NCBI RefSeq assembly: GCF_030464345.1
Contig: NZ_VCYH01000002.1
Location: forward strand, 310,001-374,000
Length of the DNA: 64,000 nt
Origin: Methanoculleus frigidifontis
GTDB lineage: Archaea > Halobacteriota > Methanomicrobia > Methanomicrobiales > Methanoculleaceae
Direction of reading: 5' to 3'
Below the pieces are notes generated by a model. The model had not been told where the DNA came from. It made no database searches and saw nothing but the letters and a program-made list of their open reading frames with translations. How positions within the stretch are numbered: the stretch's first letter is position 1; the number at the start of each line of letters is the position of its first letter. Below are positions 1-64,000 of this stretch, piece by piece. The position numbers and the translations under genes were made by a program.

Positions 1-152
1 CTGGCCTTATAGTGGAGAAATGTGTGGGAGTATGGCTATCTGGTGGAGTTTGGTGAGGGATCCACCAAGGGGGGAACTGCGCATAGGGAATGAAGGTGAC
101 GGGATTCTGGGCGATGATCAGAACGAATTCGAAACCACCGCCACCCAAAGCG

Positions 153-581
153 TCAATTCCGCAAGTACTTCCCGCCGACCGGAACGAATCGCTCCGGCTT
201 CTCCGGGCGCTCGTAGCGCCGGATATCCTCGAGCTCGAGCGCAAGCCAGGGCCGCTTTTTCGCCTCCCCTTTCCGGACTCGCAACCCTTGCCATTTCTCC
301 TGCTCGCTCTGGTAGGCCGTCACTTCGTCGCGGGTGAGGAAGACGGCGTCGCCGTAGGTAGCGAAGAAGGCGAGCGGATCGTCTGCTATGACAATCCGCT
401 TGATGGTGGCCTCGCCAACATAGCCGGTATCCTCATGTGACTGGTAGAAGACGAGTTTCATGCCTGCGCGGAGATCTTTGAAGACGGTAGCCGGTTTGAT
501 GAAGACGGTCTTCCCATCATCGAAGAATCGGGACATGTATTCTTTCGGCACCGGGAAGGTGACGCCGACGATCTCGGACAT
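153..581 (-). CDS. DUF365-like PUA/ASCH-fold protein
   Basis: A 142-residue protein. The N-terminal part (GVTFPVPKEYMSRFF, then KTVFIKPAT and GMKLVFYQSHE) resembles the archaeal DUF365 family, which I believe has a PUA/ASCH-like beta-barrel fold. That placement is from memory of the family, not a search. It starts 3 nt after the stop of the EVE-domain gene and is the last gene of the BREX transcription unit. PUA-like folds commonly bind nucleic acid or modified bases, so a role next to a DNA-modifying defence system is plausible, but no activity can be read from the sequence. The 152 bp beyond its stop codon, up to the window edge, show no gene. Confidence 0.7.
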   Translation of the reverse strand: MSEIVGVTFPVPKEYMSRFFDDGKTVFIKPATVFKDLRAGMKLVFYQSHEDTGYVGEATIKRIVIADDPLAFFATYGDAVFLTRDEVTAYQSEQEKWQGLRVRKGEAKKRPWLALELEDIRRYERPEKPERFVPVGGKYLRN

Positions 582-584
582 CGG

Positions 585-1034
585 TTACGCACCCTCCCCT
601 GCCTGTTTGAGAATGAACAGATAGTCCTCCTCCGGGATCTCCCGCATCGCCTGCCGGAGGTGTCCGCTCCACATGGTTTTGTTCGTGATGAACGCCAGGT
701 CCGGGATTAACGGCTTGAACTCCAGGGGTTCGGCGAAGACCGCGACCGGCTCGACCTTCACGCGGTAGGGGAAGACCTCGTCGCCCATATGCTCCGGCGT
801 GACGAAGATGCGGCTCCGGTCTTCGTAGGGTTCCGACGCGACCGCATATGCGCCGGCTATCGCCGAGGGGAGAATTTCGTCGTCCCGTTTCTCCTGTCGG
901 ACGAAGAAGAGGATGGTGTCACCAGGTTTCACCCGCTGCATGATATTCTTGTTTCGCTTTGGGACTCCCCAGACGTGCTTCGTTCTGACGACCTCCCAGT
1001 TGTCGCGGTTCGAGGAGGCGATCCAGCGTGTCAT
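585..1034 (-). CDS. EVE-domain (modified-base reader) protein
   Basis: A 149-residue protein with typical EVE-domain order: N-terminal TRWIASSNRDNWEVV, the segment VWGVPKRNKNIMQRVKPGD, a central IAGAYAVASEPYED strand pair and a C-terminal EEDYLFIL. EVE domains belong to the PUA-like superfamily and are related to YTH. They bind modified DNA or RNA bases and often occur beside, or fused to, restriction genes. It lies 43 nt downstream of brxL on the same strand and 3 nt before the DUF365 gene. I infer an accessory reader or discriminator for the BREX system. The start ATG is at 1034, and no better upstream start was seen. Confidence 0.82.
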   Translation of the reverse strand: MTRWIASSNRDNWEVVRTKHVWGVPKRNKNIMQRVKPGDTILFFVRQEKRDDEILPSAIAGAYAVASEPYEDRSRIFVTPEHMGDEVFPYRVKVEPVAVFAEPLEFKPLIPDLAFITNKTMWSGHLRQAMREIPEEDYLFILKQAGEGA

Positions 1035-1077
1035 GCTTGATTCTTTGCGATGGCAATAAAAAAAAGGATGCGATTAC

Positions 1078-3159
1078 TCATGCCTCGCTGATGGCCTTGA
1101 ACGCTGCCTGCATTGGATCCGAGAAGAACTCCACCCGCAGCTTGTCTAGCAACTCAGGTGGGATACCTCCAAAATCTGCCGCGTTTGTGGTCGGTATTAT
1201 CACCTGCTTTGCCCCGGCATCCATGGCAACTCTGATCCGATCTCCGAGATACTCGACTCTCGAAAGCACTCCATGGATAGTCATCTCACCAAGGATAATC
1301 ATGCCACCTGCAAGCGGTTTTTTGACAATTGCAGACAGGATGGCTACATAAAATGCAACGCCCATGTCTTCCGCTTCCTTCCCGTGGCCAGGGCTCATCA
1401 CCTGAATGTTGAGATCGTAACTTCCGATGTCCTGTTCAAGTCCAAGCTTTTTGCTGTTGACCCGCAGGTAGTTGTACGCCATCTGAGCGGACTCTCTGAT
1501 GGACTTTGACGTCAGTCCAACGATCTTAAACTTACCAGAACCCGGTATGGCGGCAACCTGTATCCGGAAGAGCATCACTCTGCCCAGTGTGGTGTCCCAT
1601 CCAATGCTGAAGACGTCGCCGGGCGCCATCGGCCCTTCGGGGATCAGCTTTGTCACTCCTATCTCCGAACATTCGGCGATGAACTCATCACCGTTTTCCT
1701 TATCAAGGTACGACAAATTCACCCGGGAGAATTCGATAGGGTTCATCCGCTTCAACTGCTCTTTGACCCGCCGCCGCATCTCCAGGCCGAGATTTATGTA
1801 CTCTGCCATCTCCTCTTTTGTGCATTTTCCATCGGGATGGATGAGTTTTACGAGGCCGGAGATCGTCCGGACCGCTGCCTTCCTGTCACGCTGGCCGACA
1901 TGGTTGCCGAATGAGAAGCATGCGTCGTAGGTGTCGGTATAGTTTAGGGGTCTGAGGCCGTTGTGGAAGATCTCTGCGATATAATCAGCAACAAACCCCA
2001 TGTGCGGGGTGAAGTGCTCGGGCTTCAGCTTCGGCATCTCCCAACCGGGGAGGTACGCATGCCACCGGTCATGGAATGCGGTATCGTTGCGTATGGTTTC
2101 AGGGAGGGGGGCAAAGAGGTGCGAAGTGCGGGCGATCGATTCTACATCACCGTCGATATTTCCGTTGAAGATGATGCCCGCCTCGGCGGAGAGTGTGCCC
2201 TTGTCGTCACCACGCGAGAACGATCCCTGTTCCATATAGCCCTTGAACATCTGCTTGTTTGCTTCGTTCTTGAAGTGTGACCCCGCCACTTCATCAAACG
2301 CCACGAGATCATTTTTGAGAACCAGACCCGGCTTGTCTTTTCGGTTCTTCCAGCCGAAGAGGTCGGGAACCGACCCCTGGCCTCCGGAGAGAAGGATGGC
2401 ATAGGGAGAAATTTCACGGTAGACGAAAGATTTCCCGGTCTCCCGAGGTCCGAGTTCGATGAGATTGTAGTTCTTCTCAACCATTGGGATAAGGCGGAGG
2501 AGCAGGAGCATCTTCACACGCCAGGTGAAGTCAGGGTGCGTCGGCTCATAGCCCATCGACCGAAGCAGTGCATCCACCCATTCCTCTCGTGAAAATTTCT
2601 GCCGCCCCTCGATCCACTCATCGATCCTGGCACTGGCGATCTGGATGGGTTTCATATTGGCGATGACGAACGGCCGGGTAACATTGCCGTGGATGATCGT
2701 CTCATCATAGACGAGTTCGATGTTCGACCAGACACCACCGGTGAGCACCCGTTCGTATTTTTCTACGTAGTCCTCGTCGATATGCACCTTTTCAAGGCCT
2801 GACGTTGCAAGACGAGCCCAGTATTTTCCCCCTTGATCCTTCTCATCGAATGTGACCGTGACGAGATCGATGATCTTCATTGACCCCGACCGTTTCAGGC
2901 GAGCCTTGATCAGCTCTCCCTGGTCAGCCCTCACTACCCGTTCCGTGATCGCACTCTTCACGAGCTGGAGGCCTTCTTTGATCTGATCGTCGTCCGTGGT
3001 TGAGCAGTATTTCCCAAGCAGATATTCAAGTACATAAACCGGGATTGAGAACCCTACCTTCAGTTTATGGACCAGATCCTTTCGCACTACCCGCCCGGGG
3101 AATGCCTCCTCGAGTTTGCGATCAAGTTCATCGATTGTTACATCATGACCAGAAGTCAT
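1078..3159 (-). CDS. brxL: BREX type 1 Lon-like ATPase BrxL
   Basis: A 693-residue protein. The N-terminal domain (LDRKLEEAFPGRVVRKDL) is typical of BrxL. An AAA+ module follows, with Walker A GPRETGKS at about residues 237-244 and Walker B LVAFDE near 285-290. A C-terminal Lon-protease-like domain spans about 580-690 (ILGEMTIHGVLSRVEYLGDR). By eye, the Lon serine motif PSAG is replaced by an EAEDMG stretch and the lysine of GGLKEKL is not conserved, so the fold is probably not proteolytic. BrxL is a DNA-binding AAA+ factor required for phage exclusion in type 1 BREX. The gene overlaps the end of pglZ by 17 nt. Confidence 0.93.
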   Translation of the reverse strand: MTSGHDVTIDELDRKLEEAFPGRVVRKDLVHKLKVGFSIPVYVLEYLLGKYCSTTDDDQIKEGLQLVKSAITERVVRADQGELIKARLKRSGSMKIIDLVTVTFDEKDQGGKYWARLATSGLEKVHIDEDYVEKYERVLTGGVWSNIELVYDETIIHGNVTRPFVIANMKPIQIASARIDEWIEGRQKFSREEWVDALLRSMGYEPTHPDFTWRVKMLLLLRLIPMVEKNYNLIELGPRETGKSFVYREISPYAILLSGGQGSVPDLFGWKNRKDKPGLVLKNDLVAFDEVAGSHFKNEANKQMFKGYMEQGSFSRGDDKGTLSAEAGIIFNGNIDGDVESIARTSHLFAPLPETIRNDTAFHDRWHAYLPGWEMPKLKPEHFTPHMGFVADYIAEIFHNGLRPLNYTDTYDACFSFGNHVGQRDRKAAVRTISGLVKLIHPDGKCTKEEMAEYINLGLEMRRRVKEQLKRMNPIEFSRVNLSYLDKENGDEFIAECSEIGVTKLIPEGPMAPGDVFSIGWDTTLGRVMLFRIQVAAIPGSGKFKIVGLTSKSIRESAQMAYNYLRVNSKKLGLEQDIGSYDLNIQVMSPGHGKEAEDMGVAFYVAILSAIVKKPLAGGMIILGEMTIHGVLSRVEYLGDRIRVAMDAGAKQVIIPTTNAADFGGIPPELLDKLRVEFFSDPMQAAFKAISEA

Positions 3160-5641
3160 CGATTTCCACCTTGAGTGTTACATATTCCTCGGCAAGTTGT
3201 TCCTCGTCATCTGCATCCTGCACCAGGACAAGAAGCTGCGATCCAAACTCCGGTGCGGAGGCAGCATCGACCAGCGTGAGAGTGACCGTCTGCACGCTCC
3301 CTCCCGGCTCTACAGTCACGCCATTATCGTGTCGGAAGACTACCCGCCCGGTTTGGGGATTCTTAATCTTCACATACACCTTGCGGGCAAGGAACTGTGC
3401 ATCCGCACCGAAGAGTCTCTGCTGCCCTGCGACGCCGGGCTCTATCTGGATTCTGGGCATCTCGCTTGTGATCTGCCCAACCGGTTTGAGAACAACATTC
3501 ACTTTCTTTGCCTTCGCCGGCCACTGGACACAGACAACGGGAATGACGAGCTCCTGCAGAGTCGCTCCCCCGTGGAAGAACCCAAGGCCACCATAGGTAC
3601 GGAACGCGTTGACGCTTCGTGGGACGATCGCAACCAAGTCCGATCCCGAGACCGGAAGAGAGAGCGCGGTCTTGTGAGTGAGGTTGCGTCCTACAATAAC
3701 TCGCCGGGACGCCCAGGAGATATCTCCCGTCGGTTTTTCTTCCTCGATCTCATCGGGATCGGGTTGCCAGTGGAAGAATCCATGATCGGTGACTACGATC
3801 ACACGACGATACCCTGCGTCCCTGAGTTTCCGCATTGCAGAGGTATACCGTTCGAGATGATCATCGGCACCTTCAAGCCGCAGACTGCCATCGTGGCCGG
3901 TCGTGTCAAACTCAGAGCCCTCAACAACAATGAACCGTGACGACGAGGAGGCCTTCTTTACCTTCTTCCCGTCAAGAATCTCTTCAATGGAGAGAGTGGT
4001 GCTTGCACCCACATGCTCCTTCAGCCACGCCCGCCAGGTCTCTGCAACAGCAAGGTTCCCCGATCCACCGCAGGTCACCTCAAAGGTCTTCCGGTTCGGT
4101 GAAAGACCGACGGTGAGGCTATCTGCTTCTGTCGGAAGGGCATAGGGTTTCCCCAGCGCCGTGATGCTCGGGATCGGGGCTCTCGCAACCTCGACCGTCG
4201 CCCGCACTTCAGGCTCACCTTCGTTGATCAGGTCTGCAAGCCGATGCCCGAGATCAAGGCGAAGGGCATCGAGGAAGACAAACGCCGTGGGAGCATCGTT
4301 CCCCGTGAGAAACGCCAGGGCACGTTCTCCAGCGGTAGGAAGCTCCATGATAACCTGCGAATCCTGTTCAAGGAGATCCGAGAACGCTCTGCCGATAGCA
4401 TCAACGCTCCGGAGGTACTTCCTCCGCAATTTGTCCCTGACGTCCTGAAGGTCTTCAGGCAGATCCGGTACCTCCTCAAAGAGGGTTTCGCCGGCTACAT
4501 CCAGGCTCCAGCCATCCGACCGATACCACTCGAGTGCTTCTTCAGTTCGCGTCCAGCCCTGCTCAACGCCGTTCTGTGCGACCAGCCGCCGGGCGACCCC
4601 GCCGAGATTCACAAGGTGCCGCCAGCCAACGGTATCTGTGGCGGTTTGCCCCCAGAACCCGGATTTCCGCTCCCAGAACAGGGGGAGATCTCGCTCAAGG
4701 GCTTCGGCTAATGTGTCGATATCATCTATCCCCTGTACCCGGTCCACCGCTTTTCTGAACAGTTCGCTTTCAACCGCACGCGATCCCTTTGATCTCGGGA
4801 TGACCGTAAGATCTCGTGCCCAGCTGCCGAGAGATATCATAGCATCGGCTTTCTTCACCGCGTATTCGAAGGAGGGGATATAGACGATGTTCTGCTGCCA
4901 CTGCTGCAGGAGTTCCAGCGCATGATCACGAGCAAGCCCCGGTGGGATGATTCGCTCGGCTTCCGGTGGCGGCGAGTCAGGGTTGGCAGCGGCGGCCTCT
5001 GTGCAGAGCAGAACAGCGGTCACTTCCCGTTTCCATATATCTTCATCGAGGAGAGCCGGATCCGGCAACCCGAAGTCCTCCATGGCACGGCGGGCGAAGA
5101 TCTCAAATTTCCCCTCAGACCTCAGAGCCTCAAATGCACCGCTGCTGCCGGCAAGAACCTCGAGCATCCGACGGTCATTGATGAGTTCCCCTTTTGCCGC
5201 CCCTGCAGTGAAATCCTTCCAGTCGGCTTTGGGGCTGTCAAACCGCTCGTAGACGTAGGTAGCAAGGAGAGGGGCAAGTTCTTCCTCACGATCGCCCGGG
5301 ATCTGCACGCCGAAGTCTCTCAGCGCCGAGAGGAGGCTCGTCTCCCAGATAAAGTCCGCCTCGGGCTCGAAGACCTTGAACCAGGTGATGTCGTCGTGCG
5401 ATACCGGGAGCCAGACGATGCGGCTTTTTCGTGGTTCCTGCACGAACCGGTTCCGGAGTGCCAGTTCGTGTTCTTCCGGGTCTGCCCAGAGATCGAATCT
5501 TTCGGCGTCAGCAGCCTTCTTCAGCAGGTCGAGCCACTCCCGTTGGGGGTCGCACCAGAGGATCCAGCCGTTGTCCTTCTGGAGGGTGGGGCGGATCCTG
5601 GAGGTGAGCCAGGCATGGAAACTGGTGGGGGGTTCGGTCAT
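3143..5641 (-). CDS. pglZ: BREX alkaline-phosphatase-fold protein PglZ
   Basis: An 832-residue protein with the PglZ domain of the alkaline phosphatase superfamily. Metal-site-like segments are visible: FVFLDALRLDLGHRLADL near residue 440 and VIVVTDHGFFHW near 635. PglZ is a core BREX component; the family's metal-binding fold is known but its substrate is not settled. The start is the ATG at 5641 (TEPPTSFHAWL). It lies 12 nt after the stop of the HD-domain gene and its 3' end overlaps the brxL start, which implies coupled translation of pglZ and brxL. Confidence 0.93.
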   Translation of the reverse strand: MTEPPTSFHAWLTSRIRPTLQKDNGWILWCDPQREWLDLLKKAADAERFDLWADPEEHELALRNRFVQEPRKSRIVWLPVSHDDITWFKVFEPEADFIWETSLLSALRDFGVQIPGDREEELAPLLATYVYERFDSPKADWKDFTAGAAKGELINDRRMLEVLAGSSGAFEALRSEGKFEIFARRAMEDFGLPDPALLDEDIWKREVTAVLLCTEAAAANPDSPPPEAERIIPPGLARDHALELLQQWQQNIVYIPSFEYAVKKADAMISLGSWARDLTVIPRSKGSRAVESELFRKAVDRVQGIDDIDTLAEALERDLPLFWERKSGFWGQTATDTVGWRHLVNLGGVARRLVAQNGVEQGWTRTEEALEWYRSDGWSLDVAGETLFEEVPDLPEDLQDVRDKLRRKYLRSVDAIGRAFSDLLEQDSQVIMELPTAGERALAFLTGNDAPTAFVFLDALRLDLGHRLADLINEGEPEVRATVEVARAPIPSITALGKPYALPTEADSLTVGLSPNRKTFEVTCGGSGNLAVAETWRAWLKEHVGASTTLSIEEILDGKKVKKASSSSRFIVVEGSEFDTTGHDGSLRLEGADDHLERYTSAMRKLRDAGYRRVIVVTDHGFFHWQPDPDEIEEEKPTGDISWASRRVIVGRNLTHKTALSLPVSGSDLVAIVPRSVNAFRTYGGLGFFHGGATLQELVIPVVCVQWPAKAKKVNVVLKPVGQITSEMPRIQIEPGVAGQQRLFGADAQFLARKVYVKIKNPQTGRVVFRHDNGVTVEPGGSVQTVTLTLVDAASAPEFGSQLLVLVQDADDEEQLAEEYVTLKVEIDDFWS

Positions 5642-5653
5642 TGTCCTTCCTTC

Positions 5654-7066
5654 TCATATTCCTGTATCTTCTTCCAAGTACAGTTTCTTGTACTCGGTGA
5701 AGGCATACAGATCGGTCATCGATGCGATATAATCGCTTAATATACGCAAGAATTTCGGATCTGAAATAATCTCATAACGGCAATCTTCGAATTCCCGTTC
5801 ATTGAGATATCTGATTGTTTCATGGTGGAGGTTCAGGTTTTTCAGATACTTTTTTACTCTCTGGATTTCGCAGACCTCTGTATACCTCATCAACACACTA
5901 TCAGGTAGTTGTTTTGGGTTGGTCAGATATGCCTTAATGATCTGGCGCAGGATAAATTTGGCCTTCCCATTTTCGCGGTGAATTCTGTAGTTGTTAATGA
6001 TAAACCGTTCCTGGAGATCCTTGAGCCGCGTGAACAATGCGTTTTTTTCAAGAATCGTTTCGGTTGCGAGATCTTCAGTGATCGGATAGTATTCTGGCTT
6101 TGGATAGGAGGATTTCTCTTTCCTTGTTAAATAATCCTCCATGTTCTCTTTTATGGTTGCGACAGACTCAAGAACGATGAGACCGATGACCCAGCTGGTA
6201 AATTCCTTGAAGCACCGGGTATCAATCCTGGGTTTGCAAGCGTCTGAGTTTTTTATGAAGGGTTGGTCTTCAATATCTTTCAGAAAGCCCTGATCGATGA
6301 TCTCTCCTATGTGTCCCAGAATCAGTTTTTTGCTCTTATAGTCCCCTTCAATCGCATCTTCGATGTCGTGGCAGACCTGTGCAATTTCATCGGACAAACT
6401 GATAATCTGACCCTCTATCGAAGCAGAGAACGCCTGCTCGAAGTGCAACTCTGGCAGGTTGGTAATTGTTTCATACTGGATAAAATCTGGTTCTTTTTTA
6501 AAGCACAATTTTGAATGCTTTAAGATGCCCTCAAGGACCGGATAACTGATGTTCAAGCCATCATATGAGGAATATCCCGTTTCGACATCCATCAGCGCCC
6601 TGACGCTCTGATAGTTGTGCTTGAACCCAATGCCAACCTTTTCGGGATCTATGTTGAATTTATTCAGGATTTTGCGCTCATCCTTCCCCGTTAACAATTC
6701 GTGGATAACGTATTCGCCAATGTGGCCGAAGGGGGTATGGCCGACATCGTGTCCCAGTGCAATCGCTTCGGTGAGATCTTCATTCACGCCAACCAGACGT
6801 GCGATAGTCCGGGCGATCTGCGCTACCTCAAGGGTGTGTGTCAGCCGTGTCCTGATGTGCTCATTCATCGTTCCGGTGAAGCAAACCTGCGTCTTATGCA
6901 TCAACCGTCTGAAAGACTTGCAATAGAGGATCCTGTCTTTGTCGTGCTGGAATGGGCTCCGTTCATCCCTGGCATGGAGTATCGGATATTCCTTTTTTGG
7001 CTCCGGGAACTTCCTTTTCGCGCATTCAGCGTCGTTTCGGATGGCAAGAGGGTGGAGTTTTGTCAT
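5654..7066 (-). CDS. HD-domain dGTP triphosphohydrolase-like protein embedded in the BREX operon
   Basis: A 470-residue protein starting MTKLHPLAIRND. The open frame extends further upstream into pglX, but that extension is low-complexity shadow sequence. It has the full HD metal-site set of dGTPases: RTRLTHTLEVAQIAR (first His), ALGHDVGHTPFGHIGE (His-Asp) and SLSDEIAQVCHDIEDA (last Asp). The start lies 2 nt after the pglX stop and the stop lies 12 nt before pglZ, so it is a genuine operon member. Its codons are visibly more AT-rich than those of flanking pglX and pglZ, suggesting separate acquisition. dGTPase-family enzymes hydrolyse dNTPs to deoxynucleosides and some bacterial ones act against phage by nucleotide depletion. 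I infer an accessory defence effector here. Confidence 0.88.
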   Translation of the reverse strand: MTKLHPLAIRNDAECAKRKFPEPKKEYPILHARDERSPFQHDKDRILYCKSFRRLMHKTQVCFTGTMNEHIRTRLTHTLEVAQIARTIARLVGVNEDLTEAIALGHDVGHTPFGHIGEYVIHELLTGKDERKILNKFNIDPEKVGIGFKHNYQSVRALMDVETGYSSYDGLNISYPVLEGILKHSKLCFKKEPDFIQYETITNLPELHFEQAFSASIEGQIISLSDEIAQVCHDIEDAIEGDYKSKKLILGHIGEIIDQGFLKDIEDQPFIKNSDACKPRIDTRCFKEFTSWVIGLIVLESVATIKENMEDYLTRKEKSSYPKPEYYPITEDLATETILEKNALFTRLKDLQERFIINNYRIHRENGKAKFILRQIIKAYLTNPKQLPDSVLMRYTEVCEIQRVKKYLKNLNLHHETIRYLNEREFEDCRYEIISDPKFLRILSDYIASMTDLYAFTEYKKLYLEEDTGI

Positions 7067-7068
7067 CT

Positions 7069-10000
7069 TCACCACCACCCGCACTTCGGCAGCTTCCCTT
7101 CCCGGCACCACCGGCGCTCGTCCCCCCGCCACTCGGCCCGGTCGGAGATCGCCTTCTCGAGATCCTTCTTGGCGATCACGTCGGCAGCGAGCAGCCCGGC
7201 CTTCTGAAGCGGTACGACATTGACCCGGACCCCGTCGTTGATGTCCGGGATGTAACTCCGCTCCTGCCGGAGGAACGCATCCTGATCGGCAGGTGCGGGC
7301 CTTTTGCCGTCGATCGAGCACCAGGCATCGAGCGGCTCTTTCTTCGCGATCTTGTCGAGCGCCTTGCTCAAAAACCCGCTCTCCGCAACCTCAGTGAGGG
7401 CGTCGCCGAAGACCTTCAGTTCGGCAACCAGATCGCCGAGCTCCCGGTAGCGCTTCTCCTGTGTCTCCGTCCGCGAGCCGGTGGGGATCCCCTCGATCCC
7501 CCGCATCTCGGTCTCGTACTTCTGCCGCAGGGGCCCAACGTACTGGTTCTTGATCTTGTAGAGGCTGTCCCCGTCGAGCTTGTGATAGTAGACCATGCAG
7601 GCGAACGCGGGCTGCTGCTTCTTCGTGAACCTGCCGCTCTGCACCTGCCAGGCGATGGGACGCTTCTTGAACTGCTTCGTGTGGTGCTTGAAGAACTCGG
7701 TGTGCAGCCAGTCTTCGAGACTCTTGCCCATCACCTCCTCAAACTCCCGCTCGATGGCGGCCGGCGAGCCGCCGGGGAACTCCTCGGCGATCCGCTCCCG
7801 CACCCGCTCAAGGAGCGTCGCCTCGCCGGAACCGGAGGTGAGCGGGATGATCCCGTCGGCATCCGCCCAGTCAGGTATCGGCTCGCCTGCCTCGATCTGT
7901 TTCGGCCAGCGGTGGCCGAGCATCCGCAGGATCATCACCGTGAAGCGGTCGGCAGTGATCCGCTGCTCTTCGGGGATGCACCGCCAGCCCTCCTGCTCGA
8001 TGCCCTCTTTCAGGAGCCAGTAGACGGAGATGGGGTGGATCTGCAGTTTCTGGGAGAGCTCTTCGAGGAAGGTCTCGGGGGGGATGGGGATGTAGGCCCC
8101 GGCGACGGTTTCTTCCTCGCCGTCATCAGAAGTGTTGTCATCCTCGACCCCGATCTTCGCCCCTGGCCCGCCCTCGTAGAGGGTACGGAGGTTCGCTCTC
8201 ATGGTGGCGATATCGTCGGGAGAAAGGTTTCGGCGCTCATGTTCAGCGAGGTGGTCGGGGATTTCCTGTGGGATTTCTGGGAGGTCATTGGAGAGGGGTG
8301 GGATGGTATCATAGGTGGTGATGAGGGGATGCCAACCGGCGGGAGTGCCGGTTTCGGAAACCACTGCCTCAACAAACGAAGGAGTAACTCCGTATGCAAG
8401 GATCGATAAATATTCTATATTACCCTCAAGCAGATGTATCAGCGATGAAACTCGTAGTTCCTTTATATAGGAATCATTAAAATGAGTCTGAAAATCCTTT
8501 TTGTAATCAAAATTCCTCTCAATGAGGTCTCTTGATAGTTGGAATTTTTTATATTCAAATGTAATTTTCCCTAGTTTTATTAAAAATCCACTCTTTTCGA
8601 AAGATTCTAAATTAGGGAATGTTAATAGTTGTAAATACCCTGTGGTAAATTCCATGCCAGGTGAAGTTAAACGAAGTAAAAATGTGGGTAATCTTGAATT
8701 TAAGATTGAAAGTACGGCCCATTTATAATTCTCAGTTGTAAGGATTCCCGGTCCTTTCACACCAACTAAAGTTCCATCGGGAACATATCTTACAGATAAA
8801 TTCCGATTTGCCACGTAAGAATATGTTAGATGCTCTTTGAAGTAGTACTGCTCATTTGGGGTAATCGAATTATCCACTGATTTTATTCTCTTTCCATCAT
8901 GGCTCCAGTCGACTTCATAATAATCAAATCCCCACCATTTCGAATATCCACCTCCCTTACAATAAGGAACCCATCGACTACTTGAACCACTTTCCCAAGT
9001 ATACCTTAAAAACCGAGAAGTATTTCCACAGTCGAGCCCTCGAAAAGGAAGTCCATATCTAGGTAGTTTTTTTTCAGTTCCTAGAAGTGTGAGGACTTCA
9101 TCAGATACCCAATAAGGTATAGGCGATTCATATATCTTCAGAAAATCAAGTTGAACCTTTTTGAAAAAATTGCCATCGTTACTTTCAATAGAGATTACTA
9201 GTTGTTTAGACTTTTCAGATGCAGATTGAACATCTACTAAGCGATATGCACAGAATCGATTATTTTTACTTGGAAGTGCATTTTGTGAAATAAATAACGT
9301 GACACTTACAACTTCTCCCCCAATTTCTTCAAAGGCTCGCGGTCCTAGATGAACAAGATTCATAAAAGTTGTTTTTTGCAGTAACTGATTTCTCAATTCA
9401 ATAAAACTTCTTAAGAACATCCACGTTTGAGGAGTGATCATTGCGATTAGGCCATTTTTTTGGGTAAGACTGAAACCTTGAAGGAGAAACGCAGAATATA
9501 AATCCCTCTTTCCAGAGGGATAGTATTTTTGAATGAAATTCTTAAAAGCGGGATTCATATTTTTAGACCCCATATACGGCGGATTCGCCGCCACCACATC
9601 ATACCGCTTCGACAGCAGCTCGAACAGCCGCACCCCTTTCCCGGCATTCTGCGAGAAGAAGGCATTCACGAGATCGGCCGCCTCGGCCTCTGCAGTGAAG
9701 TGGCCGGCAAGCCGCTCGATGACGCCGTCCTTCCACGCCTCCCAGTCCTCGTCGGTCATTGAGCCAGTGAAGCTGGTCTGACCGGTGAGCCCGCTTGTTG
9801 AAAGGGTCGTCTGGCCGCCGAGACGCTCCCGGAGGTGGCGGAGCTCCCGTTCCACCGGCTCCTCGATCTGGAGCAGGGAGCCAAGTTCGTCAGCGTGGGC
9901 GAGGCCTTCAAAAATCGTCTCGAGCGCCGGCTGGAGAGGTCTATCCTCGGGGTGTTTCTGGAGGAAGGCCGTGAGATGATCCTTCCCCTTCGGCAGGCGG

Positions 10001-11169
10001 ATGTTGGTCGCGATAATATTCTTCGGCGTGCCGGAAAAGTCGAAGACCCGCTCGGCCGCCTTCATCCAGAGGGCTGCCCGGGCGATCTGCACCGCACGCT
10101 CGTCGATATCGATCCCGTAGAGGTTGCGGGCGAGGATCTTCTTGCAGATCGTCTCCGGGTCGGTGTACTTGCCCTCCGCCTCGTACATCCGGTAGAAGAG
10201 GTCGAAGGCCTCGATGAGGAAGTGGCCGGAACCGCAGGCCGGGTCGAGGAAGGTGATGTTCTCCACGTTCTTCCTCCGCACCGGCGCCCGGTCGGCATCT
10301 TTCACGTAGTACTCCCAAGTATCCGCGAGATCCGAGTCGGGGTACATCCCCATCCAGGTGGCGCCGAGCGAGTTCTGGACGAGGAACTTGACCATGTAGG
10401 GCTCGGTATAGAGCTGGGTTGCCGGGATGATGTCTGCACCCTGGATCTTCGCCTTCTTCGTCCGGACTTTCTCGAAGACCCGGTCTTTCTCCTCGGTGTT
10501 CCAGTACTGGTAAGCCCAGCCGAGGGCATCCGGCGCGGCAAAGACCTCATTCGCCGCCTGGCCGTTGCCGTTCACCGACTCGGTCCCGGAGAGGAAACCG
10601 ATGCATTTTTTGAGAGCCGCGACCGACGGACGGAGCGCCACGCCGGGAGCCTTCGGGTCGAAGAGCAGGGGAAGATACTTCGCGTGCCGGACGAACGCCT
10701 CCTCGAACATCGCAAAAAGCCCGCCGTCCGCACCGCTGCAGCGCTCGGGGTGCCGCTGCACGAGCCGGTTGTGAGCCTGGGATCGCCCACCGTAGACCTC
10801 CTTGGTGAGCACGACCTGCGGATCGATGAGATCCCTGGCCTCCATACACCGGAGCACCAGCAGCCGGTTCGCCCAGGAATAGGCCGTCTCCCGGACAAAC
10901 TCCTCGATGGCCGCCCTCCGGTCGATCCCTACCTCTTCCCGGAGGGTGAGGTAGGCATCGATCACCTCGCGGGCGTGTCGGTCCTCTTCCGATTGATACG
11001 CCACCGCATCGGGCGGAAGAGGGTCGCGATCCCACCAGACACCAAGCGAGTTCATCCTGGCTTCGAGGTCGCCCCCGTGCCAGGTGCCGTGCTCGTCGTA
11101 CCGGCCCTCAAGCAGATGTCTCAGCGCGAGGACGAGCGGTTTTAAGATCTTCTTCTGCTCTGCTTCCAT
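7069..11169 (-). CDS. pglX: BREX adenine-specific DNA methyltransferase PglX
   Basis: A 1,366-residue protein. I chose the ATG at 11169 (MEAEQKKILKPLVLALRHLL), 1 nt after the brxC stop; the longer open frame overlaps brxC. The SAM-binding motif LDPACGSGHFL is at about residue 308, and the catalytic NPPY motif of N6-adenine methyltransferases at 529-532 (NPPYMGSKN). The region after the NPPY motif, roughly residues 535-920 (bases about 8400-9570), is much more AT-rich than both ends of the gene and is probably the target-recognition portion. GC-rich sequence resumes for the C-terminal 450 residues. In type 1 BREX, PglX methylates a non-palindromic site on host DNA. Confidence 0.95.
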   Translation of the reverse strand: MEAEQKKILKPLVLALRHLLEGRYDEHGTWHGGDLEARMNSLGVWWDRDPLPPDAVAYQSEEDRHAREVIDAYLTLREEVGIDRRAAIEEFVRETAYSWANRLLVLRCMEARDLIDPQVVLTKEVYGGRSQAHNRLVQRHPERCSGADGGLFAMFEEAFVRHAKYLPLLFDPKAPGVALRPSVAALKKCIGFLSGTESVNGNGQAANEVFAAPDALGWAYQYWNTEEKDRVFEKVRTKKAKIQGADIIPATQLYTEPYMVKFLVQNSLGATWMGMYPDSDLADTWEYYVKDADRAPVRRKNVENITFLDPACGSGHFLIEAFDLFYRMYEAEGKYTDPETICKKILARNLYGIDIDERAVQIARAALWMKAAERVFDFSGTPKNIIATNIRLPKGKDHLTAFLQKHPEDRPLQPALETIFEGLAHADELGSLLQIEEPVERELRHLRERLGGQTTLSTSGLTGQTSFTGSMTDEDWEAWKDGVIERLAGHFTAEAEAADLVNAFFSQNAGKGVRLFELLSKRYDVVAANPPYMGSKNMNPAFKNFIQKYYPSGKRDLYSAFLLQGFSLTQKNGLIAMITPQTWMFLRSFIELRNQLLQKTTFMNLVHLGPRAFEEIGGEVVSVTLFISQNALPSKNNRFCAYRLVDVQSASEKSKQLVISIESNDGNFFKKVQLDFLKIYESPIPYWVSDEVLTLLGTEKKLPRYGLPFRGLDCGNTSRFLRYTWESGSSSRWVPYCKGGGYSKWWGFDYYEVDWSHDGKRIKSVDNSITPNEQYYFKEHLTYSYVANRNLSVRYVPDGTLVGVKGPGILTTENYKWAVLSILNSRLPTFLLRLTSPGMEFTTGYLQLLTFPNLESFEKSGFLIKLGKITFEYKKFQLSRDLIERNFDYKKDFQTHFNDSYIKELRVSSLIHLLEGNIEYLSILAYGVTPSFVEAVVSETGTPAGWHPLITTYDTIPPLSNDLPEIPQEIPDHLAEHERRNLSPDDIATMRANLRTLYEGGPGAKIGVEDDNTSDDGEEETVAGAYIPIPPETFLEELSQKLQIHPISVYWLLKEGIEQEGWRCIPEEQRITADRFTVMILRMLGHRWPKQIEAGEPIPDWADADGIIPLTSGSGEATLLERVRERIAEEFPGGSPAAIEREFEEVMGKSLEDWLHTEFFKHHTKQFKKRPIAWQVQSGRFTKKQQPAFACMVYYHKLDGDSLYKIKNQYVGPLRQKYETEMRGIEGIPTGSRTETQEKRYRELGDLVAELKVFGDALTEVAESGFLSKALDKIAKKEPLDAWCSIDGKRPAPADQDAFLRQERSYIPDINDGVRVNVVPLQKAGLLAADVIAKKDLEKAISDRAEWRGDERRWCREGKLPKCGWW

Positions 11170-11170
11170 G

Positions 11171-14100
11171 TCACTCGAACTCCACGTCAAACCCGCGCTC
11201 GATGATCCCGCGTACCTTACTATCCAGGGCATCCCGCAGGCAAACCCACTCATCAATAGTGGACACGGTTCTGCGCCCCACATTCTCCCTGAGCGAGATC
11301 TTCTCCTTCGGACGCTCCTTTATGCCCTCTTTCGTCAGTCTTTCCCTCTCGCGGCGAGCAACTTCCGTATCGATCTTCTTCCGAAGATCCTCGACTGCAC
11401 CATTCGCCCTGGAGGGGAGGTTGGCGACCTGTGCCGGCATGGATGCGTTATCAATCTCGGACAACAGCCGCATGAGGGAAGCTCCCCAGCTCTCTGCAAA
11501 CTCGGCGTCGAGGTTCCTCTCCAAAAGCAGATCCGGAAGCGAGGTGTAGGCATCATCAAGGATGTCCCGTGCCGACTGCTTCCAGCCTGCAATGAGTTCT
11601 TTGAGCTCCAGCTCCGCCCGTTGTCGGAGAGAGAGCACCCGGTTCCAGGTCTCAGCATCGGCAAACGATGTACTCATAGCAGCATCCTTCCACGCTGCAA
11701 TGAATTCGCGGATGCCGCTTCCGCTATCCGTCAGGTGTGCGATCCCGTCGAGCTGATTCTTCAGCGCAAACGTTTCGGTGAATGCACGACCCTGTTTCTC
11801 CACGAACGCTGCATGGGCGTGGATGGCTTCATGTCCTTCCTCTAGAACCTCCTGGTTCTGCTCCAGTTCCCGAACCCGATGCACCGGGTTCGTCATCCTG
11901 GCAAGTGTCGTCCACGCCGTCTTCCCGTCAGAAAAAGCGCTTGAGACGGGCATGCCCGAACCTTGAGCCCAGAGTTCCACCGTTCGTACCTGGGCGAGGA
12001 GTGATTCCGCAAGGGTTCCCGCCGCTTCACCGATAGCTGCGGGCGTCTCGTCGATCCTGCGGGTCTTCATGAGGTGGATCAGGAACGTCCGCACCCCTTC
12101 GAGCGTCTCGAGCGGGATCGTCGTCTCTTCAAGTTCGAGCTCCACCCTCCTAAACTGCGACGAGACGCGGAGAGCATCCACCAGTTCGCGGTCGTCCGGA
12201 TTGGTGTAGGTCTTCTTGTTGATGACCACCTTTACGCTGCCCGCCCGAACCAGAGCCGCAACCCCGACCCGAAGGGCGTTTTGATCCCAGCCGAAGGGGG
12301 GCTCTTCAAAGTGTTCAAGGAGCTCTTTTCCGAGAACACGCCGGCCTGCATTCTGTTCGGTAGCCAGGTACATCCGAATCGCATCGAGCACGGGGCTCTG
12401 TGCATTGGCGACGCCCGAGGAGTCATACAGCGCAAGTGCCTTCGCTTCGCTTGAACTCGTCGCTTTCCCGGCAAGCACATCCCGGATCGCCTTTTGATCG
12501 TCGTGAATCCTTACCGGCACGCGGTCAAAGTTGGTGTAGATCCGGGGATAGAAATCAGCCATCACCGAGAGCAGGGCATCCCCTGCACTCTGACCGGGGG
12601 GAATATCCAGTGTCCGCGACGAGCCCCTGAAGATGATCGTCCCCGACCGGATCCCCGTCTTCAGACCGTCAATCACCTTCTTATGGAGTTTCGGCAGATC
12701 GACGGTGTCTCGTTCCTGGGCAAGCTTCCTGGCATCCTCGGACTTGTGGGGGTCTCCCTTCCATCGGTCGATCACCTCTTTCATCGCGACATACCGGGTC
12801 AGATCCTGCTCGAACCCGGGCACCCGACCGGAGAGGAAGAAAATGGTGTTCTGCTCGTCGGTGTGCACGCTATCGGACTGCAGGTCCTGTACCGTCACTC
12901 CACCCACACGCTCAAATGGTGTAATCAGTTTCAGGGTGACTGCTCCGGCAGTGCCGCCGACCTTTTTGTGGTCGATCTCCAGCGTGAACGAGAACTCATG
13001 CCCCTTGAAGCTGACTGCATTCGAACCAAGCCACTTACGCCATTGTGAGTCGCGAATGAAGGATTTCCCAAACACTTCTTCCCGTCCGGAGTATCCCATC
13101 TGCGTTTCAACCGTGCTCACCTCGTCCTCGAACGTCCGGCGCTCACCAGTGAGGAACTCAAACTCCTCCCCGATCTTGGCAACCAATCCCGCCTTCCGGA
13201 GCTTTTCAAGTTCAGGGCGGACCGCCGTGATCGCGCTCGCCAGATCCTCATCCACATCCCGGATCGTCAGCCTGGCGATATTATCGATGGTTCGCGGGAT
13301 ATACGGCAGTTCCCTGATAAGGAACAATGCCTCGGCAACAGCACTGGTAAGCTCGGTCGAGTCCGGAACGACCCTGCTGATACGGGCGATATCGGTACGG
13401 ACATCCGGGCTCACTTCGCCTTCACCGGCGAGATTGTGGTAAATCTCATCAAATCTCACCAGGACACCGGTGTCTTTCTCCAGATAGCGGACTCTTCCCG
13501 CACGGAGAATGTCCTGGGTAATGGCGAGGAGTGTCCGGGTCGATCCGCTCATCTGTTCACCCCGGCCACCCTTCGATCGGAGCGATTTCACAATATCAGG
13601 TATCAGGTGCACCTGATAGGGGAGAAACGGGTAGTAGGTCACGAAGGCGTCTTCGGAACAATCCGGCAGCACCTGTGCGGTATTGGCAAGCTCGCCGATC
13701 CCTTTCAGGCTCCCGCTTCCACACCTCTCATAGAGTGCTGTAAGTGCCTGTCTTCCGCCGGTATTTTTCCGGAGGAGTCGGTTTTCCAATACCTGTTCAA
13801 TATTTTCCGTCGTGAGAGCCGGTTTAAACCGAAACCGTCCCTCGATCTTCTTCATGTCACCCTCAAGAGCACGAGCTTCCTTGTACACCGCACCCATATC
13901 CCCATGGGTGGTCACCAGAACCCAGATCTTGCCCTGTCCTTTGATCGATGCCTCTTCCACAAACGCCTGTAATCGTGCGAGACGACCGGCATTATTCTCT
14001 ATCCACTGCCCGGTCTCGTCCATCACCCACATGAACCGCTGTGGTTTCTTTCTCTCCCTTTCATCCCGCTTGAGATCCTCGAGAATGGTATCGATCAGAT

Positions 14101-14830
14101 AGGTTACGTTGATGATACTGCCGGAATCCGCTTCTTTGAGAGCCTGTTCGACATCATGTGGCGTAGGGAAGATGTCCGGCACGATCTCACTGGCCGCAGC
14201 GAAGAGGTGTTTTCGGAAATATGTCGGATTTTCACGGACATCATCCCATTTTTTGTTAGCACGTCGTTCGACCGCCTTGTGGAGATCCTCAAGCATTCCC
14301 TGACGATCAAGTTCGGCCTCGATCACGCGGGCATAGGTGAGATTACTACAGTAACCACGGGAGAGATAATATTGGGAGAGGAGAAGTTCCGGAAGCTCAC
14401 GGGTCTTGCTGGCCGTGAGAGTATTCAGATTGAACGCAAGCACCTGGGTATCTGATTGATCCATGCGCTTGAGACTTCTCTGTATGGAGGCACTTCGAAT
14501 AGAATCAGGGGGGAGACGCGAAACGAACCGTTCACACGCCGAGACATTCTCGATCACCCGGTTTTCGGCGAGCAGTGCCAGGATCTTGGCGAAGTGGGAC
14601 TTTCCGGATCCAAAATAACCGGAGATCCACATGCCGATCTCGGTCGTCGCCGTCAGGAACGTATCGGTGTAATGTTCAAGAAAATCGTCGAGATACCGCT
14701 CGATCATGGGAGTGACAACATAGCTGCCAATCTCAACGGCAAGCTTATGCTCATTGGCCCGTTCTGCCACTTTGATGACCGGCTCAATCTTTTCTTCAAC
14801 ACGCGTTTCAAAAACGTCTGCAATTTTCAT
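11171..14830 (-). CDS. brxC: BREX P-loop ATPase BrxC
   Basis: A 1,219-residue protein, in the usual BrxC/PglY size range. Walker A is GYFGSGKS at residues 71-78, preceded by the segment EHYTDTFLTATTEIGMWI. Walker B is probably FMWVMDETGQW, about residues 265-275. A long C-terminal region with predicted coiled-coil character (many ELEQNQEVLEEGH-type stretches) follows. BrxC is the large ATPase of the BREX supercomplex. The start codon overlaps the brxB stop as ATGA, and its stop is 1 nt from the pglX start. Confidence 0.95.
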   Translation of the reverse strand: MKIADVFETRVEEKIEPVIKVAERANEHKLAVEIGSYVVTPMIERYLDDFLEHYTDTFLTATTEIGMWISGYFGSGKSHFAKILALLAENRVIENVSACERFVSRLPPDSIRSASIQRSLKRMDQSDTQVLAFNLNTLTASKTRELPELLLSQYYLSRGYCSNLTYARVIEAELDRQGMLEDLHKAVERRANKKWDDVRENPTYFRKHLFAAASEIVPDIFPTPHDVEQALKEADSGSIINVTYLIDTILEDLKRDERERKKPQRFMWVMDETGQWIENNAGRLARLQAFVEEASIKGQGKIWVLVTTHGDMGAVYKEARALEGDMKKIEGRFRFKPALTTENIEQVLENRLLRKNTGGRQALTALYERCGSGSLKGIGELANTAQVLPDCSEDAFVTYYPFLPYQVHLIPDIVKSLRSKGGRGEQMSGSTRTLLAITQDILRAGRVRYLEKDTGVLVRFDEIYHNLAGEGEVSPDVRTDIARISRVVPDSTELTSAVAEALFLIRELPYIPRTIDNIARLTIRDVDEDLASAITAVRPELEKLRKAGLVAKIGEEFEFLTGERRTFEDEVSTVETQMGYSGREEVFGKSFIRDSQWRKWLGSNAVSFKGHEFSFTLEIDHKKVGGTAGAVTLKLITPFERVGGVTVQDLQSDSVHTDEQNTIFFLSGRVPGFEQDLTRYVAMKEVIDRWKGDPHKSEDARKLAQERDTVDLPKLHKKVIDGLKTGIRSGTIIFRGSSRTLDIPPGQSAGDALLSVMADFYPRIYTNFDRVPVRIHDDQKAIRDVLAGKATSSSEAKALALYDSSGVANAQSPVLDAIRMYLATEQNAGRRVLGKELLEHFEEPPFGWDQNALRVGVAALVRAGSVKVVINKKTYTNPDDRELVDALRVSSQFRRVELELEETTIPLETLEGVRTFLIHLMKTRRIDETPAAIGEAAGTLAESLLAQVRTVELWAQGSGMPVSSAFSDGKTAWTTLARMTNPVHRVRELEQNQEVLEEGHEAIHAHAAFVEKQGRAFTETFALKNQLDGIAHLTDSGSGIREFIAAWKDAAMSTSFADAETWNRVLSLRQRAELELKELIAGWKQSARDILDDAYTSLPDLLLERNLDAEFAESWGASLMRLLSEIDNASMPAQVANLPSRANGAVEDLRKKIDTEVARRERERLTKEGIKERPKEKISLRENVGRRTVSTIDEWVCLRDALDSKVRGIIERGFDVEFE

Positions 14831-15396
14831 AAAAGGTCTCCCCTATACATAAATTCGTCAACTTTCTCAAGGAATTGATAGTGCCGAGGACCGGTTAACC
14901 GACCCGGAATGAAGACGATGACCGGACAATTGAGTGCTGACTGAGCATCATTCCACAGGCTCTGCATAATATCCCAGGGACCGGAAACCGGATAGAGAGC
15001 AGAAAGCCGCTCAAGGCTCAATACAGGTCTGCCACTCCCCTCCAGGTCCATCTGCGTCCGAACCGCTTCGGCTATTGCACTGTTCCAGAGCCGCGTCAGA
15101 TCCTCTTTTGCACTCTGTCCCCACTCCGGGTCATTCAGAGCCTCGACAATGTTCTCCACGCCAAATTCAGTAAGAACATCCTGCGTGATTGTAAGAAGAT
15201 CGACAATCCGCACATCGATATCAGGTCTGAGCGCGTTTGTCTGGGTGTGCCATTCCCGGAAAACCGCTTTTTCAGCGGCAATCGGATAGACGATTGCCAG
15301 AAAAGGCACTCCTGACTTTCTCCCGATGAACTCGTACCGTGTCCGAATGCGGGAGACCGCTTCTCCTACTTTCCATTTCCAGTCATCTGTTTTCAT
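14827..15396 (-). CDS. brxB: BREX protein BrxB (DUF1788)
   Basis: A 189-residue protein beginning MKTDDWKWKVGEAV. This ATG overlaps the brxA stop as ATGA, and I prefer it to an in-frame ATG 15 nt upstream. It has DUF1788-type features (FLAIVYPIAAEKAVFREW and PVIVFIPGRLTGPRHYQFL). Size and position, between brxA and brxC, match BREX type 1. BrxB is a small essential component of unknown biochemical role. The 4-nt overlaps on both sides indicate translational coupling. Confidence 0.92.
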   Translation of the reverse strand: MKTDDWKWKVGEAVSRIRTRYEFIGRKSGVPFLAIVYPIAAEKAVFREWHTQTNALRPDIDVRIVDLLTITQDVLTEFGVENIVEALNDPEWGQSAKEDLTRLWNSAIAEAVRTQMDLEGSGRPVLSLERLSALYPVSGPWDIMQSLWNDAQSALNCPVIVFIPGRLTGPRHYQFLEKVDEFMYRGDLL

Positions 15397-16247
15397 TCCG
15401 GACTCTCCCACTCTGCAGGCGTCTGAAGAACGACAGTCTCGCCGACACGTTCAAAATGGATCCTTCGATTCAACCCGAGCTGCTGAAGGTAATGGGCAAT
15501 TTCATCGTCGGTGCACAAGAAAAGGCGCCAGATCGGGTCTTTCAGCACAGTATTCCCCCGCACACCTTCAGCCGTAAGAATATGCAGAATATGTTCAACA
15601 ACAAAGAGCGGCAAAACCGGCTTGGTAAGCCTCTTCTTCTGCTTTCCCGACAACACCCCAAAATCCCTCAAGGATGAGAGAATGATGGTCGAGAGTCGTT
15701 CCCGTGTTGCATCGGTCCACGTGGCAATCTGGGGTTCAGACTCTGCCGATTCATCAAGCATTTTCAGAATGTCGTCAGGTGAAACATCAAGCTGATGAGA
15801 GTTCCATTTGCTCCAGAGTCGTTGCGTGATGAAATCAAACGTCAGGTGATCACGAAGAGCATAGTGTACGTACAGCAGGGAGGTAAACTCCGCACTATGA
15901 GGGGCGACGCGGTATGCCCCAATAAGATCGTTGATAACCCAGTCGGGCAACTGGAAGTACCGGACGCTAAGCATATTCCAAAATCGTTTCCGGCTGAGAA
16001 GCGCTTTTTGCGAGAACAGAGTGCCATTGGTGGCCTGTTCACGAATATTTTCAAGCGGCTCGCCCGCACTCAGCAGAGCAAATACCTTTTCGGACTCTCT
16101 GAGCAGCGCCCCGATGAGATTCCGTGCACAATATGGAGCGGTATCGCGATATTGAAGAGAGTTATTCTGCTGATTGAATGAAGACGGGCTCGAATCCATC
16201 GATTTTATCATCCTAATGTTGGGATTGCATCTCTTTGAATAAGTCAT
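15393..16247 (-). CDS. brxA: BREX protein BrxA (DUF1819)
   Basis: A 284-residue protein of the DUF1819 (BrxA) family, small and helical (SLLYVHYALRDHLTFDFITQRLW). It is the first gene of the BREX operon. BrxA homologues are DNA-binding. Two starts are possible: ATG at 16247 and ATG at 16211 (MIKSMDSS). A TATA-like TTTAAC lies about 35 nt upstream of 16247, so I keep the longer form. A perfect small hairpin lies just upstream (16258-16273). Confidence 0.88.
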   Translation of the reverse strand: MTYSKRCNPNIRMIKSMDSSPSSFNQQNNSLQYRDTAPYCARNLIGALLRESEKVFALLSAGEPLENIREQATNGTLFSQKALLSRKRFWNMLSVRYFQLPDWVINDLIGAYRVAPHSAEFTSLLYVHYALRDHLTFDFITQRLWSKWNSHQLDVSPDDILKMLDESAESEPQIATWTDATRERLSTIILSSLRDFGVLSGKQKKRLTKPVLPLFVVEHILHILTAEGVRGNTVLKDPIWRLFLCTDDEIAHYLQQLGLNRRIHFERVGETVVLQTPAEWESPE

Positions 16248-16257
16248 TTTTCAATTG

Positions 16258-16273
16258 CCTGCTAAAAAGCAGG
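16258..16273. promoter_or_regulatory. Hairpin/palindrome just upstream of the BREX operon
   Basis: CCTGCT-AAAA-AGCAGG forms a perfect 6-bp stem with a 4-nt loop, 11 nt upstream of the brxA start. A TATA-like stretch (TTTAAC on the minus strand) is next to it. Its position between promoter and first gene fits an operator or 5'-leader structure. No regulator gene is adjacent. Confidence 0.35.
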
Positions 16274-16369
16274 GGGAGTTAAAGAAGAACACTTATCCCG
16301 GCAGACCAACATCAGCAATACTGTCTCCTCTTCTCACGAAAAATGTGACCCATCTATAGTACATATCCC

Positions 16370-16660
16370 TCATAACCCTGAATTCAAACTGCCCCTCAAT
16401 ACCCCCGCCTCTCCGGAATCACCCCCCGCACCCCACCCATCGGCTCCTCCATACCCCCGGGCATACCACAGGATCACGTGCAGGTGCATCACCGTCTGCC
16501 CGGCGGCCTCGCCGACGTTCGCGCCGATAGTATACCCATCGGGACGGAACCACTCGTCAAGGAACCGTCTCGCCTCCCGCACAAGGTCCAGCAGTGCGGC
16601 CTGCTCCGCGTCCGTCGCGTCGAAGAACCCGGCGACGTGCCGGAACGAGACGATCAGCAT
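16370..16660 (-). pseudogene. Remnant of a HIT-family nucleotide hydrolase/transferase
   Basis: The frame shows clear HIT-family sequence (FRPDGYTIGANVGEAAGQTVMHLHV). The first ~40 residues of the family are missing, and upstream in-frame sequence has a stop just before the Met. The signature HxHxHxx reads HLHVILWYAR, so the third (nucleophilic) histidine position is lost, as if a codon had been deleted. The C-terminus is glycine-rich and atypical. I regard it as a decayed gene rather than a functional short HIT protein. It lies immediately upstream of the BREX operon. Confidence 0.7.
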
Positions 16661-16773
16661 GCAATGGGATCACGACCGGTACCGATCGCAGCCTGCGTTC
16701 CCGTCCGGAAGGTGCCGGGCCGCCGGTCGTCCTCACGGGTCGCCGCTCGTATCACCGGCTGGAGGCCCGGGCA

Positions 16774-17064
16774 TGCTTGCGGCTGCCGTTTTGGTTAAGC
16801 AATCCTTAAATATCAGGAATTCCGGCCCAATCCTTCGAGAAAACGACCCTCACAGAAGCCCACAGACGGCCGATCTCGGGCAGAGCCATACCAGACATCC
16901 TTCAAAAATTACCCTCGCTCATATCGCCGCTATGGCCTCGCGATCCTGCCGTTTTCCGGCAATCGGAGCGAAATGCAACGTTTAATTCCAGAACCGAAAT
17001 TTGACCTCAGAACCCTTCGCTAAAATCGAAAAATAAGCCCAATTTACCCTTCGTTCAGAACGAA
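16774..17064 (+). repeat. Dispersed ~324-bp repeat, copy A
   Basis: This shares its order of blocks with four copies at 44.7-47.4 kb: GGCTGCCGTTTTGGTTAAGC, then a TATA-like box (CCTTAAATATC), then ACCCTCACAGAAGCCCACAG, CATACCAGACATCC and a CATATCGCCG block. A TGCCG-TTTTC-CGGCA hairpin follows at 16947-16961, and the copy ends in TAAAATCGAAAAATAA. This copy is single, not tandem, and ends about 20 bp before the stop of the convergent-side gene at 17086. Confidence 0.8.
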
Positions 17065-17085
17065 AAGAGAGGGAGTATCCCTCCC

Positions 17086-17589
17086 TCACCCCAGCGCCGG
17101 CACGCTGTCCGCCCAGGTCTCCACCGTGGTCCGGATAGCGTCGTCCTGGTAGCTCGTGATCCGGACTGCATCACGGCTGAACGTGACGTAGTAGATCTCG
17201 CCGGACGGGTCGTGGCACTTGAGCTGGCACGAGTAGGTGTCGCCGGCTGCGTCGCGGACGGCATCCCCACCCATCGCTGCCTCGAGGGCGGCGTTGCCCA
17301 TCAGCTCCGTCGCGACGGCACCGAACGCGGCGACGCTCGGCGCCCGTGCGGAGATCCGGCCGACGGTCTTCGCAGCGCCGTCCTCGTAGATCACCTTCGC
17401 GGTGTAGGACTCGCGGTTGCGGGAGACGCCGTCATACGTGACGCCGCCCTCGACGTAGTCCACGCACCCGAAGGGGTTGTCGTTCAGCACCGACGCGACG
17501 AGCGCGTCGAACGTAGCGATGTCGGCGATCGGGACGGTGAGTTCCCGGACCGCCGTCTTGGTGTTGTTGGTCTCGACAAAGTCTGCCAT
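17086..17589 (-). CDS. Hypothetical protein, possibly virus-derived
   Basis: A 167-residue protein without signal peptide or membrane segment. It has a regular beta-rich composition (REIT/VTFSRDAVRITSYQDD, TYSCQLKCHDPSGEIYYVTF). I do not recognise a named family. The ATG at 17589 follows a short AT-rich promoter-like stretch (about 17625-17660). Next to a small coiled-coil/membrane gene (17857) and close to repeats, it fits a provirus remnant such as a structural or tail-associated protein, but this is inference only. Confidence 0.55.
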   Translation of the reverse strand: MADFVETNNTKTAVRELTVPIADIATFDALVASVLNDNPFGCVDYVEGGVTYDGVSRNRESYTAKVIYEDGAAKTVGRISARAPSVAAFGAVATELMGNAALEAAMGGDAVRDAAGDTYSCQLKCHDPSGEIYYVTFSRDAVRITSYQDDAIRTTVETWADSVPALG

Positions 17590-17856
17590 TGGTTTCTCTC
17601 CTGCCTGCCGAGTCCCGGGATGACAGACAATACTACAATATTACCCACGAAGATATTAATCTGCCTTGACCGGGTGGGGAGGGGCGGCGATCCCGATGCT
17701 GGAGAAGGGAATTATGCAGTCTTCAAGAGCCTATCACGTCGCCGGAAGGCTTCCGGTGAAGGGAGCGGCAGCCGGGATCGTGTCCTGCACGATAATTACC
17801 TCAAGTAATACTTATCCCCCGCCGGCGCCTACCCTCTCTCACGGAGGAATGCGAGG

Positions 17857-18102
17857 ATGCCGGAGGAGAAGACGACCCGGGAGATGGTCTACGAGATCAG
17901 CAGGGACGTGAAGTGGATCTGCAGGACGCTTGGGGAGATGCAGGAGCAGGCCGGCGACCACGAAGACCGCCTGCGGAGCCTCGAGGGCTGGCGGGAGCGG
18001 AAGACCGGGGAAGAGCAGCGAGCGTGCCGGATCGGCGCCGGTGCCGGCGGGCTCGTCGGCGGCGTCGTGGCGGTGCTGGTCCGGGTGATCGGCGGGTGGT
18101 AG
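17857..18102 (+). CDS. Small coiled-coil protein with one C-terminal membrane segment (holin/XhlA-like architecture)
   Basis: An 81-residue protein. The charged N-terminal helix (about residues 1-55, including VYEISRDVKWICRTL) can form a coiled coil. It is followed by a single hydrophobic glycine-rich segment (residues 62-79, GGLVGGVVAVLVRVI). This architecture is common among phage XhlA/holin-like proteins, but the sequence alone does not prove that. A purine-rich GGAGG ribosome-binding stretch lies 10-15 nt before the ATG. Confidence 0.55.
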   Translation: MPEEKTTREMVYEISRDVKWICRTLGEMQEQAGDHEDRLRSLEGWRERKTGEEQRACRIGAGAGGLVGGVVAVLVRVIGGW

Positions 18103-18150
18103 GAGACTCACATCGACCGCCACCCTCGCCTGCACCGGGTCGAGGCGGGA

Positions 18151-18195
18151 TCACCGCACCCCCTCCTCCCGATTCCACTCCCGAAACACTCCGCC
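18151..18195 (-). pseudogene. 3' remnant of a small zinc-ribbon gene
   Basis: The last 13 codons before the stop at 18151 read GVFREWNREEGVR, nearly identical to the end (ARLVREWNRGKGVR) of the zinc-ribbon gene at 22165-22317. The rest of the gene is absent: the sequence upstream in its reading direction is replaced by the 10-bp minisatellite. It is a truncated paralogue. Confidence 0.6.
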
Positions 18196-18232
18196 CGGCG
18201 CTCATCACTCATATTCGATCAGATCTTCTTAT

Positions 18233-18424
18233 TCATTCATCTCTCATTCATCTCTCATTCATCTCTCATTCATCTCTCATCCATCTCTCATCCATCTCTC
18301 ATCCATCTCTCATCCATCTCTCATCTATCTCTCATCCATCTCTCATCCATCTCTCATCCATCTCTCATTCATCTCTCATCCATCTCTCATCCATCTCTCA
18401 TTCATCTCTCATTCATCTCTCATT
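18233..18424. repeat. 10-bp minisatellite, about 19 copies
   Basis: A tandem array of a 10-bp unit, TCTCATCCAT or TCTCATTCAT, about 190 bp long. The plus strand of the array contains no G at all. Units differ almost only at one C/T position. It lies between a truncated zinc-ribbon remnant and the 3' end of the AlbA_2 gene. Confidence 0.95.
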
Positions 18425-18508
18425 TTCCCACGCCAGGGGGGCATCTGCCCGGTTTCCGACCCGGATCAGCCCCCTACTTTGCCGGAACGCTCTGGAAATA
18501 TCCACACA

Positions 18509-19897
18509 TCATGATGGCCTCTCCCGCAGAACATATCGTGTCTCCCTCCTCGATGGGCTCACCTGCTCCAGGATACCACGGTCAACCAGGGCCTTGAGAT
18601 CCCTGAAAGCCGTCGCTGCCGAGACGCCGGTGAGCGACTGATAGGCACCGCTCGTGATGCTCCCCTCGGCCTTGATTCGTTCCACCGCACGGATCTGCCG
18701 TTCGTTCAGTTCCATCTTCCGAAGAGAACTCTCGTTCAGCGTATCCATCCGCATCGTCAGGGTGAACCCGAGCGGATTGCTGGCGAAGACGGGAGCCGGC
18801 ATACCGGCATCGCGGAAAGCCGTGATGATCCGCTCGATACCCGATCCGTAGCGCTCGATGAGTCCGGCGCGGTAGAAGATATCGGCAACCTTCGGATTGC
18901 GGTGGTAGGAGTAGTGCTCTTTCAGGATCATCTCGACGGTGACACCTTCGGGAAGATGGCCGGGATTGTGGAAGCGGATATGGTCATCGAAGATCCGAAC
19001 CTGCGTCTGGACCGTGTTGTTGAAGTAGTCGCGGTGGATGAGCGCATTGAGAAGCGCCTCCCGGATCGCCGGAAGCGGGTAGTCCCAGATCTCCCTCCTC
19101 CGGAACGACTCCTGCATCGCCTCCTCCGAGATGTCGTACCTGACGCCGAGATACTGCTTGATGACCCGCTCGCCCTCCTCAAACTGGTGAAAGAGATTGC
19201 CTCCGATCTCGTGGTCGCCGACGATGATATCGGCCCGCTTGAACCGCCCGATTCTGAGGATGCAGTTCTGGAAGTACCGCTGCGGATCTCTGCCGAAGAG
19301 GACGATAGCACCGTTGCTGATCCCTCCGTCCCCGGCAAGCCCGAGGCGGCGGAGGACGGCCTCGACCGGTTCGGCCGGATCGACGGCAGCGAGGCGACCT
19401 GCCGCCTTTGCACCGGCAAGGAAACGCCGCACCGTCTCCTCATCGATCTCGTCGAGCGGGTACGGCCCGGCGACGCTGTCCCACTCAATGCTTTGCTGGA
19501 AGAACCCGCGAAGCTCGTCCGGGAGCATCTCGCGTGTCGTGTCGCCGATGCGGGTGTAGTACCGCCCGTCACAGGCGACCGGGACGCGGCTCCGTTCGAC
19601 GGCGACGGTAACGACGGACTTCCCCTCGATATCGCGGATCTCAATGACCGGATGAATGCCGAGCCGGGTGGTTATGCTGTCTGCGAGTTTCTTGACGGCA
19701 TTGTTTCTGAGATCGACGCCGACGACGGCATGATCGCGGTCGCGGACCCCGATGACGGCTATCCCGCCGGCTGTGTTGGCAAAAGCGGACAGGAGCCGAT
19801 ACAGGTTCGTGCTCACCTCTTCCTTGAAATCGATCCGCCGTCCTTCAAAGCGGGTGAGCAGGGAAGGGAGGTCATCCACGCGCTTCACTTCCGGCAC
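18509..19897 (-). CDS. AlbA_2 (Schlafen-type) domain transcriptional regulator with HATPase_c_4 and winged helix
   Basis: A 462-residue protein. The N-terminal AlbA_2 domain has FEGRRIDFKEEVS, AFANTAGGIAVIGVRD and RYYTRIGDTTREM. The central HATPase_c_4-like region has IREALLNALIHRDY, RFHNPGHLPEGV and RYGSGIERI. The C-terminal winged helix (about 395-462) has ITSGAYQSLTGVSAATAFRDLKAL. This architecture is typical of the RecG-like ATP-binding regulators common in archaea and mobile regions. The specific ligand and targets are unknown. A second member of this broad class is present as a pseudogene at 23.1-23.7 kb. Confidence 0.88.
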   Translation of the reverse strand: MPEVKRVDDLPSLLTRFEGRRIDFKEEVSTNLYRLLSAFANTAGGIAVIGVRDRDHAVVGVDLRNNAVKKLADSITTRLGIHPVIEIRDIEGKSVVTVAVERSRVPVACDGRYYTRIGDTTREMLPDELRGFFQQSIEWDSVAGPYPLDEIDEETVRRFLAGAKAAGRLAAVDPAEPVEAVLRRLGLAGDGGISNGAIVLFGRDPQRYFQNCILRIGRFKRADIIVGDHEIGGNLFHQFEEGERVIKQYLGVRYDISEEAMQESFRRREIWDYPLPAIREALLNALIHRDYFNNTVQTQVRIFDDHIRFHNPGHLPEGVTVEMILKEHYSYHRNPKVADIFYRAGLIERYGSGIERIITAFRDAGMPAPVFASNPLGFTLTMRMDTLNESSLRKMELNERQIRAVERIKAEGSITSGAYQSLTGVSAATAFRDLKALVDRGILEQVSPSRRETRYVLRERPS

Positions 19898-20311
19898 CGT
19901 ACCCGAGCACGGAGATCATATGCTTCTCTCATAGGTATGACGCCCCGCTCCTTCACCTGTCGGTCGGCAGCCTGTTACAGACCGGCAGTGCGTTCATGGT
20001 GATGCGCACGATCCGGCCGGGCGCATTGTTTCCGATATCGCTCCTTTGCGGCATGGCGGAATATCTCTCCGGTTGTGCGGTTTTCTGCACGTTTGATGGG
20101 TAAGGGGGGAACGGCAGACCAATGATAGTTCTATCCTTCTGCTGAAGGTTCCTTTGTTTGCGGGACGGGATTATGGTTTCGATGGTGGTAAGTACCGTCC
20201 GGCAGTGTGCATCGCTTCGCTTCCGGGAGCTCGCTGCGTAACAACCTTTTTTCTCGAGCGTCATCAATACTTCATTGTTCCGACGGCCGGCTGCCGGGGC
20301 AGGAGAGCGCA
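19898..20311. other. Intergenic stretch between divergent genes
   Basis: About 410 bp separate the starts of the AlbA_2 gene and the Doc-like gene. Open frames here lack family features and I regard them as noise. I see no clear TATA box, repeat or RNA gene; the divergent promoters must lie here. Confidence 0.5.
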
Positions 20312-20701
20312 ATGGAAGAATTCACCGTAGAGGAGGTGATCGGCTACCAGATTGAGATCATCCTGGCAAGCGATCGTGAAGAAGACCGGGGGCTCGAAGG
20401 ACAGCTCCTCAATCCCGGGAACCTCGACTTTACCGTGACATTCAGCAGCAACTTCCCGGACCCGTTCGAGAGAGCCGCTTTCGTGCTGCACGGCCTTGCG
20501 ACGGGGCATGCCTTCGTCCAGGGGAACAAACGGGTCGCATTTCTGCTCGCCGCTCTCATCCTGCTCCGAACACCGGAGCGGTACGCCATCACGAGCTCCG
20601 ACGAGGAGAACAACCGCTTCGTGCGGGACGTTGCCGAAGGCAAAAAGACCCGGGAAGACATCAGAGTCTGGCTCTGCTCTGCTGCAAAAAAAAGTCGATG
20701 A
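20312..20701 (+). CDS. Doc-like (Fic fold) toxin candidate
   Basis: A 129-residue protein starting MEEFTVEEVIGYQ (GGAG ribosome-binding site 10 nt upstream). I preferred this to a longer frame. It has the Fic/Doc active-site loop HAFVQGNKRVAFLLAALILL. Doc proteins phosphorylate EF-Tu, and Fic proteins AMPylate targets, via HxFx(D/N)xNKR-type motifs. Here the usual acidic or Asn residue is Gln. No antitoxin gene is adjacent on the same strand. The convergent neighbour (20703-20945) belongs to another operon. It could be a solitary or inactive toxin. Confidence 0.75.
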   Translation: MEEFTVEEVIGYQIEIILASDREEDRGLEGQLLNPGNLDFTVTFSSNFPDPFERAAFVLHGLATGHAFVQGNKRVAFLLAALILLRTPERYAITSSDEENNRFVRDVAEGKKTREDIRVWLCSAAKKSR

Positions 20702-20702
20702 T

Positions 20703-20945
20703 CTATTCGGCCAGAAGCTCGAAAGTCTTCTTGTGCCGCTGCAGAAGCGCCCTGAAGTCTTCGTCCTTCGAGGGCTGCGCCTCCGGCGCCTGCAGCGGAT
20801 GTGCAACCGTAAACGTCCCGATAGGGCCGGACGTACCGGAACTCTGCACCGAAGCAATTGAGTTTCCGGAGGAGTGATAGCGGTACGGGCCAACGGGTTT
20901 CACAAGTCCCTTCTCGTTATCCGAACCTGTTATCCGTGAATACAT
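20703..20945 (-). CDS. Small hypothetical protein, partner of the SDH_sah gene
   Basis: An 80-residue protein. The N-terminal half is polar, Ser/Gly-rich and probably disordered; the C-terminal helix is DEDFRALLQRHKKTFELL. The ATG lies 3 nt after the protease stop and has a strong GGAGGTG ribosome-binding site inside the end of that gene, so the two are co-translated. Its stop is 1 nt from the convergent Doc-like gene. Family unknown; an adaptor or substrate of the protease is one possibility. Confidence 0.65.
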   Translation of the reverse strand: MYSRITGSDNEKGLVKPVGPYRYHSSGNSIASVQSSGTSGPIGTFTVAHPLQAPEAQPSKDEDFRALLQRHKKTFELLAE

Positions 20946-20948
20946 CTC

Positions 20949-22061
20949 TCACACCTCCGCTATACGGTCAATTGTTTTCCAGCCAGGAGTCATTGGCGCT
21001 ACGTTGATATTAATGTTCAGGTCAGGCATGCGGACGGCGCTGATCACTCTCACCGACCGGTATTCGCTTCGCAGGCGTGGGCTCTCAACCGTTGCCTGGA
21101 GAAGTTCGTAGTGTATGGACGGGAGCGTTGCAAGCTGGATCTGCTGGAGATGCTGCTGGAAGATCTGGGGCAGGAACTGCGGCGGAGTATTCGCCGGGAG
21201 TTGCAGTTGCCGGACCTGCCCTATGGCCTGAGACAGATGGGGGTCGTTCATTACAATATCAAAGGGGTTGAATGGCTCTCTGCATTTCATCTCCCGTTCC
21301 AGGTCCTCCCATACCTGCCACATGAGTCTTTCAAGGCCGGAGGGTGCATCCGTGACGTTCAGGCCAATCTCTTTTGCTTCCGTTCTCCCAACCGGATAGC
21401 CGTGATGGTAAAATGATTTGTTGAGTGCCTCGGATATTGCCTTGACTGTATTGTGGTCGGCCATGTGGAGACCGAGCAGCTTCGCGCCGAGCGAGAGGGC
21501 AAGGTTCGAGCTCCGCTTGGCGGCTCCGATCGGGATTGTACCGACCTCTTTTGCAACCAACTCGAAAGCCCGCTCTTTCTGCTCCTGATCGGAGATGCCC
21601 ACGTCCGTGCCGACGAAGTCCAGATAATGTGCCAGGTCTTCTGCCGCAAAGTCGAGGTTTGCCTGCTTTCCTTCGACATTCTTAACGATGTGCAGTTGCG
21701 GATCAACCGGCCCGAGATTGGAGAACGGGTGCATGACAATTTCATTCGCGCCGAGGGCGAGCAGCGTCGCTGCGCTGTATGCTTCATAGGGTATCAGAAC
21801 GCCGACTTCGTCAAACCGTTCGCGGAGCAGGCTGATGATCCGCCACGAAACGATGGGGTCGCCGCCCCGGCTGACGATAAGGAGGTCGATCTTCTTCTTG
21901 TCCTCCGGGATAGTGAGGATCTGCCGGCAAAATTCCGGTATTACATCAGAGGCGATAACTCCTTCGGCGTTCGGCCGTGAGCTGGTTACGTAGGTGATGA
22001 GCGGCCGCCCACGCTCTTTCTCGATCTGCCTGTAGAACTCGACCCTCTCGGCGTAGGTCAT
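20949..22061 (-). CDS. SDH_sah-family serine protease (ClpP/SppA-like fold)
   Basis: A 370-residue protein starting MTYAERVEFYRQIE. A longer open frame extends upstream but has no coding character. It matches the serine dehydrogenase proteinase (SDH_sah) family: LLIVSRGGDPIVSW forms the ClpP-like oxyanion region, IPYEAYSAATLLALGANEIVMHPFSNLGPVDPQ holds the catalytic Ser environment, and the conserved KSFYHHGYPVGRTEAKEIGLNV follows. No signal peptide or transmembrane segment is apparent, so it is probably cytoplasmic. It is followed directly by the 80-residue gene at 20703. Confidence 0.85.
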   Translation of the reverse strand: MTYAERVEFYRQIEKERGRPLITYVTSSRPNAEGVIASDVIPEFCRQILTIPEDKKKIDLLIVSRGGDPIVSWRIISLLRERFDEVGVLIPYEAYSAATLLALGANEIVMHPFSNLGPVDPQLHIVKNVEGKQANLDFAAEDLAHYLDFVGTDVGISDQEQKERAFELVAKEVGTIPIGAAKRSSNLALSLGAKLLGLHMADHNTVKAISEALNKSFYHHGYPVGRTEAKEIGLNVTDAPSGLERLMWQVWEDLEREMKCREPFNPFDIVMNDPHLSQAIGQVRQLQLPANTPPQFLPQIFQQHLQQIQLATLPSIHYELLQATVESPRLRSEYRSVRVISAVRMPDLNININVAPMTPGWKTIDRIAEV

Positions 22062-22164
22062 GAGAGAACCTTGGATTAAACGGTATATTAAGGTGATGGG
22101 TTTCGACGAAGGCCCGGCGCTCCCGCCGGCACCGCCGCCGCCCCCTGCAGGGGATCGACCGGGA

Positions 22165-22317
22165 TCATCGCACCCCCTTTCCCCGGTTCCACTCCCGCAC
22201 CAGCCGGGCATAACACCCCTCGCAGATATTCGCCTGCTTCTTGCGTGAGCGATACACGGCTTTCCCGGCATCGCAGATCGTGCACCGGCCGAGTTCTCCT
22301 TCACCCACGCAAACCAT
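22165..22317 (-). CDS. Small zinc-ribbon protein
   Basis: About 50 residues (MVCVGEGELGRCTICD start). Two CxxC knuckles, CTIC and CEGC, are separated by 18 residues (AGKAVYRSRKKQANI between), followed by YARLVREWNRGKGVR. It is a compact treble-clef or ribbon type that could bind DNA. A paralogous 3' end survives at 18151. An upstream in-frame ATG at 22401 would add a hydrophobic 28-residue extension, which I judge unlikely. Confidence 0.6.
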   Translation of the reverse strand: MVCVGEGELGRCTICDAGKAVYRSRKKQANICEGCYARLVREWNRGKGVR

Positions 22318-22341
22318 CCGGTGATCGAGCAGCCCGGACAG

Positions 22342-22373
22342 GTGTTGCAACACCGTTGTACATAGTGTTGCAA
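22342..22373. promoter_or_regulatory. GTGTTGCAA palindrome and repeats
   Basis: GTGTTGCAACAC at 22342-22353 is a perfect 12-bp palindrome. The half-site GTGTTGCAA recurs at 22365-22373, and related GTGCAAAC words follow. It lies upstream of the zinc-ribbon gene in a gene-poor stretch, so it may be an operator. No regulator is assigned. Confidence 0.3.
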
Positions 22374-22588
22374 AGGGGTGTGCAAACATGAGTGCAAACA
22401 CTTTTCGCGAGCGAACTCTCTGATAAACCAGGGAATTTCAGATCCGCGAATGAATCGCCATTTTCGATTTTTTCGTTTGCAACAGATCCGGAAACGCACG
22501 GTTCGCCCGATCGTGCACGCGATCGGGATGCACATCCGGTGCAATTCCGCCGCCGGCCTCCGGGACGTCCGCAGCGCACCGGGGTCTT

Positions 22589-22864
22589 TCAACTCCCGCC
22601 CGTCCGATCGCCCAGGTATCGGACATCGCGGAGATGCGTCGCGGAGAGAATGAGATCCCGGTTGGCGACGATGTGCCGGTAGTCCCCGGTGTAGAGCATA
22701 AACGACTGATTGAGGACTCGCACCGGCGTCTTCGGCAAATGTTTTTGTCGTGCTGCGTGGAGGGCCGGCACCCCCGGTTTCAGTCCACGGGCATATGCAC
22801 GTTGTTTTCCGGGGTAGTACATGAGAATTGCCATCATGGTGCTCTGATTTCTTCGCCGGCTCAT
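22589..22864 (-). CDS. Weakly supported small basic protein
   Basis: A 91-residue frame (MSRRRNQSTMMAILMYYPGK start) in an otherwise gene-poor stretch (22318-23121). The C-terminal part (RVLNQSFMLYTGDYRHIVANRDLILSA cut into two helices) has reasonable protein composition but no family I recognise. It could be a provirus remnant or chance. The rest of 22318-23121 shows only the palindrome cluster. Confidence 0.3.
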   Translation of the reverse strand: MSRRRNQSTMMAILMYYPGKQRAYARGLKPGVPALHAARQKHLPKTPVRVLNQSFMLYTGDYRHIVANRDLILSATHLRDVRYLGDRTGGS

Positions 22865-23121
22865 GTTCGATTACATGCCCATTACATATCGGAGAACAAG
22901 AAATGCAAGGAGAAATACTAAAATGAACCCCGGAGAATGTGCTCCCTACCAGGACGATCAAACCGTACCCGGGATGAAATTACATATCGTCGTGCCTCTC
23001 CCGGGTATCCACACGTTATCCACACCCAGCGGGGCATCCGCACCGTTCCGGGGCTGGAGCGTCGCCCGTTCTGCCGAAACTCCGTGATGCTATCCACACC
23101 AGTCATACGCAACCAACTCCG

Positions 23122-23700
23122 TCACGGCATGTCTCCCTCAGAACCGGATTTCGCCAGCGCAGCACGGCCTTTCTCGGTGAGGCGGTACTTCTGGTGCCGG
23201 CTGCTCGGCTTTTCGGGGACGGTGTACTCGATCACTCGGTCGGCCAGGAGCTGGCGGACGACCTTGCTCTGCTGACCCGAGATCTCTTTCTGTCCGAGCC
23301 CCCGGGAGAGTTCCGCTTTGGACTTCGGCTCGCTCTCGAGGAGCAGGATTACCCTCGCTTCCAGTGACTCTGGCTGCGACTCTGGCCGTGACTCTGGCCG
23401 TGACTCTGGCTGCAGCCCCTGACCGGGAGTCGGGACCCGGCGGACGATCGTCTGGAAAGCCGTCGCTGACGCCAAACTCCGGCTCCGGCAGCCCGATCTT
23501 GGTGCAGCGGCGGATCATGTCCCGCGTCCCCGTGCCCATCCGCTCGATCTAGCCGGCCAGGTGCACCGGCGCCGCGAGAAGCGGGTTGCCCGGCACCGAC
23601 CCGTAGGCCTGCCGCAGCTTCTCGAGCGTCAGGACGGCGCCGCCCGGAGAAGCGCAGGGCTCTGGCGGCCGCAGGGTCGATCCGGCAGTGGCCGGCCGTG
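23122..23700 (-). pseudogene. Broken C-terminal part of an AlbA_2/ATP-binding regulator
   Basis: Read on the minus strand, LEKLRQAYGSVPGNPLLAAP is followed by an in-frame TAG (23549-23551) exactly where related proteins have Tyr in GYIERMGTGTRDMIRRC. The frame continues through CTKIGLPEPEFGVSDGF, then one extra base (TTT run at 23456-23458) shifts the frame. The true continuation QTIVRR, a Pro-Glu-Ser-Arg repeat and a winged helix (AELSRGLGQKEISGQQSK) follows to 23122. The N-terminal two-thirds is missing. One nonsense and one frameshift mutation make this a clear pseudogene. Confidence 0.85.
23364..23411. repeat. 12-bp tandem repeat, 4 copies
   Basis: Four near-identical 12-bp units (TGACTCTGGCTG or CGACTCTGGCCG types) lie inside the regulator pseudogene. 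They encode a PESR-like linker between its ATP-binding and winged-helix parts. The period is a multiple of 3, so copy number can change without shifting the frame. Confidence 0.85.
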
Positions 23701-23809
23701 GGGACAGCCCCTCCGGTCCGGTCTTGAGCGATGCCGCAGCAGATCTCCATCCTGGCGATCCGCATGAATGCCCCGGAAGCCTTAGCCGGCCGGGCGCGGA
23801 CGAAAAAAA

Positions 23810-24655
23810 TTATTCCGGGGGTTTTCCCGGCGCTTCATTCAGGCCGTTCGGGAACCAGAGCGTCCTCTGCGGGAACGGGATCTCGATGCCGTTCTCTTCG
23901 AGCGCCACTTTGATCTGCCAGAGCAGCTCGGTCCGGACGCCCCACCACTCCCGGGCGGGCGCCCAGATGTAGACGGTCAGGTTGACGCTGTTGTCGCCGA
24001 GCGAGTCCACGAAGACCGACGGAGCCGGCTCTTTCAGGGCGAAGGGGTGCTGCCAGATCGTCTCCTTGACGATCCGGATCGCCGTGTCGGCATCGTCGCT
24101 GTAGCGGATGCCGACCGTATACTCGAACCGCCGCGCCACGTTCTGCACGTAATTGGTGATGTTCGAAGTGAAGACCTTCTCGTTCGGGATGCGGACGTAC
24201 ACCCCGTCGTAGGTCCGGACGACGGTCGAGAGGACCCGGACGTCCTCGATGTTCCCGGAGATACCCTCGACGCCGATATTGTCGCCGATCTTGATCGGCC
24301 GCTCGACCATCAGAAAGAGGCCCGAGACGAGGTTTGATACCACGCTCTGGCTTGCAAACGCGATCACCAGACTGGCGATCCCCCCGGCGACCAGAAGACC
24401 GGAGAGGTCGAGGTTCAGGTTCGGCAGCGCGACCATGAGGGCCACGAGGATGGTTGCGTAGTAGACGATCTTTGCGAGCAGTTCAAGGTCGTTTTTTGGC
24501 ACCTTCTCCGCAAGAGCTTTCCTGACGTTCAGCGCCAGGAACTTCGCGACCGCCACCCCGACCGCAAGAATGACGATGACGACCAGGAGGTTTCCGACGG
24601 TGAAGTCCCAGGGGCCGACGGGCGTCTCCAGGACCGCCGTCACGTTCAGGCTCAT
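23810..24655 (-). CDS. Small-conductance mechanosensitive channel (MscS family)
   Basis: A 281-residue protein starting MSLNVTAVLE; this ATG overlaps the upstream stop as ATGA. Three transmembrane segments (about 20-40, 63-82 and 88-115) precede the pore-lining helix LLVAGGIASLVIAFASQSVVSNLVSG. The MscS beta domain follows (ERPIKIGDNIGVEGISGNIEDV, RTYDGVYVRIPNEKVF), then the C-terminal cytoplasmic domain. It releases solutes under hypo-osmotic stress. It is translationally coupled to DUF432. Confidence 0.93.
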   Translation of the reverse strand: MSLNVTAVLETPVGPWDFTVGNLLVVIVILAVGVAVAKFLALNVRKALAEKVPKNDLELLAKIVYYATILVALMVALPNLNLDLSGLLVAGGIASLVIAFASQSVVSNLVSGLFLMVERPIKIGDNIGVEGISGNIEDVRVLSTVVRTYDGVYVRIPNEKVFTSNITNYVQNVARRFEYTVGIRYSDDADTAIRIVKETIWQHPFALKEPAPSVFVDSLGDNSVNLTVYIWAPAREWWGVRTELLWQIKVALEENGIEIPFPQRTLWFPNGLNEAPGKPPE

Positions 24656-25359
24656 GCCAGCCCCCACGCCATCAGGTATCCCTTCTTGATGACCGGTATC
24701 TCCCGGGCGGTATAGAGCTCGACCGACTTCTTCATCCCGGGCGTGAGCGGCGCGTCGATAAAGTCCGTCTCCGCGAGATTCTTGTTCAGGATCCGCATCT
24801 CGGCGGTCATCCCGACGAAGTCGTTGTAGTAGATCTTCATATCGTAGCTCTCAAAGACCGCCCGGGAGACCTCCACCCATTCGCGGTGCATGTTCCGGAG
24901 CCGCAGTTCCAGAACCCCTTCTCTCAGGGGTTCGACCTCGGGCATCGCAGCAGAGACCCGGCTCCGGTGCCACCGGGCGATGACGCCGCCGTTCGGCGGG
25001 CCGTACAGGGTATACTTCTGGTGATTCAGGCCGAAGATGTCGAGCACCTCCATGTCGCGCCTGGCCTCGAGAAAGATCCCGATCTCGACGGGAAAGGTCA
25101 GGTAGACCCGGGTCGTCGACAGCGGTTCGATGACTATCGGGTCGAACTCGATCTGCAGAAAGTTCGTCACCTCTTTGGGCAGGTTCAGCGGCTCCACCGG
25201 GTTCACCACGACGCCCCCCGTCTCGGACGCCAGGATCCGCTCGTACTGCTGCCCGCCGCAGTCCCGCCGGTAGACCAGCAGCCCGTCCTGCTGGTCTATT
25301 CCGACATCGATGCCGTCATAGGTAAAATGAAAGGAATAGTCGTACCGACCGAACATCAC
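24652..25359 (-). CDS. DUF432 family protein
   Basis: A 235-residue protein with the DUF432 pattern: FGRYDYSFHFTYDGIDVGID at the start, LTFPVEIGIFLE, KYTLYGPPNGGVIARWH. DUF432 genes are found in methanogens next to mscS, as here with a 4-nt overlap. The fold appears soluble and beta-rich with no membrane segment. I infer a modulator or partner of the channel. Confidence 0.85.
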   Translation of the reverse strand: MMFGRYDYSFHFTYDGIDVGIDQQDGLLVYRRDCGGQQYERILASETGGVVVNPVEPLNLPKEVTNFLQIEFDPIVIEPLSTTRVYLTFPVEIGIFLEARRDMEVLDIFGLNHQKYTLYGPPNGGVIARWHRSRVSAAMPEVEPLREGVLELRLRNMHREWVEVSRAVFESYDMKIYYNDFVGMTAEMRILNKNLAETDFIDAPLTPGMKKSVELYTAREIPVIKKGYLMAWGLA

Positions 25360-26018
25360 TAGAAGTAGTGCAGATGCTTGATTATTAATGTTCCCACGAC
25401 ATGAAACCGCAGATTTCCGCAGATTTTACGGAAATGAGCCAGGCATCCGGGTTTTTATCCGGGTGCCGCCGCTGCACCGCCCGGGTGCTGCACGGCGGTC
25501 TGCCGGCAAACCCCGGAGAAAAAACCGCCCCGCCCCGAGATACGCACAGCGCCGCCGACGGATCGCAGGTCCGCAGCGGCCGGCCGCCCGGCTCGCGTTT
25601 TTTCCGGCGCAGCGCTGCGCCGATTGAACCGTGCAGAATCTCCCGAAGCAGAAGATTTTCGTAAAAAAATACATTCCTCCCGGAATGTGCAGGGCGAATA
25701 TTTGTAAAAGTATAAATATGGCATTCGATTCCTGATATATTTCACGGCGAATAAATAGATACTGTTTTAACCGTCGCTCTACGACATTTGATTGCGAAGC
25801 GACAGGGTTTCACGCCCGACGACAGACCGGATACGCCTGGAAATTCGAGCCGGACGATCGTTTGCAGACAGAGCAGCGTCCCGTCGGTCGGTGCCCGGCA
25901 CTTTCGACCGATACACTAATGAGCACATCGCCGATTGTACCCCCACGGATCGATCGTCGGCAGGGAGGCACCCTCCCGGTGACGGACACCCCCTGCTCTC
26001 TCTGTGAGGAGGATAATT
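25360..26018. other. Long intergenic region upstream of the histidine kinase
   Basis: About 660 bp without a credible gene. The TATA-like TATAAATA at 25711-25718 would place transcription start near 25740 and give a leader of about 280 nt, unusually long for this genome. I see no recognisable riboswitch fold. Open frames on both strands here lack family features. Confidence 0.5.
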
Positions 26019-27515
26019 ATGCAAAGTGAGGAGAGCGTGAAGGCAAACCAGCGGAGAATCAGGGAGATAATGACGGACAGCAAGATAGACGTGGGGATGA
26101 TCGACCAGTTTCCGCAGCCGGCGCTCGCGCTCGATTATGACGGTGCCGTTCTGGCCTGGAACCGGAAGCTTGAGGAGATCACCGGCGTGCGGGCGCAGGA
26201 GGTCGTCGGCAAGGGCGGGTACGAGCACGCCCTGGCTCTCTTCGGCGAGCGGCGGCCGACACTGATCAACACCGTCCTCGGGCAGGACGCTCCCGCCGGC
26301 GAATACTACCGGAACCTTACCCGGACAGGAGAGAGCATCTTTGCCGAGTCCTGCACGCCCCTGGCAAACGGGAGGGTGATGGCGTGCACTGCGGCGCCGC
26401 TCTACGGCAGCACCGGAAAACGTATCGGTGCAATCGAGACCTTCTGGGACATCACCGAAAAACGGGCCGCCGAGAACGAACTCCGGCGTTCGGAAGAGAT
26501 GATCCGGACGATGATCGATTCGCTCCCCGACATCTTCTTCACCATCACCTACGACGGCACCTTCCTGCAGTTCTCCTGGAAAGAGGCGCCGAAAGCAGGG
26601 ATCAACCCGGGCGACCTGATCGGCAAAACTCCGCACGCCCTCCTCCCGCCGCCGGAAGCGGAGTTTCTCATCGCCGCAGCGCAGCAGGTCATCGATACCG
26701 GCCAGATCGTCTCACAGAAGCGTACGTTCCGGTGGCACGGAAAAGACTGCGCCTTCCAGATGATGCTGCACCCGCAGCACGACGCCTCGGGGCGGATCGT
26801 CGCGGCAACCGGCGTCGCCCGCGACGTGACCGACCACCTCCAGTACGAACGGACCGTGCAGGAGACATGCCAGGCATCGGACCTCTACCTGGACCTGCTC
26901 GGCAACGACATCTACAACACCAGCATGGTCGCGGCCACGGTCATCGAGATGCTCCGCGAGAGGCTCACGGGCGAGGAGCAGGAACTCGCGCACCGGGTGA
27001 AGGCCACGATCGAGCAGAACATCAACATCATCAAGAACGTCGAACTGCTCAACACGCTCAGCCAGCACCGGCCGTCGCTCGGGCCGGTCGACCTCGACCG
27101 CATCATCCGCGACCAGGTCCGGCGGCACCCCGGGATCGCCGTCCGCTACGTCGGCGAGGGCGCCTGTATGATCTGGGCAAACCAGCTCGTCGAGCATATC
27201 ATCGCCAACCTGATCAGCAACAGCATCAAGTACGGCGGCATGAACGTGGAGATCGAGATCGCGATCCAGGAGACCGAGGAGATCGTGACCCTCAGCGTCG
27301 CAGACAACGGCATCGGGATCCCGGACCACCTCAAACCGAACATCTTCGACCGGTTCACCCGGAACGGCGGGAAGAAACCCGGCAACCGCGGTCTCGGGCT
27401 CCATATCGTCAAGACGCTGATGGGCCAGTACGGCGGCAGGGTCTGGGCGGCGGACCGCGTCCCCGGCAGTTCGGGAGAGGGCGCCGCAATCAAGATGATC
27501 TTCCAGCGGTGCTAA
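26019..27515 (+). CDS. PAS-domain sensor histidine kinase-like protein lacking the phospho-acceptor His
   Basis: A 498-residue soluble protein. The ATG at 26019 has GAGGAGG 7 nt upstream. PAS 1 is at about 22-130 (FPQPALALDYDGAVLAWN). PAS 2 is at about 150-275 (LPDIFFTITYDGTFLQFSW, with PAC ATGVARDVTDH). A dimerisation helix follows and a C-terminal HATPase_c has N-box NLISNSIKYGG, G1 VADNGIGIPDHLK and G2 GLGLHIVKTL. The expected H-box (GHDINN in methanogen kinases) reads GNDIYN, so Asn replaces the acceptor His. ATP binding looks intact, while autophosphorylation at the usual site does not. No response regulator is adjacent. Confidence 0.85.
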   Translation: MQSEESVKANQRRIREIMTDSKIDVGMIDQFPQPALALDYDGAVLAWNRKLEEITGVRAQEVVGKGGYEHALALFGERRPTLINTVLGQDAPAGEYYRNLTRTGESIFAESCTPLANGRVMACTAAPLYGSTGKRIGAIETFWDITEKRAAENELRRSEEMIRTMIDSLPDIFFTITYDGTFLQFSWKEAPKAGINPGDLIGKTPHALLPPPEAEFLIAAAQQVIDTGQIVSQKRTFRWHGKDCAFQMMLHPQHDASGRIVAATGVARDVTDHLQYERTVQETCQASDLYLDLLGNDIYNTSMVAATVIEMLRERLTGEEQELAHRVKATIEQNINIIKNVELLNTLSQHRPSLGPVDLDRIIRDQVRRHPGIAVRYVGEGACMIWANQLVEHIIANLISNSIKYGGMNVEIEIAIQETEEIVTLSVADNGIGIPDHLKPNIFDRFTRNGGKKPGNRGLGLHIVKTLMGQYGGRVWAADRVPGSSGEGAAIKMIFQRC

Positions 27516-27617
27516 AAAAAAGCGGTGCATCACCCAGAAAAAACCCTTGTACTCCACCTATATAATATCCCAGCGACTATACTCATACACACCATGCCCA
27601 TATTGGGGATTTATTCA

Positions 27618-28064
27618 ATGAATCGAACCATATGCTTTAAAGAAAGACGATATATCGAAGAGCTTCGTATTCTCACCAGGGCAACCGCCGTCGACTGCAT
27701 CATCGATGAACGCTTCGACCGGATCATTTACGTCGTTCGCGAAGGGGACATGGGTCTTGCAATAGGGAAGAAAGGGGCAAATATCCAAAAAATGCAGAAG
27801 GTACTCGGCCGGCGGGTCGAGATGGTCGAGTTTGCCCGTGACCCGGACGCATTCGTGAAAAATATGTTTAAGCCGGCGGAGGTTCTGGCGCTTGTGCCCG
27901 CGGGCGAGAACCGGATCGACGTGACCGTCCGCAAAGGCGATCTCGGCATCGCCATCGGCAAAGGCGGATCCATGATAGAGAAGGCCCGCCTTCTGATCCT
28001 GCGGTTCCTGGGGAGCGAGCTTGGCAACGTGCAGATGCAGGAGGACGAGCATGCAGGAGCGTGA
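27618..28064 (+). CDS. nusA: NusA-like KH-domain protein
   Basis: A 148-residue protein with two KH modules carrying GXXG loops: GLAIGKKGANIQKMQ at about 52-66 and GIAIGKGGSMIEKAR at about 113-127. Its start, RYIEELRILTRATAVDCIIDE, matches archaeal NusA. Archaeal NusA lacks the bacterial N-terminal RNA polymerase-binding domain; it binds RNA and affects termination. A TATA box (CTATATAATATC, 27557-27568) predicts a transcript start near 27590, so ATG 27594 is an alternative start in the same frame. The usual locus for archaeal nusA is near rps12, so this could be a second copy. hisE overlaps its 3' end. Confidence 0.82.
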   Translation: MNRTICFKERRYIEELRILTRATAVDCIIDERFDRIIYVVREGDMGLAIGKKGANIQKMQKVLGRRVEMVEFARDPDAFVKNMFKPAEVLALVPAGENRIDVTVRKGDLGIAIGKGGSMIEKARLLILRFLGSELGNVQMQEDEHAGA

Positions 28065-28347
28065 GGTCCTCGGCGAACTCTGGGACGTCATCGGTGAGCG
28101 GGCAGAGAACCCGTCCGCGGAGTCGTACGTCAGCAGGATCCTGACGCACCGCAAGGGCGTCGACAAAGCGCTCGAGAAGGTCGGCGAGGAAGCGGTGGAG
28201 TTTATCATCGCGGCAAAGAACGGGGATGACGCCCGGACGGTCTCGGAAGGCGCCGATCTGCTCTTTCATTTTCTTCTGGCGCTCAAGGCGGCGAATATCG
28301 ATCTCGCGGACGTCCTCGCCGAACTGGAAGAACGCCGCCGGGGATAA
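28051..28347 (+). CDS. hisE: Phosphoribosyl-ATP pyrophosphatase HisE
   Basis: A 98-residue protein of the MazG-like all-alpha NTP pyrophosphatase class. It has the HisE signature: PSAESYVSRILTHRKGVDKALEKVGEEAVEFIIAAKNGD, split by loops (metal-binding EEA-E), then EGADLLFHFLLALKAA. It catalyses the second step of histidine synthesis (PR-ATP to PR-AMP). It overlaps the end of the NusA-like gene by 14 nt. Other his genes are not nearby. Confidence 0.93.
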   Translation: MQEREVLGELWDVIGERAENPSAESYVSRILTHRKGVDKALEKVGEEAVEFIIAAKNGDDARTVSEGADLLFHFLLALKAANIDLADVLAELEERRRG

Positions 28348-28355
28348 TCCCCGTA

Positions 28356-28817
28356 TCAGAGATACTCTTTCAGATCGACCATCTGGGGGAGTTCCTCCCG
28401 CTTCACCGACGCCGTCAGGACGACGTCCGGCTCGATCATGATGGGCGCCCCGTACCGCAGAGCGATGGCTATCCCGTCGCTCGGCCGGCAGTCCAGGATC
28501 TCGGTCTTATCGTTCTGTTTCAGGACAAGTTTTGCGTAGAATACCCCATCCTCAAGCGCATCGATGTGGAGAGCCTCGAGCGTGATCCCAAAGCTCCCGA
28601 TGATATCGATGATCAGGTCATGCGTGATGGGGCGGGGGAGCATCTCCATATTGAGGGCATTGCTGATCGAGATTGCCTCCCATAACCCGACATAGATCGG
28701 AATAGTGCTGTCGCCGCCGGCATCCAGCACAACGGTCGGGGCCGCTCCCATCTCGCTGACGGACATGAAGACCCCCTGCACGTGGCAACTCTGCACAGAC
28801 ATGTGATCATCTGACAT
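28356..28817 (-). CDS. DUF151 (bifunctional nuclease-like) protein
   Basis: A 153-residue protein starting MSDDHMSVQSCHVQGVF. It has DUF151/BFN features: VVLDAGGDSTIPIYVGLWEA, PRPITHDLIIDIIG and ILDCRPSDGIAIALRYGAPI. Members occur across archaea and bacteria. Plant BFN1 was reported as a nuclease, but the archaeal role is unknown. It is convergent with hisE, with an 8-nt gap. Confidence 0.88.
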   Translation of the reverse strand: MSDDHMSVQSCHVQGVFMSVSEMGAAPTVVLDAGGDSTIPIYVGLWEAISISNALNMEMLPRPITHDLIIDIIGSFGITLEALHIDALEDGVFYAKLVLKQNDKTEILDCRPSDGIAIALRYGAPIMIEPDVVLTASVKREELPQMVDLKEYL

Positions 28818-28848
28818 ACCCCTTATTCCCTTTAAAGGTTGGGGTCGG

Positions 28849-29880
28849 TTACCGGGTCTTTTCCGTCCGAACGACGATCTCCCGTCTGACGATGGAGAGA
28901 CTCGCAAGGAGACCGAGAGCGATGTTGAAGTAGTAGAGGATCAGCCGCCAGAGGAGAACGAAGACGCCCACGATGGACGAATTGACGAATAACCCGTAGA
29001 GCGACGTCGCCGTGAGCTCCGCCACGCCCGAACCGCCCGGCGTCAGGGGGATCATCATGATGACGGCGATGATCAGCTGGACGACGAACGACTCGATGAA
29101 GTAGGGAGGCTGGCCAAGCCCCATCAGCAGCATGGAGGCGATGATGAACTCGGAGAACCAGAAGAGGCCGGTGAAGAGAAAACCCCACAAGAGCCCCATC
29201 CTGCCGTGGTTGACGAACCGGCCGAGGCTCTCGTGGAAGTTGTCGACCTCGCGGTCGATCGCGGCAAGGAAACTCTCGATCCGCTTCATCTTCCATTTCC
29301 GCCCGACCCACCCGGAGACGCGCCTTAAAAACCGCTTGAGGTGGTCCGGGTTCTTCACCGAGAAGACGAAGACCAGGACAAAGAGCGTGATGAGGACCCA
29401 GGCCGCGTACATCACGATGCTGACGCCGGCGGCAAGGCTGCTCCAGTAACTGCCGAGAAAGAGCATCGCGAACGCCCCGGCCGCCCCGAGGACGATGCCG
29501 TCGAGCACCCGCTCCATGATGACGACGGCCGTCGCGTCCCCGATCTTGACATCGGCACGGTAGAGTTCGTGGATCCGCACGGGTTCGCCGCCCGCCTGGG
29601 AGGGGGTGATCGCCGCAACCAGCATGTTGGCGAAGACCAGGTTCAGGCAGTGGCGGAACCCGACCCGGTAGCCGAGCGACCCGGTCATCATCTGTATCCG
29701 CAGTGCCCAGAAGACGAGTGCGACGACGTGGAGCAGCAGCGCCAGGACGAGGAAACCGGGATCGATCTGCTGGAGCTGCTCGAGCGTGGACTCGTCGGTG
29801 GTGAAATAGAGTACGGCGAGCAGCACGAGCGTGCTGAAACTGACCGATACCAAAAGCCACTTAACCTGGGACTTCTTCAT
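28849..29880 (-). CDS. Lysylphosphatidylglycerol synthase TM-like (UPF0104) membrane protein
   Basis: About 343 residues from ATG 29880 (MKKSQVKWLL); a start at 29895 is also possible. Seven to eight membrane helices are evident (WLLVSVSFSTLVLLAVLYF first). The family motifs are SLGYRVGFRHCLNLVFANMLVAAITPSQAGGEPVR and, near the C-terminus, MIPLTPGGSGVAELTA, quoted here in parts. UPF0104 proteins are integral membrane proteins related to the MprF flippase domain; substrates in archaea are unknown. A TATA-like TTAAATAC lies near 29980. Confidence 0.88.
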   Translation of the reverse strand: MKKSQVKWLLVSVSFSTLVLLAVLYFTTDESTLEQLQQIDPGFLVLALLLHVVALVFWALRIQMMTGSLGYRVGFRHCLNLVFANMLVAAITPSQAGGEPVRIHELYRADVKIGDATAVVIMERVLDGIVLGAAGAFAMLFLGSYWSSLAAGVSIVMYAAWVLITLFVLVFVFSVKNPDHLKRFLRRVSGWVGRKWKMKRIESFLAAIDREVDNFHESLGRFVNHGRMGLLWGFLFTGLFWFSEFIIASMLLMGLGQPPYFIESFVVQLIIAVIMMIPLTPGGSGVAELTATSLYGLFVNSSIVGVFVLLWRLILYYFNIALGLLASLSIVRREIVVRTEKTR

Positions 29881-30026
29881 GCACACGTGCTCCATACTGC
29901 CTTCGGCCGGGCAGGGGTTCTGCAGCCGATGGCGCAACCAAAACGCTGAGAAACCGAACACATAGGTATCTTCCAGGTAGTATTTAACGCTGTTTTCCCC
30001 GATTCACGGGCATTCCGTCAGACCCG

Positions 30027-30599
30027 CTATACCGTAAAGAGGTCGCGCCGCCGGGTGACCCGGAGCAGCCCGGCACGGACGCCGGCGTCCAGCCAGCCGT
30101 AGCCGTAGCTGAAGCGGGCAAGGGCGCCGGGAGAGTCGTTCTCCCGGAGGCGGGCGCGCCCGCCGGCGAGGCCGCGGCCTGCCGCGGCGATGCACTCCTC
30201 CGCCGCCCGGTGAAGCGGGCTTGCCGGGTCGGGCGCGATCTCCACGGAGACGGCGGCCTCGGCGAGCATCCGCTCGTAGCGGTGCGTCTTCTCGGAGAGG
30301 TGATCGGCCAGGGCGGCCGGGACCGCTGCGCCGATCTCGTCCGGGGACGGGGGTTCTGCGCCGCACCGGACGAGGCCGAGCGCCAGCCCGGCGTCCAGCC
30401 ACCCGAGGCCGTAGGCGAAGCTCGCCAGGGCGTTCACCGGATCGCCGCCCGAAAAGAAGGTGCACCCGTCGGCATGGTAGGCGGCGGCCATCTCCAGGAC
30501 ATCGCATGCTGCCCGGTTGAGCGGGCTTTCCCCCGGAGGACCCGCCGACGCAGCCGCGACCGCCCGGCCGTAGCGGACACCGAACGCCTCGAGCGTCAT
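30027..30599 (-). CDS. Duplicated DUF357 protein
   Basis: A 190-residue protein made of two tandem DUF357 units: [20 protein letters not shown] plus [11 protein letters not shown] in the first half, and [20 protein letters not shown] in the second. DUF357 is an archaeal helical domain of unknown function, often next to diphthamide genes. Here the start overlaps the dphB stop (ATGA). The internal duplication is unusual if the family norm is a single ~80-90 residue unit. Confidence 0.85.
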
Positions 30600-31348
30600 A
30601 GTCCCGCGAACGTCTCCAGGTATTCGCGCTCCACGGGATGGAGGTCGGCAGGCACGATCAGGATATGGAGCGGCGGCCCGAAGTCAAAGGCTTTCAGCCG
30701 ATCCGCCGTCCCGGCCGCGACGACGGGGCTCTCCGACCCGGCGCGGGCGATCCCGACGTAGAGATCCGGGGCGGGCTGACCCGTAGCCTCCGCCATCTCC
30801 TCCAGGAGCCCGACGGCCTCGGGCACCCGCATGTAGCGGTCCGGCTGGATATCGAGGTAGACCAGGGTGTGCAGCCCGCAGTCCAGGTTCGCCCGGACGG
30901 TCGCAAGCGGGGTCGTCGGGAACCAGCCTGCCGCCGGAAACGGGACCGAACAGGACTTGCCGAACCGGTAGTTCTGCAGACCGGAAAGCCCGCAGACCGC
31001 GCTCTGGATCGAGGAGGCGTGGACGATCACGGTCGGCACACCGGCCTCGGCCGCCCGGATCCGCAGGTCGGCATGGGTCGTGGAGACCATCGGGTCGCCG
31101 CCGGTGAGGAAGACCACGTCGCCGTCCCGCGCCCGGTCGATCACCGCGTCCGGGTGCTGCTCAACGTCCTCCCGGCCGAGCAGCCGGATCTCTTTCCCGA
31201 AGACCTGCTCCATCTCATCGACGCTGGATCCCATCAGGCGGGAGGTATACGCCTCCAGATAGACGGCGTCCGCCCGCCGGACGGCGTCGAGACCCTTCAC
31301 CGATATGTCCCGGACGTCGAAGAGGCCGAGACCCACAAACGTCAGCAT
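30596..31348 (-). CDS. dphB: Diphthine synthase
   Basis: A 250-residue SAM-dependent tetrapyrrole-methylase-fold enzyme. It begins [20 protein letters not shown], followed by [15 protein letters not shown] and [12 protein letters not shown]. DphB trimethylates the modified histidine of archaeal EF-2 in diphthamide synthesis. It lies 10 nt upstream of nothing else in its pathway here; the preceding gene (31359) is a KaiC-like protein and the following one DUF357, all in one run from feoB. Confidence 0.94.
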
Positions 31349-31358
31349 CGCTGTATCC

Positions 31359-32081
31359 TCATAGCATATCCACCACGAGCTGCCCGTCCTCCATGTGGTA
31401 CTGGACCCACTGGGTGGTCGTCCCGTTGATCCCGACGATCCGGAAGTACCACTGCATGGACATCCCGACGTCCACGGACTTCACCTCGATGATCATGGTC
31501 ATCAGCTGCTTGATGGTGGAGAGGGTTTTGTCGTCGAACGACTCGTTGTTCAGGATATAGACACCGATCCCCTCGAGTTTCTTGACGCGGTTGGTGATGA
31601 CGTGGAGGAACCGGTAGGCGACCTCCAGGCGCGAGTACATCAGGAGCGTCGAGACCGAGTTGATGCAGAACCGCAGCGGCGGCGGGAGGGGGCCGCCCGG
31701 GTCCGCGTTCACGCTCTCTTTCCACATATCCTCGGCCATCCTGGAGAATTTGATCCCCATGCCGGTCAGGTCCATGGGGCTCGTGACGAATTTGGCGCGG
31801 GAGGTGTCCGAGAGCGTCGGGACCGAGCACTTGGTGATGGCGTCGATGACGCCGATATGATGTCTGTCCGCCCCCAGCCGTTTCAGCGTCGTGACGACGT
31901 CGGATGCCCGCTCGTCGGTCGATAAGAAGATGCTCCACTCGCCGTCCATCGGGCGTGCCAGCATGTATGCCAGGTGCTCTGCGTGCGAGAGCGGCGGCGT
32001 TAAAATGAGGATGTTGCTCGCCGCATGGATGCCCTGGAAGTGATTATCGATGATGGAAAGGCCGGTGTTGTAGCGGTACAT
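31359..32081 (-). CDS. RecA/KaiC-superfamily-like protein without a Walker A motif
   Basis: A 240-residue protein. The segment after strand 1, [20 protein letters not shown], sits where KaiC-like ATPases have GxxGxGKT but lacks the P-loop glycines and lysine. The following organisation ([20 protein letters not shown], then a Walker B-like [14 protein letters not shown] with Asn in place of Asp, then helices) is KaiC/RadA-like. It is probably a non-ATPase relative, perhaps regulatory. It lies 19 nt from the feoB stop and 10 nt before dphB in the same operon. Confidence 0.6.
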
Positions 32082-32100
32082 CTCTGGTCCGTAGTAGCTG

Positions 32101-33954
32101 TTACGCGAAGGCGAAATTTATAACTGCCCCAACGGCAAGACCGAGCGCAACCGTGTAGACCGTTACGGCGAGGGTGACCCGTGAGCCGACCTCGCGGTGC
32201 AGCACGGTGATCGTCGAGAGGCAGGGGACGAAGAGCACCGTGACGATGGCGAAGATGTAGAGCTGCAGCGCCGTCAGCACCGCGCCGAGATCGGCGGTGC
32301 CGGCAAGCACCGCCAGGGTCTCAAACGCCATCTCTTTTCTGAGGATCCCGAAGATCAGCGCCGTCGCCGCGTACCCCGGGAGGCCGAGCAGCCCCTCGGT
32401 GACCGGCTCGATGAACGCCTCGAAGACGTCCATCACCCCGAAGAACTCAAACAGCCCGAGGAAGACGCTGCCGACCAGCAGGAGGGGCATGGCGATGAAG
32501 AGGAACTCGGAGAGGCGCATCCAGGACTTCTTCAGCACCAGCTCAGGGTCCGGGCGGCGGAGGGGCGCCATCTCCATGATCATCCCGAAGCGTTCGCCCG
32601 GCGTTATCCGGGAGAGGAGCAGCCCGGTGAGCACGATCAGCACAAAGACGATGGCGTAGATGCTGAAGGCCGCCGCAAGGCCGATGAAACTTGCGACGAT
32701 CCCGGCGATGATGACCGTCCGCGCCGAGCAGGGCACCATGGTGACCAGGAACGCCGCGATCATCCGCTCCCGCCGGCTCCGCAGCGTCCGCACGCTCATG
32801 ACGGCCGGGACGTTGCACCCGAACGCGAGCGTCACCGGGATGATCGCCCCGCCGTGCATCCCGAGCCGGTGCATCGCCTTGTCGGCGAGGAACGCCGCCC
32901 GGGTCATGTACCCGGAGTCCTCCAGGACCGAGATGAAGATGTAGAAGAGGAAGACGTAGGGAAACGCAATCCCGAGGCCCGCCTGGAGCGCCAGCAGGAT
33001 CGCGATCCCGACGGCTTCCACGATTCCCGGCAGATCGAGCGCGGTGAAGGGTTCGACCGCGTAGACCTCGAAGAGGGTGACGATGAACCCCTCCAGCCAC
33101 CCGCCCACGATGAAGACCGTCAGGAGCATCGCGAGCAGGACGCCGAGCAGGAGGGGGATGCCGGGGATCACCCGGGTGAGAACCGTGTCCAGGTCGAAGG
33201 ACGGTGCGGGCTCTTTCTGCCGGACGGTGATGGAGTCCGCGATCTGCCGGGCGAAGTTGTGCCGGTTGGCAGCGATGATCTGGCTGATCGTCATCCGGTG
33301 GCGGCTCTCGATCTCCTCGGCGATCGTCTTTGCGGTCTCGAGGAGTTCGGCATCGTCGCCGATCCCCTCCAGCGCCTGCAGGCTTGCGAAGCGGTCCGTC
33401 CCCTGCATCTTGTCCAGGCTCCGGACGGCGGCCTCGATGTGGTGGTCGTAGGGCACCTCAAGCGTCGCCGGGCGTGCCGCAGAGAGGGCCGCCGGGATGA
33501 TCCTATCGATGTTCTTCCCCTGCAGCGCCGAGGTGAGCAGCACCTCCACACCGAGGAGATCGCGCAGGGCGGCTGTATCGACGGTGAACCCCTGTTTCGC
33601 CGCCTCGTCGATCATGTTCAGGACGACGACCATCGGGAGGCCGTACTCGGCTGCCTGCAGGAGGAGGTAGAGGTTCCGCTCAAGCCGGGTGACGTTCAGG
33701 ACGGCGACGATGACGTCCGCCCCCTGCTGCTCCAGGAACCGGCGCACCAGCACCTCTTCGTCCGAAGCGCCGTCGAGAGAGTAGACGCCGGGGAGGTCGA
33801 TCACCTCGATGATCTCGCGCTGGTAGCAGGTGTTGCCCCGCTGGAGCTCGACGGTCGTGCCCGGGTAGTTGCTCACCTCGACCCCGAGGCCGGTCAGCTG
33901 GTTGAAGATCAGGGATTTGCCCACGCCCGGGTTGCCGATGAGGGCGCACTTCAT
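32101..33954 (-). CDS. feoB: Ferrous iron transporter FeoB
   Basis: A 617-residue protein. The N-terminal G domain begins MKCALIGNPGVGKSLIFNQL, with G2 SNYPGTTVE, G3 DLPGVYSL and G4 NMID. A helical insertion follows, then a polytopic membrane part with GATE-type repeats (FPYVFLFYIFISVLEDSGYM, TLAFGCNVPAVM and LFVPCLSTITVL). It imports Fe(II) across the cytoplasmic membrane. The start overlaps the stop of the DtxR-FeoA gene (ATGA). Confidence 0.96.
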   Translation of the reverse strand: MKCALIGNPGVGKSLIFNQLTGLGVEVSNYPGTTVELQRGNTCYQREIIEVIDLPGVYSLDGASDEEVLVRRFLEQQGADVIVAVLNVTRLERNLYLLLQAAEYGLPMVVVLNMIDEAAKQGFTVDTAALRDLLGVEVLLTSALQGKNIDRIIPAALSAARPATLEVPYDHHIEAAVRSLDKMQGTDRFASLQALEGIGDDAELLETAKTIAEEIESRHRMTISQIIAANRHNFARQIADSITVRQKEPAPSFDLDTVLTRVIPGIPLLLGVLLAMLLTVFIVGGWLEGFIVTLFEVYAVEPFTALDLPGIVEAVGIAILLALQAGLGIAFPYVFLFYIFISVLEDSGYMTRAAFLADKAMHRLGMHGGAIIPVTLAFGCNVPAVMSVRTLRSRRERMIAAFLVTMVPCSARTVIIAGIVASFIGLAAAFSIYAIVFVLIVLTGLLLSRITPGERFGMIMEMAPLRRPDPELVLKKSWMRLSEFLFIAMPLLLVGSVFLGLFEFFGVMDVFEAFIEPVTEGLLGLPGYAATALIFGILRKEMAFETLAVLAGTADLGAVLTALQLYIFAIVTVLFVPCLSTITVLHREVGSRVTLAVTVYTVALGLAVGAVINFAFA

Positions 33955-34580
33955 CCGGATTTCTCCACGAATATCGATGCCGCGATCTCCGGGCTGATCG
34001 CAATGTCGCAGCCCTTGGCCCGCACCACCATTCCCTGGTTCGGGAGTTTCCTCCGGATGGTGACCATCTCGCCGGGCAGGATACCGAGGTCGAGCAGCCG
34101 CCGGTTGCACCCGGGCTGCGCGAGCACGGTGACCCGGACGGTATCGCCCTCGGAGAAGTCAAGAAGCGTCGTCGTGCTGCGCCCGCACCGGCGTCTGCCC
34201 GGATGCCGGGGGCGGGGGCAGTCGATGTAGGACGAGAGGCGGTCGATCGTCTCGTCGGAGATCTCGTGCTCCAGGGTGCAGGCCTCGCGTGAGGCGGCGG
34301 CACCGTCGATCCCGAGCATCTCGGTCAGGAAGCACTGCAGAACGCGGTGTTTGCGTGCGACCGTCGCCGCCCGCTCCCGGCCGGTCTCGGTGAGATCGAT
34401 ACCGCCTTCCGGCGTGCGGACGAGATACCCGTCCCTGACCAGTGCGGAGAGCGCCGTCCCGGCGGTGTCGGGGTCGGTCTCGAGCGCCCCGGCGATCTCC
34501 TCCGCCGTCGCCGGCCGCCCTGTTCCCGTTGTTACGGTGAGAACCGCCTCAAGATAGTCTTCACAGGTCGAGGGATGCAT
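33951..34580 (-). CDS. DtxR-type regulator fused to FeoA
   Basis: A 209-residue protein. The N-terminal winged helix is CEDYLEAVLTVTTGTGRPAT onward. The dimerisation and metal region has HRVLQCFLTEMLG and EHEISDETIDRL. A C-terminal SH3-like FeoA domain follows, with GCNRRLLDLGILPGEMVTI. DtxR/MntR-type proteins repress metal uptake when Fe or Mn is bound, and FeoA works with FeoB, so one protein may link transcription and transport control. A TATA-like CCATAAAA (34606-34613, minus strand) predicts an almost leaderless start at 34580. An ATG at 34589 is alternative. Confidence 0.9.
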   Translation of the reverse strand: MHPSTCEDYLEAVLTVTTGTGRPATAEEIAGALETDPDTAGTALSALVRDGYLVRTPEGGIDLTETGRERAATVARKHRVLQCFLTEMLGIDGAAASREACTLEHEISDETIDRLSSYIDCPRPRHPGRRRCGRSTTTLLDFSEGDTVRVTVLAQPGCNRRLLDLGILPGEMVTIRRKLPNQGMVVRAKGCDIAISPEIAASIFVEKSG

Positions 34581-34589
34581 TGTATGCAT
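34575..34589. promoter_or_regulatory. ATGCAT-TGT-ATGCAT element at the feo operon start
   Basis: Two ATGCAT palindromes spaced by 3 nt form a 15-bp near-symmetrical site over the predicted transcription and translation start of the DtxR-FeoA gene. It is a good candidate autoregulatory operator. Confidence 0.35.
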
Positions 34590-34640
34590 TTTTCGTTCTC
34601 AACGATTTTATGGATTTGCTTCGTGCCCTCCCTGAATGCC

Positions 34641-34648
34641 TATATATA
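34641..34648 (+). promoter_or_regulatory. TATA box of polX
   Basis: TATATATA is centred about 24 nt before the polX ATG at 34669. That spacing puts transcription start at or next to the initiation codon, so the mRNA is probably leaderless. Confidence 0.6.
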
Positions 34649-34668
34649 CAGGCTGCCGATTCTTATGC

Positions 34669-36366
34669 ATGGAGCGCCCAGGGGAGGTGCAGGTCTCGAA
34701 CCGGGATGTTGCCCGGCTGCTCGAGTTCACGGGCCAGCTGCTGGAGATCTCCGGCGGGGACACCTTCAAGGTCAGAGCCTACGCCCGGGCGGCGCAGGAG
34801 ATCGAGCGGCTCGGCGCGCCGGTGGTGGAGATGCCGGAGGAGGAGCTCGTTGCCGTCCGCGGCGTCGGGCACCAGATAGCCCGGAAGGTCCGCGAGATCG
34901 CAGAGACCGGCACGTTCAGAGAACTCGACCGTCTGAAGGCCTCGATCCCGGACTCGCTGATCGAACTCCTGGAGCTCGACGGCGTCGGCCCGAAGACGAT
35001 CCACCTGCTCTGGAAGAAACTCGGGATCGAGAGCGTCGCCGATCTCGAACGGGCGGCGAAGAACCGCCGCATCCGGGCGCTCAGGGGCTTTGGGGAGAAG
35101 AAGGAGGAGAATATCCTCCGCGCCATCGTCCGGTTCCGCAAGCGGAGCGAGCGGATGACCCGGAGAGAGGCGGAGGAGATCGTCCGGGTCGTCACCGCCG
35201 CTCTCTCCCCCGGCACCTTCACGGTCGCCGGGAGCTACCGCCGGGGGCGGAGCACCGTCGGCGACATCGATATCGTGACGCGGGAGCCCCGGCGGGACGT
35301 CGTAGCACGGGTATCCGATCTTGCCGACGATGTCATCGACGACGGGGCGCGGAAGACCTCGATCCGCGTCCGGGGCAGGCGAGTGGATATCCGGTACGCG
35401 ACGCCGGAGATCGCCGGGGCGATGCTCCTCTACCTGACGGGTTCGAAGGCGTTCAACATCCACCTCCGGTCGGTCGCCATCGCGCAGGGCTGGACCCTGA
35501 ACGAGTACGGCCTCGAGGAACGGGCGAGCGGGACGCTGCGGCCGATCGGGAGCGAAGAGGCGGTCTTCGACGCCCTCGGGATGGCGTATATCCCCCCGGA
35601 ACTCCGCGAGGATACGGGCGAGATCGAGCGTGCGCAGGCGGACCGGCTGCCGGTGCTCGTCGAACCGGCGGACGTGCACGGCGACCTGCATACCCACACG
35701 ACCTGGAGCGACGGGCGGCAGAGCCTCGCAGAGATCGCAGATCGCGGCGACGCGCTGGGATACGAGTATATCCTGATCACCGATCACTCCTCGAGCCTCG
35801 GCGTCGCCCGCGGCCTCGACTCCGGCCGGCTCGACGATCAGCGGCGGGAGATCGAGCGGGTCAACCGGGAGCATACCTGCAGGCTGCTGGCGGGCGTCGA
35901 GGTCGACATCATGACGGACGGTTCGCTCGGGCTTCCGGACAGGGTTCTCGCCGACCTCGACCTTGTCATCGCCTCGGTCCACTCCGGCTTTCAGCAGGAG
36001 TCGGACCAGATCACCCGGCGCGTTCTTGCGGCGGTCGAGAACGAGCACGTCGATATCATCGGCCACCCGACCGGCCGGCTGCTGGGTCGGCGGCCGCCGT
36101 ATGCGATCGATCTTGCCCGGGTGATCGAACGGGCGGCCGAGACCGGCACGGCGCTTGAGATCAACGCCTCGCCCCACCGCCTGGATCTGGATGATATTTA
36201 TATCAGACACGCCAAGGAAATGGGAGTGAAGCTCTCCATCGGGACGGACAGTCACCGTCCCGCAGAATTTTCCAATATGCGCTACGGCATCATGCTCGCC
36301 CGCCGGGGCTGGTGCGGCCCTGCCGATCTGCTGAACACCTCCACGCTTGCGGAGCTGCTGCCGTGA
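34669..36366 (+). CDS. polX: Family X DNA polymerase with PHP domain
   Basis: A 565-residue protein. The N-terminal 8-kDa-like helical domain (about 1-80) includes GDTFKVRAYARAAQEI. Helix-hairpin-helix motifs follow (VAVRGVGHQIARKV and LLELDGVGPKTIHLL). The polymerase palm has GSYRRGRSTVGDIDIV near 188. A C-terminal PHP phosphoesterase begins at about 337 (HGDLHTHTTWSDG, ILITDHSSSLGV, DIIGHPTGRLLGRR). PolX enzymes act in base-excision repair gap filling, and the PHP domain gives 3'-5' exonuclease and AP-endonuclease activity. The stop overlaps the GTG start of the next gene. Confidence 0.95.
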   Translation: MERPGEVQVSNRDVARLLEFTGQLLEISGGDTFKVRAYARAAQEIERLGAPVVEMPEEELVAVRGVGHQIARKVREIAETGTFRELDRLKASIPDSLIELLELDGVGPKTIHLLWKKLGIESVADLERAAKNRRIRALRGFGEKKEENILRAIVRFRKRSERMTRREAEEIVRVVTAALSPGTFTVAGSYRRGRSTVGDIDIVTREPRRDVVARVSDLADDVIDDGARKTSIRVRGRRVDIRYATPEIAGAMLLYLTGSKAFNIHLRSVAIAQGWTLNEYGLEERASGTLRPIGSEEAVFDALGMAYIPPELREDTGEIERAQADRLPVLVEPADVHGDLHTHTTWSDGRQSLAEIADRGDALGYEYILITDHSSSLGVARGLDSGRLDDQRREIERVNREHTCRLLAGVEVDIMTDGSLGLPDRVLADLDLVIASVHSGFQQESDQITRRVLAAVENEHVDIIGHPTGRLLGRRPPYAIDLARVIERAAETGTALEINASPHRLDLDDIYIRHAKEMGVKLSIGTDSHRPAEFSNMRYGIMLARRGWCGPADLLNTSTLAELLP

Positions 36367-36953
36367 TCTACTGGCTCTACGAGAAGTATCTGCGGCGGAA
36401 CCTCTCGACGCTCCCGGGGAGCATCTGTTTTATGATCACCGAGCAGGACCACATCGAGGCTCCGGGCAACCTCTCCCGGATCACCGAGTGGTGCCGGGAA
36501 CTCGGGATCGGACACGTGACGTTCCACATCAGCACCGACGACCCTGACCGGCTCGCCCGCTATATTCCGGAGATCCGCACGCTCGGCGAGATCGCACGCC
36601 TCACCCTCCGCTACCGGGAGACGAAAGAGGTTCTCGGGAGCGGGATTGATGTCACGGTCGCGATCGGGGAGAGCGGGCGGCAGGAGATCACCGCCTGCAT
36701 CCGGAAGATGGCCGAGCGCGGCGTCGACCCGGAGGAGGTGGACGAGGCGCGGATCGAGTCGTTCCTCACCTTCCCGTACGAGCCCGATCTCGTCATCAAG
36801 ACCGGCGGCGACTACCTCACCGATTTTCTGATCTGGCAGTCGGTCTACTCGGAGCTCTTCTTCCTCGACGTCAACTGGCCGGCGTTCCGCAAGGTGGATT
36901 TCCTCCGGGCGCTTCGGGACTACCAGGCGCGTGCCCGCCGGTTCGGGACGTAA
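36363..36953 (+). CDS. Degenerate cis-prenyltransferase (undecaprenyl diphosphate synthase family) subunit
   Basis: A 196-residue protein from a GTG that overlaps the polX stop (GTGA). The C-terminal half clearly matches UppS (PDLVIKTGGDYLTDFLIWQS, FLDVNWPAFRKVDFLRALRDY). The N-terminal catalytic motif, (M/Q)DGNRR in active enzymes, is replaced by MITEQDH. It therefore lacks the substrate-binding Asp-Gly-Asn-Arg-Arg loop. Heteromeric cis-prenyltransferases pair such a non-catalytic subunit with an active one, as in eukaryotic NgBR/DHDDS. The active paralogue is the convergent gene 7 nt away. Confidence 0.85.
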   Translation: MIYWLYEKYLRRNLSTLPGSICFMITEQDHIEAPGNLSRITEWCRELGIGHVTFHISTDDPDRLARYIPEIRTLGEIARLTLRYRETKEVLGSGIDVTVAIGESGRQEITACIRKMAERGVDPEEVDEARIESFLTFPYEPDLVIKTGGDYLTDFLIWQSVYSELFFLDVNWPAFRKVDFLRALRDYQARARRFGT

Positions 36954-36960
36954 AAAAAGG

Positions 36961-37746
36961 TTATTCTGCAGGGATGCGGCGGCGCTCTTTCATCCGCATT
37001 CTCTGGTCGTAGACCCGCATCGCCCGCAGAAGATCGATCTTGCGGAACGCCGGCCAGAAGGGGGCGCAGAAGTAGACGGCGGATTCGTGCCCGTTCGCCA
37101 GCCACGGCAGGAAGTTTGAGGTCCTATATTCGCTGCCGGTCCTGACGATGAGATCGACGGGGGGGATGCGCATGCCGCGGTTGAGGTGCCCCTCCACGGT
37201 ATCGGCATCGATCGCGTCCGGGGCGAGGGTGCCGGCCTTCACTTCCCGGAGGATCGAGCGGGCGGCGTGCACGATCTCGTTCCTCCCGCCGTAGGCGAGC
37301 GCGACGTTGACGAAGTAGTTGCTGTATTCCCGTGTTGCGGCCTCGGCGGCCTGCAGCGTCTCCAGGAGATCGGGAGGGAGGAGGGAGCGGTCGCCGATGA
37401 TCTGGACCCGGATTTTGTCGCGGTGCACCCGGGGGTCCTCGATGACGGCACGGAACTTCAGTTTGAAGAGCCGGAAGAGGGCGTCGAGTTCGCCGGTGTC
37501 CCTGCGGAAGTTCTCGGTCGAGAAGGCGTAGAGGGTGATGTGCCGGATCCCGAGCTCGGACGCCCAGTCCAGCACCATCTCGGTGGTGTCGGCGCCCCTC
37601 CGGTGGCCGTCGGCCTTCTGGATCCCGTGGTTCTTGGCGTAGCGGCGGTTGCCGTCCTGGATCACCGCGATGTGCTGCGGGACGTAACGGATCTGGTTCT
37701 TCAGGACGCGTTCGTACAGCGCTTCGAGCCAGGTGCGTGTCTTCAG
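36961..37746 (-). CDS. uppS: cis-prenyltransferase (undecaprenyl diphosphate synthase family), catalytic
   Basis: About 261 residues. The catalytic loop IQDGNRRYAKNHG, then HRRGADTTEMVLDW, LYAFSTENFRR and the terminal RTGSEYRTSNFLPW are all intact. It makes long Z-polyprenyl diphosphates, precursors of the glycosyl carrier lipid. An in-frame GTG at 37665 would cut the conserved helix before the DGN motif. I extend to a CTG at 37746, which overlaps the radical SAM stop and has GAGGTGA 8 nt upstream; an unusual start, so the exact N-terminus is uncertain. Confidence 0.85.
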   Translation of the reverse strand: MKTRTWLEALYERVLKNQIRYVPQHIAVIQDGNRRYAKNHGIQKADGHRRGADTTEMVLDWASELGIRHITLYAFSTENFRRDTGELDALFRLFKLKFRAVIEDPRVHRDKIRVQIIGDRSLLPPDLLETLQAAEAATREYSNYFVNVALAYGGRNEIVHAARSILREVKAGTLAPDAIDADTVEGHLNRGMRIPPVDLIVRTGSEYRTSNFLPWLANGHESAVYFCAPFWPAFRKIDLLRAMRVYDQRMRMKERRRIPAE

Positions 37747-38762
37747 ACCGGCGTCACCTCCACGATCATTCCTCCGTTCGGATAGCGTTCGACGACCTCT
37801 TTTTCACCGGGAAGGTCGTCTGCGTCTTCGACGAGCACCCACCAGGCGGTCTCGATCCGGCCGTCCACCCGCTCGTAGCCGACATCGTCGAGGAGCGGGA
37901 GGATCGCGTCGACCGGGCCGGACGGGGTGAGGACGCCGTAGACGATCGTCCCGTCGTCGGTCACCTCGTCGAACGGTCGGGCAGTATTGTATGCTATCCG
38001 TTTTAACCGTTCCCGTAACTGCACCGAGTCCTTGAACGACGATCCGCACCAGTGCACCTTCGGGCTCGCCGCAACGAGCTCCGCCGCCCAGGAGCGGGAG
38101 TCCGCGACGGCGTTGTGCACCCCGTCCTCCAGGGTAAGATCGCGCTCGCGCATCGCGGCGGCGCAGGTGTCCCCCCACTCGAGTTCGTTGATGTTCAAAA
38201 AGTCGAGGAGCGGGAGCATGGGGATGAGGTGTTCGAGCCCGGGCAGCGCCGGGACCTCGATCCCGACGGCAAAGCCCATCGCCCGGGCACGCCCCGCGGC
38301 CGCGGCCCACGCGCCTTCGCAGATGCCGGGCCAGTCCTCCTGCGGCGGGTGGAGGCGGATCTCGTCGACAAGCCCGGCGAGCCGCCGGAGGGTTTCTTCG
38401 TCCGGCGGGACGCCGGTGTAGAGGTGGATCTGGTGCTCTGCGCCGAAGTGCTCTTTCAGCCGGCTGCAGTATTCGACCACCCGGTCGAGGACGATCAGGG
38501 GTTCGCCGCCGGTGACCCCGGTGCCGAGCGCCTGCATGCTCTCCGCGACCTCGAGCATCTCCTCAGGCGTCTCGATCCGCCGCTCGTTTGCGTAGATGGC
38601 GTCTTTTCCCTTCCGCTCGCGGGAGAGCGGGCAGTACCAGCAGGTGCGCCGGCACCGTCCGGTCACGAAGAGCACCATCTTCGCCCCCTGGTGGCAGAGG
38701 ACGCAGCCGTCGGAGAGCAGCGCTCCGTCCTCATCCCTGTTCTGCACGCGGATCTCTTCCAT
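37743..38762 (-). CDS. Radical SAM protein, archaeal, unknown substrate
   Basis: A 339-residue protein starting MEEIRVQNRDEDG; an upstream in-frame GTG at 38783 is less likely. The radical SAM cluster motif is CRRTCWYC (CxxxCxxC), preceded by another Cys pair (GCVLCHQG). GTGVTGGEPL is the SAM-binding GGEP motif. The C-terminal ~90 residues form a separate domain with no recognised family. Its stop overlaps the probable uppS start, so the two are likely co-expressed; a lipid or tRNA-related substrate is speculation. Confidence 0.85.
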   Translation of the reverse strand: MEEIRVQNRDEDGALLSDGCVLCHQGAKMVLFVTGRCRRTCWYCPLSRERKGKDAIYANERRIETPEEMLEVAESMQALGTGVTGGEPLIVLDRVVEYCSRLKEHFGAEHQIHLYTGVPPDEETLRRLAGLVDEIRLHPPQEDWPGICEGAWAAAAGRARAMGFAVGIEVPALPGLEHLIPMLPLLDFLNINELEWGDTCAAAMRERDLTLEDGVHNAVADSRSWAAELVAASPKVHWCGSSFKDSVQLRERLKRIAYNTARPFDEVTDDGTIVYGVLTPSGPVDAILPLLDDVGYERVDGRIETAWWVLVEDADDLPGEKEVVERYPNGGMIVEVTPV

Positions 38763-38900
38763 GGATACCCATATAGGTTGCACCGAATGCCAGAAAAAAC
38801 CTTGGAGCCTGTCGGCTCCACACGATTCTTTCGAAAATTACCAAATCTGGGAAACATTTTCCCGATTCGGCCGCTTTGCGCGGCACGGATTTTTCCAATA

Positions 38901-38912
38901 GTATTAAATAAC
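38901..38912 (+). promoter_or_regulatory. TATA box of the pilin cluster
   Basis: AGTATTAAATAA lies about 30 nt before the first pilin ATG at 38941, giving a very short leader. The four pilin-like genes behind it are spaced 31-49 nt apart and are likely one transcript. Confidence 0.5.
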
Positions 38913-38940
38913 CGCCCGGCGAAAAATCAAATCACCTATT

Positions 38941-39900
38941 ATGCCGCACGCTCCTCGCGATGACGCTCTCTCGGAAGTTGTCGGATTTGTGCTGATACTC
39001 GGAGTGCTGGTGCTCGTGATGTCGCTCTACCAGCTCTACGTGGTGCCCGCAGAGGGACGAGAGGACGAGATTGCGCAGATGAACGCTGTAAAGGACATCT
39101 TTACCGATTACAAAATAACGCTAGATTCACTCTGGATGAATGAAGAGAGCGAGACACGCGGGGTAACAACGAGCACGTCATTTCAGCTCGGCACGTTAGG
39201 GTCATCGACGGTGAGCGGCGGCGTAACGATGCCGGTTCTCCGGCCGATAGGGTCAACGGCCATAGTCGAGGTGAATAATCCTGACAGATCAGAAGTTTTC
39301 CGCATATATGAGGGATCCGTCAGCGACGGTGACATAACAGAAGGTAATATTATAGCTGAAATCGATCCGGGAGCGCTCGAATACGAGAGTCAGAATAATT
39401 ACTGGATCCAGCAGGTATACTACTACCAGATGGGCGGCGTCTTTTTAGCGCAGGATTCCGGAACAACGACCCGCATATCACCCCTCATATCGATATACCC
39501 TACAAGAGACGACGTTACATGTGTGGTTATACGCGCCATCCAGATAACCGGCGGAGGTGCCGTCGGCGGCTCGACCCCGGTTCGGGTTGACACCCGTTTC
39601 CGCGATAGCACAGTGACGTACGAACCCGAATCGTACTCTGAAGTAACGCTCCTTTTGGAAACTCCCGACGAAAAAACAGGGAACACATGGCGGAAAATTT
39701 TCACAGAGAGCGCGAAACGCGAGGGGCTCGATGCAGACTGGTATGATATCGATTACTTCGGGGGCGATGCCTCACGCCCCTACATCACGATCTACGGCAA
39801 GAGTGGAGCATCGGACGAAAGCGAGACGGATGTAACTCTCGATTTGAAGCACTATTACTTCGCGGTCACAGTGCAGAACGTAGCCTCTCAAATCGACTAG
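38941..39900 (+). CDS. Type IV pilin-like secreted protein 1
   Basis: A 319-residue protein. A class III (pilin-type) leader with RDDALSEVVGFVLILGVLVL holds the processing site next to Ala-Leu-Ser-Glu and a hydrophobic H-domain (about 10-32). The rest is a beta-rich extracellular part with many Thr/Ser (VRVDTRFRDSTVTYEPESYS). It resembles the archaeal DUF7289-type pilin-like proteins rather than the next three. It is expected to be processed by an archaeal prepilin peptidase and exported or assembled by a type IV pilus-like machine; none is encoded here. Confidence 0.78.
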   Translation: MPHAPRDDALSEVVGFVLILGVLVLVMSLYQLYVVPAEGREDEIAQMNAVKDIFTDYKITLDSLWMNEESETRGVTTSTSFQLGTLGSSTVSGGVTMPVLRPIGSTAIVEVNNPDRSEVFRIYEGSVSDGDITEGNIIAEIDPGALEYESQNNYWIQQVYYYQMGGVFLAQDSGTTTRISPLISIYPTRDDVTCVVIRAIQITGGGAVGGSTPVRVDTRFRDSTVTYEPESYSEVTLLLETPDEKTGNTWRKIFTESAKREGLDADWYDIDYFGGDASRPYITIYGKSGASDESETDVTLDLKHYYFAVTVQNVASQID

Positions 39901-39949
39901 AAAGCGTGTTGCCATCTGAAAAATGTATTATAACCAAGAGGGGATGCAG

Positions 39950-40945
39950 ATGAAGAATGATGACGGAATTTCAGGCACAATGGGGGCGATGCTGCTCGTA
40001 TCGGTGGCGGTCATAGGAGTTGTGGTCGTCGGCGTAACGATGACATCTCAGGATCAGGTTAGTGAAATACCGCAAATAGCGGTAGTCGCGGGATTGGAAA
40101 AAGGTGCAGAAGAGGGTGAGCCAAATACGCTCTACCTCTACCACAGTGGAGGCGACACCCTGAAATGTGGTGATTTTGAGTTAGTGGTAGACGGAATACC
40201 GCGATCGGACTATTGTATTGTCGGAGGCGACGAGGGAACCGACGAGTGGTCGGTCGATACGGCTCTGGAGCTGACTTGCGATACTGAAAACCCAAACGTG
40301 CAGATCATTCATACCAGCACTGGTGTATCCACACTCCTGAAGACAACAGTCCTTGAACCACCGGACACCTCGCCCGAAAATGAAATCCAACCCGATACGG
40401 GATCAATAACAACAGTTCCAAGCCATACTTCTGATGATGATATAATCATCATTGTCGAGCCGGAAGACGGGAGCGAGTATGAACACAATCCAGGTAATGG
40501 ACACAGGGCTCCACTCGACGTGACCGTATGGGTAAAAAAAGGCTATTCGATTAACCGCGTCATACTATCGGCTATTGCAACAACGGCTGAAGACATTAAT
40601 CATAAGGAAGTCACTGCTGTTGAACTGGATCTCGGATCCGGAAGTGACGCCGGGGATGATCGGTATACCAGTTACTCCTATACCTTCTCAGCAGGTTCTG
40701 AACATTTGAATAAACTTACCGGTGGTTCCGGAGACGATAACATTGTACTGACTGCCATCGGACTCGATGCTGACTTAAACGCGTATACGGACAATACGTA
40801 CTTCACCATCCTCTCACAGGGCCCTGGAAATGGTGACGAGGAGGATGAGGAAGGAGGAGATGATGAAGAGGATGAGGAGGAAGATGATGAGGAAGAAGAT
40901 GATGATGGGGACAATCCCGGCAAAAAGAAAGGACAGGACAAATAA
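39950..40945 (+). CDS. Type IV pilin-like protein 2 with acidic tail
   Basis: About 331 residues from ATG 39950; in-frame ATGs at 39923 and 39944 are alternatives, and GAGGGG fits 39950 best. The pilin leader is NDDGISGTMGAMLLVSVAVI. It has the pilin_N (PF07790-like) element LYLYHSGGDTLKCGDFELV shared with proteins 3 and 4. A putative Ig-like region follows (IIIIVEPEDGSEY, VTVWVKKGYSINRVILSA). The C-terminus is an extremely acidic run of Glu/Asp ending in Lys-rich GKKKGQDK. The acidic tail may bind cations or interact with other surface proteins. Confidence 0.75.
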   Translation: MKNDDGISGTMGAMLLVSVAVIGVVVVGVTMTSQDQVSEIPQIAVVAGLEKGAEEGEPNTLYLYHSGGDTLKCGDFELVVDGIPRSDYCIVGGDEGTDEWSVDTALELTCDTENPNVQIIHTSTGVSTLLKTTVLEPPDTSPENEIQPDTGSITTVPSHTSDDDIIIIVEPEDGSEYEHNPGNGHRAPLDVTVWVKKGYSINRVILSAIATTAEDINHKEVTAVELDLGSGSDAGDDRYTSYSYTFSAGSEHLNKLTGGSGDDNIVLTAIGLDADLNAYTDNTYFTILSQGPGNGDEEDEEGGDDEEDEEEDDEEEDDDGDNPGKKKGQDK

Positions 40946-40976
40946 TTTTTGAGATTCACCGCAGGATTAAAGCACG

Positions 40977-42056
40977 ATGAAACAAGGGCTCAACGACCAG
41001 GCAGTCTCCGAACAGATTGCGATCGTCACCATGATCTCCATAGCGGCGCTGGCAGTTGCCATTATCGCGACCCTCCTTCTCTCGCAGCCTGCACCCGGCG
41101 AAATACCCAGAGTCACTGCAGTCATCACGAACGAGAGCGACACCGTGTATCTCTATCATTCCGGCGGCGATATCATCGAAGAAGGTCTCCTCGCAATCCT
41201 TATCGATGGAGAACCGGTCGATATGGCCACCGTGCAGATACGCGGCGGCGACACCCGCTGGCCATGGGAGATCGGTGAGACGCTCGCCGCAACAGACCCC
41301 GGTACCGGCATGCCATTACGCGTCGACCTTGTCTATACGGGGTCCGGCAACAACGTCCTCCTGACAAGCACAACCCTCACCAGGTCTGCAACTCCGGGAG
41401 GCCCCGATACCCCCGGGCCGGGCGACGGCGGCGGGATCGACATCCACTTCGATGACCAGGAGGAACTCGACGCCTGGGTGGTCGACCAGTTCGTCCAGCA
41501 GCTTGAGGCCAACTCGATCTACCTCTACCAGAATGTTCGGAACGATAATGAGGTCTGGGGAAACAGCGGCTTCTTCAACTTCACCATCGCAAAGGCGGAG
41601 TCGTATCTGGAACTGACCGTGAACAACGTCGGAGAGACACCGGATCGAATATCATTCAGCATCGGGGATCGGGTAAGCATCAACCTCGACGACTCCACAA
41701 TGCGGTTCTTTGCCATCGGCAACGGAGGATGGCACACCTTCGCGACCGACGTTGCGATCTATAAAAATAACGTCAGACTGGAAAAGAAAAAGAATCAGGA
41801 ATACAGTTTCATCGTCGGCGGGAGGCTCTACGGGTTCGACGAGTTCGACTCATCAGTGGACATCACAACACAATCAAAACCGCTCCACACGGAGCTCTAC
41901 ATCAACAACACCCCCCTGATAAACAGCACTTGGACAAAGTCAATCACCCTCACTCGCGTGCAGCCGGCACAGCCGACACTGCTGATACTGGATATCTCGA
42001 AGAACGATCCGAACTATATCGTCGGAAACGCAGATTCGATAACGGGTATTGTGTAG
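40977..42056 (+). CDS. Type IV pilin-like protein 3
   Basis: A 359-residue protein. The leader is NDQAVSEQIAIVTMISIAAL with a hydrophobic segment to about residue 37. The pilin_N element is VYLYHSGGDIIEEGLLAIL. A Pro/Gly/Asp linker (about 140-155) leads to a second beta domain (FNFTIAKAESYLELTVNN, then FFAIGNGGWHTFATDV). It follows protein 2 by 31 nt. Confidence 0.75.
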   Translation: MKQGLNDQAVSEQIAIVTMISIAALAVAIIATLLLSQPAPGEIPRVTAVITNESDTVYLYHSGGDIIEEGLLAILIDGEPVDMATVQIRGGDTRWPWEIGETLAATDPGTGMPLRVDLVYTGSGNNVLLTSTTLTRSATPGGPDTPGPGDGGGIDIHFDDQEELDAWVVDQFVQQLEANSIYLYQNVRNDNEVWGNSGFFNFTIAKAESYLELTVNNVGETPDRISFSIGDRVSINLDDSTMRFFAIGNGGWHTFATDVAIYKNNVRLEKKKNQEYSFIVGGRLYGFDEFDSSVDITTQSKPLHTELYINNTPLINSTWTKSITLTRVQPAQPTLLILDISKNDPNYIVGNADSITGIV

Positions 42057-42086
42057 GCAAGGAGTATTTGCGGGGAAAATGAGCAT

Positions 42087-43454
42087 ATGATGCAGAACGA
42101 TCGAGCCGTATCCGAGGTTGTCGCAACCGTCCTCCTGATCTCCGTAATCGGACTTGCCGCATCCATCTTTGCTGTCGGGATGATCTCACAATTTGGAAAC
42201 GAGGACCCTCTTCCTGCCGCTAAAATAGACGTCGCTTACGAGGGAGGCACCGTATATATCGAACACCAAGGCGGCGACCCGATCCGCGACGACGAATTAC
42301 GAATACTCATCGACAGCCGCGAGGAAGATTTTTCTGACCAGATAGAAGGGGGCGACTGGTCGATTGGAGAGGTGCTGGAGTACTCCGGCACTCCGGAATT
42401 GGTGCAGGTAATCTACGCTGGGAGCTCGCGGTCGGACCTGCTCTACAGCTTCAGTCAGGTTGCAGGATTTGATTTTGTCTCGTATGTCATCGATGAGAAC
42501 GTCTTTGTTTATGGGAATCAGTTACAATTTGCCGGCAACCAGGTAAATGGCCCCGGTGCTGCGACCATAATAAAAGGCAATCTGATAACAACAGATCTTA
42601 ATGATAATGCCCAACTACTCGTTTCAAATATATACATTGATGGTAATGTGGAATTCACTCGAGGGAGCATAACATTAGGATCAGATACAAACCCCGGCTC
42701 AGTATATATCAATGGCGATTTAAAATTAAAAGTAGCAGGAGATCATGCTTTTTACGGCGACACGTATGTTTCTGGTAGTTTAGATATTGACGAAACCGTA
42801 ACCCCGACATTTTATGGTAATGTGTACGTTAAAGAAAATGTAAACCTACGCAATGGAGATATTTACGGCGATTTATATCAAGGAGGAGATCTGTATTTAA
42901 AGAGTGCACGCACTCGGGGTAATGTTTATGTTAACGGTAACGTCCAATTGGATAGGACTCCCACTGTAGACAAACAAATAGAATATACAGGAGGTTTGAC
43001 AAAACCAGGCGGGTACCCCAAAGCAATTCTCGATAAGTGTATTCAGACACCACACGTTCCGGAAGTCCCCGGTTTTGAGATCCCAAATCTCGACATACCT
43101 CCCGTGAAATCTGCTGATTGGTACTCAGACCACGGATATGTATCAGGGGGTGATTTGAGCAGCAACATGAAAATTTTTGCTGATAGTTACACACTCAGTA
43201 AACATTGGTCGACAACTGCTGCTGAAAATGTAATAATTGTAGCAAGCAACGGGGATATTAGTCTAACCGGCTACTGGGATATCGATATTGAAGGAGTGTT
43301 ATTCGCACCCAATGGAAAGGTGTCTTTTGGAGGGGGATCATTCGAAGGATTGGTCATTGCAAGGGACGGTTTCTTTGTCACCAGCGGTGGGTCCACAGTG
43401 ACCTTTAAAAATTTCGAGGAATATTTCGATAGCCCCGAGGATTATCCATTCTAA
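42087..43454 (+). CDS. Type IV pilin-like protein 4 with bactofilin-like beta-helix
   Basis: A 455-residue protein. The pilin leader is NDRAVSEVVATVLLISVIGL and the pilin_N element VYIEHQGGDPIRDDELRIL. From about residue 135 to 300 there are short repeated strands with N-G-x-x-x-V turns (GNVYVKENVNLRNGDIYGDL, GNVYVNGNVQLDR), typical of a right-handed beta-helix or bactofilin-like polymer domain. A second beta region follows (VIIVASNGDISLTGYWDIDI). From base about 42480 onward the gene is clearly more AT-rich than its first third and its neighbours, suggesting the beta-helix part was grafted onto a resident pilin leader. Confidence 0.75.
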   Translation: MMQNDRAVSEVVATVLLISVIGLAASIFAVGMISQFGNEDPLPAAKIDVAYEGGTVYIEHQGGDPIRDDELRILIDSREEDFSDQIEGGDWSIGEVLEYSGTPELVQVIYAGSSRSDLLYSFSQVAGFDFVSYVIDENVFVYGNQLQFAGNQVNGPGAATIIKGNLITTDLNDNAQLLVSNIYIDGNVEFTRGSITLGSDTNPGSVYINGDLKLKVAGDHAFYGDTYVSGSLDIDETVTPTFYGNVYVKENVNLRNGDIYGDLYQGGDLYLKSARTRGNVYVNGNVQLDRTPTVDKQIEYTGGLTKPGGYPKAILDKCIQTPHVPEVPGFEIPNLDIPPVKSADWYSDHGYVSGGDLSSNMKIFADSYTLSKHWSTTAAENVIIVASNGDISLTGYWDIDIEGVLFAPNGKVSFGGGSFEGLVIARDGFFVTSGGSTVTFKNFEEYFDSPEDYPF

Positions 43455-43686
43455 TGACCAAATCGGCAACTCAGAAGTGGAGATCACTTTACTCTTTTGG
43501 ATCCATGATGTCAGTCTATTTGCAGGATTTGCAAACAGTTACCACAGGTGAGGTCATCATGTGCCAAGATTACGCTCACCAGAGATAAATACAATGCTAC
43601 GCTGAACGGAACATTACCAGCAAGGAGACTGGTAAGTGTTCGTAGTCGCTAACAAGAACAATCCACCACGGCGGAGCAGATCTGCC

Positions 43687-43893
43687 TTAATCTCGCGTCT
43701 GAAGGTTTCTTCTAATGTAATTTAAATACACGCCAGCGGCAACACCTCCGACCATGGCAACAACAAGTGACGTTGCAGCATCTCTCATGTACGAAGGGCA
43801 ACTTTGCGTGAGATAAAAGATTGCACACAACAATATGTAAGCAACTGCTATGAATACAAAGAGACCAATAGTTTCTTTTAACGGTTTTTTCAT
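43687..43893 (-). CDS. Small two-helix membrane protein beside the TIR gene
   Basis: A 68-residue protein with two predicted transmembrane helices (IGLFVFIAVAYILLCAIFYL and SLVVAMVGGVAAGVYLNYI) and basic ends. It is divergent from the TIR gene, with 135 bp between the starts, and equally AT-rich. Family unknown. It could be a membrane partner or effector of the TIR protein; an unrelated small membrane protein is equally possible. Confidence 0.6.
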   Translation of the reverse strand: MKKPLKETIGLFVFIAVAYILLCAIFYLTQSCPSYMRDAATSLVVAMVGGVAAGVYLNYIRRNLQTRD

Positions 43894-44028
43894 GTTAGTT
43901 CATCTAAATCACATGAGGTATAACCGTGACGAATATTTTTGCAGAACTCCCACACTGCCCGCAGCACCAATTCCACCGAGCGTGCTCGCCGGCCAAACAT
44001 TAATCATTTGCCAAGCCGACAATCCTGT

Positions 44029-44733
44029 GTGGCGGATGATTTCTTTATAAGTTACAATACAGCCGATAAATCGTGGGCGAAGTGGGTCGCGTGGGCGTTA
44101 GAAGAAAAGAACTACTCAGTAAGAATTGATGATTGGGATTTCCAACCTGGAAATAACTTTGTTAACCGGATGGACAACGCCTTAAAAAAGGCAAACGTGA
44201 TGCTTCTGATTTTATCACCGGATTATCTTGATTCTGAGTATTGTCAGGCAGAATGGACATCAAAATTTTGTGAAGATTCCACGGGCGAACAAAGAAAAAT
44301 AATCCCAATAATGGTTCGTGAAACAGTCCTATCCGGCCTTCTTAAGGCGATAATACATATCAATTTAGTTAGCCTCAATGAAGATCAAGCAAAGGAGAGG
44401 TTGTTGCAAGGCATCTCACAGGAGAGGGGAAAACCATCACATCCACCTCCTTTCCCAGGAAAGGAAACAGCATTGGAAAAACCCAAGTTCCCAGGAGTTA
44501 CTGGAAAACTATTGCGCAGACCATGTGCTTATTGTCGCGGCACAGGGAAAGATCCAACGAAGCCAATATTAATACCTGCCCCATGTCCAGTATGCAATGG
44601 AAACAAGGAAAACGAAGTTCCATCATCAGCAAGACCATGCAACTTTTGTGATCAAAGCGGCAGGGACCCTGCTTCCCCATTAATTATGCCAGAACCCTGT
44701 CGAATATGTAAAGGTTCCGGATTTAGATTGTGA
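44029..44733 (+). CDS. TIR-domain protein with C-terminal DnaJ-like zinc finger
   Basis: A 234-residue protein from a GTG at 44029. A TATA-like ATTAATCA lies about 28 nt upstream, which argues for a leaderless start; upstream frame has no coding character. The TIR domain spans about 2-125: FFISYNTADKSWAKWVAWAL, then IDDWDFQPGNNF and SEYCQAEW, whose Glu75 is the likely NADase residue. The C-terminal 70 residues carry four CxxC knuckles in two repeats: CAYCRGTG with CPVCNGN, and CNFCDQSG with CRICKGSG. Each has the DnaJ-type CxxCxGxG layout and a DP-x-x-P linker. TIR domains of this type cleave NAD+ in defence; the zinc finger may bind a protein or peptide ligand. Confidence 0.85.
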   Translation: MADDFFISYNTADKSWAKWVAWALEEKNYSVRIDDWDFQPGNNFVNRMDNALKKANVMLLILSPDYLDSEYCQAEWTSKFCEDSTGEQRKIIPIMVRETVLSGLLKAIIHINLVSLNEDQAKERLLQGISQERGKPSHPPPFPGKETALEKPKFPGVTGKLLRRPCAYCRGTGKDPTKPILIPAPCPVCNGNKENEVPSSARPCNFCDQSGRDPASPLIMPEPCRICKGSGFRL

Positions 44734-45046
44734 TTAGGCAACAGTCATTTAAAATCCCGCCAACCCCCTCCGAAAAAAACCACCCTCACAGAAGCCCACA
44801 GACAGCCGATCTCTGCCCCGCCCATACCAGACACCCTTCAAAAATTACCCTCGCTCATATCGCCAATATAACCCTCGGATCCTGCCGCATTTCGCGAATC
44901 GAAGCGATATCCTCCGCCCAATCCCCAGGCCGTGATCCGCCCTCGGCAACCTTCGCGAAAATCGAAAAATAACGCTGAATTGCCCCTCTTTTCACCCGGT
45001 GCGAGGGCGACCCCGCCCGGCCCCGCCGGGAATGCGCCAGGGCTGC
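44733..45046 (+). repeat. Dispersed ~324-bp repeat, copy B
   Basis: The first unit of a tandem pair directly behind the TIR gene stop. It aligns with copies A and C-E through ACCCTCACAGAAGCCCACAG, CATACCAGACACCC, TTACCCTCGCTCATATCGCC, the CCCAATCCCCAGGCC block and a CGAAAATCGAAAAATAA end. Its 5' promoter-like block is degenerate. The distance to the same point in copy C is 324 bp. Confidence 0.8.
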
Positions 45047-45330
45047 CGTTTCGGTAAAGCAACGTTTACATACCTGCACTCCACCCAAAGCTGCCGAAAA
45101 AAACGACCCTCATAGATGCCCGCAGACGGCCGATCCCGGGGTGGGCCATAGGAAACATCCTTGGAAAATTACCATCGATCATATCGCCGGTATGGCCTCG
45201 CGATCCTGGCGCTTTTCAGGGATCGGGGCGATATGATCCGTTTAATTCCTGAGGCGAGATCCGCCATCCGGGATCTTCGCTAAAATCGAAAAATAACCCC
45301 GATTCACCCCTCTTTTCATCCACTGAGAAG
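45047..45330 (+). repeat. Dispersed ~324-bp repeat, copy C
   Basis: The second unit of the first tandem pair. It starts with CTGCCGTTTCGGTAAAGCAA and a TATA-like TTTACATA. The anchor GAAAAAAACGACCCTCATAG is 324 bp after the same point in copy B. Its 3' end overlaps the stop of the convergent ATPase gene (45316). The conserved hairpin position reads CCTG...CAGG. Confidence 0.8.
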
Positions 45331-46701
45331 GTGGCCCCCGGTGCACGCCGCCTCGATGTCCGCAAGATCGTAGACGAGGAACCCCTCCGCCCGGAGCCGG
45401 TCCTTCCCCTCAACGCCGCCGGCGACAAGACAGAAGCGTTCGCTGCGGCACTGCTCGTGCCGGACGTGCTCCGCCTTCTGCACGAGCCGCGTGAGCAGGC
45501 CGCGGGCCTTCCGCTCGGTAAGATTCCCCCACTTGCATTCCCCAAAGATGATGCTCCCGTCACGCTCCCGGACGGCGACCAGGTCGATCTCCTCGCCGCG
45601 GTACCACCACCGCCCGACGGTGTAGCCCGGCAGGAAGGTTCGGGCGAACTCGCTGCGCACAAAGGCCTCGAACCGCTTGCCGAAGTAGGGGTTCAGATCG
45701 ACGGCATCCGCAGGGTGGTTCTCCATCTCGATCGCCTGTCGGCGTGCGAAGACGAAGTTGTACCAGAAGTCGAAGACAGCGTCCCGGATCCGGTACACTC
45801 CCTGCCGCCGGCTGCCGAGCAGGGGCAGCTCCTTTTCGATGATCCCGAGCCGGGTCATCGCCTCGAGGTAGGGGTAGAGGTGGCGGGCGTCCATGCCGCA
45901 GAACTGGGCGATCGTGCCGGGCGCGGTGTTGCCGACGGCGACGGCATTGAGGATCGCCTGGTAGGTCTTCAGCTCCCGAAACTCCTGCGAGAGGAGAAAG
46001 GAGGGCTCCCGGTAGAAGTAGCCGTATCGATTGAAGAATTCCCGCTCGACGAAGGCCGCGTAGCCTGGGTAGTCGGCGGCCTTGAGGAGGTACTCGGGGA
46101 TGCCGCCGATGGTCAGGTGCGCCTTGAGGGCGTCCTGAAAGGAGAATGAAGGGAGTAGTTTTCGTGCATCCGCGAACCGCAGCGGCCCAAGAAGCATGTC
46201 GCGGGTCCGCCGCCCGTAGAGCGGAGAGGTGTAGGAGAGGGCGGTGTCGGTCATCAGCCCGAGCATCGACCCGGAGAGGAGGATGCACCAGTTCGACTCT
46301 GCAAGAGCGGTATCCCAGGCCTTCTGGAGGGCGGAGAGGATGGCCGGATCGTTCTTGATCAGATAGGTGAACTCGTCGATGACGAGGTAGCGCCGCTCCG
46401 GAAGAGGTTTTTGCGCGAGGTAGGTGAAGAGCTGGTCCCAGGTCGCAAGTTCGAGCGAGCCGAGGAGCGTGTCGGCGAAGAACCGTGCCATCTCCTCCTG
46501 CAGCCGCCGGATCTGGATCTGCGGTGCGGTGTCCTCGGCGAAGTGGAGAATGCCCTCCTTGCCGCGGATGAACTCGGTGACGAGCCGGGTCTTACCGATC
46601 CGGCGGCGGCCGTAGAGGATGATCAACCGCCCGCCGCCCTTCCGCCACTCCTCCTCGAGGAGAGCGCGCTCGGTCTCGCGGTCGACGAACTCCCTAATCA
46701 T
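45316..46701 (-). CDS. Archaeal ATPase (DEXX-type with DUF234)
   Basis: A 461-residue protein. Walker A is LYGRRRIGKT at about 30-39 and Walker B YLVIDEFTYL near 105. GSMLGLMTD follows as sensor region. A winged-helix region (TIAQFCGMDARHLYPYLEAM) and a C-terminal DUF234 nuclease-like domain follow, with GRWWYRGEEIDLVAV, IIFGECKWGN and later KAEHVRH. The E-x-D...E-x-K arrangement fits a PD-(D/E)XK-like fold. These ATPases are very common in archaea, with a proposed role in mobile or defence-related functions but none proven. It is bracketed by tandem pairs of the 324-bp repeat. Confidence 0.9.
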   Translation of the reverse strand: MIREFVDRETERALLEEEWRKGGGRLIILYGRRRIGKTRLVTEFIRGKEGILHFAEDTAPQIQIRRLQEEMARFFADTLLGSLELATWDQLFTYLAQKPLPERRYLVIDEFTYLIKNDPAILSALQKAWDTALAESNWCILLSGSMLGLMTDTALSYTSPLYGRRTRDMLLGPLRFADARKLLPSFSFQDALKAHLTIGGIPEYLLKAADYPGYAAFVEREFFNRYGYFYREPSFLLSQEFRELKTYQAILNAVAVGNTAPGTIAQFCGMDARHLYPYLEAMTRLGIIEKELPLLGSRRQGVYRIRDAVFDFWYNFVFARRQAIEMENHPADAVDLNPYFGKRFEAFVRSEFARTFLPGYTVGRWWYRGEEIDLVAVRERDGSIIFGECKWGNLTERKARGLLTRLVQKAEHVRHEQCRSERFCLVAGGVEGKDRLRAEGFLVYDLADIEAACTGGHLLSG

Positions 46702-46702
46702 G

Positions 46703-46714
46703 ATTAGTACTAAT
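46703..46714. promoter_or_regulatory. Palindromic operator and TATA box of the ATPase gene
   Basis: ATTAGTACTAAT is a perfect 12-bp palindrome beginning 2 nt upstream of the ATPase start codon (46701). A TATA-like TTAATACTAA (46719-46728, minus strand) lies about 23 nt upstream and shares half-sites with it. The transcript is probably leaderless, and a protein bound here would block initiation; autoregulation is possible. Confidence 0.5.
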
Positions 46715-46796
46715 CCAGATTAGTATTAAGGGCTTCGCCACCATGCAACTGTGGCGGATCCGCCGCTGCCGGCCTTAGGCACGGGCTCCCTGCGTG

Positions 46797-47119
46797 CTCG
46801 CGGCTGCCGTTTTGGTTAAGCAATCCTTACATATCAGTAATTCCGGGCCAACCCCCCAAAAAAACCACCTCCACAGAAGCCCCCAGACGGCCGATCTCGA
46901 CCTCACCCATACCGGACATCCTCAAAAAATTACCCTCCCGCATATCGCCGCTACGGCCTTACGATACTGTCATATTTCGGCAATCCGGGCAAAATCCTCC
47001 GCCCAATCCCCAGGCCGGGATCCGTCATCAGGAACAGTCGCGAAAATCGAAAAAGAACGCCGATTTAACCCCATTTTCAGGCTTCGGGGGGGCGACACCA
47101 CCCGGCCCCGCCGGGCATG
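46797..47119 (+). repeat. Dispersed ~324-bp repeat, copy D
   Basis: The first unit of the second tandem pair, upstream of the ATPase gene. It begins GCGGCTGCCGTTTTGGTTAA with TATA-like CTTACATA. The hairpin site reads TGTCA-TATTT-CGGCA (46968-46982). The anchor (46856) is exactly 324 bp before that of copy E, the same period as B to C. Confidence 0.8.
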
Positions 47120-47420
47120 CGCCAGGGCTGCCGTTTCGGTAAAGCAACGTTTAAATACCCCCACTCCACCCGGAGCTGCCGAAAAAAACGACCCTCATAG
47201 ATGCCCTCAGACGGCCGATCGCGGCCCCGTCCATACCAGACATCCTTGAAAAATTACCCTCCCGCATATAGGCGATATGGCCCTCGGATCCTGCCGTTTC
47301 CCGGCAATCGGGACGATATTCTTCGCCTAATTCCAGGACCGGGATCCGCCGTATGAAACGGGCGGTAAAATCGAAAAATAAACCCGGAATACCCTTCTTT
47401 TCACCCGTCGGGAGGGCGAC
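47120..47420 (+). repeat. Dispersed ~324-bp repeat, copy E
   Basis: The second unit of the second pair. It has CTGCCGTTTCGGTAAAGCAA, the best TATA-like box of the family (CGTTTAAATACC), the ACCCTCATAGATGCCC block, hairpin TGCCG-TTTCC-CGGCA (47292-47306) and the AAAATCGAAAAATAA end. The 230 bp to vapB beyond it hold no gene. Confidence 0.8.
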
Positions 47421-47652
47421 CCCGGGGCACTCCCCACAGCCCGGGGAGCCAGCCCTCGCCAACCTCCGGAGTCCCGACCCGATACTGCGGCATGCCGGGG
47501 CAAAGGCACGGTCCGGCAGGGTATCCGGGGTTGCCGGAGTGTATTGCGGCACCCCAGAACCGGCGAAGAACGATCCCGACGAAAACCTCCCGGCCGGACG
47601 AGGCGCCGAAGAGCGCGAGATCATAAATACACATACATACACATACACAGGC

Positions 47653-47892
47653 ATGGGAACCAGGACGATCAGCATCAGCGACGATGCATATGAAAGACTT
47701 TCACGGCTGAAAGGCCCCTCGAACATGAGTTTTTCTGAAGTTATCCTGAAGTACACCCCGCCGAAGAAGAAACTCTCGGACATCCTCAAGGAGTTCGGGT
47801 CAAATCCTGCTCTGGCCGATTCGGTCCAGAAAGCCTCGGACGAGATGAGAAATGCTTCGATGCGTGAGGTCGACTTCGATGCCGACACTTGA
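47653..47892 (+). CDS. vapB: VapB antitoxin (DUF217 type)
   Basis: A 79-residue protein starting MGTRTISISDDAYERLSRLK with a ribbon-helix-helix-like N-terminus, then FSEVILKYTPPKKKLSDIL, as in archaeal VapB/DUF217 antitoxins. The TATA-like TCATAAATAC (47621-47630) predicts a leaderless or near-leaderless start at 47653. A short ACATACA repeat lies between box and start and may be the operator. It overlaps vapC by 14 nt. Confidence 0.9.
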   Translation: MGTRTISISDDAYERLSRLKGPSNMSFSEVILKYTPPKKKLSDILKEFGSNPALADSVQKASDEMRNASMREVDFDADT

Positions 47893-48271
47893 CACGTCCC
47901 TGCTTATCGACCTGATCCGGCACGACCCGGAGGCGATGCGAACGCTTGAAGCGATGGAGCAGGAAGGACAGCCCCTTGCAACCACCCCCATCAACATCCT
48001 CGAGCTCTATCGCGGGGCGTTTCTCTCGGCATCGGTGCAGGAAAATCTCCGGGAGGTCGAAGCGATCGTCCAGGCGCTGATCGAGCTTCCGATCACCGAC
48101 GAGACCTACCGCGTCTTCGGCACGCTCGCCGCCGAACTTCGGGGGAGCGGCAGACCGATCGGAGATTTCGACGAGGTGATCGCCGCAATCACGCTCGCGG
48201 GCGACGGCGAGATCGTCACCCGTGACCGCCACTTCACCCACGTTCCGGGGCTGAAGGTCAGGACCTACTGA
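47879..48271 (+). CDS. vapC: VapC toxin (PIN-domain ribonuclease)
   Basis: A 130-residue protein. The PIN-domain acidic residues are all present: MPTLDTSLLIDLI (first Asp), LELYRGA (Glu), PIGDFDEVIAAITLA (Asp) and IVTRDRHFTHVPGL (last Asp). It is an Mg-dependent RNase that is typically neutralised by VapB. The start ATG lies within the end of vapB, so translation is coupled. Confidence 0.92.
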   Translation: MPTLDTSLLIDLIRHDPEAMRTLEAMEQEGQPLATTPINILELYRGAFLSASVQENLREVEAIVQALIELPITDETYRVFGTLAAELRGSGRPIGDFDEVIAAITLAGDGEIVTRDRHFTHVPGLKVRTY

Positions 48272-48340
48272 CGAAGGCACATGCCCGGCGGACTTCTCTG
48301 CCCGAGGTTTCGGGATAGCCTCCGCAAGCCCGGTAGGTAG

Positions 48341-48403
48341 GCATGGCAGGTAGGGCTTCAAGCATGGTAAGTAAGCCTTTGAGCATGGCAAGTAAGCCTT
48401 TGC
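48341..48403. repeat. 21-bp tandem repeat, 3 copies
   Basis: Three units begin GCATGG at 48341, 48362 and 48383, an exact 21-bp period; the last two are nearly identical (GCATGGYAAGTAAGCCTTTG). They lie just upstream of the SWIM-protein remnant, with no open gene across them. Confidence 0.85.
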
Positions 48404-48415
48404 TTCCTGCGGCAT

Positions 48416-48688
48416 GCCCTGGAAGACCGGGTCGCAGAAGCGATCGCCGACGCATTTCCGGAGCGGGCGGTTGCCATCTGAAGAAAAAGGGCGGAGAAGC
48501 TCATCGCCGAGACCCGCCCGCGCTCGTACGAGGAGTCCGCCCGCTACCTGAGAAGGATGCGGCCGCGGATGGAGCAGCAGGCGTGGGAAAAGTATCTCGC
48601 AGAACTGCGGCACACGCATTCGAGAAAGAAGCGGTTTCTCGAGATCCTCGATCGCGTGGAGGACCGGCGGATCATTGAGCGTGCCTGA
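48416..48688 (+). pseudogene. C-terminal remnant of a SWIM zinc-finger family protein
   Basis: The frame reads ALEDRVAEAIADAFPERAVA, then an in-frame TGA (48479-48481), then RAEKLIAETRPRSYEESARY, LRRMRPRMEQQAWEKYLAEL and RHTHSRKKRFLEILD to a stop at 48688. The charged helical C-terminus resembles the tail of archaeal SWIM zinc-finger proteins as I remember them. The N-terminal majority, including the SWIM CxCx motif, is gone. Confidence 0.55.
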
Positions 48689-48723
48689 CTGCACGCGCAA
48701 GACCGGGCCGCTCCCCGCACCCG

Positions 48724-49332
48724 TCACAAAAGGCCGATTTCCCCCGCATACTTCAGCCGTTTCTTCGGATCGTCGAAAGAAACGTCGGCGCAGTCGAACT
48801 CCTCAGGATCGAACTCATACGCATCCCACTCATCTTCGTCCCCATCCCGGGCACCGGGGTTCTTCAGATCCTCAAGCAGGTCGTAGTACCCCCACACCCC
48901 GCCGATATCCTCGGGCGGACATGCACGCTTGCCTTTTATGCACCGGGGATACGGGATGCCGGGCTCTTTGGGCAGGATCTTCTCAAGAACGACCAGGTGC
49001 TCCCAGTCGTCGCCGAAATCATAGGTATACACGGCTCTCGGGTTTTCGGGAGAGAAGAAATCGGCAATGGCGGTCCTCCACCCGAGCAGCGTCTCGCCGG
49101 AGAACTCATTTGGGTAGCCGATATCCACGTTCCCACCGCTCCGCGGATCGCGCATCCGAAACTCGTGCAGGTGGGCGTCCGTCCAGCCCATCGCGTCCTG
49201 GATAGCGACGTGGAGATCCCAGAACGAGCAGGTCTCCGGGACCTGGATCCTCCGCCAGATGGGAGGCCGAATCTCCCGAAGGGTGATCTTGAACTGATAC
49301 ACATTCTCAAAGAGACGCTTCTTCGCCGGCAT
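48724..49332 (-). CDS. Plasmid pRiA4b ORF-3-like family protein
   Basis: A 202-residue protein with the family's pattern: YQFKITLREIRPPIWRRIQV, FWDLHVAIQDAMGWTDAHLH, YTYDFGDDWEHLVVLE, PRCIKGKRACPPEDIGGVWG and DPEEFDCADV. The family is widespread, often in mobile regions, and of unknown function. A conserved Cys pair and GDDWEH suggest a metal or ligand site. It is transcribed towards the SWIM remnant. Confidence 0.88.
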   Translation of the reverse strand: MPAKKRLFENVYQFKITLREIRPPIWRRIQVPETCSFWDLHVAIQDAMGWTDAHLHEFRMRDPRSGGNVDIGYPNEFSGETLLGWRTAIADFFSPENPRAVYTYDFGDDWEHLVVLEKILPKEPGIPYPRCIKGKRACPPEDIGGVWGYYDLLEDLKNPGARDGDEDEWDAYEFDPEEFDCADVSFDDPKKRLKYAGEIGLL

Positions 49333-49571
49333 ACATCATCACCCCTATATCTCTCGTTCGTTCCGCAAATTGCCGGGTTCGGCGGGTCGTTTCGCCGACT
49401 GGAACCCGCCGCAGCCATCGGCAACGGTGAGAAGAAGTTCCCTGCGGGTCTGCATAAGAGTATCCATTCTGCCCGGGGAGCCGTGGGCGGGAGCGGCCGG
49501 CGCCCGGCACCGGATGCCAACCGGCCCGCGACCGGCAGAATTAATATCCCGGCAGGTTTGAGATCTGCAGA

Positions 49572-50531
49572 ATGGTTCTGGAAGAAGAGCTGCTGTTTCT
49601 CGAGAAAACAGAAGCAGAAGAATTCCTCAAATTCATCCGTTCGGCAGGCTGCAGCGGCAAGGTTCGCACGGTGCACGATCTCGTCCCCGACACGATGTTC
49701 CGCGGCAGGATACGGGACTTCCTCATCCTCCTGGAAAAAGAGATTGCCCGCATCGAAGCCAGCCCCGACGATGCAGAGCCCGTTGCGATCTACGTCACCC
49801 TGAAGAAGGCCATGGAGAGCAGGCTTGAAAAGCTCCGTGCATTCCTGCAGGAGCACGCCGTCGGGGAGCTCGTCCCCGAGAAGGCCGTTCTCACGGACAT
49901 CGTCACGCTGATCGGGGAAGCGCGGGCAAAGGAAGGGATTGAGGAGGAAGAACGCGCACGGATCGATGACACACTTGCCGCAATCGGGGTGGATGCCCTG
50001 CTGGAAGATAACGAGCTGGTCGAGAGAACGGACGAAGGCCGCCGGTTCGTGCGCTCGATCGACCCGGAGGAAGCGTATACGTACCTCCCCGACTATCCGC
50101 TCTGTGAGATGGAACCCGAAACCCTGAGCGAGCATGGTATCAGTGTGAAACTCACCGTCTTTGCAGAAGAGCGCTATGCCGTTTCGATGGGGCCGGATAT
50201 CCTCCTGATCGACGACCGGGACCGGCTCTGGCAGGTCCTCGACGAGATGGACATCGACGAGGACTCCTACTTCGCGTTCCGGAACAACAGCACGTTTTCG
50301 CAGTTCATTGTCGACCGGATCATGACGTTCCTCGAAGAGCGCGGCAGGGCAAGCAAAGAGGAGGTCATCGAAGAGACACTCAGTTTCGACACCCGGCTCC
50401 TCGAAGAACAGCAGAACCTCGCATCGTTCGTCCTGACCGAGGAGTATGTGGACGGAATCCTCACCGACCTGAAGAAACTGGGGCTGATCGCGGGCAAAGA
50501 CGCGAAGTTAAAACCTGTCCGCGTCCGGTAA
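49572..50531 (+). CDS. Hypothetical methanogen protein
   Basis: A 319-residue, strongly acidic soluble protein with no signal peptide or transmembrane helix. The N-terminal part is helical (EEELLFLEKTEAEEFLKFIR). The C-terminal third looks like one or two winged-helix modules (FIVDRIMTFLEERGRASKEE, then DGILTDLKKLGLIAG). TATA-like ATTAATATCC lies about 26 nt before the ATG. I do not recognise a named family. Confidence 0.7.
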   Translation: MVLEEELLFLEKTEAEEFLKFIRSAGCSGKVRTVHDLVPDTMFRGRIRDFLILLEKEIARIEASPDDAEPVAIYVTLKKAMESRLEKLRAFLQEHAVGELVPEKAVLTDIVTLIGEARAKEGIEEEERARIDDTLAAIGVDALLEDNELVERTDEGRRFVRSIDPEEAYTYLPDYPLCEMEPETLSEHGISVKLTVFAEERYAVSMGPDILLIDDRDRLWQVLDEMDIDEDSYFAFRNNSTFSQFIVDRIMTFLEERGRASKEEVIEETLSFDTRLLEEQQNLASFVLTEEYVDGILTDLKKLGLIAGKDAKLKPVRVR

Positions 50532-50639
50532 CCTGAAATGCCGCCCGTATCCCCGGGATGCGGGGGCGAAAAACCGCCGGCGCGAACGGACGGCACCGTT
50601 CCGGCGCGGCAGAGGAGAAGACAGGGGTAAAAAGACGCC

Positions 50640-51758
50640 TTACGAATCCCGGTCAGGTTCGATGACCTGCCCCTCGTCGACGAGCTCGGTGTAGTCGTCG
50701 AACCAGTAGGCTTCCGGATCGCTCCGATAAACCATGAACCGCCCGAGGTTCGCCGGGTCGGCCGCCTGGTTGTACTTAAAGAAGGTATACTCCGGCGTCA
50801 TCCCGACGACCTCGATCTTGCCGGCAGCATGGGACATCACGAACCGGGCGCGTTTCGCAAGGCCCGAGCACATCCCCCGCGCCTGCTCGAAGATCCGGTA
50901 CGACTCCTCGACCGGCACGGCGTAGGTCCGGTTGCCGACCGTCGGGCGGCACTGGAAGACGTAGTAGGGGCTCGCGCCGATGAACGAGAGCGTCCTGAAG
51001 AGCTCGGCAAGAACCTCCGGGTCGTCGTTGATCCCCCGGATCAGGGGCGTCTGGTTCATGACGATCGCCCCCGCGTCCTGCAGAAGCGCCACTCCCTCCA
51101 GGGCGACGGGGGAGAGCTCCCGCGGGTGGCTGAACTGCGCCATAATATAGATCCTCTTTTCCGGAGTGCTGTAGTCCCGGATCAGGTCGAGGAGAGCCGG
51201 GTCGGTCGTGATCCGGTAGGGGTTGAACGCAGGCATCTTCGAGCCGATACGGATGATCTGCACGTGGTCGATCTCCCGCAGGGCCGCGACGGTCTCCTGC
51301 AGCCGTTCCGTCGAGAGGACCAGCGGGTCGCCGCCGGTGAGGAGGACGTTGGTGATCTCGGGATGCTCGCGGATATAGGCAAGCCCCGCCGAGATATCCC
51401 GGTTCACCTCACGTGAATCCTCAATGAAGAGGCGTTTTCGGAAGCAGTAGCGGCAGAGCCCCCCGCAGACGTCGCTTACGAGCAGGAGCGCCGTCTCGCG
51501 GTACTTGTGCTGCAGCCCGGGCGCGACCGTATACGACCCTTCCGAGGACGGGTCGAGCCTGCCCCACGCCTCCGCCTCATCGGCGCAGGGGATAATGAGA
51601 CGGCGGATAGGATCGGCAGTATCCTGCCAGTTGATAAGCGAGAGATAATAGTCATTCGCACGGAACGCGAAATTTTCGGTGATCGTTTCCAGAGCGCGAA
51701 AGTCCTCTGCGGGGAAACCGGCGATCTGGTCGAGTGATGAGATATAGCGTGGTTTCAT
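50640..51758 (-). CDS. KamA-family radical SAM enzyme (lysine 2,3-aminomutase-like)
   Basis: A 372-residue protein. The radical SAM motif CGGLCRYC is followed by FRKRLF, as in lysine 2,3-aminomutases. LLTGGDPLVLS and QIIRIGSKMPAFNPYRIT (GSK/R region binding PLP and SAM) are conserved, and AGAIVMNQTPLIRGINDDPE is the PLP-linked segment. Lysine aminomutase makes beta-lysine for the compatible solute N-acetyl-beta-lysine, but no ablB acetyltransferase is adjacent, and this protein could act on another amino acid. I leave the symbol blank. Confidence 0.85.
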   Translation of the reverse strand: MKPRYISSLDQIAGFPAEDFRALETITENFAFRANDYYLSLINWQDTADPIRRLIIPCADEAEAWGRLDPSSEGSYTVAPGLQHKYRETALLLVSDVCGGLCRYCFRKRLFIEDSREVNRDISAGLAYIREHPEITNVLLTGGDPLVLSTERLQETVAALREIDHVQIIRIGSKMPAFNPYRITTDPALLDLIRDYSTPEKRIYIMAQFSHPRELSPVALEGVALLQDAGAIVMNQTPLIRGINDDPEVLAELFRTLSFIGASPYYVFQCRPTVGNRTYAVPVEESYRIFEQARGMCSGLAKRARFVMSHAAGKIEVVGMTPEYTFFKYNQAADPANLGRFMVYRSDPEAYWFDDYTELVDEGQVIEPDRDS

Positions 51759-52038
51759 CTTCTTCCTCCGTGTGACTCTTCGTGCACACCGTATCAGAGG
51801 CTTCTTCGGTCAAAAACCGCCGGGCATCGGTGAAGAGCGATATGATCTGCCCGTGGGAGAATGCTGATAAGCGGAGAATCTTCCCGGAATATGACGGCGA
51901 CCGCAATCCTGGCCTCAAGTATTGCAGTAATCTGTCTTGTACCTGGTCGTCAGGACATTTATACTTTCGCGCTCGAAAAAAGGGAGGACAGACGGTCTTT
52001 GGAAAAACGCGGCGGTGACGAAAAAGCCCCCTCCTTCG

Positions 52039-52425
52039 TCACTCCCGTTTTTTCTTCTTTGACATCGAGAGGATATCCACCATATACTTCCCCTCGCGGT
52101 CGAGGCGGACGACGACCTCGTCGCTCTGCGCCATCTTCTCGATATTCAGCTCGTAGGAACCCGGTCCGAGGATCCGGATGCTCTCGACACGGTCGTAGAC
52201 CTCAACCTCACGCGACGAGCGGGCAGGCTTCACCTCGAGGACGTCCTCGACTCCGGCACCATCGATGATCTCCTCGAGGCTTTTTTCCTCCAGCACGTCG
52301 TCGTGCCGGCGAGCCTCCCGGATATACAGAAACTTCTTGCCGCCGCAGCTCGGACATCCCTTCAGGATCTTCGTCGAGCCGTCCTCAAACTCCCTGCCGC
52401 ATTGTGTGCATTTGTGAGGCATCAC
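52039..52425 (-). CDS. arvC: OapC/ArvC-type zinc-ribbon protein (DUF2072)
   Basis: A 128-residue protein. The zinc ribbon at residues 4-30 has HKCTQCGREFEDGSTKI then GCPSCGGKKF. The C-terminal beta domain has SIRILGPGSYELNIEKM and ends in a Lys-rich tail (SKKKKRE). It is the third gene of a three-gene GTPase operon (arvA-arvB-arvC), 3 nt after arvB. This set has been linked to extracellular vesicle formation in euryarchaea. Confidence 0.85.
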   Translation of the reverse strand: MMPHKCTQCGREFEDGSTKILKGCPSCGGKKFLYIREARRHDDVLEEKSLEEIIDGAGVEDVLEVKPARSSREVEVYDRVESIRILGPGSYELNIEKMAQSDEVVVRLDREGKYMVDILSMSKKKKRE

Positions 52426-52428
52426 TGC

Positions 52429-52791
52429 TCACCGTGAAGAAATCCACGCGCTGATGAGATCCTTCTCCTTCTTCAGCATCTTGAGCTGGTTTGCCGGCCC
52501 GATCACCGTCAGCCGGCTCTCGCTCTTCTTGCCGCCGAAGAGCTTGCCGAAGAATCCTCCCGAATCCTTCAGAGGATATGTCTCCATCTCAATCCCGGAG
52601 AACCCGTCCGGGGTGATCTCGCGCATCGTCACCTCGATGAGTTTGCTCTGCTCGTCGGGAGCAAGGCCGCGCTCGAGGACGACGATATTACCCTCCATGA
52701 CATCATCGAGAATCAGCCGGATCTTCTCCATCGCTGTCAGCCGCTCGAGGCGGTCCGCGGAGATCAGGTCAATCTGGACACCCTGAATCAT
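52429..52791 (-). CDS. arvB: OapB/ArvB-type protein (DUF2073)
   Basis: A 120-residue alpha/beta protein of the DUF2073 type: GVQIDLISADRLERLTAMEK, VLERGLAPDEQSKLIEVTM, TRPDGFSG-like and VIGPANQLKMLKKEKDLI. It is encoded between the Era-like GTPase (5 nt gap) and the zinc-ribbon gene. DUF2073 proteins occur only in this GTPase context; it probably regulates or assembles with ArvA. Confidence 0.86.
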   Translation of the reverse strand: MIQGVQIDLISADRLERLTAMEKIRLILDDVMEGNIVVLERGLAPDEQSKLIEVTMREITPDGFSGIEMETYPLKDSGGFFGKLFGGKKSESRLTVIGPANQLKMLKKEKDLISAWISSR

Positions 52792-52796
52792 CTACA

Positions 52797-53438
52797 TCAC
52801 CCGAAATAACTCGCCATCTTCTCGTACAGTTCTTCCACGTTGTTGCCCTCGAGACCCGAGATCGAAACGACAGGGTGCTGCGGGAACGCGCTCTTGATCC
52901 GGGCGGCCGAAGCGTCGGGAAGATCGTTCTTGTTCGCGACGATGAGGACCGGCAGTTTCCTGCTCTCGATGATCCCGACCATCATAATATTCACCTGCAT
53001 GAACGGGTCCTGCGTCGCATCGAGCATGTAGATGACGCCATCGATGTCCTCCCGGAGCCAGTGCATCGCTTCGGCAACACCCTCCGTGGCTTCCCGGGCT
53101 CTCTTGACCGCGTCGTCCTTCTCCATCCCGTACTCCAGAAACTCGTTGTAGTCGATCTTCGTCGTCACCCCCGGCGTATCGACGATATCGATGTTGATGG
53201 ACTGCCCGTCGTTCCCGGTAATCGTAATGTTCTCCTTTCTGCGCACACGGCGTGTCTCGTGCGGCACTTCGCTGACCGGCCCGACAGCGTCCCCTGTCCA
53301 GTCCCGCACGATCCTGTTTGCAAGCGTCGTCTTACCGGCATTGGGCGGGCCGTAGATCCCAATGCGGGAAGAACGTTTCTTAAAGAACGTCTTCAGGAAC
53401 CGCGAAATCTTCTGCTTCGTACGTACAAAGAATGTCAT
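52797..53438 (-). CDS. arvA: Era-like small GTPase OapA/ArvA
   Basis: A 213-residue protein with a basic N-terminal helix (RTKQKISRFLKTFFKKR), which could contact membrane. G1 is GPPNAGKTT at about 29-37, G2 the Thr in PHETRRV, G3 DTPGV and G4 ANKND. It is the euryarchaeal small GTPase family that I recall as required for vesicle production in Haloferax (ArvA). It leads the arvABC operon and is divergent from the CBS operon with about 210 bp between. Confidence 0.88.
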   Translation of the reverse strand: MTFFVRTKQKISRFLKTFFKKRSSRIGIYGPPNAGKTTLANRIVRDWTGDAVGPVSEVPHETRRVRRKENITITGNDGQSINIDIVDTPGVTTKIDYNEFLEYGMEKDDAVKRAREATEGVAEAMHWLREDIDGVIYMLDATQDPFMQVNIMMVGIIESRKLPVLIVANKNDLPDASAARIKSAFPQHPVVSISGLEGNNVEELYEKMASYFG

Positions 53439-53572
53439 TCTGCACCCTCAAGATCTCTCTTTTTTTATCCGTATTAGTAACACTATGTCACTCATAAATA
53501 AATATAATTATATGTAATAGCGGACGATTTAATCGATTCTGTGACTTCATTTGCTCCGCCGGCCACACGAAT

Positions 53573-53583
53573 TCTTTTATACT
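53573..53583 (+). promoter_or_regulatory. TATA box of the CBS operon in the arvA/CBS divergent region
   Basis: TCTTTTATACT lies about 70 nt before the first CBS gene. The 53439-53560 stretch is very AT-rich (ATAAATAAATATAATTA) and must also hold the arvA promoter on the other strand. No clear operator was seen. Confidence 0.4.
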
Positions 53584-53650
53584 GCTGAATCCTAGATACA
53601 GGTGAACCTGAAGGATCAGCTCGAAGCAGCGACCATACAGGGTGAGTTTC

Positions 53651-54214
53651 ATGGCAAACCACAACGATTCGATCCACCTCGAAGTACGCGTTCCCATCAG
53701 AGAGGTGATGCGGAGCCATCCGACAACAATCGACGTACACGAAACGGTCGCAGATGCAGCGCGGGCGATGTGCCGCGACGAGGTCGGCAGCTGCATCGTC
53801 CTGGAGAGCAACCTGCCGATAGGGATCATCACCGAAGAAGATATCAACTGTAAGGTAGTTGCACAGGACAGAAAGCCGGGCAGCGTGCAGATCAGCGACA
53901 TCATGAGTACGCCGCTGATCACCATCGGTGCGGAGAAGCTCGTCGCCGACGCCGCCTCGATGATGGTGAGGCACCGGGTGCGCCGGCTTCCCGTCGTCGA
54001 GAACCAGCAGGTCATCGGCATGGTGACCGTCCGGGACATCCTCACGGTGGCCAACGAGATGAACGAACTCATGGCCGACCTGATCGAGATCAACCGCGAA
54101 GAGAACTACGAGATCGGCGTCTGCGACCGCTGCGGGACGATGTCGGACGACCTGATGCGCATCGATGCCCTGATGCTCTGCCCCGCGTGCAGAGAGGAGG
54201 AACGAATCTCATGA
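53651..54214 (+). CDS. CBS-pair protein with C-terminal zinc ribbon
   Basis: A 187-residue protein. Two CBS repeats (VREVMRSHPTTIDVHETVAD and QISDIMSTPLITIGAEKLVA starts) are followed by a linker helix and a zinc ribbon (CDRCGTMSDDLM with CPAC). CBS pairs bind adenosine nucleotides or SAM and act as energy sensors; the ribbon may contact nucleic acid or another subunit. GGTGAG precedes the ATG. The stop overlaps the next start (ATGA). It is the first of five consecutive CBS genes. Confidence 0.88.
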   Translation: MANHNDSIHLEVRVPIREVMRSHPTTIDVHETVADAARAMCRDEVGSCIVLESNLPIGIITEEDINCKVVAQDRKPGSVQISDIMSTPLITIGAEKLVADAASMMVRHRVRRLPVVENQQVIGMVTVRDILTVANEMNELMADLIEINREENYEIGVCDRCGTMSDDLMRIDALMLCPACREEERIS

Positions 54215-54969
54215 AGGTTGCGTCGGATCTTATGGTAGCTGTACCAAAACTGCACTACAACGATTTCGTCACGAAAGCACGCAGCGTCCTGCGGGAAGAC
54301 GTCTTTCGCGAACTCTACGTGCTGGACGACCGGGATCACCTGCTCGGGTATCTCGATATATCCGACGCCCTTAAGGTGACCGGGACAAAGTCGAACGTCA
54401 CGGTGGAAGGTTTCGTGAAAGAAGCCGCGACGACGAGCCCGGATGCACCCCTCGGGCAGGTTGCCCAGGCCATCCGGAAATACTCCAGCAGCAGCGCCGC
54501 AATCGTCGATACGGACGGCAGGGTGCTCGGCGGAGTGCTCCTCTCCGACCTCTTTCCGGTCCTCACCTCCCGCCATGAGATCCGCGGCAGGGTAGCAGAC
54601 GTCATGTCACGCGACGTCGTCACCGCCGCCCCGCACGACCCGATACCCAGGATATACACCCTCATCACGGCAAGCGGTTTTTCAGCCTTTCCCGTGGTGG
54701 CGAAACGAGACTTGATCGGCATCGTCTCCCGGCGAGACCTCCTCCGTGCAGGGAGCGTCCGCACCGCAGTCAAGAATGCGGCCGATTCGACCGTCGAACG
54801 CATCATGACGACGCCGGCCGTCACCGTCTCACCGGACGAGACGGTGGGTGCCGCCGCCGCCCTGATGGTCAGGCACAATATCAGCCGGCTCCCGGTTGTG
54901 GAAGACGCGCATCTCGTCGGCATCATCGACCGGCACGATGTGCTGAACGCCTTAGTGATACAGGAATGA
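54211..54969 (+). CDS. Four-CBS-repeat protein (a)
   Basis: A 252-residue protein with four CBS repeats and no other domain. Repeats 3 and 4 are canonical (VADVMSRDVVTAAPHDPI, VERIMTTPAVTVSPDETV). Repeats 1 and 2 are divergent (ELYVLDDRDHLLGYLDISDA, AAIVDTDGRVLGGVLLSDLF). Likely a stand-alone ligand-binding module. Its start overlaps the upstream stop, and the next gene follows after 6 nt. Confidence 0.87.
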   Translation: MKVASDLMVAVPKLHYNDFVTKARSVLREDVFRELYVLDDRDHLLGYLDISDALKVTGTKSNVTVEGFVKEAATTSPDAPLGQVAQAIRKYSSSSAAIVDTDGRVLGGVLLSDLFPVLTSRHEIRGRVADVMSRDVVTAAPHDPIPRIYTLITASGFSAFPVVAKRDLIGIVSRRDLLRAGSVRTAVKNAADSTVERIMTTPAVTVSPDETVGAAAALMVRHNISRLPVVEDAHLVGIIDRHDVLNALVIQE

Positions 54970-54975
54970 TACCGT

Positions 54976-55917
54976 ATGCATCAGAATAACCAGAAAAAGA
55001 AGCAGGCAGACAAGCTGCTGAAGATGCCCGGCAAACTCGACCGCGGCCCGGTCGATTTCAAATCGCGGGTCGTTGAATACAACGGCGAGATCATGGCCAT
55101 CGCCACCAAAAACGTCATCACCGCCCACCAGACGACCCCGATCATCCAGGCCGTCGAGACGATGACCCGCGAAGGGTTCCGGCGTCTCCCCATCACGGAT
55201 GCCGGAAGCGGGAAACTCCGCGGCATCGTCACGAACAGCGACATCATCAACTTCATGGGCGGCGGCGACAAGTTCAACCTGGTGCAGGTGAAGCACCGGG
55301 GCAACTTCCTGGCCGCCATCAACGACACCCTCCGGGAGATCATGAGCCCGCACCTGATCACCCTGCAGGACAGCGCCCATATCATGGACGCCGTCGATGC
55401 CATCCTGCACCGGAACGTCAGCGGCGTCCCGATCGTCGATGCCGACGGCGACCTCCGGGGCATCGTGACCGAACGCGACGTCATGAAGGTGCTTACCACC
55501 GAGAACGCGTCCCGGACGGTGGAGGAGACCATGAACGCCTCGGTGCGGGTCGCCCGCCCCGACAGCCCCGTCGGGGAGGTCAGCAGGAAGATGGTGAAGC
55601 ACCAGTTCCGGCGGCTGCCGGTCGTCTCCGACGACGTCCTCTGCGGCATCATCACGGCGACCGACATCATGAAGTACCTCGGCAACGGCCAGGTCTTTGA
55701 GAAACTGGTCACCGGGGACGCCGCGGAGGTGATGGCGCTGCCGGTCCGCTCTCTGATGTCCGGCGAACTGCATACCACCACGCCGGAGAAGAACATCCAC
55801 GACACCGCCGTCGAGATGCTCCAGCATAATATCGGCGCGATGCCGGTCATTGAAGACTCTCACCTTGTCGGCCTCATCACCGAGTACGATCTTGTGAAAG
55901 CGTTTCTTGAGGAGTGA
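54976..55917 (+). CDS. Four-CBS-repeat protein (b)
   Basis: A 313-residue protein. A basic N-terminal tail (QNNQKKKQADKLLKMPGK, about 35 residues) precedes four canonical CBS repeats (VITAHQTTPIIQAVETM; IMSPHLITLQDSAHIMDA; MNASVRVARPDSPVGEV; LMSGELHTTTPEKNIHDT). The tail might bind nucleic acid or a membrane. The end overlaps or abuts the next gene. Confidence 0.87.
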   Translation: MHQNNQKKKQADKLLKMPGKLDRGPVDFKSRVVEYNGEIMAIATKNVITAHQTTPIIQAVETMTREGFRRLPITDAGSGKLRGIVTNSDIINFMGGGDKFNLVQVKHRGNFLAAINDTLREIMSPHLITLQDSAHIMDAVDAILHRNVSGVPIVDADGDLRGIVTERDVMKVLTTENASRTVEETMNASVRVARPDSPVGEVSRKMVKHQFRRLPVVSDDVLCGIITATDIMKYLGNGQVFEKLVTGDAAEVMALPVRSLMSGELHTTTPEKNIHDTAVEMLQHNIGAMPVIEDSHLVGLITEYDLVKAFLEE

Positions 55918-55925
55918 ACGAAAAA

Positions 55926-56765
55926 ATGCGTGCAGTTGATGTGATGACCTCACCGGTCTATGTCGTTGCCCCCACCGAGAGTGTGGGCTATGCCCGAAAC
56001 CTCATGCTCAAGCACCGGGTGTCCCGCCTGCCGGTCATGGAAGGCGACGCCCTGCAGGGGATTCTGACGAAGAAGGATATCGCATACCGGCTGCGCCACA
56101 GCGAGCCGATCTGGCGCAGACGGCCGATCGACCGGATCCCGGTCAGCATCCTGATGGCTCCCGAGCCCCTCACGGCGGCTCCCGAGACCGGCACCCGGGA
56201 TATAGCGATCACGATGCTCGAGAAGGATATCAGCGGACTGCCGGTCGTCGAGGACGGGAAGGTCACCGGGATCGTCACCAAGTCGGACATCATGCGCTCC
56301 GCCTATATCCAGGGGCTCGAGGCCCGCGCCGACGCCGTTATGGAGGATGCCGTCACCGTCAACCGTTACCATTCACTCGACCACATCATCGACACGATAA
56401 AAGGGAACACGGACAAGCTCGTCGTCGTTAACGACAACGGCAGTCTGGCAGGTATTATAACGGAGAGCAACATAGCATTCTTCGAGTACCTGGATGAGAA
56501 GATGAATCTCCCGGTCAAAGACATCACCCATCTGCGGAAGGCCGAACCGGGGGGGAGGAAACGCTTCAGGTACGTCACAGAGGTGGCCGCCGTCGCCGAG
56601 GATATCATGACCCGCCCGGTGATCACCATCGCCCCCGGCACAATGCTCGGGGAAGCGGTCGCCACGATGCTCGAACACCACGTCAACAGCCTCGTCGTCA
56701 CCGACGGCGACGAGATCAGGGGAATAATCACACGAGACGATATCATCAAGGAAGTGGCAAAATGA
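55926..56765 (+). CDS. Four-CBS-repeat protein (c)
   Basis: About 279 residues from ATG 55926, with GGAGTGA upstream. An in-frame GTG at 55914 overlaps the previous stop and is also possible. It has four CBS repeats; the first begins DVMTSPVYVVAPTESVGYA and the last DIMTRPVITIAPGTMLGEA. The third is followed by a 35-residue insertion (VKDITHLRKAEPGGRKRFRY). It ends with an ATGA overlap. Confidence 0.87.
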   Translation: MRAVDVMTSPVYVVAPTESVGYARNLMLKHRVSRLPVMEGDALQGILTKKDIAYRLRHSEPIWRRRPIDRIPVSILMAPEPLTAAPETGTRDIAITMLEKDISGLPVVEDGKVTGIVTKSDIMRSAYIQGLEARADAVMEDAVTVNRYHSLDHIIDTIKGNTDKLVVVNDNGSLAGIITESNIAFFEYLDEKMNLPVKDITHLRKAEPGGRKRFRYVTEVAAVAEDIMTRPVITIAPGTMLGEAVATMLEHHVNSLVVTDGDEIRGIITRDDIIKEVAK

Positions 56766-57544
56766 GCGAGAGATTTCAGATACAGATCAAAGACATCATG
56801 TCAAAGCCCCGCACCATCGCGAAATCGGCAGTTGTCAGCGACGCGCTGAAGAAGATGCTCGACGAAGGGGCCGATCCACTCATCGTCACCAATAACGGCA
56901 CGGTCGTCGGCACGACCTCACGGGCCGCCATCGCCGAGACGCTCGGGAGCAGAAAAAACTCCATGATCGCAGCGACGTCCATCCACGTGGCAAACACCGT
57001 CGAGGAGGACTTCACCTCGGCATACCCGGACCAGAACATCGCCGTCCTGGTGCCCCTGCTCCAGCACTACAAGCTCGTGGTCGTCCTCGACAGTGAACAC
57101 CGGCTTATCGGCCAGGTGGGCGCTGAAGAGATACTCCGGGTCCTGAAGCCGTCGGGCAGCATCGCAGACGTCATGGAGCCGGCCTACACCATCCAGGCCG
57201 AAGAGCGGGCGGTGCACCTCCGCCGCAGGATGCTCGACGACAACATCGACCGCTTCATCGTCGCGGACGGCGACGAACTCATGGGCATCGTGACGGAGAT
57301 CGACGTCGCCAAGGCGATGTTCTCCTTCAAGGAGGTCGTGGAGAGCAAGTACCAGGACCACCGGATCCGAAACCTCCTCGTCCGCGACATCATGAGCTCG
57401 CCGCTCGTCGCCGTCAGCGCGGAGAAGAGCGTCTCCGAGACGATCGACATGATGCTCAGCAAGGGCTTCAGCTCGGTGCCGGTCACGGACGGCCGCAAAG
57501 TCGTCGGTGTCATCACGAAGAATTCGCTGATACGCGCGCTGTAA
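56762..57544 (+). CDS. Four-CBS-repeat protein (d)
   Basis: A 260-residue protein with four CBS repeats (KDIMSKPRTIAKSAVVSDAL first, RDIMSSPLVAVSAEKSVSET last). The central pair is divergent. It is the last gene of the operon. Together the five genes encode 18 CBS repeats without any attached enzyme or channel, so they may assemble into a hetero-oligomeric nucleotide sensor. Confidence 0.87.
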   Translation: MSERFQIQIKDIMSKPRTIAKSAVVSDALKKMLDEGADPLIVTNNGTVVGTTSRAAIAETLGSRKNSMIAATSIHVANTVEEDFTSAYPDQNIAVLVPLLQHYKLVVVLDSEHRLIGQVGAEEILRVLKPSGSIADVMEPAYTIQAEERAVHLRRRMLDDNIDRFIVADGDELMGIVTEIDVAKAMFSFKEVVESKYQDHRIRNLLVRDIMSSPLVAVSAEKSVSETIDMMLSKGFSSVPVTDGRKVVGVITKNSLIRAL

Positions 57545-58036
57545 CGCTGCGGAAATACAACCCTACCTTTTTTCAGACGCTCGAAGATCGGGAGCGGAGG
57601 CTTTCGGAGATGAACGGACGGAGGGGTAGGGACATACGGCGGCAACAGGTAGACGCTCTCGATGCATTCACCGGACAGCGGACCGTAGGGGCAATCGCAA
57701 GCGGGGGAAGGGTATCAGGGGAGGGGGGCGGCCCCCTCCCCTGGCCCCACCCCCGTGGAGACATCCGTCACGGCACGGTTTTTCCGGGAAAGCCAGGGTA
57801 AAATCTGCCTTCAAGTACCACACAGCGACACCCCTCCCGGAAAGCGTACGGATGCGTCCTGCCGAAGGCCCGCAGACACTGCTGGTAAACAGGAGCGTTC
57901 CTCGTATCGACCGGAAGCCACAACGACCCCCCAAATCGCGAGACGTCCCCGGCTTTCCAGACTTTTCAAAAAAGCGCATCCGCGTCTATCCCGGAGCCGT
58001 CAGTACGGCTATATGCCCTCGCGAAGACCACCTCTC
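57545..58036. other. Repeat-rich intergenic stretch
   Basis: About 490 bp with no credible gene. It contains a CCGTAGGGGCAATCGC module and GC-rich CCCC/GGGG blocks. A 27-bp element at 57745-57771 is repeated downstream at 58952. Short open frames here are low-complexity. It looks like degenerate repeat debris. Confidence 0.6.
57745..57771 (+). repeat. 27-bp repeat, first copy
   Basis: This begins CCCCACCCCCGTGGAGACAT and ends CCGTCAC. It matches 58952-58978 with one difference (G to A). The neighbouring CCGT(A/G)GGGGCAATCGC words at about 57683 and 58528 are also shared. Confidence 0.85.
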
Positions 58037-58479
58037 ATGGCCGGAAAACAGTATCTCATATGTATAGTGCTCCTGATAGCGGTAAGCGCCATCCTGGCGG
58101 CGGGGTGTACGTCAGACCGGGCAGGGATTCAGAACACCACGACCATCACCACGCCACCTCCACCGGTTCCGACGACCGAACGCATCGATACAAACCCGCC
58201 GGGCACCCCATATGTCCAGCCGAAGTTCACCACCGGCGACGTTGTCACAGACGACCTTCGAATACGTGTGTCGGGCTCGTCGTGCTGAAACCGTCCCTTC
58301 CGCACGAAGCGTACATTCTGCGGGAGGCAGACCGCTGCACGCCGAACAACCCCTCGTGGACGTGGACCGGTGAGCCCTTCGGCAGATCCTACGCTGAGAT
58401 AGACGGCGGCGCATACGTGGCGATCGACCATATCGACAACACGCTCACGGTCATCGGGCCGGTACGGACGCTCCCGTAA
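58037..58479 (+). pseudogene. Frameshifted lipoprotein
   Basis: The ATG at 58037 opens a clear lipoprotein signal (IVLLIAVSAILAAGC, lipobox LAAGC) followed by a Thr/Pro-rich spacer. The frame ends early at 58288. The natural continuation is in another frame from about 58262: GLVVLKPSLPHEAYILREAD, then SYAEIDGGAYVAIDHIDNTL and IGPVRTLP, stopping at 58479. A single-base indel near 58262-58285 therefore splits one ~145-residue secreted protein. Genuine decay and a sequencing error cannot be told apart here. Confidence 0.75.
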
Positions 58480-59145
58480 CGCACGGGTTCGCACATTGTA
58501 TACCCCGGCTTTCCGGACCAATGGACCGTGGGGGCAATCGCGCCGGGGGAGAGGGGCGGCCCCCATAGACGCTACCGTACCCTCTGGATGCGCTGAATTC
58601 CTGTTGCTCTCGGCGGGGTCCAGGCACGTGATGAGGTTCCATCTCTTGCTCCGGATGACCGCAACCCGGGGTATTCGGGGGCATGGGCTTTCCCCGGGGT
58701 ATCGCCATGACTGCCCCCGCCCCCAGGGGCGGGGGAGGAGGCCGGGCGAGGTGGGGGGTGAGGTGTGCGGATCTTCGCGTAAGACAGGGGAGGGGGAAAC
58801 CCCTCCCCGTCAGCCCCACCCCAACGGCGATAGCCGCCAGAGTCCACGGCATGGGGAGACGCCCGGGAAAAAGGTCGTCCCCGGCCCGTCAGGGGAAGAA
58901 CACGGTATACGCGCAAATCCCCGTATCTCAGGGTAACGCTAATGGGGCATCCCCCACCCCCATGGAGACATCCGTCACAGTCCACTGTACGAGGAACGGT
59001 AGATACGTCGCACGTCTCTGTAGATATGTAGCCGAGTTCCGCACAGCAATACGTCTCCCGAAAGAATTGCACCAGATCCAAAAGCATCGCCCCCGGTGCC
59101 ACGTATTTAATAGCCTTCAGGCAAAATCCATAACCGGAACTGACT
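58480..59145. other. Repeat-rich intergenic stretch and DHS promoter
   Basis: About 665 bp without a gene. It holds degenerate copies of the CCGTGGGGGCAATCGC and GGGGAG/CCCC modules and the second 27-bp repeat. The TATA-like CGTATTTAATAG at 59102-59113 would drive deoxyhypusine synthase with a leader of about 15-20 nt. Confidence 0.6.
58952..58978 (+). repeat. 27-bp repeat, second copy
   Basis: The partner of 57745-57771 with one mismatch. The lipoprotein pseudogene lies between the two direct copies. Confidence 0.85.
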
Positions 59146-60108
59146 ATGAAGCCCACCCAGCCAGTCGAACCGAACGTCAATATTACGGCACTCCTCGAAT
59201 CAATGAGCAAGACAGGCTTTCAGGGAAGAAAACTCGGCGAATCTCTCGGCATCTGGACCGAGATGATCAAAGACCCCGACTGCACGATCCTCCTCGGCCT
59301 CTCCGGCGCGATGGTGCCGGCAGGGATGCAGAACTGCCTGATCGAGCTTGTGAAGCGCCGGTACGTGGACGCAATCGTCTCGACCGGTGCGAACGTCTTC
59401 CACGACACCTGCGAACACCTCGGCGTCCGCCACTACCTCGGCCACCACCACGCCGACGACACCGCGCTCTATGAGCAGGGGATCGACCGGATCTACGACG
59501 TCTTCGCCTACGAGAGCCAGTTTCGGGAGATCGACGCCGAGATCGCCCGGTTTGCCGACGAGATCGCGCCCTTCCGGGGATCGTCGCGGGAGTTCATCGC
59601 GCGGCTCGGCGAGTGGGTGGCAAAAGAGCGTCCCGAAGGCAGATCGCTCGTCGCCACCTGCGCCGCAGAGGGCGTCCCGATCTTCGTCCCGGCGCTCTGC
59701 GACTCCTCGATCGGCATCGGGCTCGTGATGGCGCGCCGCCGGGGCGTCGCGGTCGACGTCGACCAGATCGCCGACACCGACGAGATCACCCGGATCGTCG
59801 AGGGCGCGCAGAAGACCGGCGTCGTCTACGTCGGCGGCGGTGTCCCGAAGAACTTCATCCAGCAGACCCAGGTCATCGCGTCGATCCACAACCAGGACCT
59901 CGGCGGCCACGCCTACGCAATCCAGTACACCACCGACGCACCCCACTGGGGCGGCCTCTCCGGGTGCACCTTCGAAGAGGCGATCAGCTGGGGCAAAGAG
60001 GCCCCGCTGTCTCCCCGCGTCCAGTGCTTCTGCGACGCGACGATTGCACTCCCCATCATCACCTCTGCGCTGATAGGAGCCGGCGTCGCCCGGTCTCGTG
60101 CCCCCTGA
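59146..60108 (+). CDS. dys: Deoxyhypusine synthase
   Basis: A 320-residue protein. The NAD-binding and active-site signatures are VSTGANVFHD, SSIGIGLVMARRR-like, DVDQIADTDEI, and VVYVGGGVPKNFIQQ with the catalytic Lys in GVPKN. It transfers the butylamine group of spermidine (or, in archaea, possibly other polyamines) to a lysine of aIF5A. It stands alone between an intergenic repeat region and tRNA-Ser. Confidence 0.95.
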   Translation: MKPTQPVEPNVNITALLESMSKTGFQGRKLGESLGIWTEMIKDPDCTILLGLSGAMVPAGMQNCLIELVKRRYVDAIVSTGANVFHDTCEHLGVRHYLGHHHADDTALYEQGIDRIYDVFAYESQFREIDAEIARFADEIAPFRGSSREFIARLGEWVAKERPEGRSLVATCAAEGVPIFVPALCDSSIGIGLVMARRRGVAVDVDQIADTDEITRIVEGAQKTGVVYVGGGVPKNFIQQTQVIASIHNQDLGGHAYAIQYTTDAPHWGGLSGCTFEEAISWGKEAPLSPRVQCFCDATIALPIITSALIGAGVARSRAP

Positions 60109-60177
60109 ACACCACAACCATTATAACCAAATCCAACAAAATTATTTGAGCACACACCATAGAAAACTGTGTCTGGA

Positions 60178-60196
60178 GCAACACCGTCGGTGTTGC
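60178..60196. promoter_or_regulatory. Hairpin between DHS and tRNA-Ser
   Basis: GCAACACC-GTC-GGTGTTGC is a perfect 8-bp stem with a 3-nt loop, 26 nt upstream of the tRNA 5' end. It could be part of a 5' leader of the tRNA precursor or a termination/processing signal. No oligo-T tract follows it. Confidence 0.5.
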
Positions 60197-60222
60197 GAGT
60201 GTCGAAAGATGCGACATTCTAT

Positions 60223-60307
60223 GTTGAGGTAGCCAAGCCTGGTATGGCGCAGGTTTGCTAAACCTGTGTCCCCCTGGGACTCGAGGGTTCAAATCCCTCC
60301 CTCAGCG
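60223..60307 (+). tRNA. tRNA-Ser (anticodon GCU)
   Basis: Class II tRNA, 85 nt. The acceptor GTTGAGG pairs with CCTCAGC (one G-U). The anticodon stem CAGGT/ACCTG holds loop TTGCTAA, anticodon GCT, reading AGC/AGU. There is a long variable arm, T-arm GAGGG-TTCAAAT-CCCTC and discriminator G. CCA is not encoded. It sits directly upstream of the ribosomal protein operon, as in many euryarchaea. Confidence 0.95.
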
Positions 60308-60356
60308 CTTCCAAACGATTGCAGATCATCGACACCACCGGTCATGAGGCGATTTC

Positions 60357-60806
60357 ATGGATGAAGAAGAGATAAAATACTTTGTTCGGATCAGAAACAC
60401 CGATCTCGACGGAACCAAGGCAGTGCATATCGCACTGACGGGCTTAAAGGGCGTCGGGGCACACACCTCGCGCACCATCTCCCGGCTCGCAGAGGTCAAC
60501 CCTCACGCAACCCTCGGGAAACTCGACGACGAATCGGTTGAACGTATTGCAAACGCCGTCGACGCCTACACATCCTCGGTGCCTTCCTGGATGGTCAACC
60601 GTCCCAAGGACATCTACACCGGCGAGTCCAAACACCTCCTCGGCAACGACCTGACGATGATGTTCGAGGAAGACGTCAACCGCATGCGCAAGATCCGCTG
60701 CTACCGCGGCATCCGGCACGAGACCGGGCAGAAGGTCAGGGGTCAGCGCACCAAGTCCACGGGCAGAACGGGCACGACCGTCGGTGTGAAGAGGAAGAAG
60801 TCATAA
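60357..60806 (+). CDS. rps13: Ribosomal protein S13
   Basis: A 149-residue archaeal S13p. It starts [20 protein letters not shown], with helix-two-turn-helix ([15 protein letters not shown]) and the conserved C-terminal [20 protein letters not shown] region, which contacts 16S rRNA at the subunit head. It is the first gene of the S13-S4-S11-rpoD operon, 50 nt behind tRNA-Ser. Confidence 0.97.
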
Positions 60807-60819
60807 CGCTGGTGATACC

Positions 60820-61371
60820 ATGGGATATCCGGGAAAGAACCACAAACAGTACGCCACACCGAAACGGCGCTTCGAAAAGACCCGTCTTGAGGACGAAAAG
60901 CGGCTGGTCATCGAGTACGGCCTGCGCAACAAGCGCGAGATCTGGAAGGCGCAGAGCGTCATCCGCAAGTACCGTACCGCAGCCCGTGAACTCGTCGCTC
61001 TGAAGTCCGCAGGTGCCGCGCACCAGGAAGAGTTCGAGAAGAAGAGAGCCCAGCTCGTAAGCCACCTGCAGCGCTACGGCATCATCGGCGAAGGGGCCGA
61101 CATCGACAACGTCCTGGCACTCAAAGTCGAGCAGCAGCTCGACCGCCGCCTCCAGACCATGGTCTGCAGGAAAGGTCTTGCACGCTCTCCGAAGCAGGCA
61201 CGCCAGTTCATCACCCACGGCCACATCGCCGTCGGCGGACGCCGGGTCACCATCCCGAGCTACCGTGTCGCAAAGCGGGAAGAGGCGGAGATCGGCTACT
61301 ACGGCCCCTCGCCGCTGACGAACGAAGTCCACCCCGAGCGGGACAGGATTGCACGCGTAGGAGTGAGATAA
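60820..61371 (+). CDS. rps4: Ribosomal protein S4
   Basis: A 183-residue archaeal S4p. The N-terminus is [20 protein letters not shown], and the S4 RNA-binding fold lies at about 105-165 ([37 protein letters not shown]). It nucleates 30S assembly. It lies 13 nt after rps13. Confidence 0.97.
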
Positions 61372-61374
61372 GGC

Positions 61375-61770
61375 ATGGCAGACAACAAAGAGAAGTGGGG
61401 CGTCGCGCACATCTTCGCCTCCTTTAACAACACCATCATCACTGTCACCGATCTCTCCGGTGCCGAGACCGTCACCAAGAGCAGCGGCGGTATGGTCGTG
61501 AAACAGGACCGGAACGAGAGCTCGCCCTACGCAGCAATGCAGATGGCGACGCAGGTCGCACACAACGCCCGCGACAAGGGCATCACCGGCGTCCACGTCA
61601 AGGTTCGCGCACCCGGCCGCGGGAAACAGCGCAGCCCCGGTCCCGGCGCTCAGGCAGCCATCCGCGCCCTCGCACGTGCAGGCATGCGGATCGGCCGCAT
61701 CGAAGATGTCACTCCGGTGCCGCACGACGGAATCCGTGGCAAAGGCGGACGGAGAGGAAGGAGAGTTTAA
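61375..61770 (+). CDS. rps11: Ribosomal protein S11
   Basis: A 131-residue archaeal S11p: [20 protein letters not shown], then [18 protein letters not shown] and the C-terminal [20 protein letters not shown]. It is part of the 30S platform. Its stop TAA overlaps the rpoD start (TAATG). Confidence 0.97.
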
Positions 61771-62615
61771 TGGATATTGCGTTTGCTCAACTTGATGAGA
61801 GAGTCGCAAAATTCGTTCTGAGCGGAGCAAGCCCTGCGTTTGCCAACACGCTCAGACGTGCCATGATCAGCGAAGTTCCCACGCTCGCCATCGAAGACGT
61901 GCGCATCTACGACAATACCAGCGTCCTCTTCGATGAGATGCTCACCCATCGGCTGGGCCTCATCCCCCTCAAGACCGACCTGAGACGCTACAAGCCCAAA
62001 GACGAGTGCACCTGTGAAGAAGGTGTCTGCCCCGTCTGCACGGCGACCTACACGCTCAGCGTCGAGGGGCCGGGGATGGTCACTTCAAGCGACCTGATCC
62101 CGCAGGACCCGGATGCCGCACCGGCCGAAGAGAAGATCCCCATCATCGAGCTCGCACGCGATCAGAAGATCGTACTCGAGGCGCATGCCGTCGTCGCCAC
62201 CGGAAAAGAGCACGCCAAATGGCAACCGACTGTTGCCTGCGGTTTCAAGAACTATCCGGTCATCGTCATCGACGGCAACTGCGACGCATGCGGGATGTGC
62301 GTCGATGAATGCCCCCGCGGCGTCCTGGAGACGGAGCACGGCAAAGTCAACGTCGTGGAAGGCCGCCTCGAGCTCTGCTCGATGTGCCGCCTCTGCGAAA
62401 AGGCCTGTCTCGCCGGCGGGATTGGAGCCGAGCCTGCAATCCACGTCAGCGCCGATGAAAGCAGATTCATCTTTGTCGTGGAGGGCGACGGGTCGATGCC
62501 GGTCAGCGAGATCATCAAGAGAGCACTGCAGTATATCCAGACCAAATCAGACGACCTGGTGGAAGTTTTGACGGAGATTACCGGAGAGGGTGCAGATGAA
62601 GAAGTCAGTTACTAA
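61770..62615 (+). CDS. rpoD: RNA polymerase subunit D with Fe-S domain
   Basis: A 281-residue archaeal Rpo3 (alpha-like). The dimerisation region is FVLSGASPAFANTLRRAMIS. An inserted ferredoxin-like domain (about 165-220) carries two cysteine sets, CDACGMCVDECPRG and CSMCRLCEKAC, the full set for two 4Fe-4S clusters. It assembles with RpoL, RpoN and RpoP to start polymerase assembly. It overlaps rps11 by 1 nt and rpl18e by 20 nt. Confidence 0.96.
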   Translation: MDIAFAQLDERVAKFVLSGASPAFANTLRRAMISEVPTLAIEDVRIYDNTSVLFDEMLTHRLGLIPLKTDLRRYKPKDECTCEEGVCPVCTATYTLSVEGPGMVTSSDLIPQDPDAAPAEEKIPIIELARDQKIVLEAHAVVATGKEHAKWQPTVACGFKNYPVIVIDGNCDACGMCVDECPRGVLETEHGKVNVVEGRLELCSMCRLCEKACLAGGIGAEPAIHVSADESRFIFVVEGDGSMPVSEIIKRALQYIQTKSDDLVEVLTEITGEGADEEVSY

Positions 62616-62961
62616 GACGAACCCACGCCTTGCAGGCCTCATTGCGATGCTCAAAGATGCATCGCGCACCCATGAGGCCAAGATCTGGCGTGAAATTGCA
62701 AAACGGCTGGATAGCCCGGCAAAGAGCTATGCCGAAGTGAATATCAGCAAGATCCAGCGGTACGCAAACGAGGGCGAGACGATCCTGGTACCCGGCAAGG
62801 TGCTCGGAAGCGGCGTGCTTGAACTGCCGGTAACGGTGGCCGCGCTGAACTTTTCCGAGGCCGCGGCAAGCAAGATCACCGGCGCCAACGGAACGTGTAT
62901 GAGCATCGAGGACCTCATTCGAGACAACCCGAAGGGGAGCCGTGTACGGATTCTGAGGTGA
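62596..62961 (+). CDS. rpl18e: Ribosomal protein L18e
   Basis: A 121-residue L18e ([20 protein letters not shown] start; [20 protein letters not shown] core). I chose the ATG at 62596, preceded by GGAGAGGG, over an in-frame GTG at 62590. It overlaps the end of rpoD. Archaeal/eukaryotic large-subunit protein of the L15 fold. Confidence 0.96.
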
Positions 62962-62966
62962 ACGAC

Positions 62967-63389
62967 ATGGTTACAATCATCGACGCCAGCGGACTGCTGC
63001 TCGGACGGATGGCAAGCATCGTTGCCAAGCGCTCCCTCGACGGAGAAGAGATTGCCATTGTGAATGCGGAGAAGGTCATCGTCTCCGGGAACCGCGCCCG
63101 CGTCCTCGGACACTACGACCAGAAGCGCAAGCGGGGTTCCCGCGAAGGCGGCCCGTTCTTCCCGCGCAGACCCGACCATATCGTGAAGCGCACCATCAGG
63201 GGCATGCTCCCCTACAAGCGCGAGCGCGGTGCTGCCGCATTCAAGAATATCAAGGTATACGTCGGCGTACCGTACGAACTTGCGGGGCAGGAGACGGAGT
63301 CGCTCGAGACGGCGCATATCGACCGGCTGAGCAGCTCGCAGTACGTGACCCTCGCTGCGATCAGCACCTATCTCGGAGCCAAATTCTAA
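62967..63389 (+). CDS. rpl13: Ribosomal protein L13
   Basis: A 140-residue archaeal L13p: [56 protein letters not shown]. The start at 62967 lies 5 nt after the rpl18e stop with GAGGTGA upstream. It binds 23S rRNA early in assembly. Confidence 0.96.
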
Positions 63390-63400
63390 CCGGTGATACT

Positions 63401-63802
63401 ATGGCAAAAATCATAAATACAAGCGGAAAGAGAAAGACGGCAATCGCCCGAGCAACGCTGAAGAGCGGAAACGGGAGAGTGCGCATCAACTCCGTCCCCC
63501 TTGAGATCTTCGGCACCGACCTTATCCGGATGAAGATCTCCGAGCCGCTGCTGCTGGTTCCGACCGCGCTCGACGGCATCGACGCCACCATCGACGTCTC
63601 GGGCGGCGGCGTGATGGGACAGGCAGAGGCGGTCCGCACGGCAATCGCACGCGGTATCGTCGAATGGCACAACGACCCGCAGATCAAGGATGTCTACCTG
63701 ACCTACGACCGTACCCTGCTCGTGAACGACTCACGGCAGAAAGAGACCAAGAAGCCTCACGGCCGTGGCGCACGGAAGAAATTCCAGAAATCGTATCGTT
63801 AA
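63401..63802 (+). CDS. rps9: Ribosomal protein S9
   Basis: A 133-residue archaeal S9p: [40 protein letters not shown] and the basic tail ending [10 protein letters not shown] that reaches the P-site tRNA. It lies 11 nt behind rpl13. Confidence 0.97.
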
Positions 63803-63837
63803 ATCACAAGAGTTAATAACAAAGCAGGTACAATGAT

Positions 63838-64000
63838 ATGATACCCGTTCGATGTTTTACCTGTGGTAAAGTCATATCCCCTGCGTGGAAGGAGTTCAAG
63901 GAGCGGCGAGATGCAGGCGAGGATCCCAAACAGGTCCTCGACGATCTCGGCCTTGAGCGCTACTGCTGCAGGCGGATGTTGCTGACACACAAGGAAATTG
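63838..64000 (+). CDS. rpoN: RNA polymerase subunit N (partial, runs off the window)
   Basis: The first 54 codons ([20 protein letters not shown] start) of archaeal Rpo10. The zinc-binding CFTCG and downstream RYCCRRM are both present. The usual length is about 60-65 residues, so only the last few are missing. An out-of-frame ATG at 63833 is followed at once by a stop and is not used. It belongs to the same operon as rps9. Confidence 0.95.

Follow-up and report, generated by a model that had tools for sequence, protein, structure and literature searches.

A modular archaeal pilin with a tapirin-like β-helix, a probable pilus adhesin, in Methanoculleus frigidifontis and its relatives

The tapirins of Caldicellulosiruptor are described as proteins by which cells attach to lignocellulose (PMC9933333). 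ComZ of Thermus thermophilus is reported as a DNA-binding pilin and proposed tip receptor; its large β-solenoid separates the final two strands of a bacterial pseudopilin-like domain and was argued to fit only at the tip of the pilus (PMC6561018). Modular pilins are represented by PilB and PilC of Streptococcus sanguinis and by a survey of bacteria, the main text of which is without the word archaea; the modules reported there include PA14 and PF13385 (LamG_3) (PMC8179133). The main text of a 2016 survey of archaeal type IV pili mentions neither β-helices nor PKD (PMC4858521). No account of the protein family described here was found in the openly licensed literature, judged from listings.

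The window (the whole 64,000-nucleotide stretch of Methanoculleus frigidifontis DNA that was analyzed) encodes a protein in which an archaeal pilin is followed by a β-helix. Modular pilins are already known, and an archaeal chassis with a tapirin-like head is best read as a variant of them. Unlike the surveyed bacterial proteins, the window protein has an archaeal chassis, and a single module occurs here on both archaeal and bacterial chassis.

Domain layout and fold of the predicted protein

The gene and its parts are as follows.
42087..43454, plus strand: modular pilin gene, 455 amino acids, a single uninterrupted open reading frame (ORF list, Pfam, AlphaFold2 and fold match)
42087..42107, plus strand: predicted prepilin leader, residues 1 to 7 (the Pilin_N match begins at residue 6)
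42099..42191, plus strand: N-terminal hydrophobic helix, residues 5 to 35, which in type IV pilins forms the filament core (AlphaFold2)
42219..42455, plus strand: pilin β-sandwich head, residues 45 to 123 (AlphaFold2 and fold match)
42453..42468, plus strand: compositional change points at the domain junction (42459), for GC3 at 42453 and for GC at 42468 (permutation test)
42459..43451, plus strand: conserved C-terminal module, residues 125 to 455, 331 amino acids (alignment, AlphaFold2 and fold match)
42747..42857, plus strand, approximate placing: extra solenoid turns, about residues 221 to 257, absent in most relatives (alignment)

Pilin_N (PF07790) matches residues 6 to 78 with 56.3 bits (cut-off, 25.2), and the leader is presumably cleaved between A7 and V8, judging from class III signal motifs. 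The AlphaFold2 model (mean pLDDT, 90.2; pTM, 0.71) was built on a shallow alignment of 27 rows, and the angle that it gives between pilin and β-helix is unreliable. The model has the long N-terminal helix and β-sandwich head of a pilin, followed by a β-helix at residues 139 to 440; pilin module and separate non-pilin module thus share one chain. The initial annotation had read the gene as a type IV pilin leader joined to a β-helix and had named structure prediction as one check; the Pilin_N match and the model, in which no different fold appeared, bear this reading out.

At 331 amino acids, the module is longer than in most relatives, where it has about 290; two homologues of family f2 (L055 and L066) have extra turns at the same stretch as the window protein. 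The residues that never vary in a 16-row alignment of archaeal and bacterial sequences include W345, Y351, P408, and G410 (numbered W221, Y227, P284, and G286 in the alignment). Near the C terminus, pAdhesive_15 (PF20597) exceeds its cut-off (26.0 versus 23.8 bits), with a best stretch that covers profile positions 180 to 245 of 254 only, and DUF7305 (PF23981) stays under its own (24.6 versus 27 bits); the best stretches of both span only about 55 to 75 residues. The source genome contains one copy of the module and one further weak match, on contig C2 (E = 5.9e-4).

The solved structures most similar to the β-helix are the C-terminal, cellulose-binding domains of tapirins (6n2c, Z 20.4; 4wa0, Z 20.0; 6n2b, Z 19.7), which superpose on the model with an rmsd of 3.2 to 3.8 Å over 274 to 279 residues, and ComZ (6qvi) comes after them at Z 11.3. 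The pilin part (residues 6 to 126) matches a Haloferax pilus subunit (8fj5) at Z 11.0 over 120 residues. Foldseek gives the same order (8fj5, E = 1.4e-4; 6n2c, E = 2.2e-4), with low whole-chain TM-scores for the query (0.20 and 0.35). A bacterial homologue from Halalkalibacter was also modeled (mean pLDDT, 76.9; β-helix mostly above 90, pilin part mostly poor), and tapirins were again first (Z 17.1, 16.4, and 16.1), followed by ComZ (Z 12.1) and DUF3494-type ice-binding proteins (Z 8.7 to 10.0). The fold is therefore shared with tapirins in two predicted models, at Z 16 to 20 over 243 to 279 residues. The likeness concerns tapirin C-terminal domains; the window protein has an archaeal pilin leader and head. 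In repeat proteins, Z values below about 13 may reflect a common arrangement; because ComZ falls in this doubtful range, with unrelated β-helices at about Z 10 beside it, we regard the match to tapirins as firm and that to ComZ as only suggestive.

Profiles A3 and A4 yielded no tapirin at an E value of ≤10 among PDB sequences, in a search whose HMMER filters can miss weak matches. The best match of the wider profile, A4, was formylmethanofuran dehydrogenase subunit C, another β-solenoid (E = 1.2e-5), which may be a matter of repeat likeness. As the sequence profiles give no tapirin, the tie between module and tapirins is one of fold and not of proven descent.

ComZ is likewise a pilin with a large β-solenoid, and the β-helix might, by this likeness, be a tip receptor that takes up DNA. 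ComZ is the next solved pilin after the tapirins in both fold lists, and its DNA binding (PMC6561018) would fit such a role; tapirins are nevertheless by far the better fold match. The topology also differs, as the ComZ solenoid is inserted within the pilin sheet and the β-helix of the window protein lies downstream of it, the modeled sandwich being complete at residues 45 to 123. A DNA receptor of this kind seems quite improbable.

In the initial annotation, the β-helix was likened to bactofilins and was thought to polymerize by itself into a surface filament. Bactofilins (PF04519) are cytosolic or membrane-attached scaffolds without a pilin leader. They have a parallel β-helix in common with the window protein; Bactofilin matches were found in 2 of 38 homologues (best E value, 2.7e-4), and the bactofilin 6ria appeared at E = 1.6 in the profile search of PDB sequences. 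In contrast, Pfam gives no Bactofilin match to the window protein at E ≤ 1, tapirins head the fold matches of both models, and the protein has a pilin head and a Pilin_N leader and would be secreted, not cytosolic. The model further places a short helix (residues 130 to 136) ahead of the first β-helix strand and long strands (391 to 407 and 411 to 425) after the coil, which, together with the conserved DYPF end, look like caps. No bactofilin occurred among the best 50 fold matches (VIA) of either model, which excludes nothing alone. Bactofilin was rejected as the family of the module on the missing Pfam match (E ≤ 1), the two matches among 38 homologues (E ≤ 0.01), and the leading position of tapirins. 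Self-polymerization is wrong or unproven, given the tapirin-like fold and the probable caps, and a bactofilin-like surface filament is very improbable as an explanation of the protein.

Pectate lyases and isopullulanase are found lower in the fold lists, as would be expected if the pilus bore an enzyme that degrades polysaccharides in the manner of pectate lyases. Their Z values of about 5 to 7 lie in the doubtful range of the tool and far below those of tapirins, and the window protein has no Pfam lyase match at E ≤ 1; we give an enzymatic role hardly any credence at all.

Operon, assembly machinery, and probable role

Four genes that share a strand make up the cluster: a DUF7289 pilin-like gene, two Pilin_N genes, and, in the final position, the β-helix pilin gene. 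A divergent gene lies upstream.
37743..38783, minus strand: radical SAM gene, the conserved divergent upstream neighbor, used as a marker of the site with no pilus role claimed (Pfam and locus comparison)
38941..39900, plus strand: DUF7289 pilin-like gene, first in the operon (DUF7289, 33.3 bits against a cut-off of 27; Pilin_N, 19.3 bits, under its cut-off)
39923..40945, plus strand: pilin gene of the operon, with an acidic tail (Pilin_N, 42.6 bits)
40977..42056, plus strand: pilin gene of the operon (Pilin_N, 40.6 bits)

The four pilin-like genes counted in the initial annotation are therefore three that exceed the Pilin_N cut-off and a first that is better described by DUF7289. The protein of 39923..40945 ends in a 27-residue run with 23 Glu or Asp residues, the rest being Gly, followed by a short basic tail.

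This arrangement is conserved. Archaeal module loci numbered 48, comprising 30 module loci of relatives, 12 of the 29 archaeal loci in named genomes, 5 further loci, and the window, and do not all represent independent species. In 43 of them, a homologue of the DUF7289 gene precedes the β-helix gene on the same strand; it is missing at L046, L049, L097, and L099, where the gene is at a contig end, and at L126 (genome G379). The divergent radical SAM gene is present in 40 and is missing at the same five loci and at L045, L115, and L128 (short or contig-end stretches).

The cluster has no assembly ATPase of its own, as had been annotated. T2SSE matches in the source genome are on contigs C1, C4, and C6 and T2SSF matches on C4 and C6, none of them the contig of the window (C2). 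Genes for ATPase and platform adjoin at C4:179.7-182.3 kb and C6:101.9-104.7 kb. With these genes away from the pilin cluster, a machine acting in trans must be assumed.

The window protein is likely a modular minor pilin, composed of an archaeal type IV pilin (residues 1 to 124) and a tapirin-like β-helix (residues 125 to 455), that serves as an adhesin on the pilus, probably at its tip. In the proposed mechanism, prepilin peptidase would trim the leader, the N-terminal helix would become part of the core of a type IV pilus, built by an ATPase-platform machine whose genes lie in another part of the genome, and the bulky β-helix would be exposed on the outside, most likely at the tip or close to it, where it could bind an insoluble or cell-surface ligand. 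The tip position is drawn from gene order and from analogy with ComZ and with what is reported on modular pilins (PMC8179133, PMC10191384); by that analogy the tip is probable, and a position in the shaft or on the cell body is possible. The surface adhesin suggested in the initial annotation probably holds, given the pilin leader and the tapirin-like β-helix.

An adhesin could also do without a filament, the pilin leader being a mere membrane anchor that holds the β-helix at the cell surface or S-layer. A cluster with no ATPase or platform gene and the large head of 331 amino acids would suit such an arrangement. We consider it unlikely, as a pilin head that resembles the Haloferax pilus subunit (Z 11.0) is kept beside the helix and the module stays among pilin genes in both domains of life.

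Occurrence and exchange of the β-helix module

The architecture is common across Methanomicrobiales, though patchy, and recurs in Bacillota. Some part of the protein was matched in 74 of 100 relatives, many of them in the pilin part only. With a profile of the module only, 52 of 232 Methanomicrobiales genomes matched, from 12 of 40 genera (E ≤ 1e-10), and one of the 52 (G028) has merely a 37-residue piece at a contig end. Genome G001, the sole congener examined, gave no module match, and uniform conservation across the genus, which the initial annotation had set against its own proposal, was thus not seen. Among 392 genomes drawn from the phylum, 36 matched (E ≤ 1e-3), 26 of these at E < 1e-60; the strong matches are all from Methanomicrobiales except that of G379 (family f8), and the other ten are short (E values of 1.6e-7 to 8e-4).

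A contig scan with the window protein as sole query returned no relative, and one with an alignment as query returned 38 loci in named genomes. Methanomicrobiales account for 29 of these (Methanoculleus, Methanocalculus, Methanofollis, Methanogenium, Methanoregula, and others) and Bacillota for nine (a Pelotomaculum MAG, Halalkalibacter, Cytobacillus, a Clostridiaceae MAG, Fusibacter, two Clostridia MAGs, Evansella, and Alteribacillus). The bacterial count is a lower bound because the scan requires exact short patterns. Scans of viral contigs gave no relative.

The module is C-terminal in 38 archaeal homologues, most of which have DYPF, or a sequence very like it, as their end. Of these homologues, 36 have Pilin_N; the other two (L046 and L049) start at 10 and 93 bases, respectively, from the end of a contig. 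The spacing between pilin and module ranges from zero, in the window protein, to about 930 amino acids. Added domains are PKD (29 of 38), LamG_3 (6), PA14 (4), GLEYA (4), and InlK_D3 (4), the second and third of which are also modules of the bacterial pilins; they are placed, as a group and not by individual mapping, in the variable middle because both ends are conserved. The first four are domains of binding type and speak for an adhesive role. DUF7305 was matched in 22 of 38 homologues (E ≤ 0.01).

Two archaeal genes have actual or possible breaks. In G379 (L126:6944-8587, minus strand; family f8), a gene for an archaeal pilin, PKD (by eye), and β-helix has a single in-frame TAG just ahead of the β-helix, which points either to pyrrolysine or to a broken gene. 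In Methanogenium cariaci (L124:8647-9862), the β-helix gene is split into two overlapping ORFs of 189 and 224 amino acids and is therefore frame-broken in the genome or in the assembly.

The histories of the pilin and β-helix parts conflict. In a tree of 60 pilin modules, the presence of the β-helix switches eight times, at least five of them by starred branches. In G001, the pilin nearest to that of the window protein in the tree (90/90, unstarred) is a 162-amino-acid protein (L038:8131-8619; 35% identical), also the fourth gene of its operon, which stops about 15 residues beyond the expected start of the β-helix. In G005, the pilin closest to the β-helix pilin of G006 (100/99) is also without the β-helix. 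The β-helix data reject the pilin clade of L058, L065, and L073 (p-AU, 0.0002; 0.001 with the window added), and the pilin data reject the β-helix clade of L063, L047 (three), and L073 (p-AU, 2e-83); a third group, of five f6 rows, is rejected by neither data set (0.117 and 0.214). These p-values are too good since the groups were chosen after the trees had been seen; 2e-83 is extreme nonetheless. The conflict between the trees, together with a counterpart pilin in G001 that ends near the β-helix start, shows that shuffling of modules is real. The β-helix is an exchangeable head, borne by different pilins of the operon across Methanomicrobiales, with or without PKD, LamG, or PA14 ahead of it.

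Capture of the domain, as first annotated, thus stands as domain shuffling and not as an event peculiar to the source genome. The branch joining the window to family f2 (85/96) is not firm, because a tree held to the non-f2 placement is 1.8 log units better than the free tree. The window and family f1 as one module clade were not rejected (p-AU, 0.217), and neither was the window with all non-f2 rows (p-AU, 0.572). A one-off recent capture by the source genome was set aside as unproven, since 52 of 232 genomes have the module, the fall in GC described below is widespread, and vertical descent is not rejected.

The Bacillota carry the module on their own pilins. N_methyl, the bacterial pilin leader, exceeds its cut-off in all nine loci, at L113 within a separate overlapping ORF. 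In this Cytobacillus locus (L113:8472-9993), pilin leader and β-helix lie in overlapping ORFs of different frames. Genes of the type IV pilus machinery occur within the fetched stretch of seven of the nine loci: T2SSE ATPase at L112, L118, L119, L120, and L123 (451 to 482 bits), with T2SSF also at L119, and prepilin peptidase at L113 and L122. No machinery gene was found among the ORFs scored in the fetched stretches of L105 (a 6.9-kb contig) and L121. Further PilT, PilM, PilN, and PilO genes near the bacterial loci were named by eye. Adjacent ORFs exceed the N_methyl cut-off at L105, L112, L118, L120, and L123, where one ORF each was tried. A further ORF in L105, a further one in L112, and the ORF tried in L121 had no N_methyl match. 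The Pelotomaculum MAG, of syntroph type (L105:1731-4433), has a bacterial pilin leader on the module and the further N_methyl gene behind it.

The Pelotomaculum module is 61% identical to that of a Methanoculleus homologue (L056; 286 columns) and 46% identical to that of the window protein. The nine bacterial modules form no single clade in the tree, which has unsettled bootstrap values and two long bacterial branches; a single bacterial clade is not rejected (p-AU, 0.282). As bacteria bear the same domain on their own, different pilins, the β-helix seems to be an adhesive part traded between archaeal and bacterial pili.

More speculatively, the tapirin-type β-helix could be a portable adhesin for the tips of type IV pili, passing between archaea and bacteria and changing its chassis, so that one module is mounted on archaeal pilins in Methanomicrobiales and on bacterial GxTLIEL-type pilins in Bacillota, a possibility that we entertain without expecting it to hold. 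If it were true, hydrogenotrophic methanogens and their bacterial partners might grip the same fibers or each other. To our knowledge, the attachment of methanogens to particles, fibers, and syntrophic partners is poorly known. For an entire order, the family offers a candidate adhesin with a structural basis, a clear operon, and an exchangeable head, and it connects tapirins, bacterial modular pilins, and archaeal pili, which have so far been studied apart. The roles of head and chassis are separable, since the same adhesive module occurs on two different pilin chassis, and there are natural pairs with and without the module, e.g., two species of the source genus.

Base composition and neighboring genes

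Within the gene, GC falls from 0.551 to 0.419 at a change point at 42468, matched in strength by 1 of 2,000 codon permutations, and GC3 falls from 0.648 to 0.369 at 42453, matched by none of 2,000. Amino acid content accounts for only about 0.03 of the 0.13 fall in GC (expected values of 0.626 versus 0.596 when the codon usage of five genes from the window is applied). The AT-rich turn described in the initial annotation is thus present at the domain junction; the first part of the gene, however, is not particularly GC rich as had been stated, as its GC of 0.551 is below the window mean of 0.584. The AT-rich stretch runs past the gene, and the next gene, a TIR gene (43939-44733), has a GC of 0.446.

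GC falls from pilin to module in 33 of 36 archaeal homologues, counting that of the window (mean of the 36, 0.554 to 0.491), and GC3 falls in 31 of the 36; L046 and L049, with fewer than 100 codons ahead of the module, are left out of this comparison. GC3 has a clear change point (≤2 of 200 permutations) in 12 of the 36; 11 of the 12 are falls, and 7 lie within 30 codons of the module start. The window protein has the largest fall in GC3 from pilin to module among the 36 (0.64 to 0.37), which counts toward capture. Because most relatives have the break too, it does not by itself show a recent capture, and rather marks a module with its own history than dates its acquisition.

The TIR gene downstream matches TIR_2 at 115 bits and has a DnaJ-like zinc finger C terminus and weak PADLOC matches to TIR defense proteins. 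Beyond it, four copies of a sequence of about 300 nucleotides (44767-45066, 45091-45390, 46852-47151, and 47176-47475; 66 to 80% identical to the first) form two pairs with a spacing of 324 nucleotides that lie around an AAA ATPase/DUF234 gene (45316-46701, minus strand). The region is possibly a mobile or duplicated island. The ATPase matches the PADLOC candidate PDC-S27 at 117 bits, and together with the TIR gene it may form a small defense island adjoining the pilin operon.
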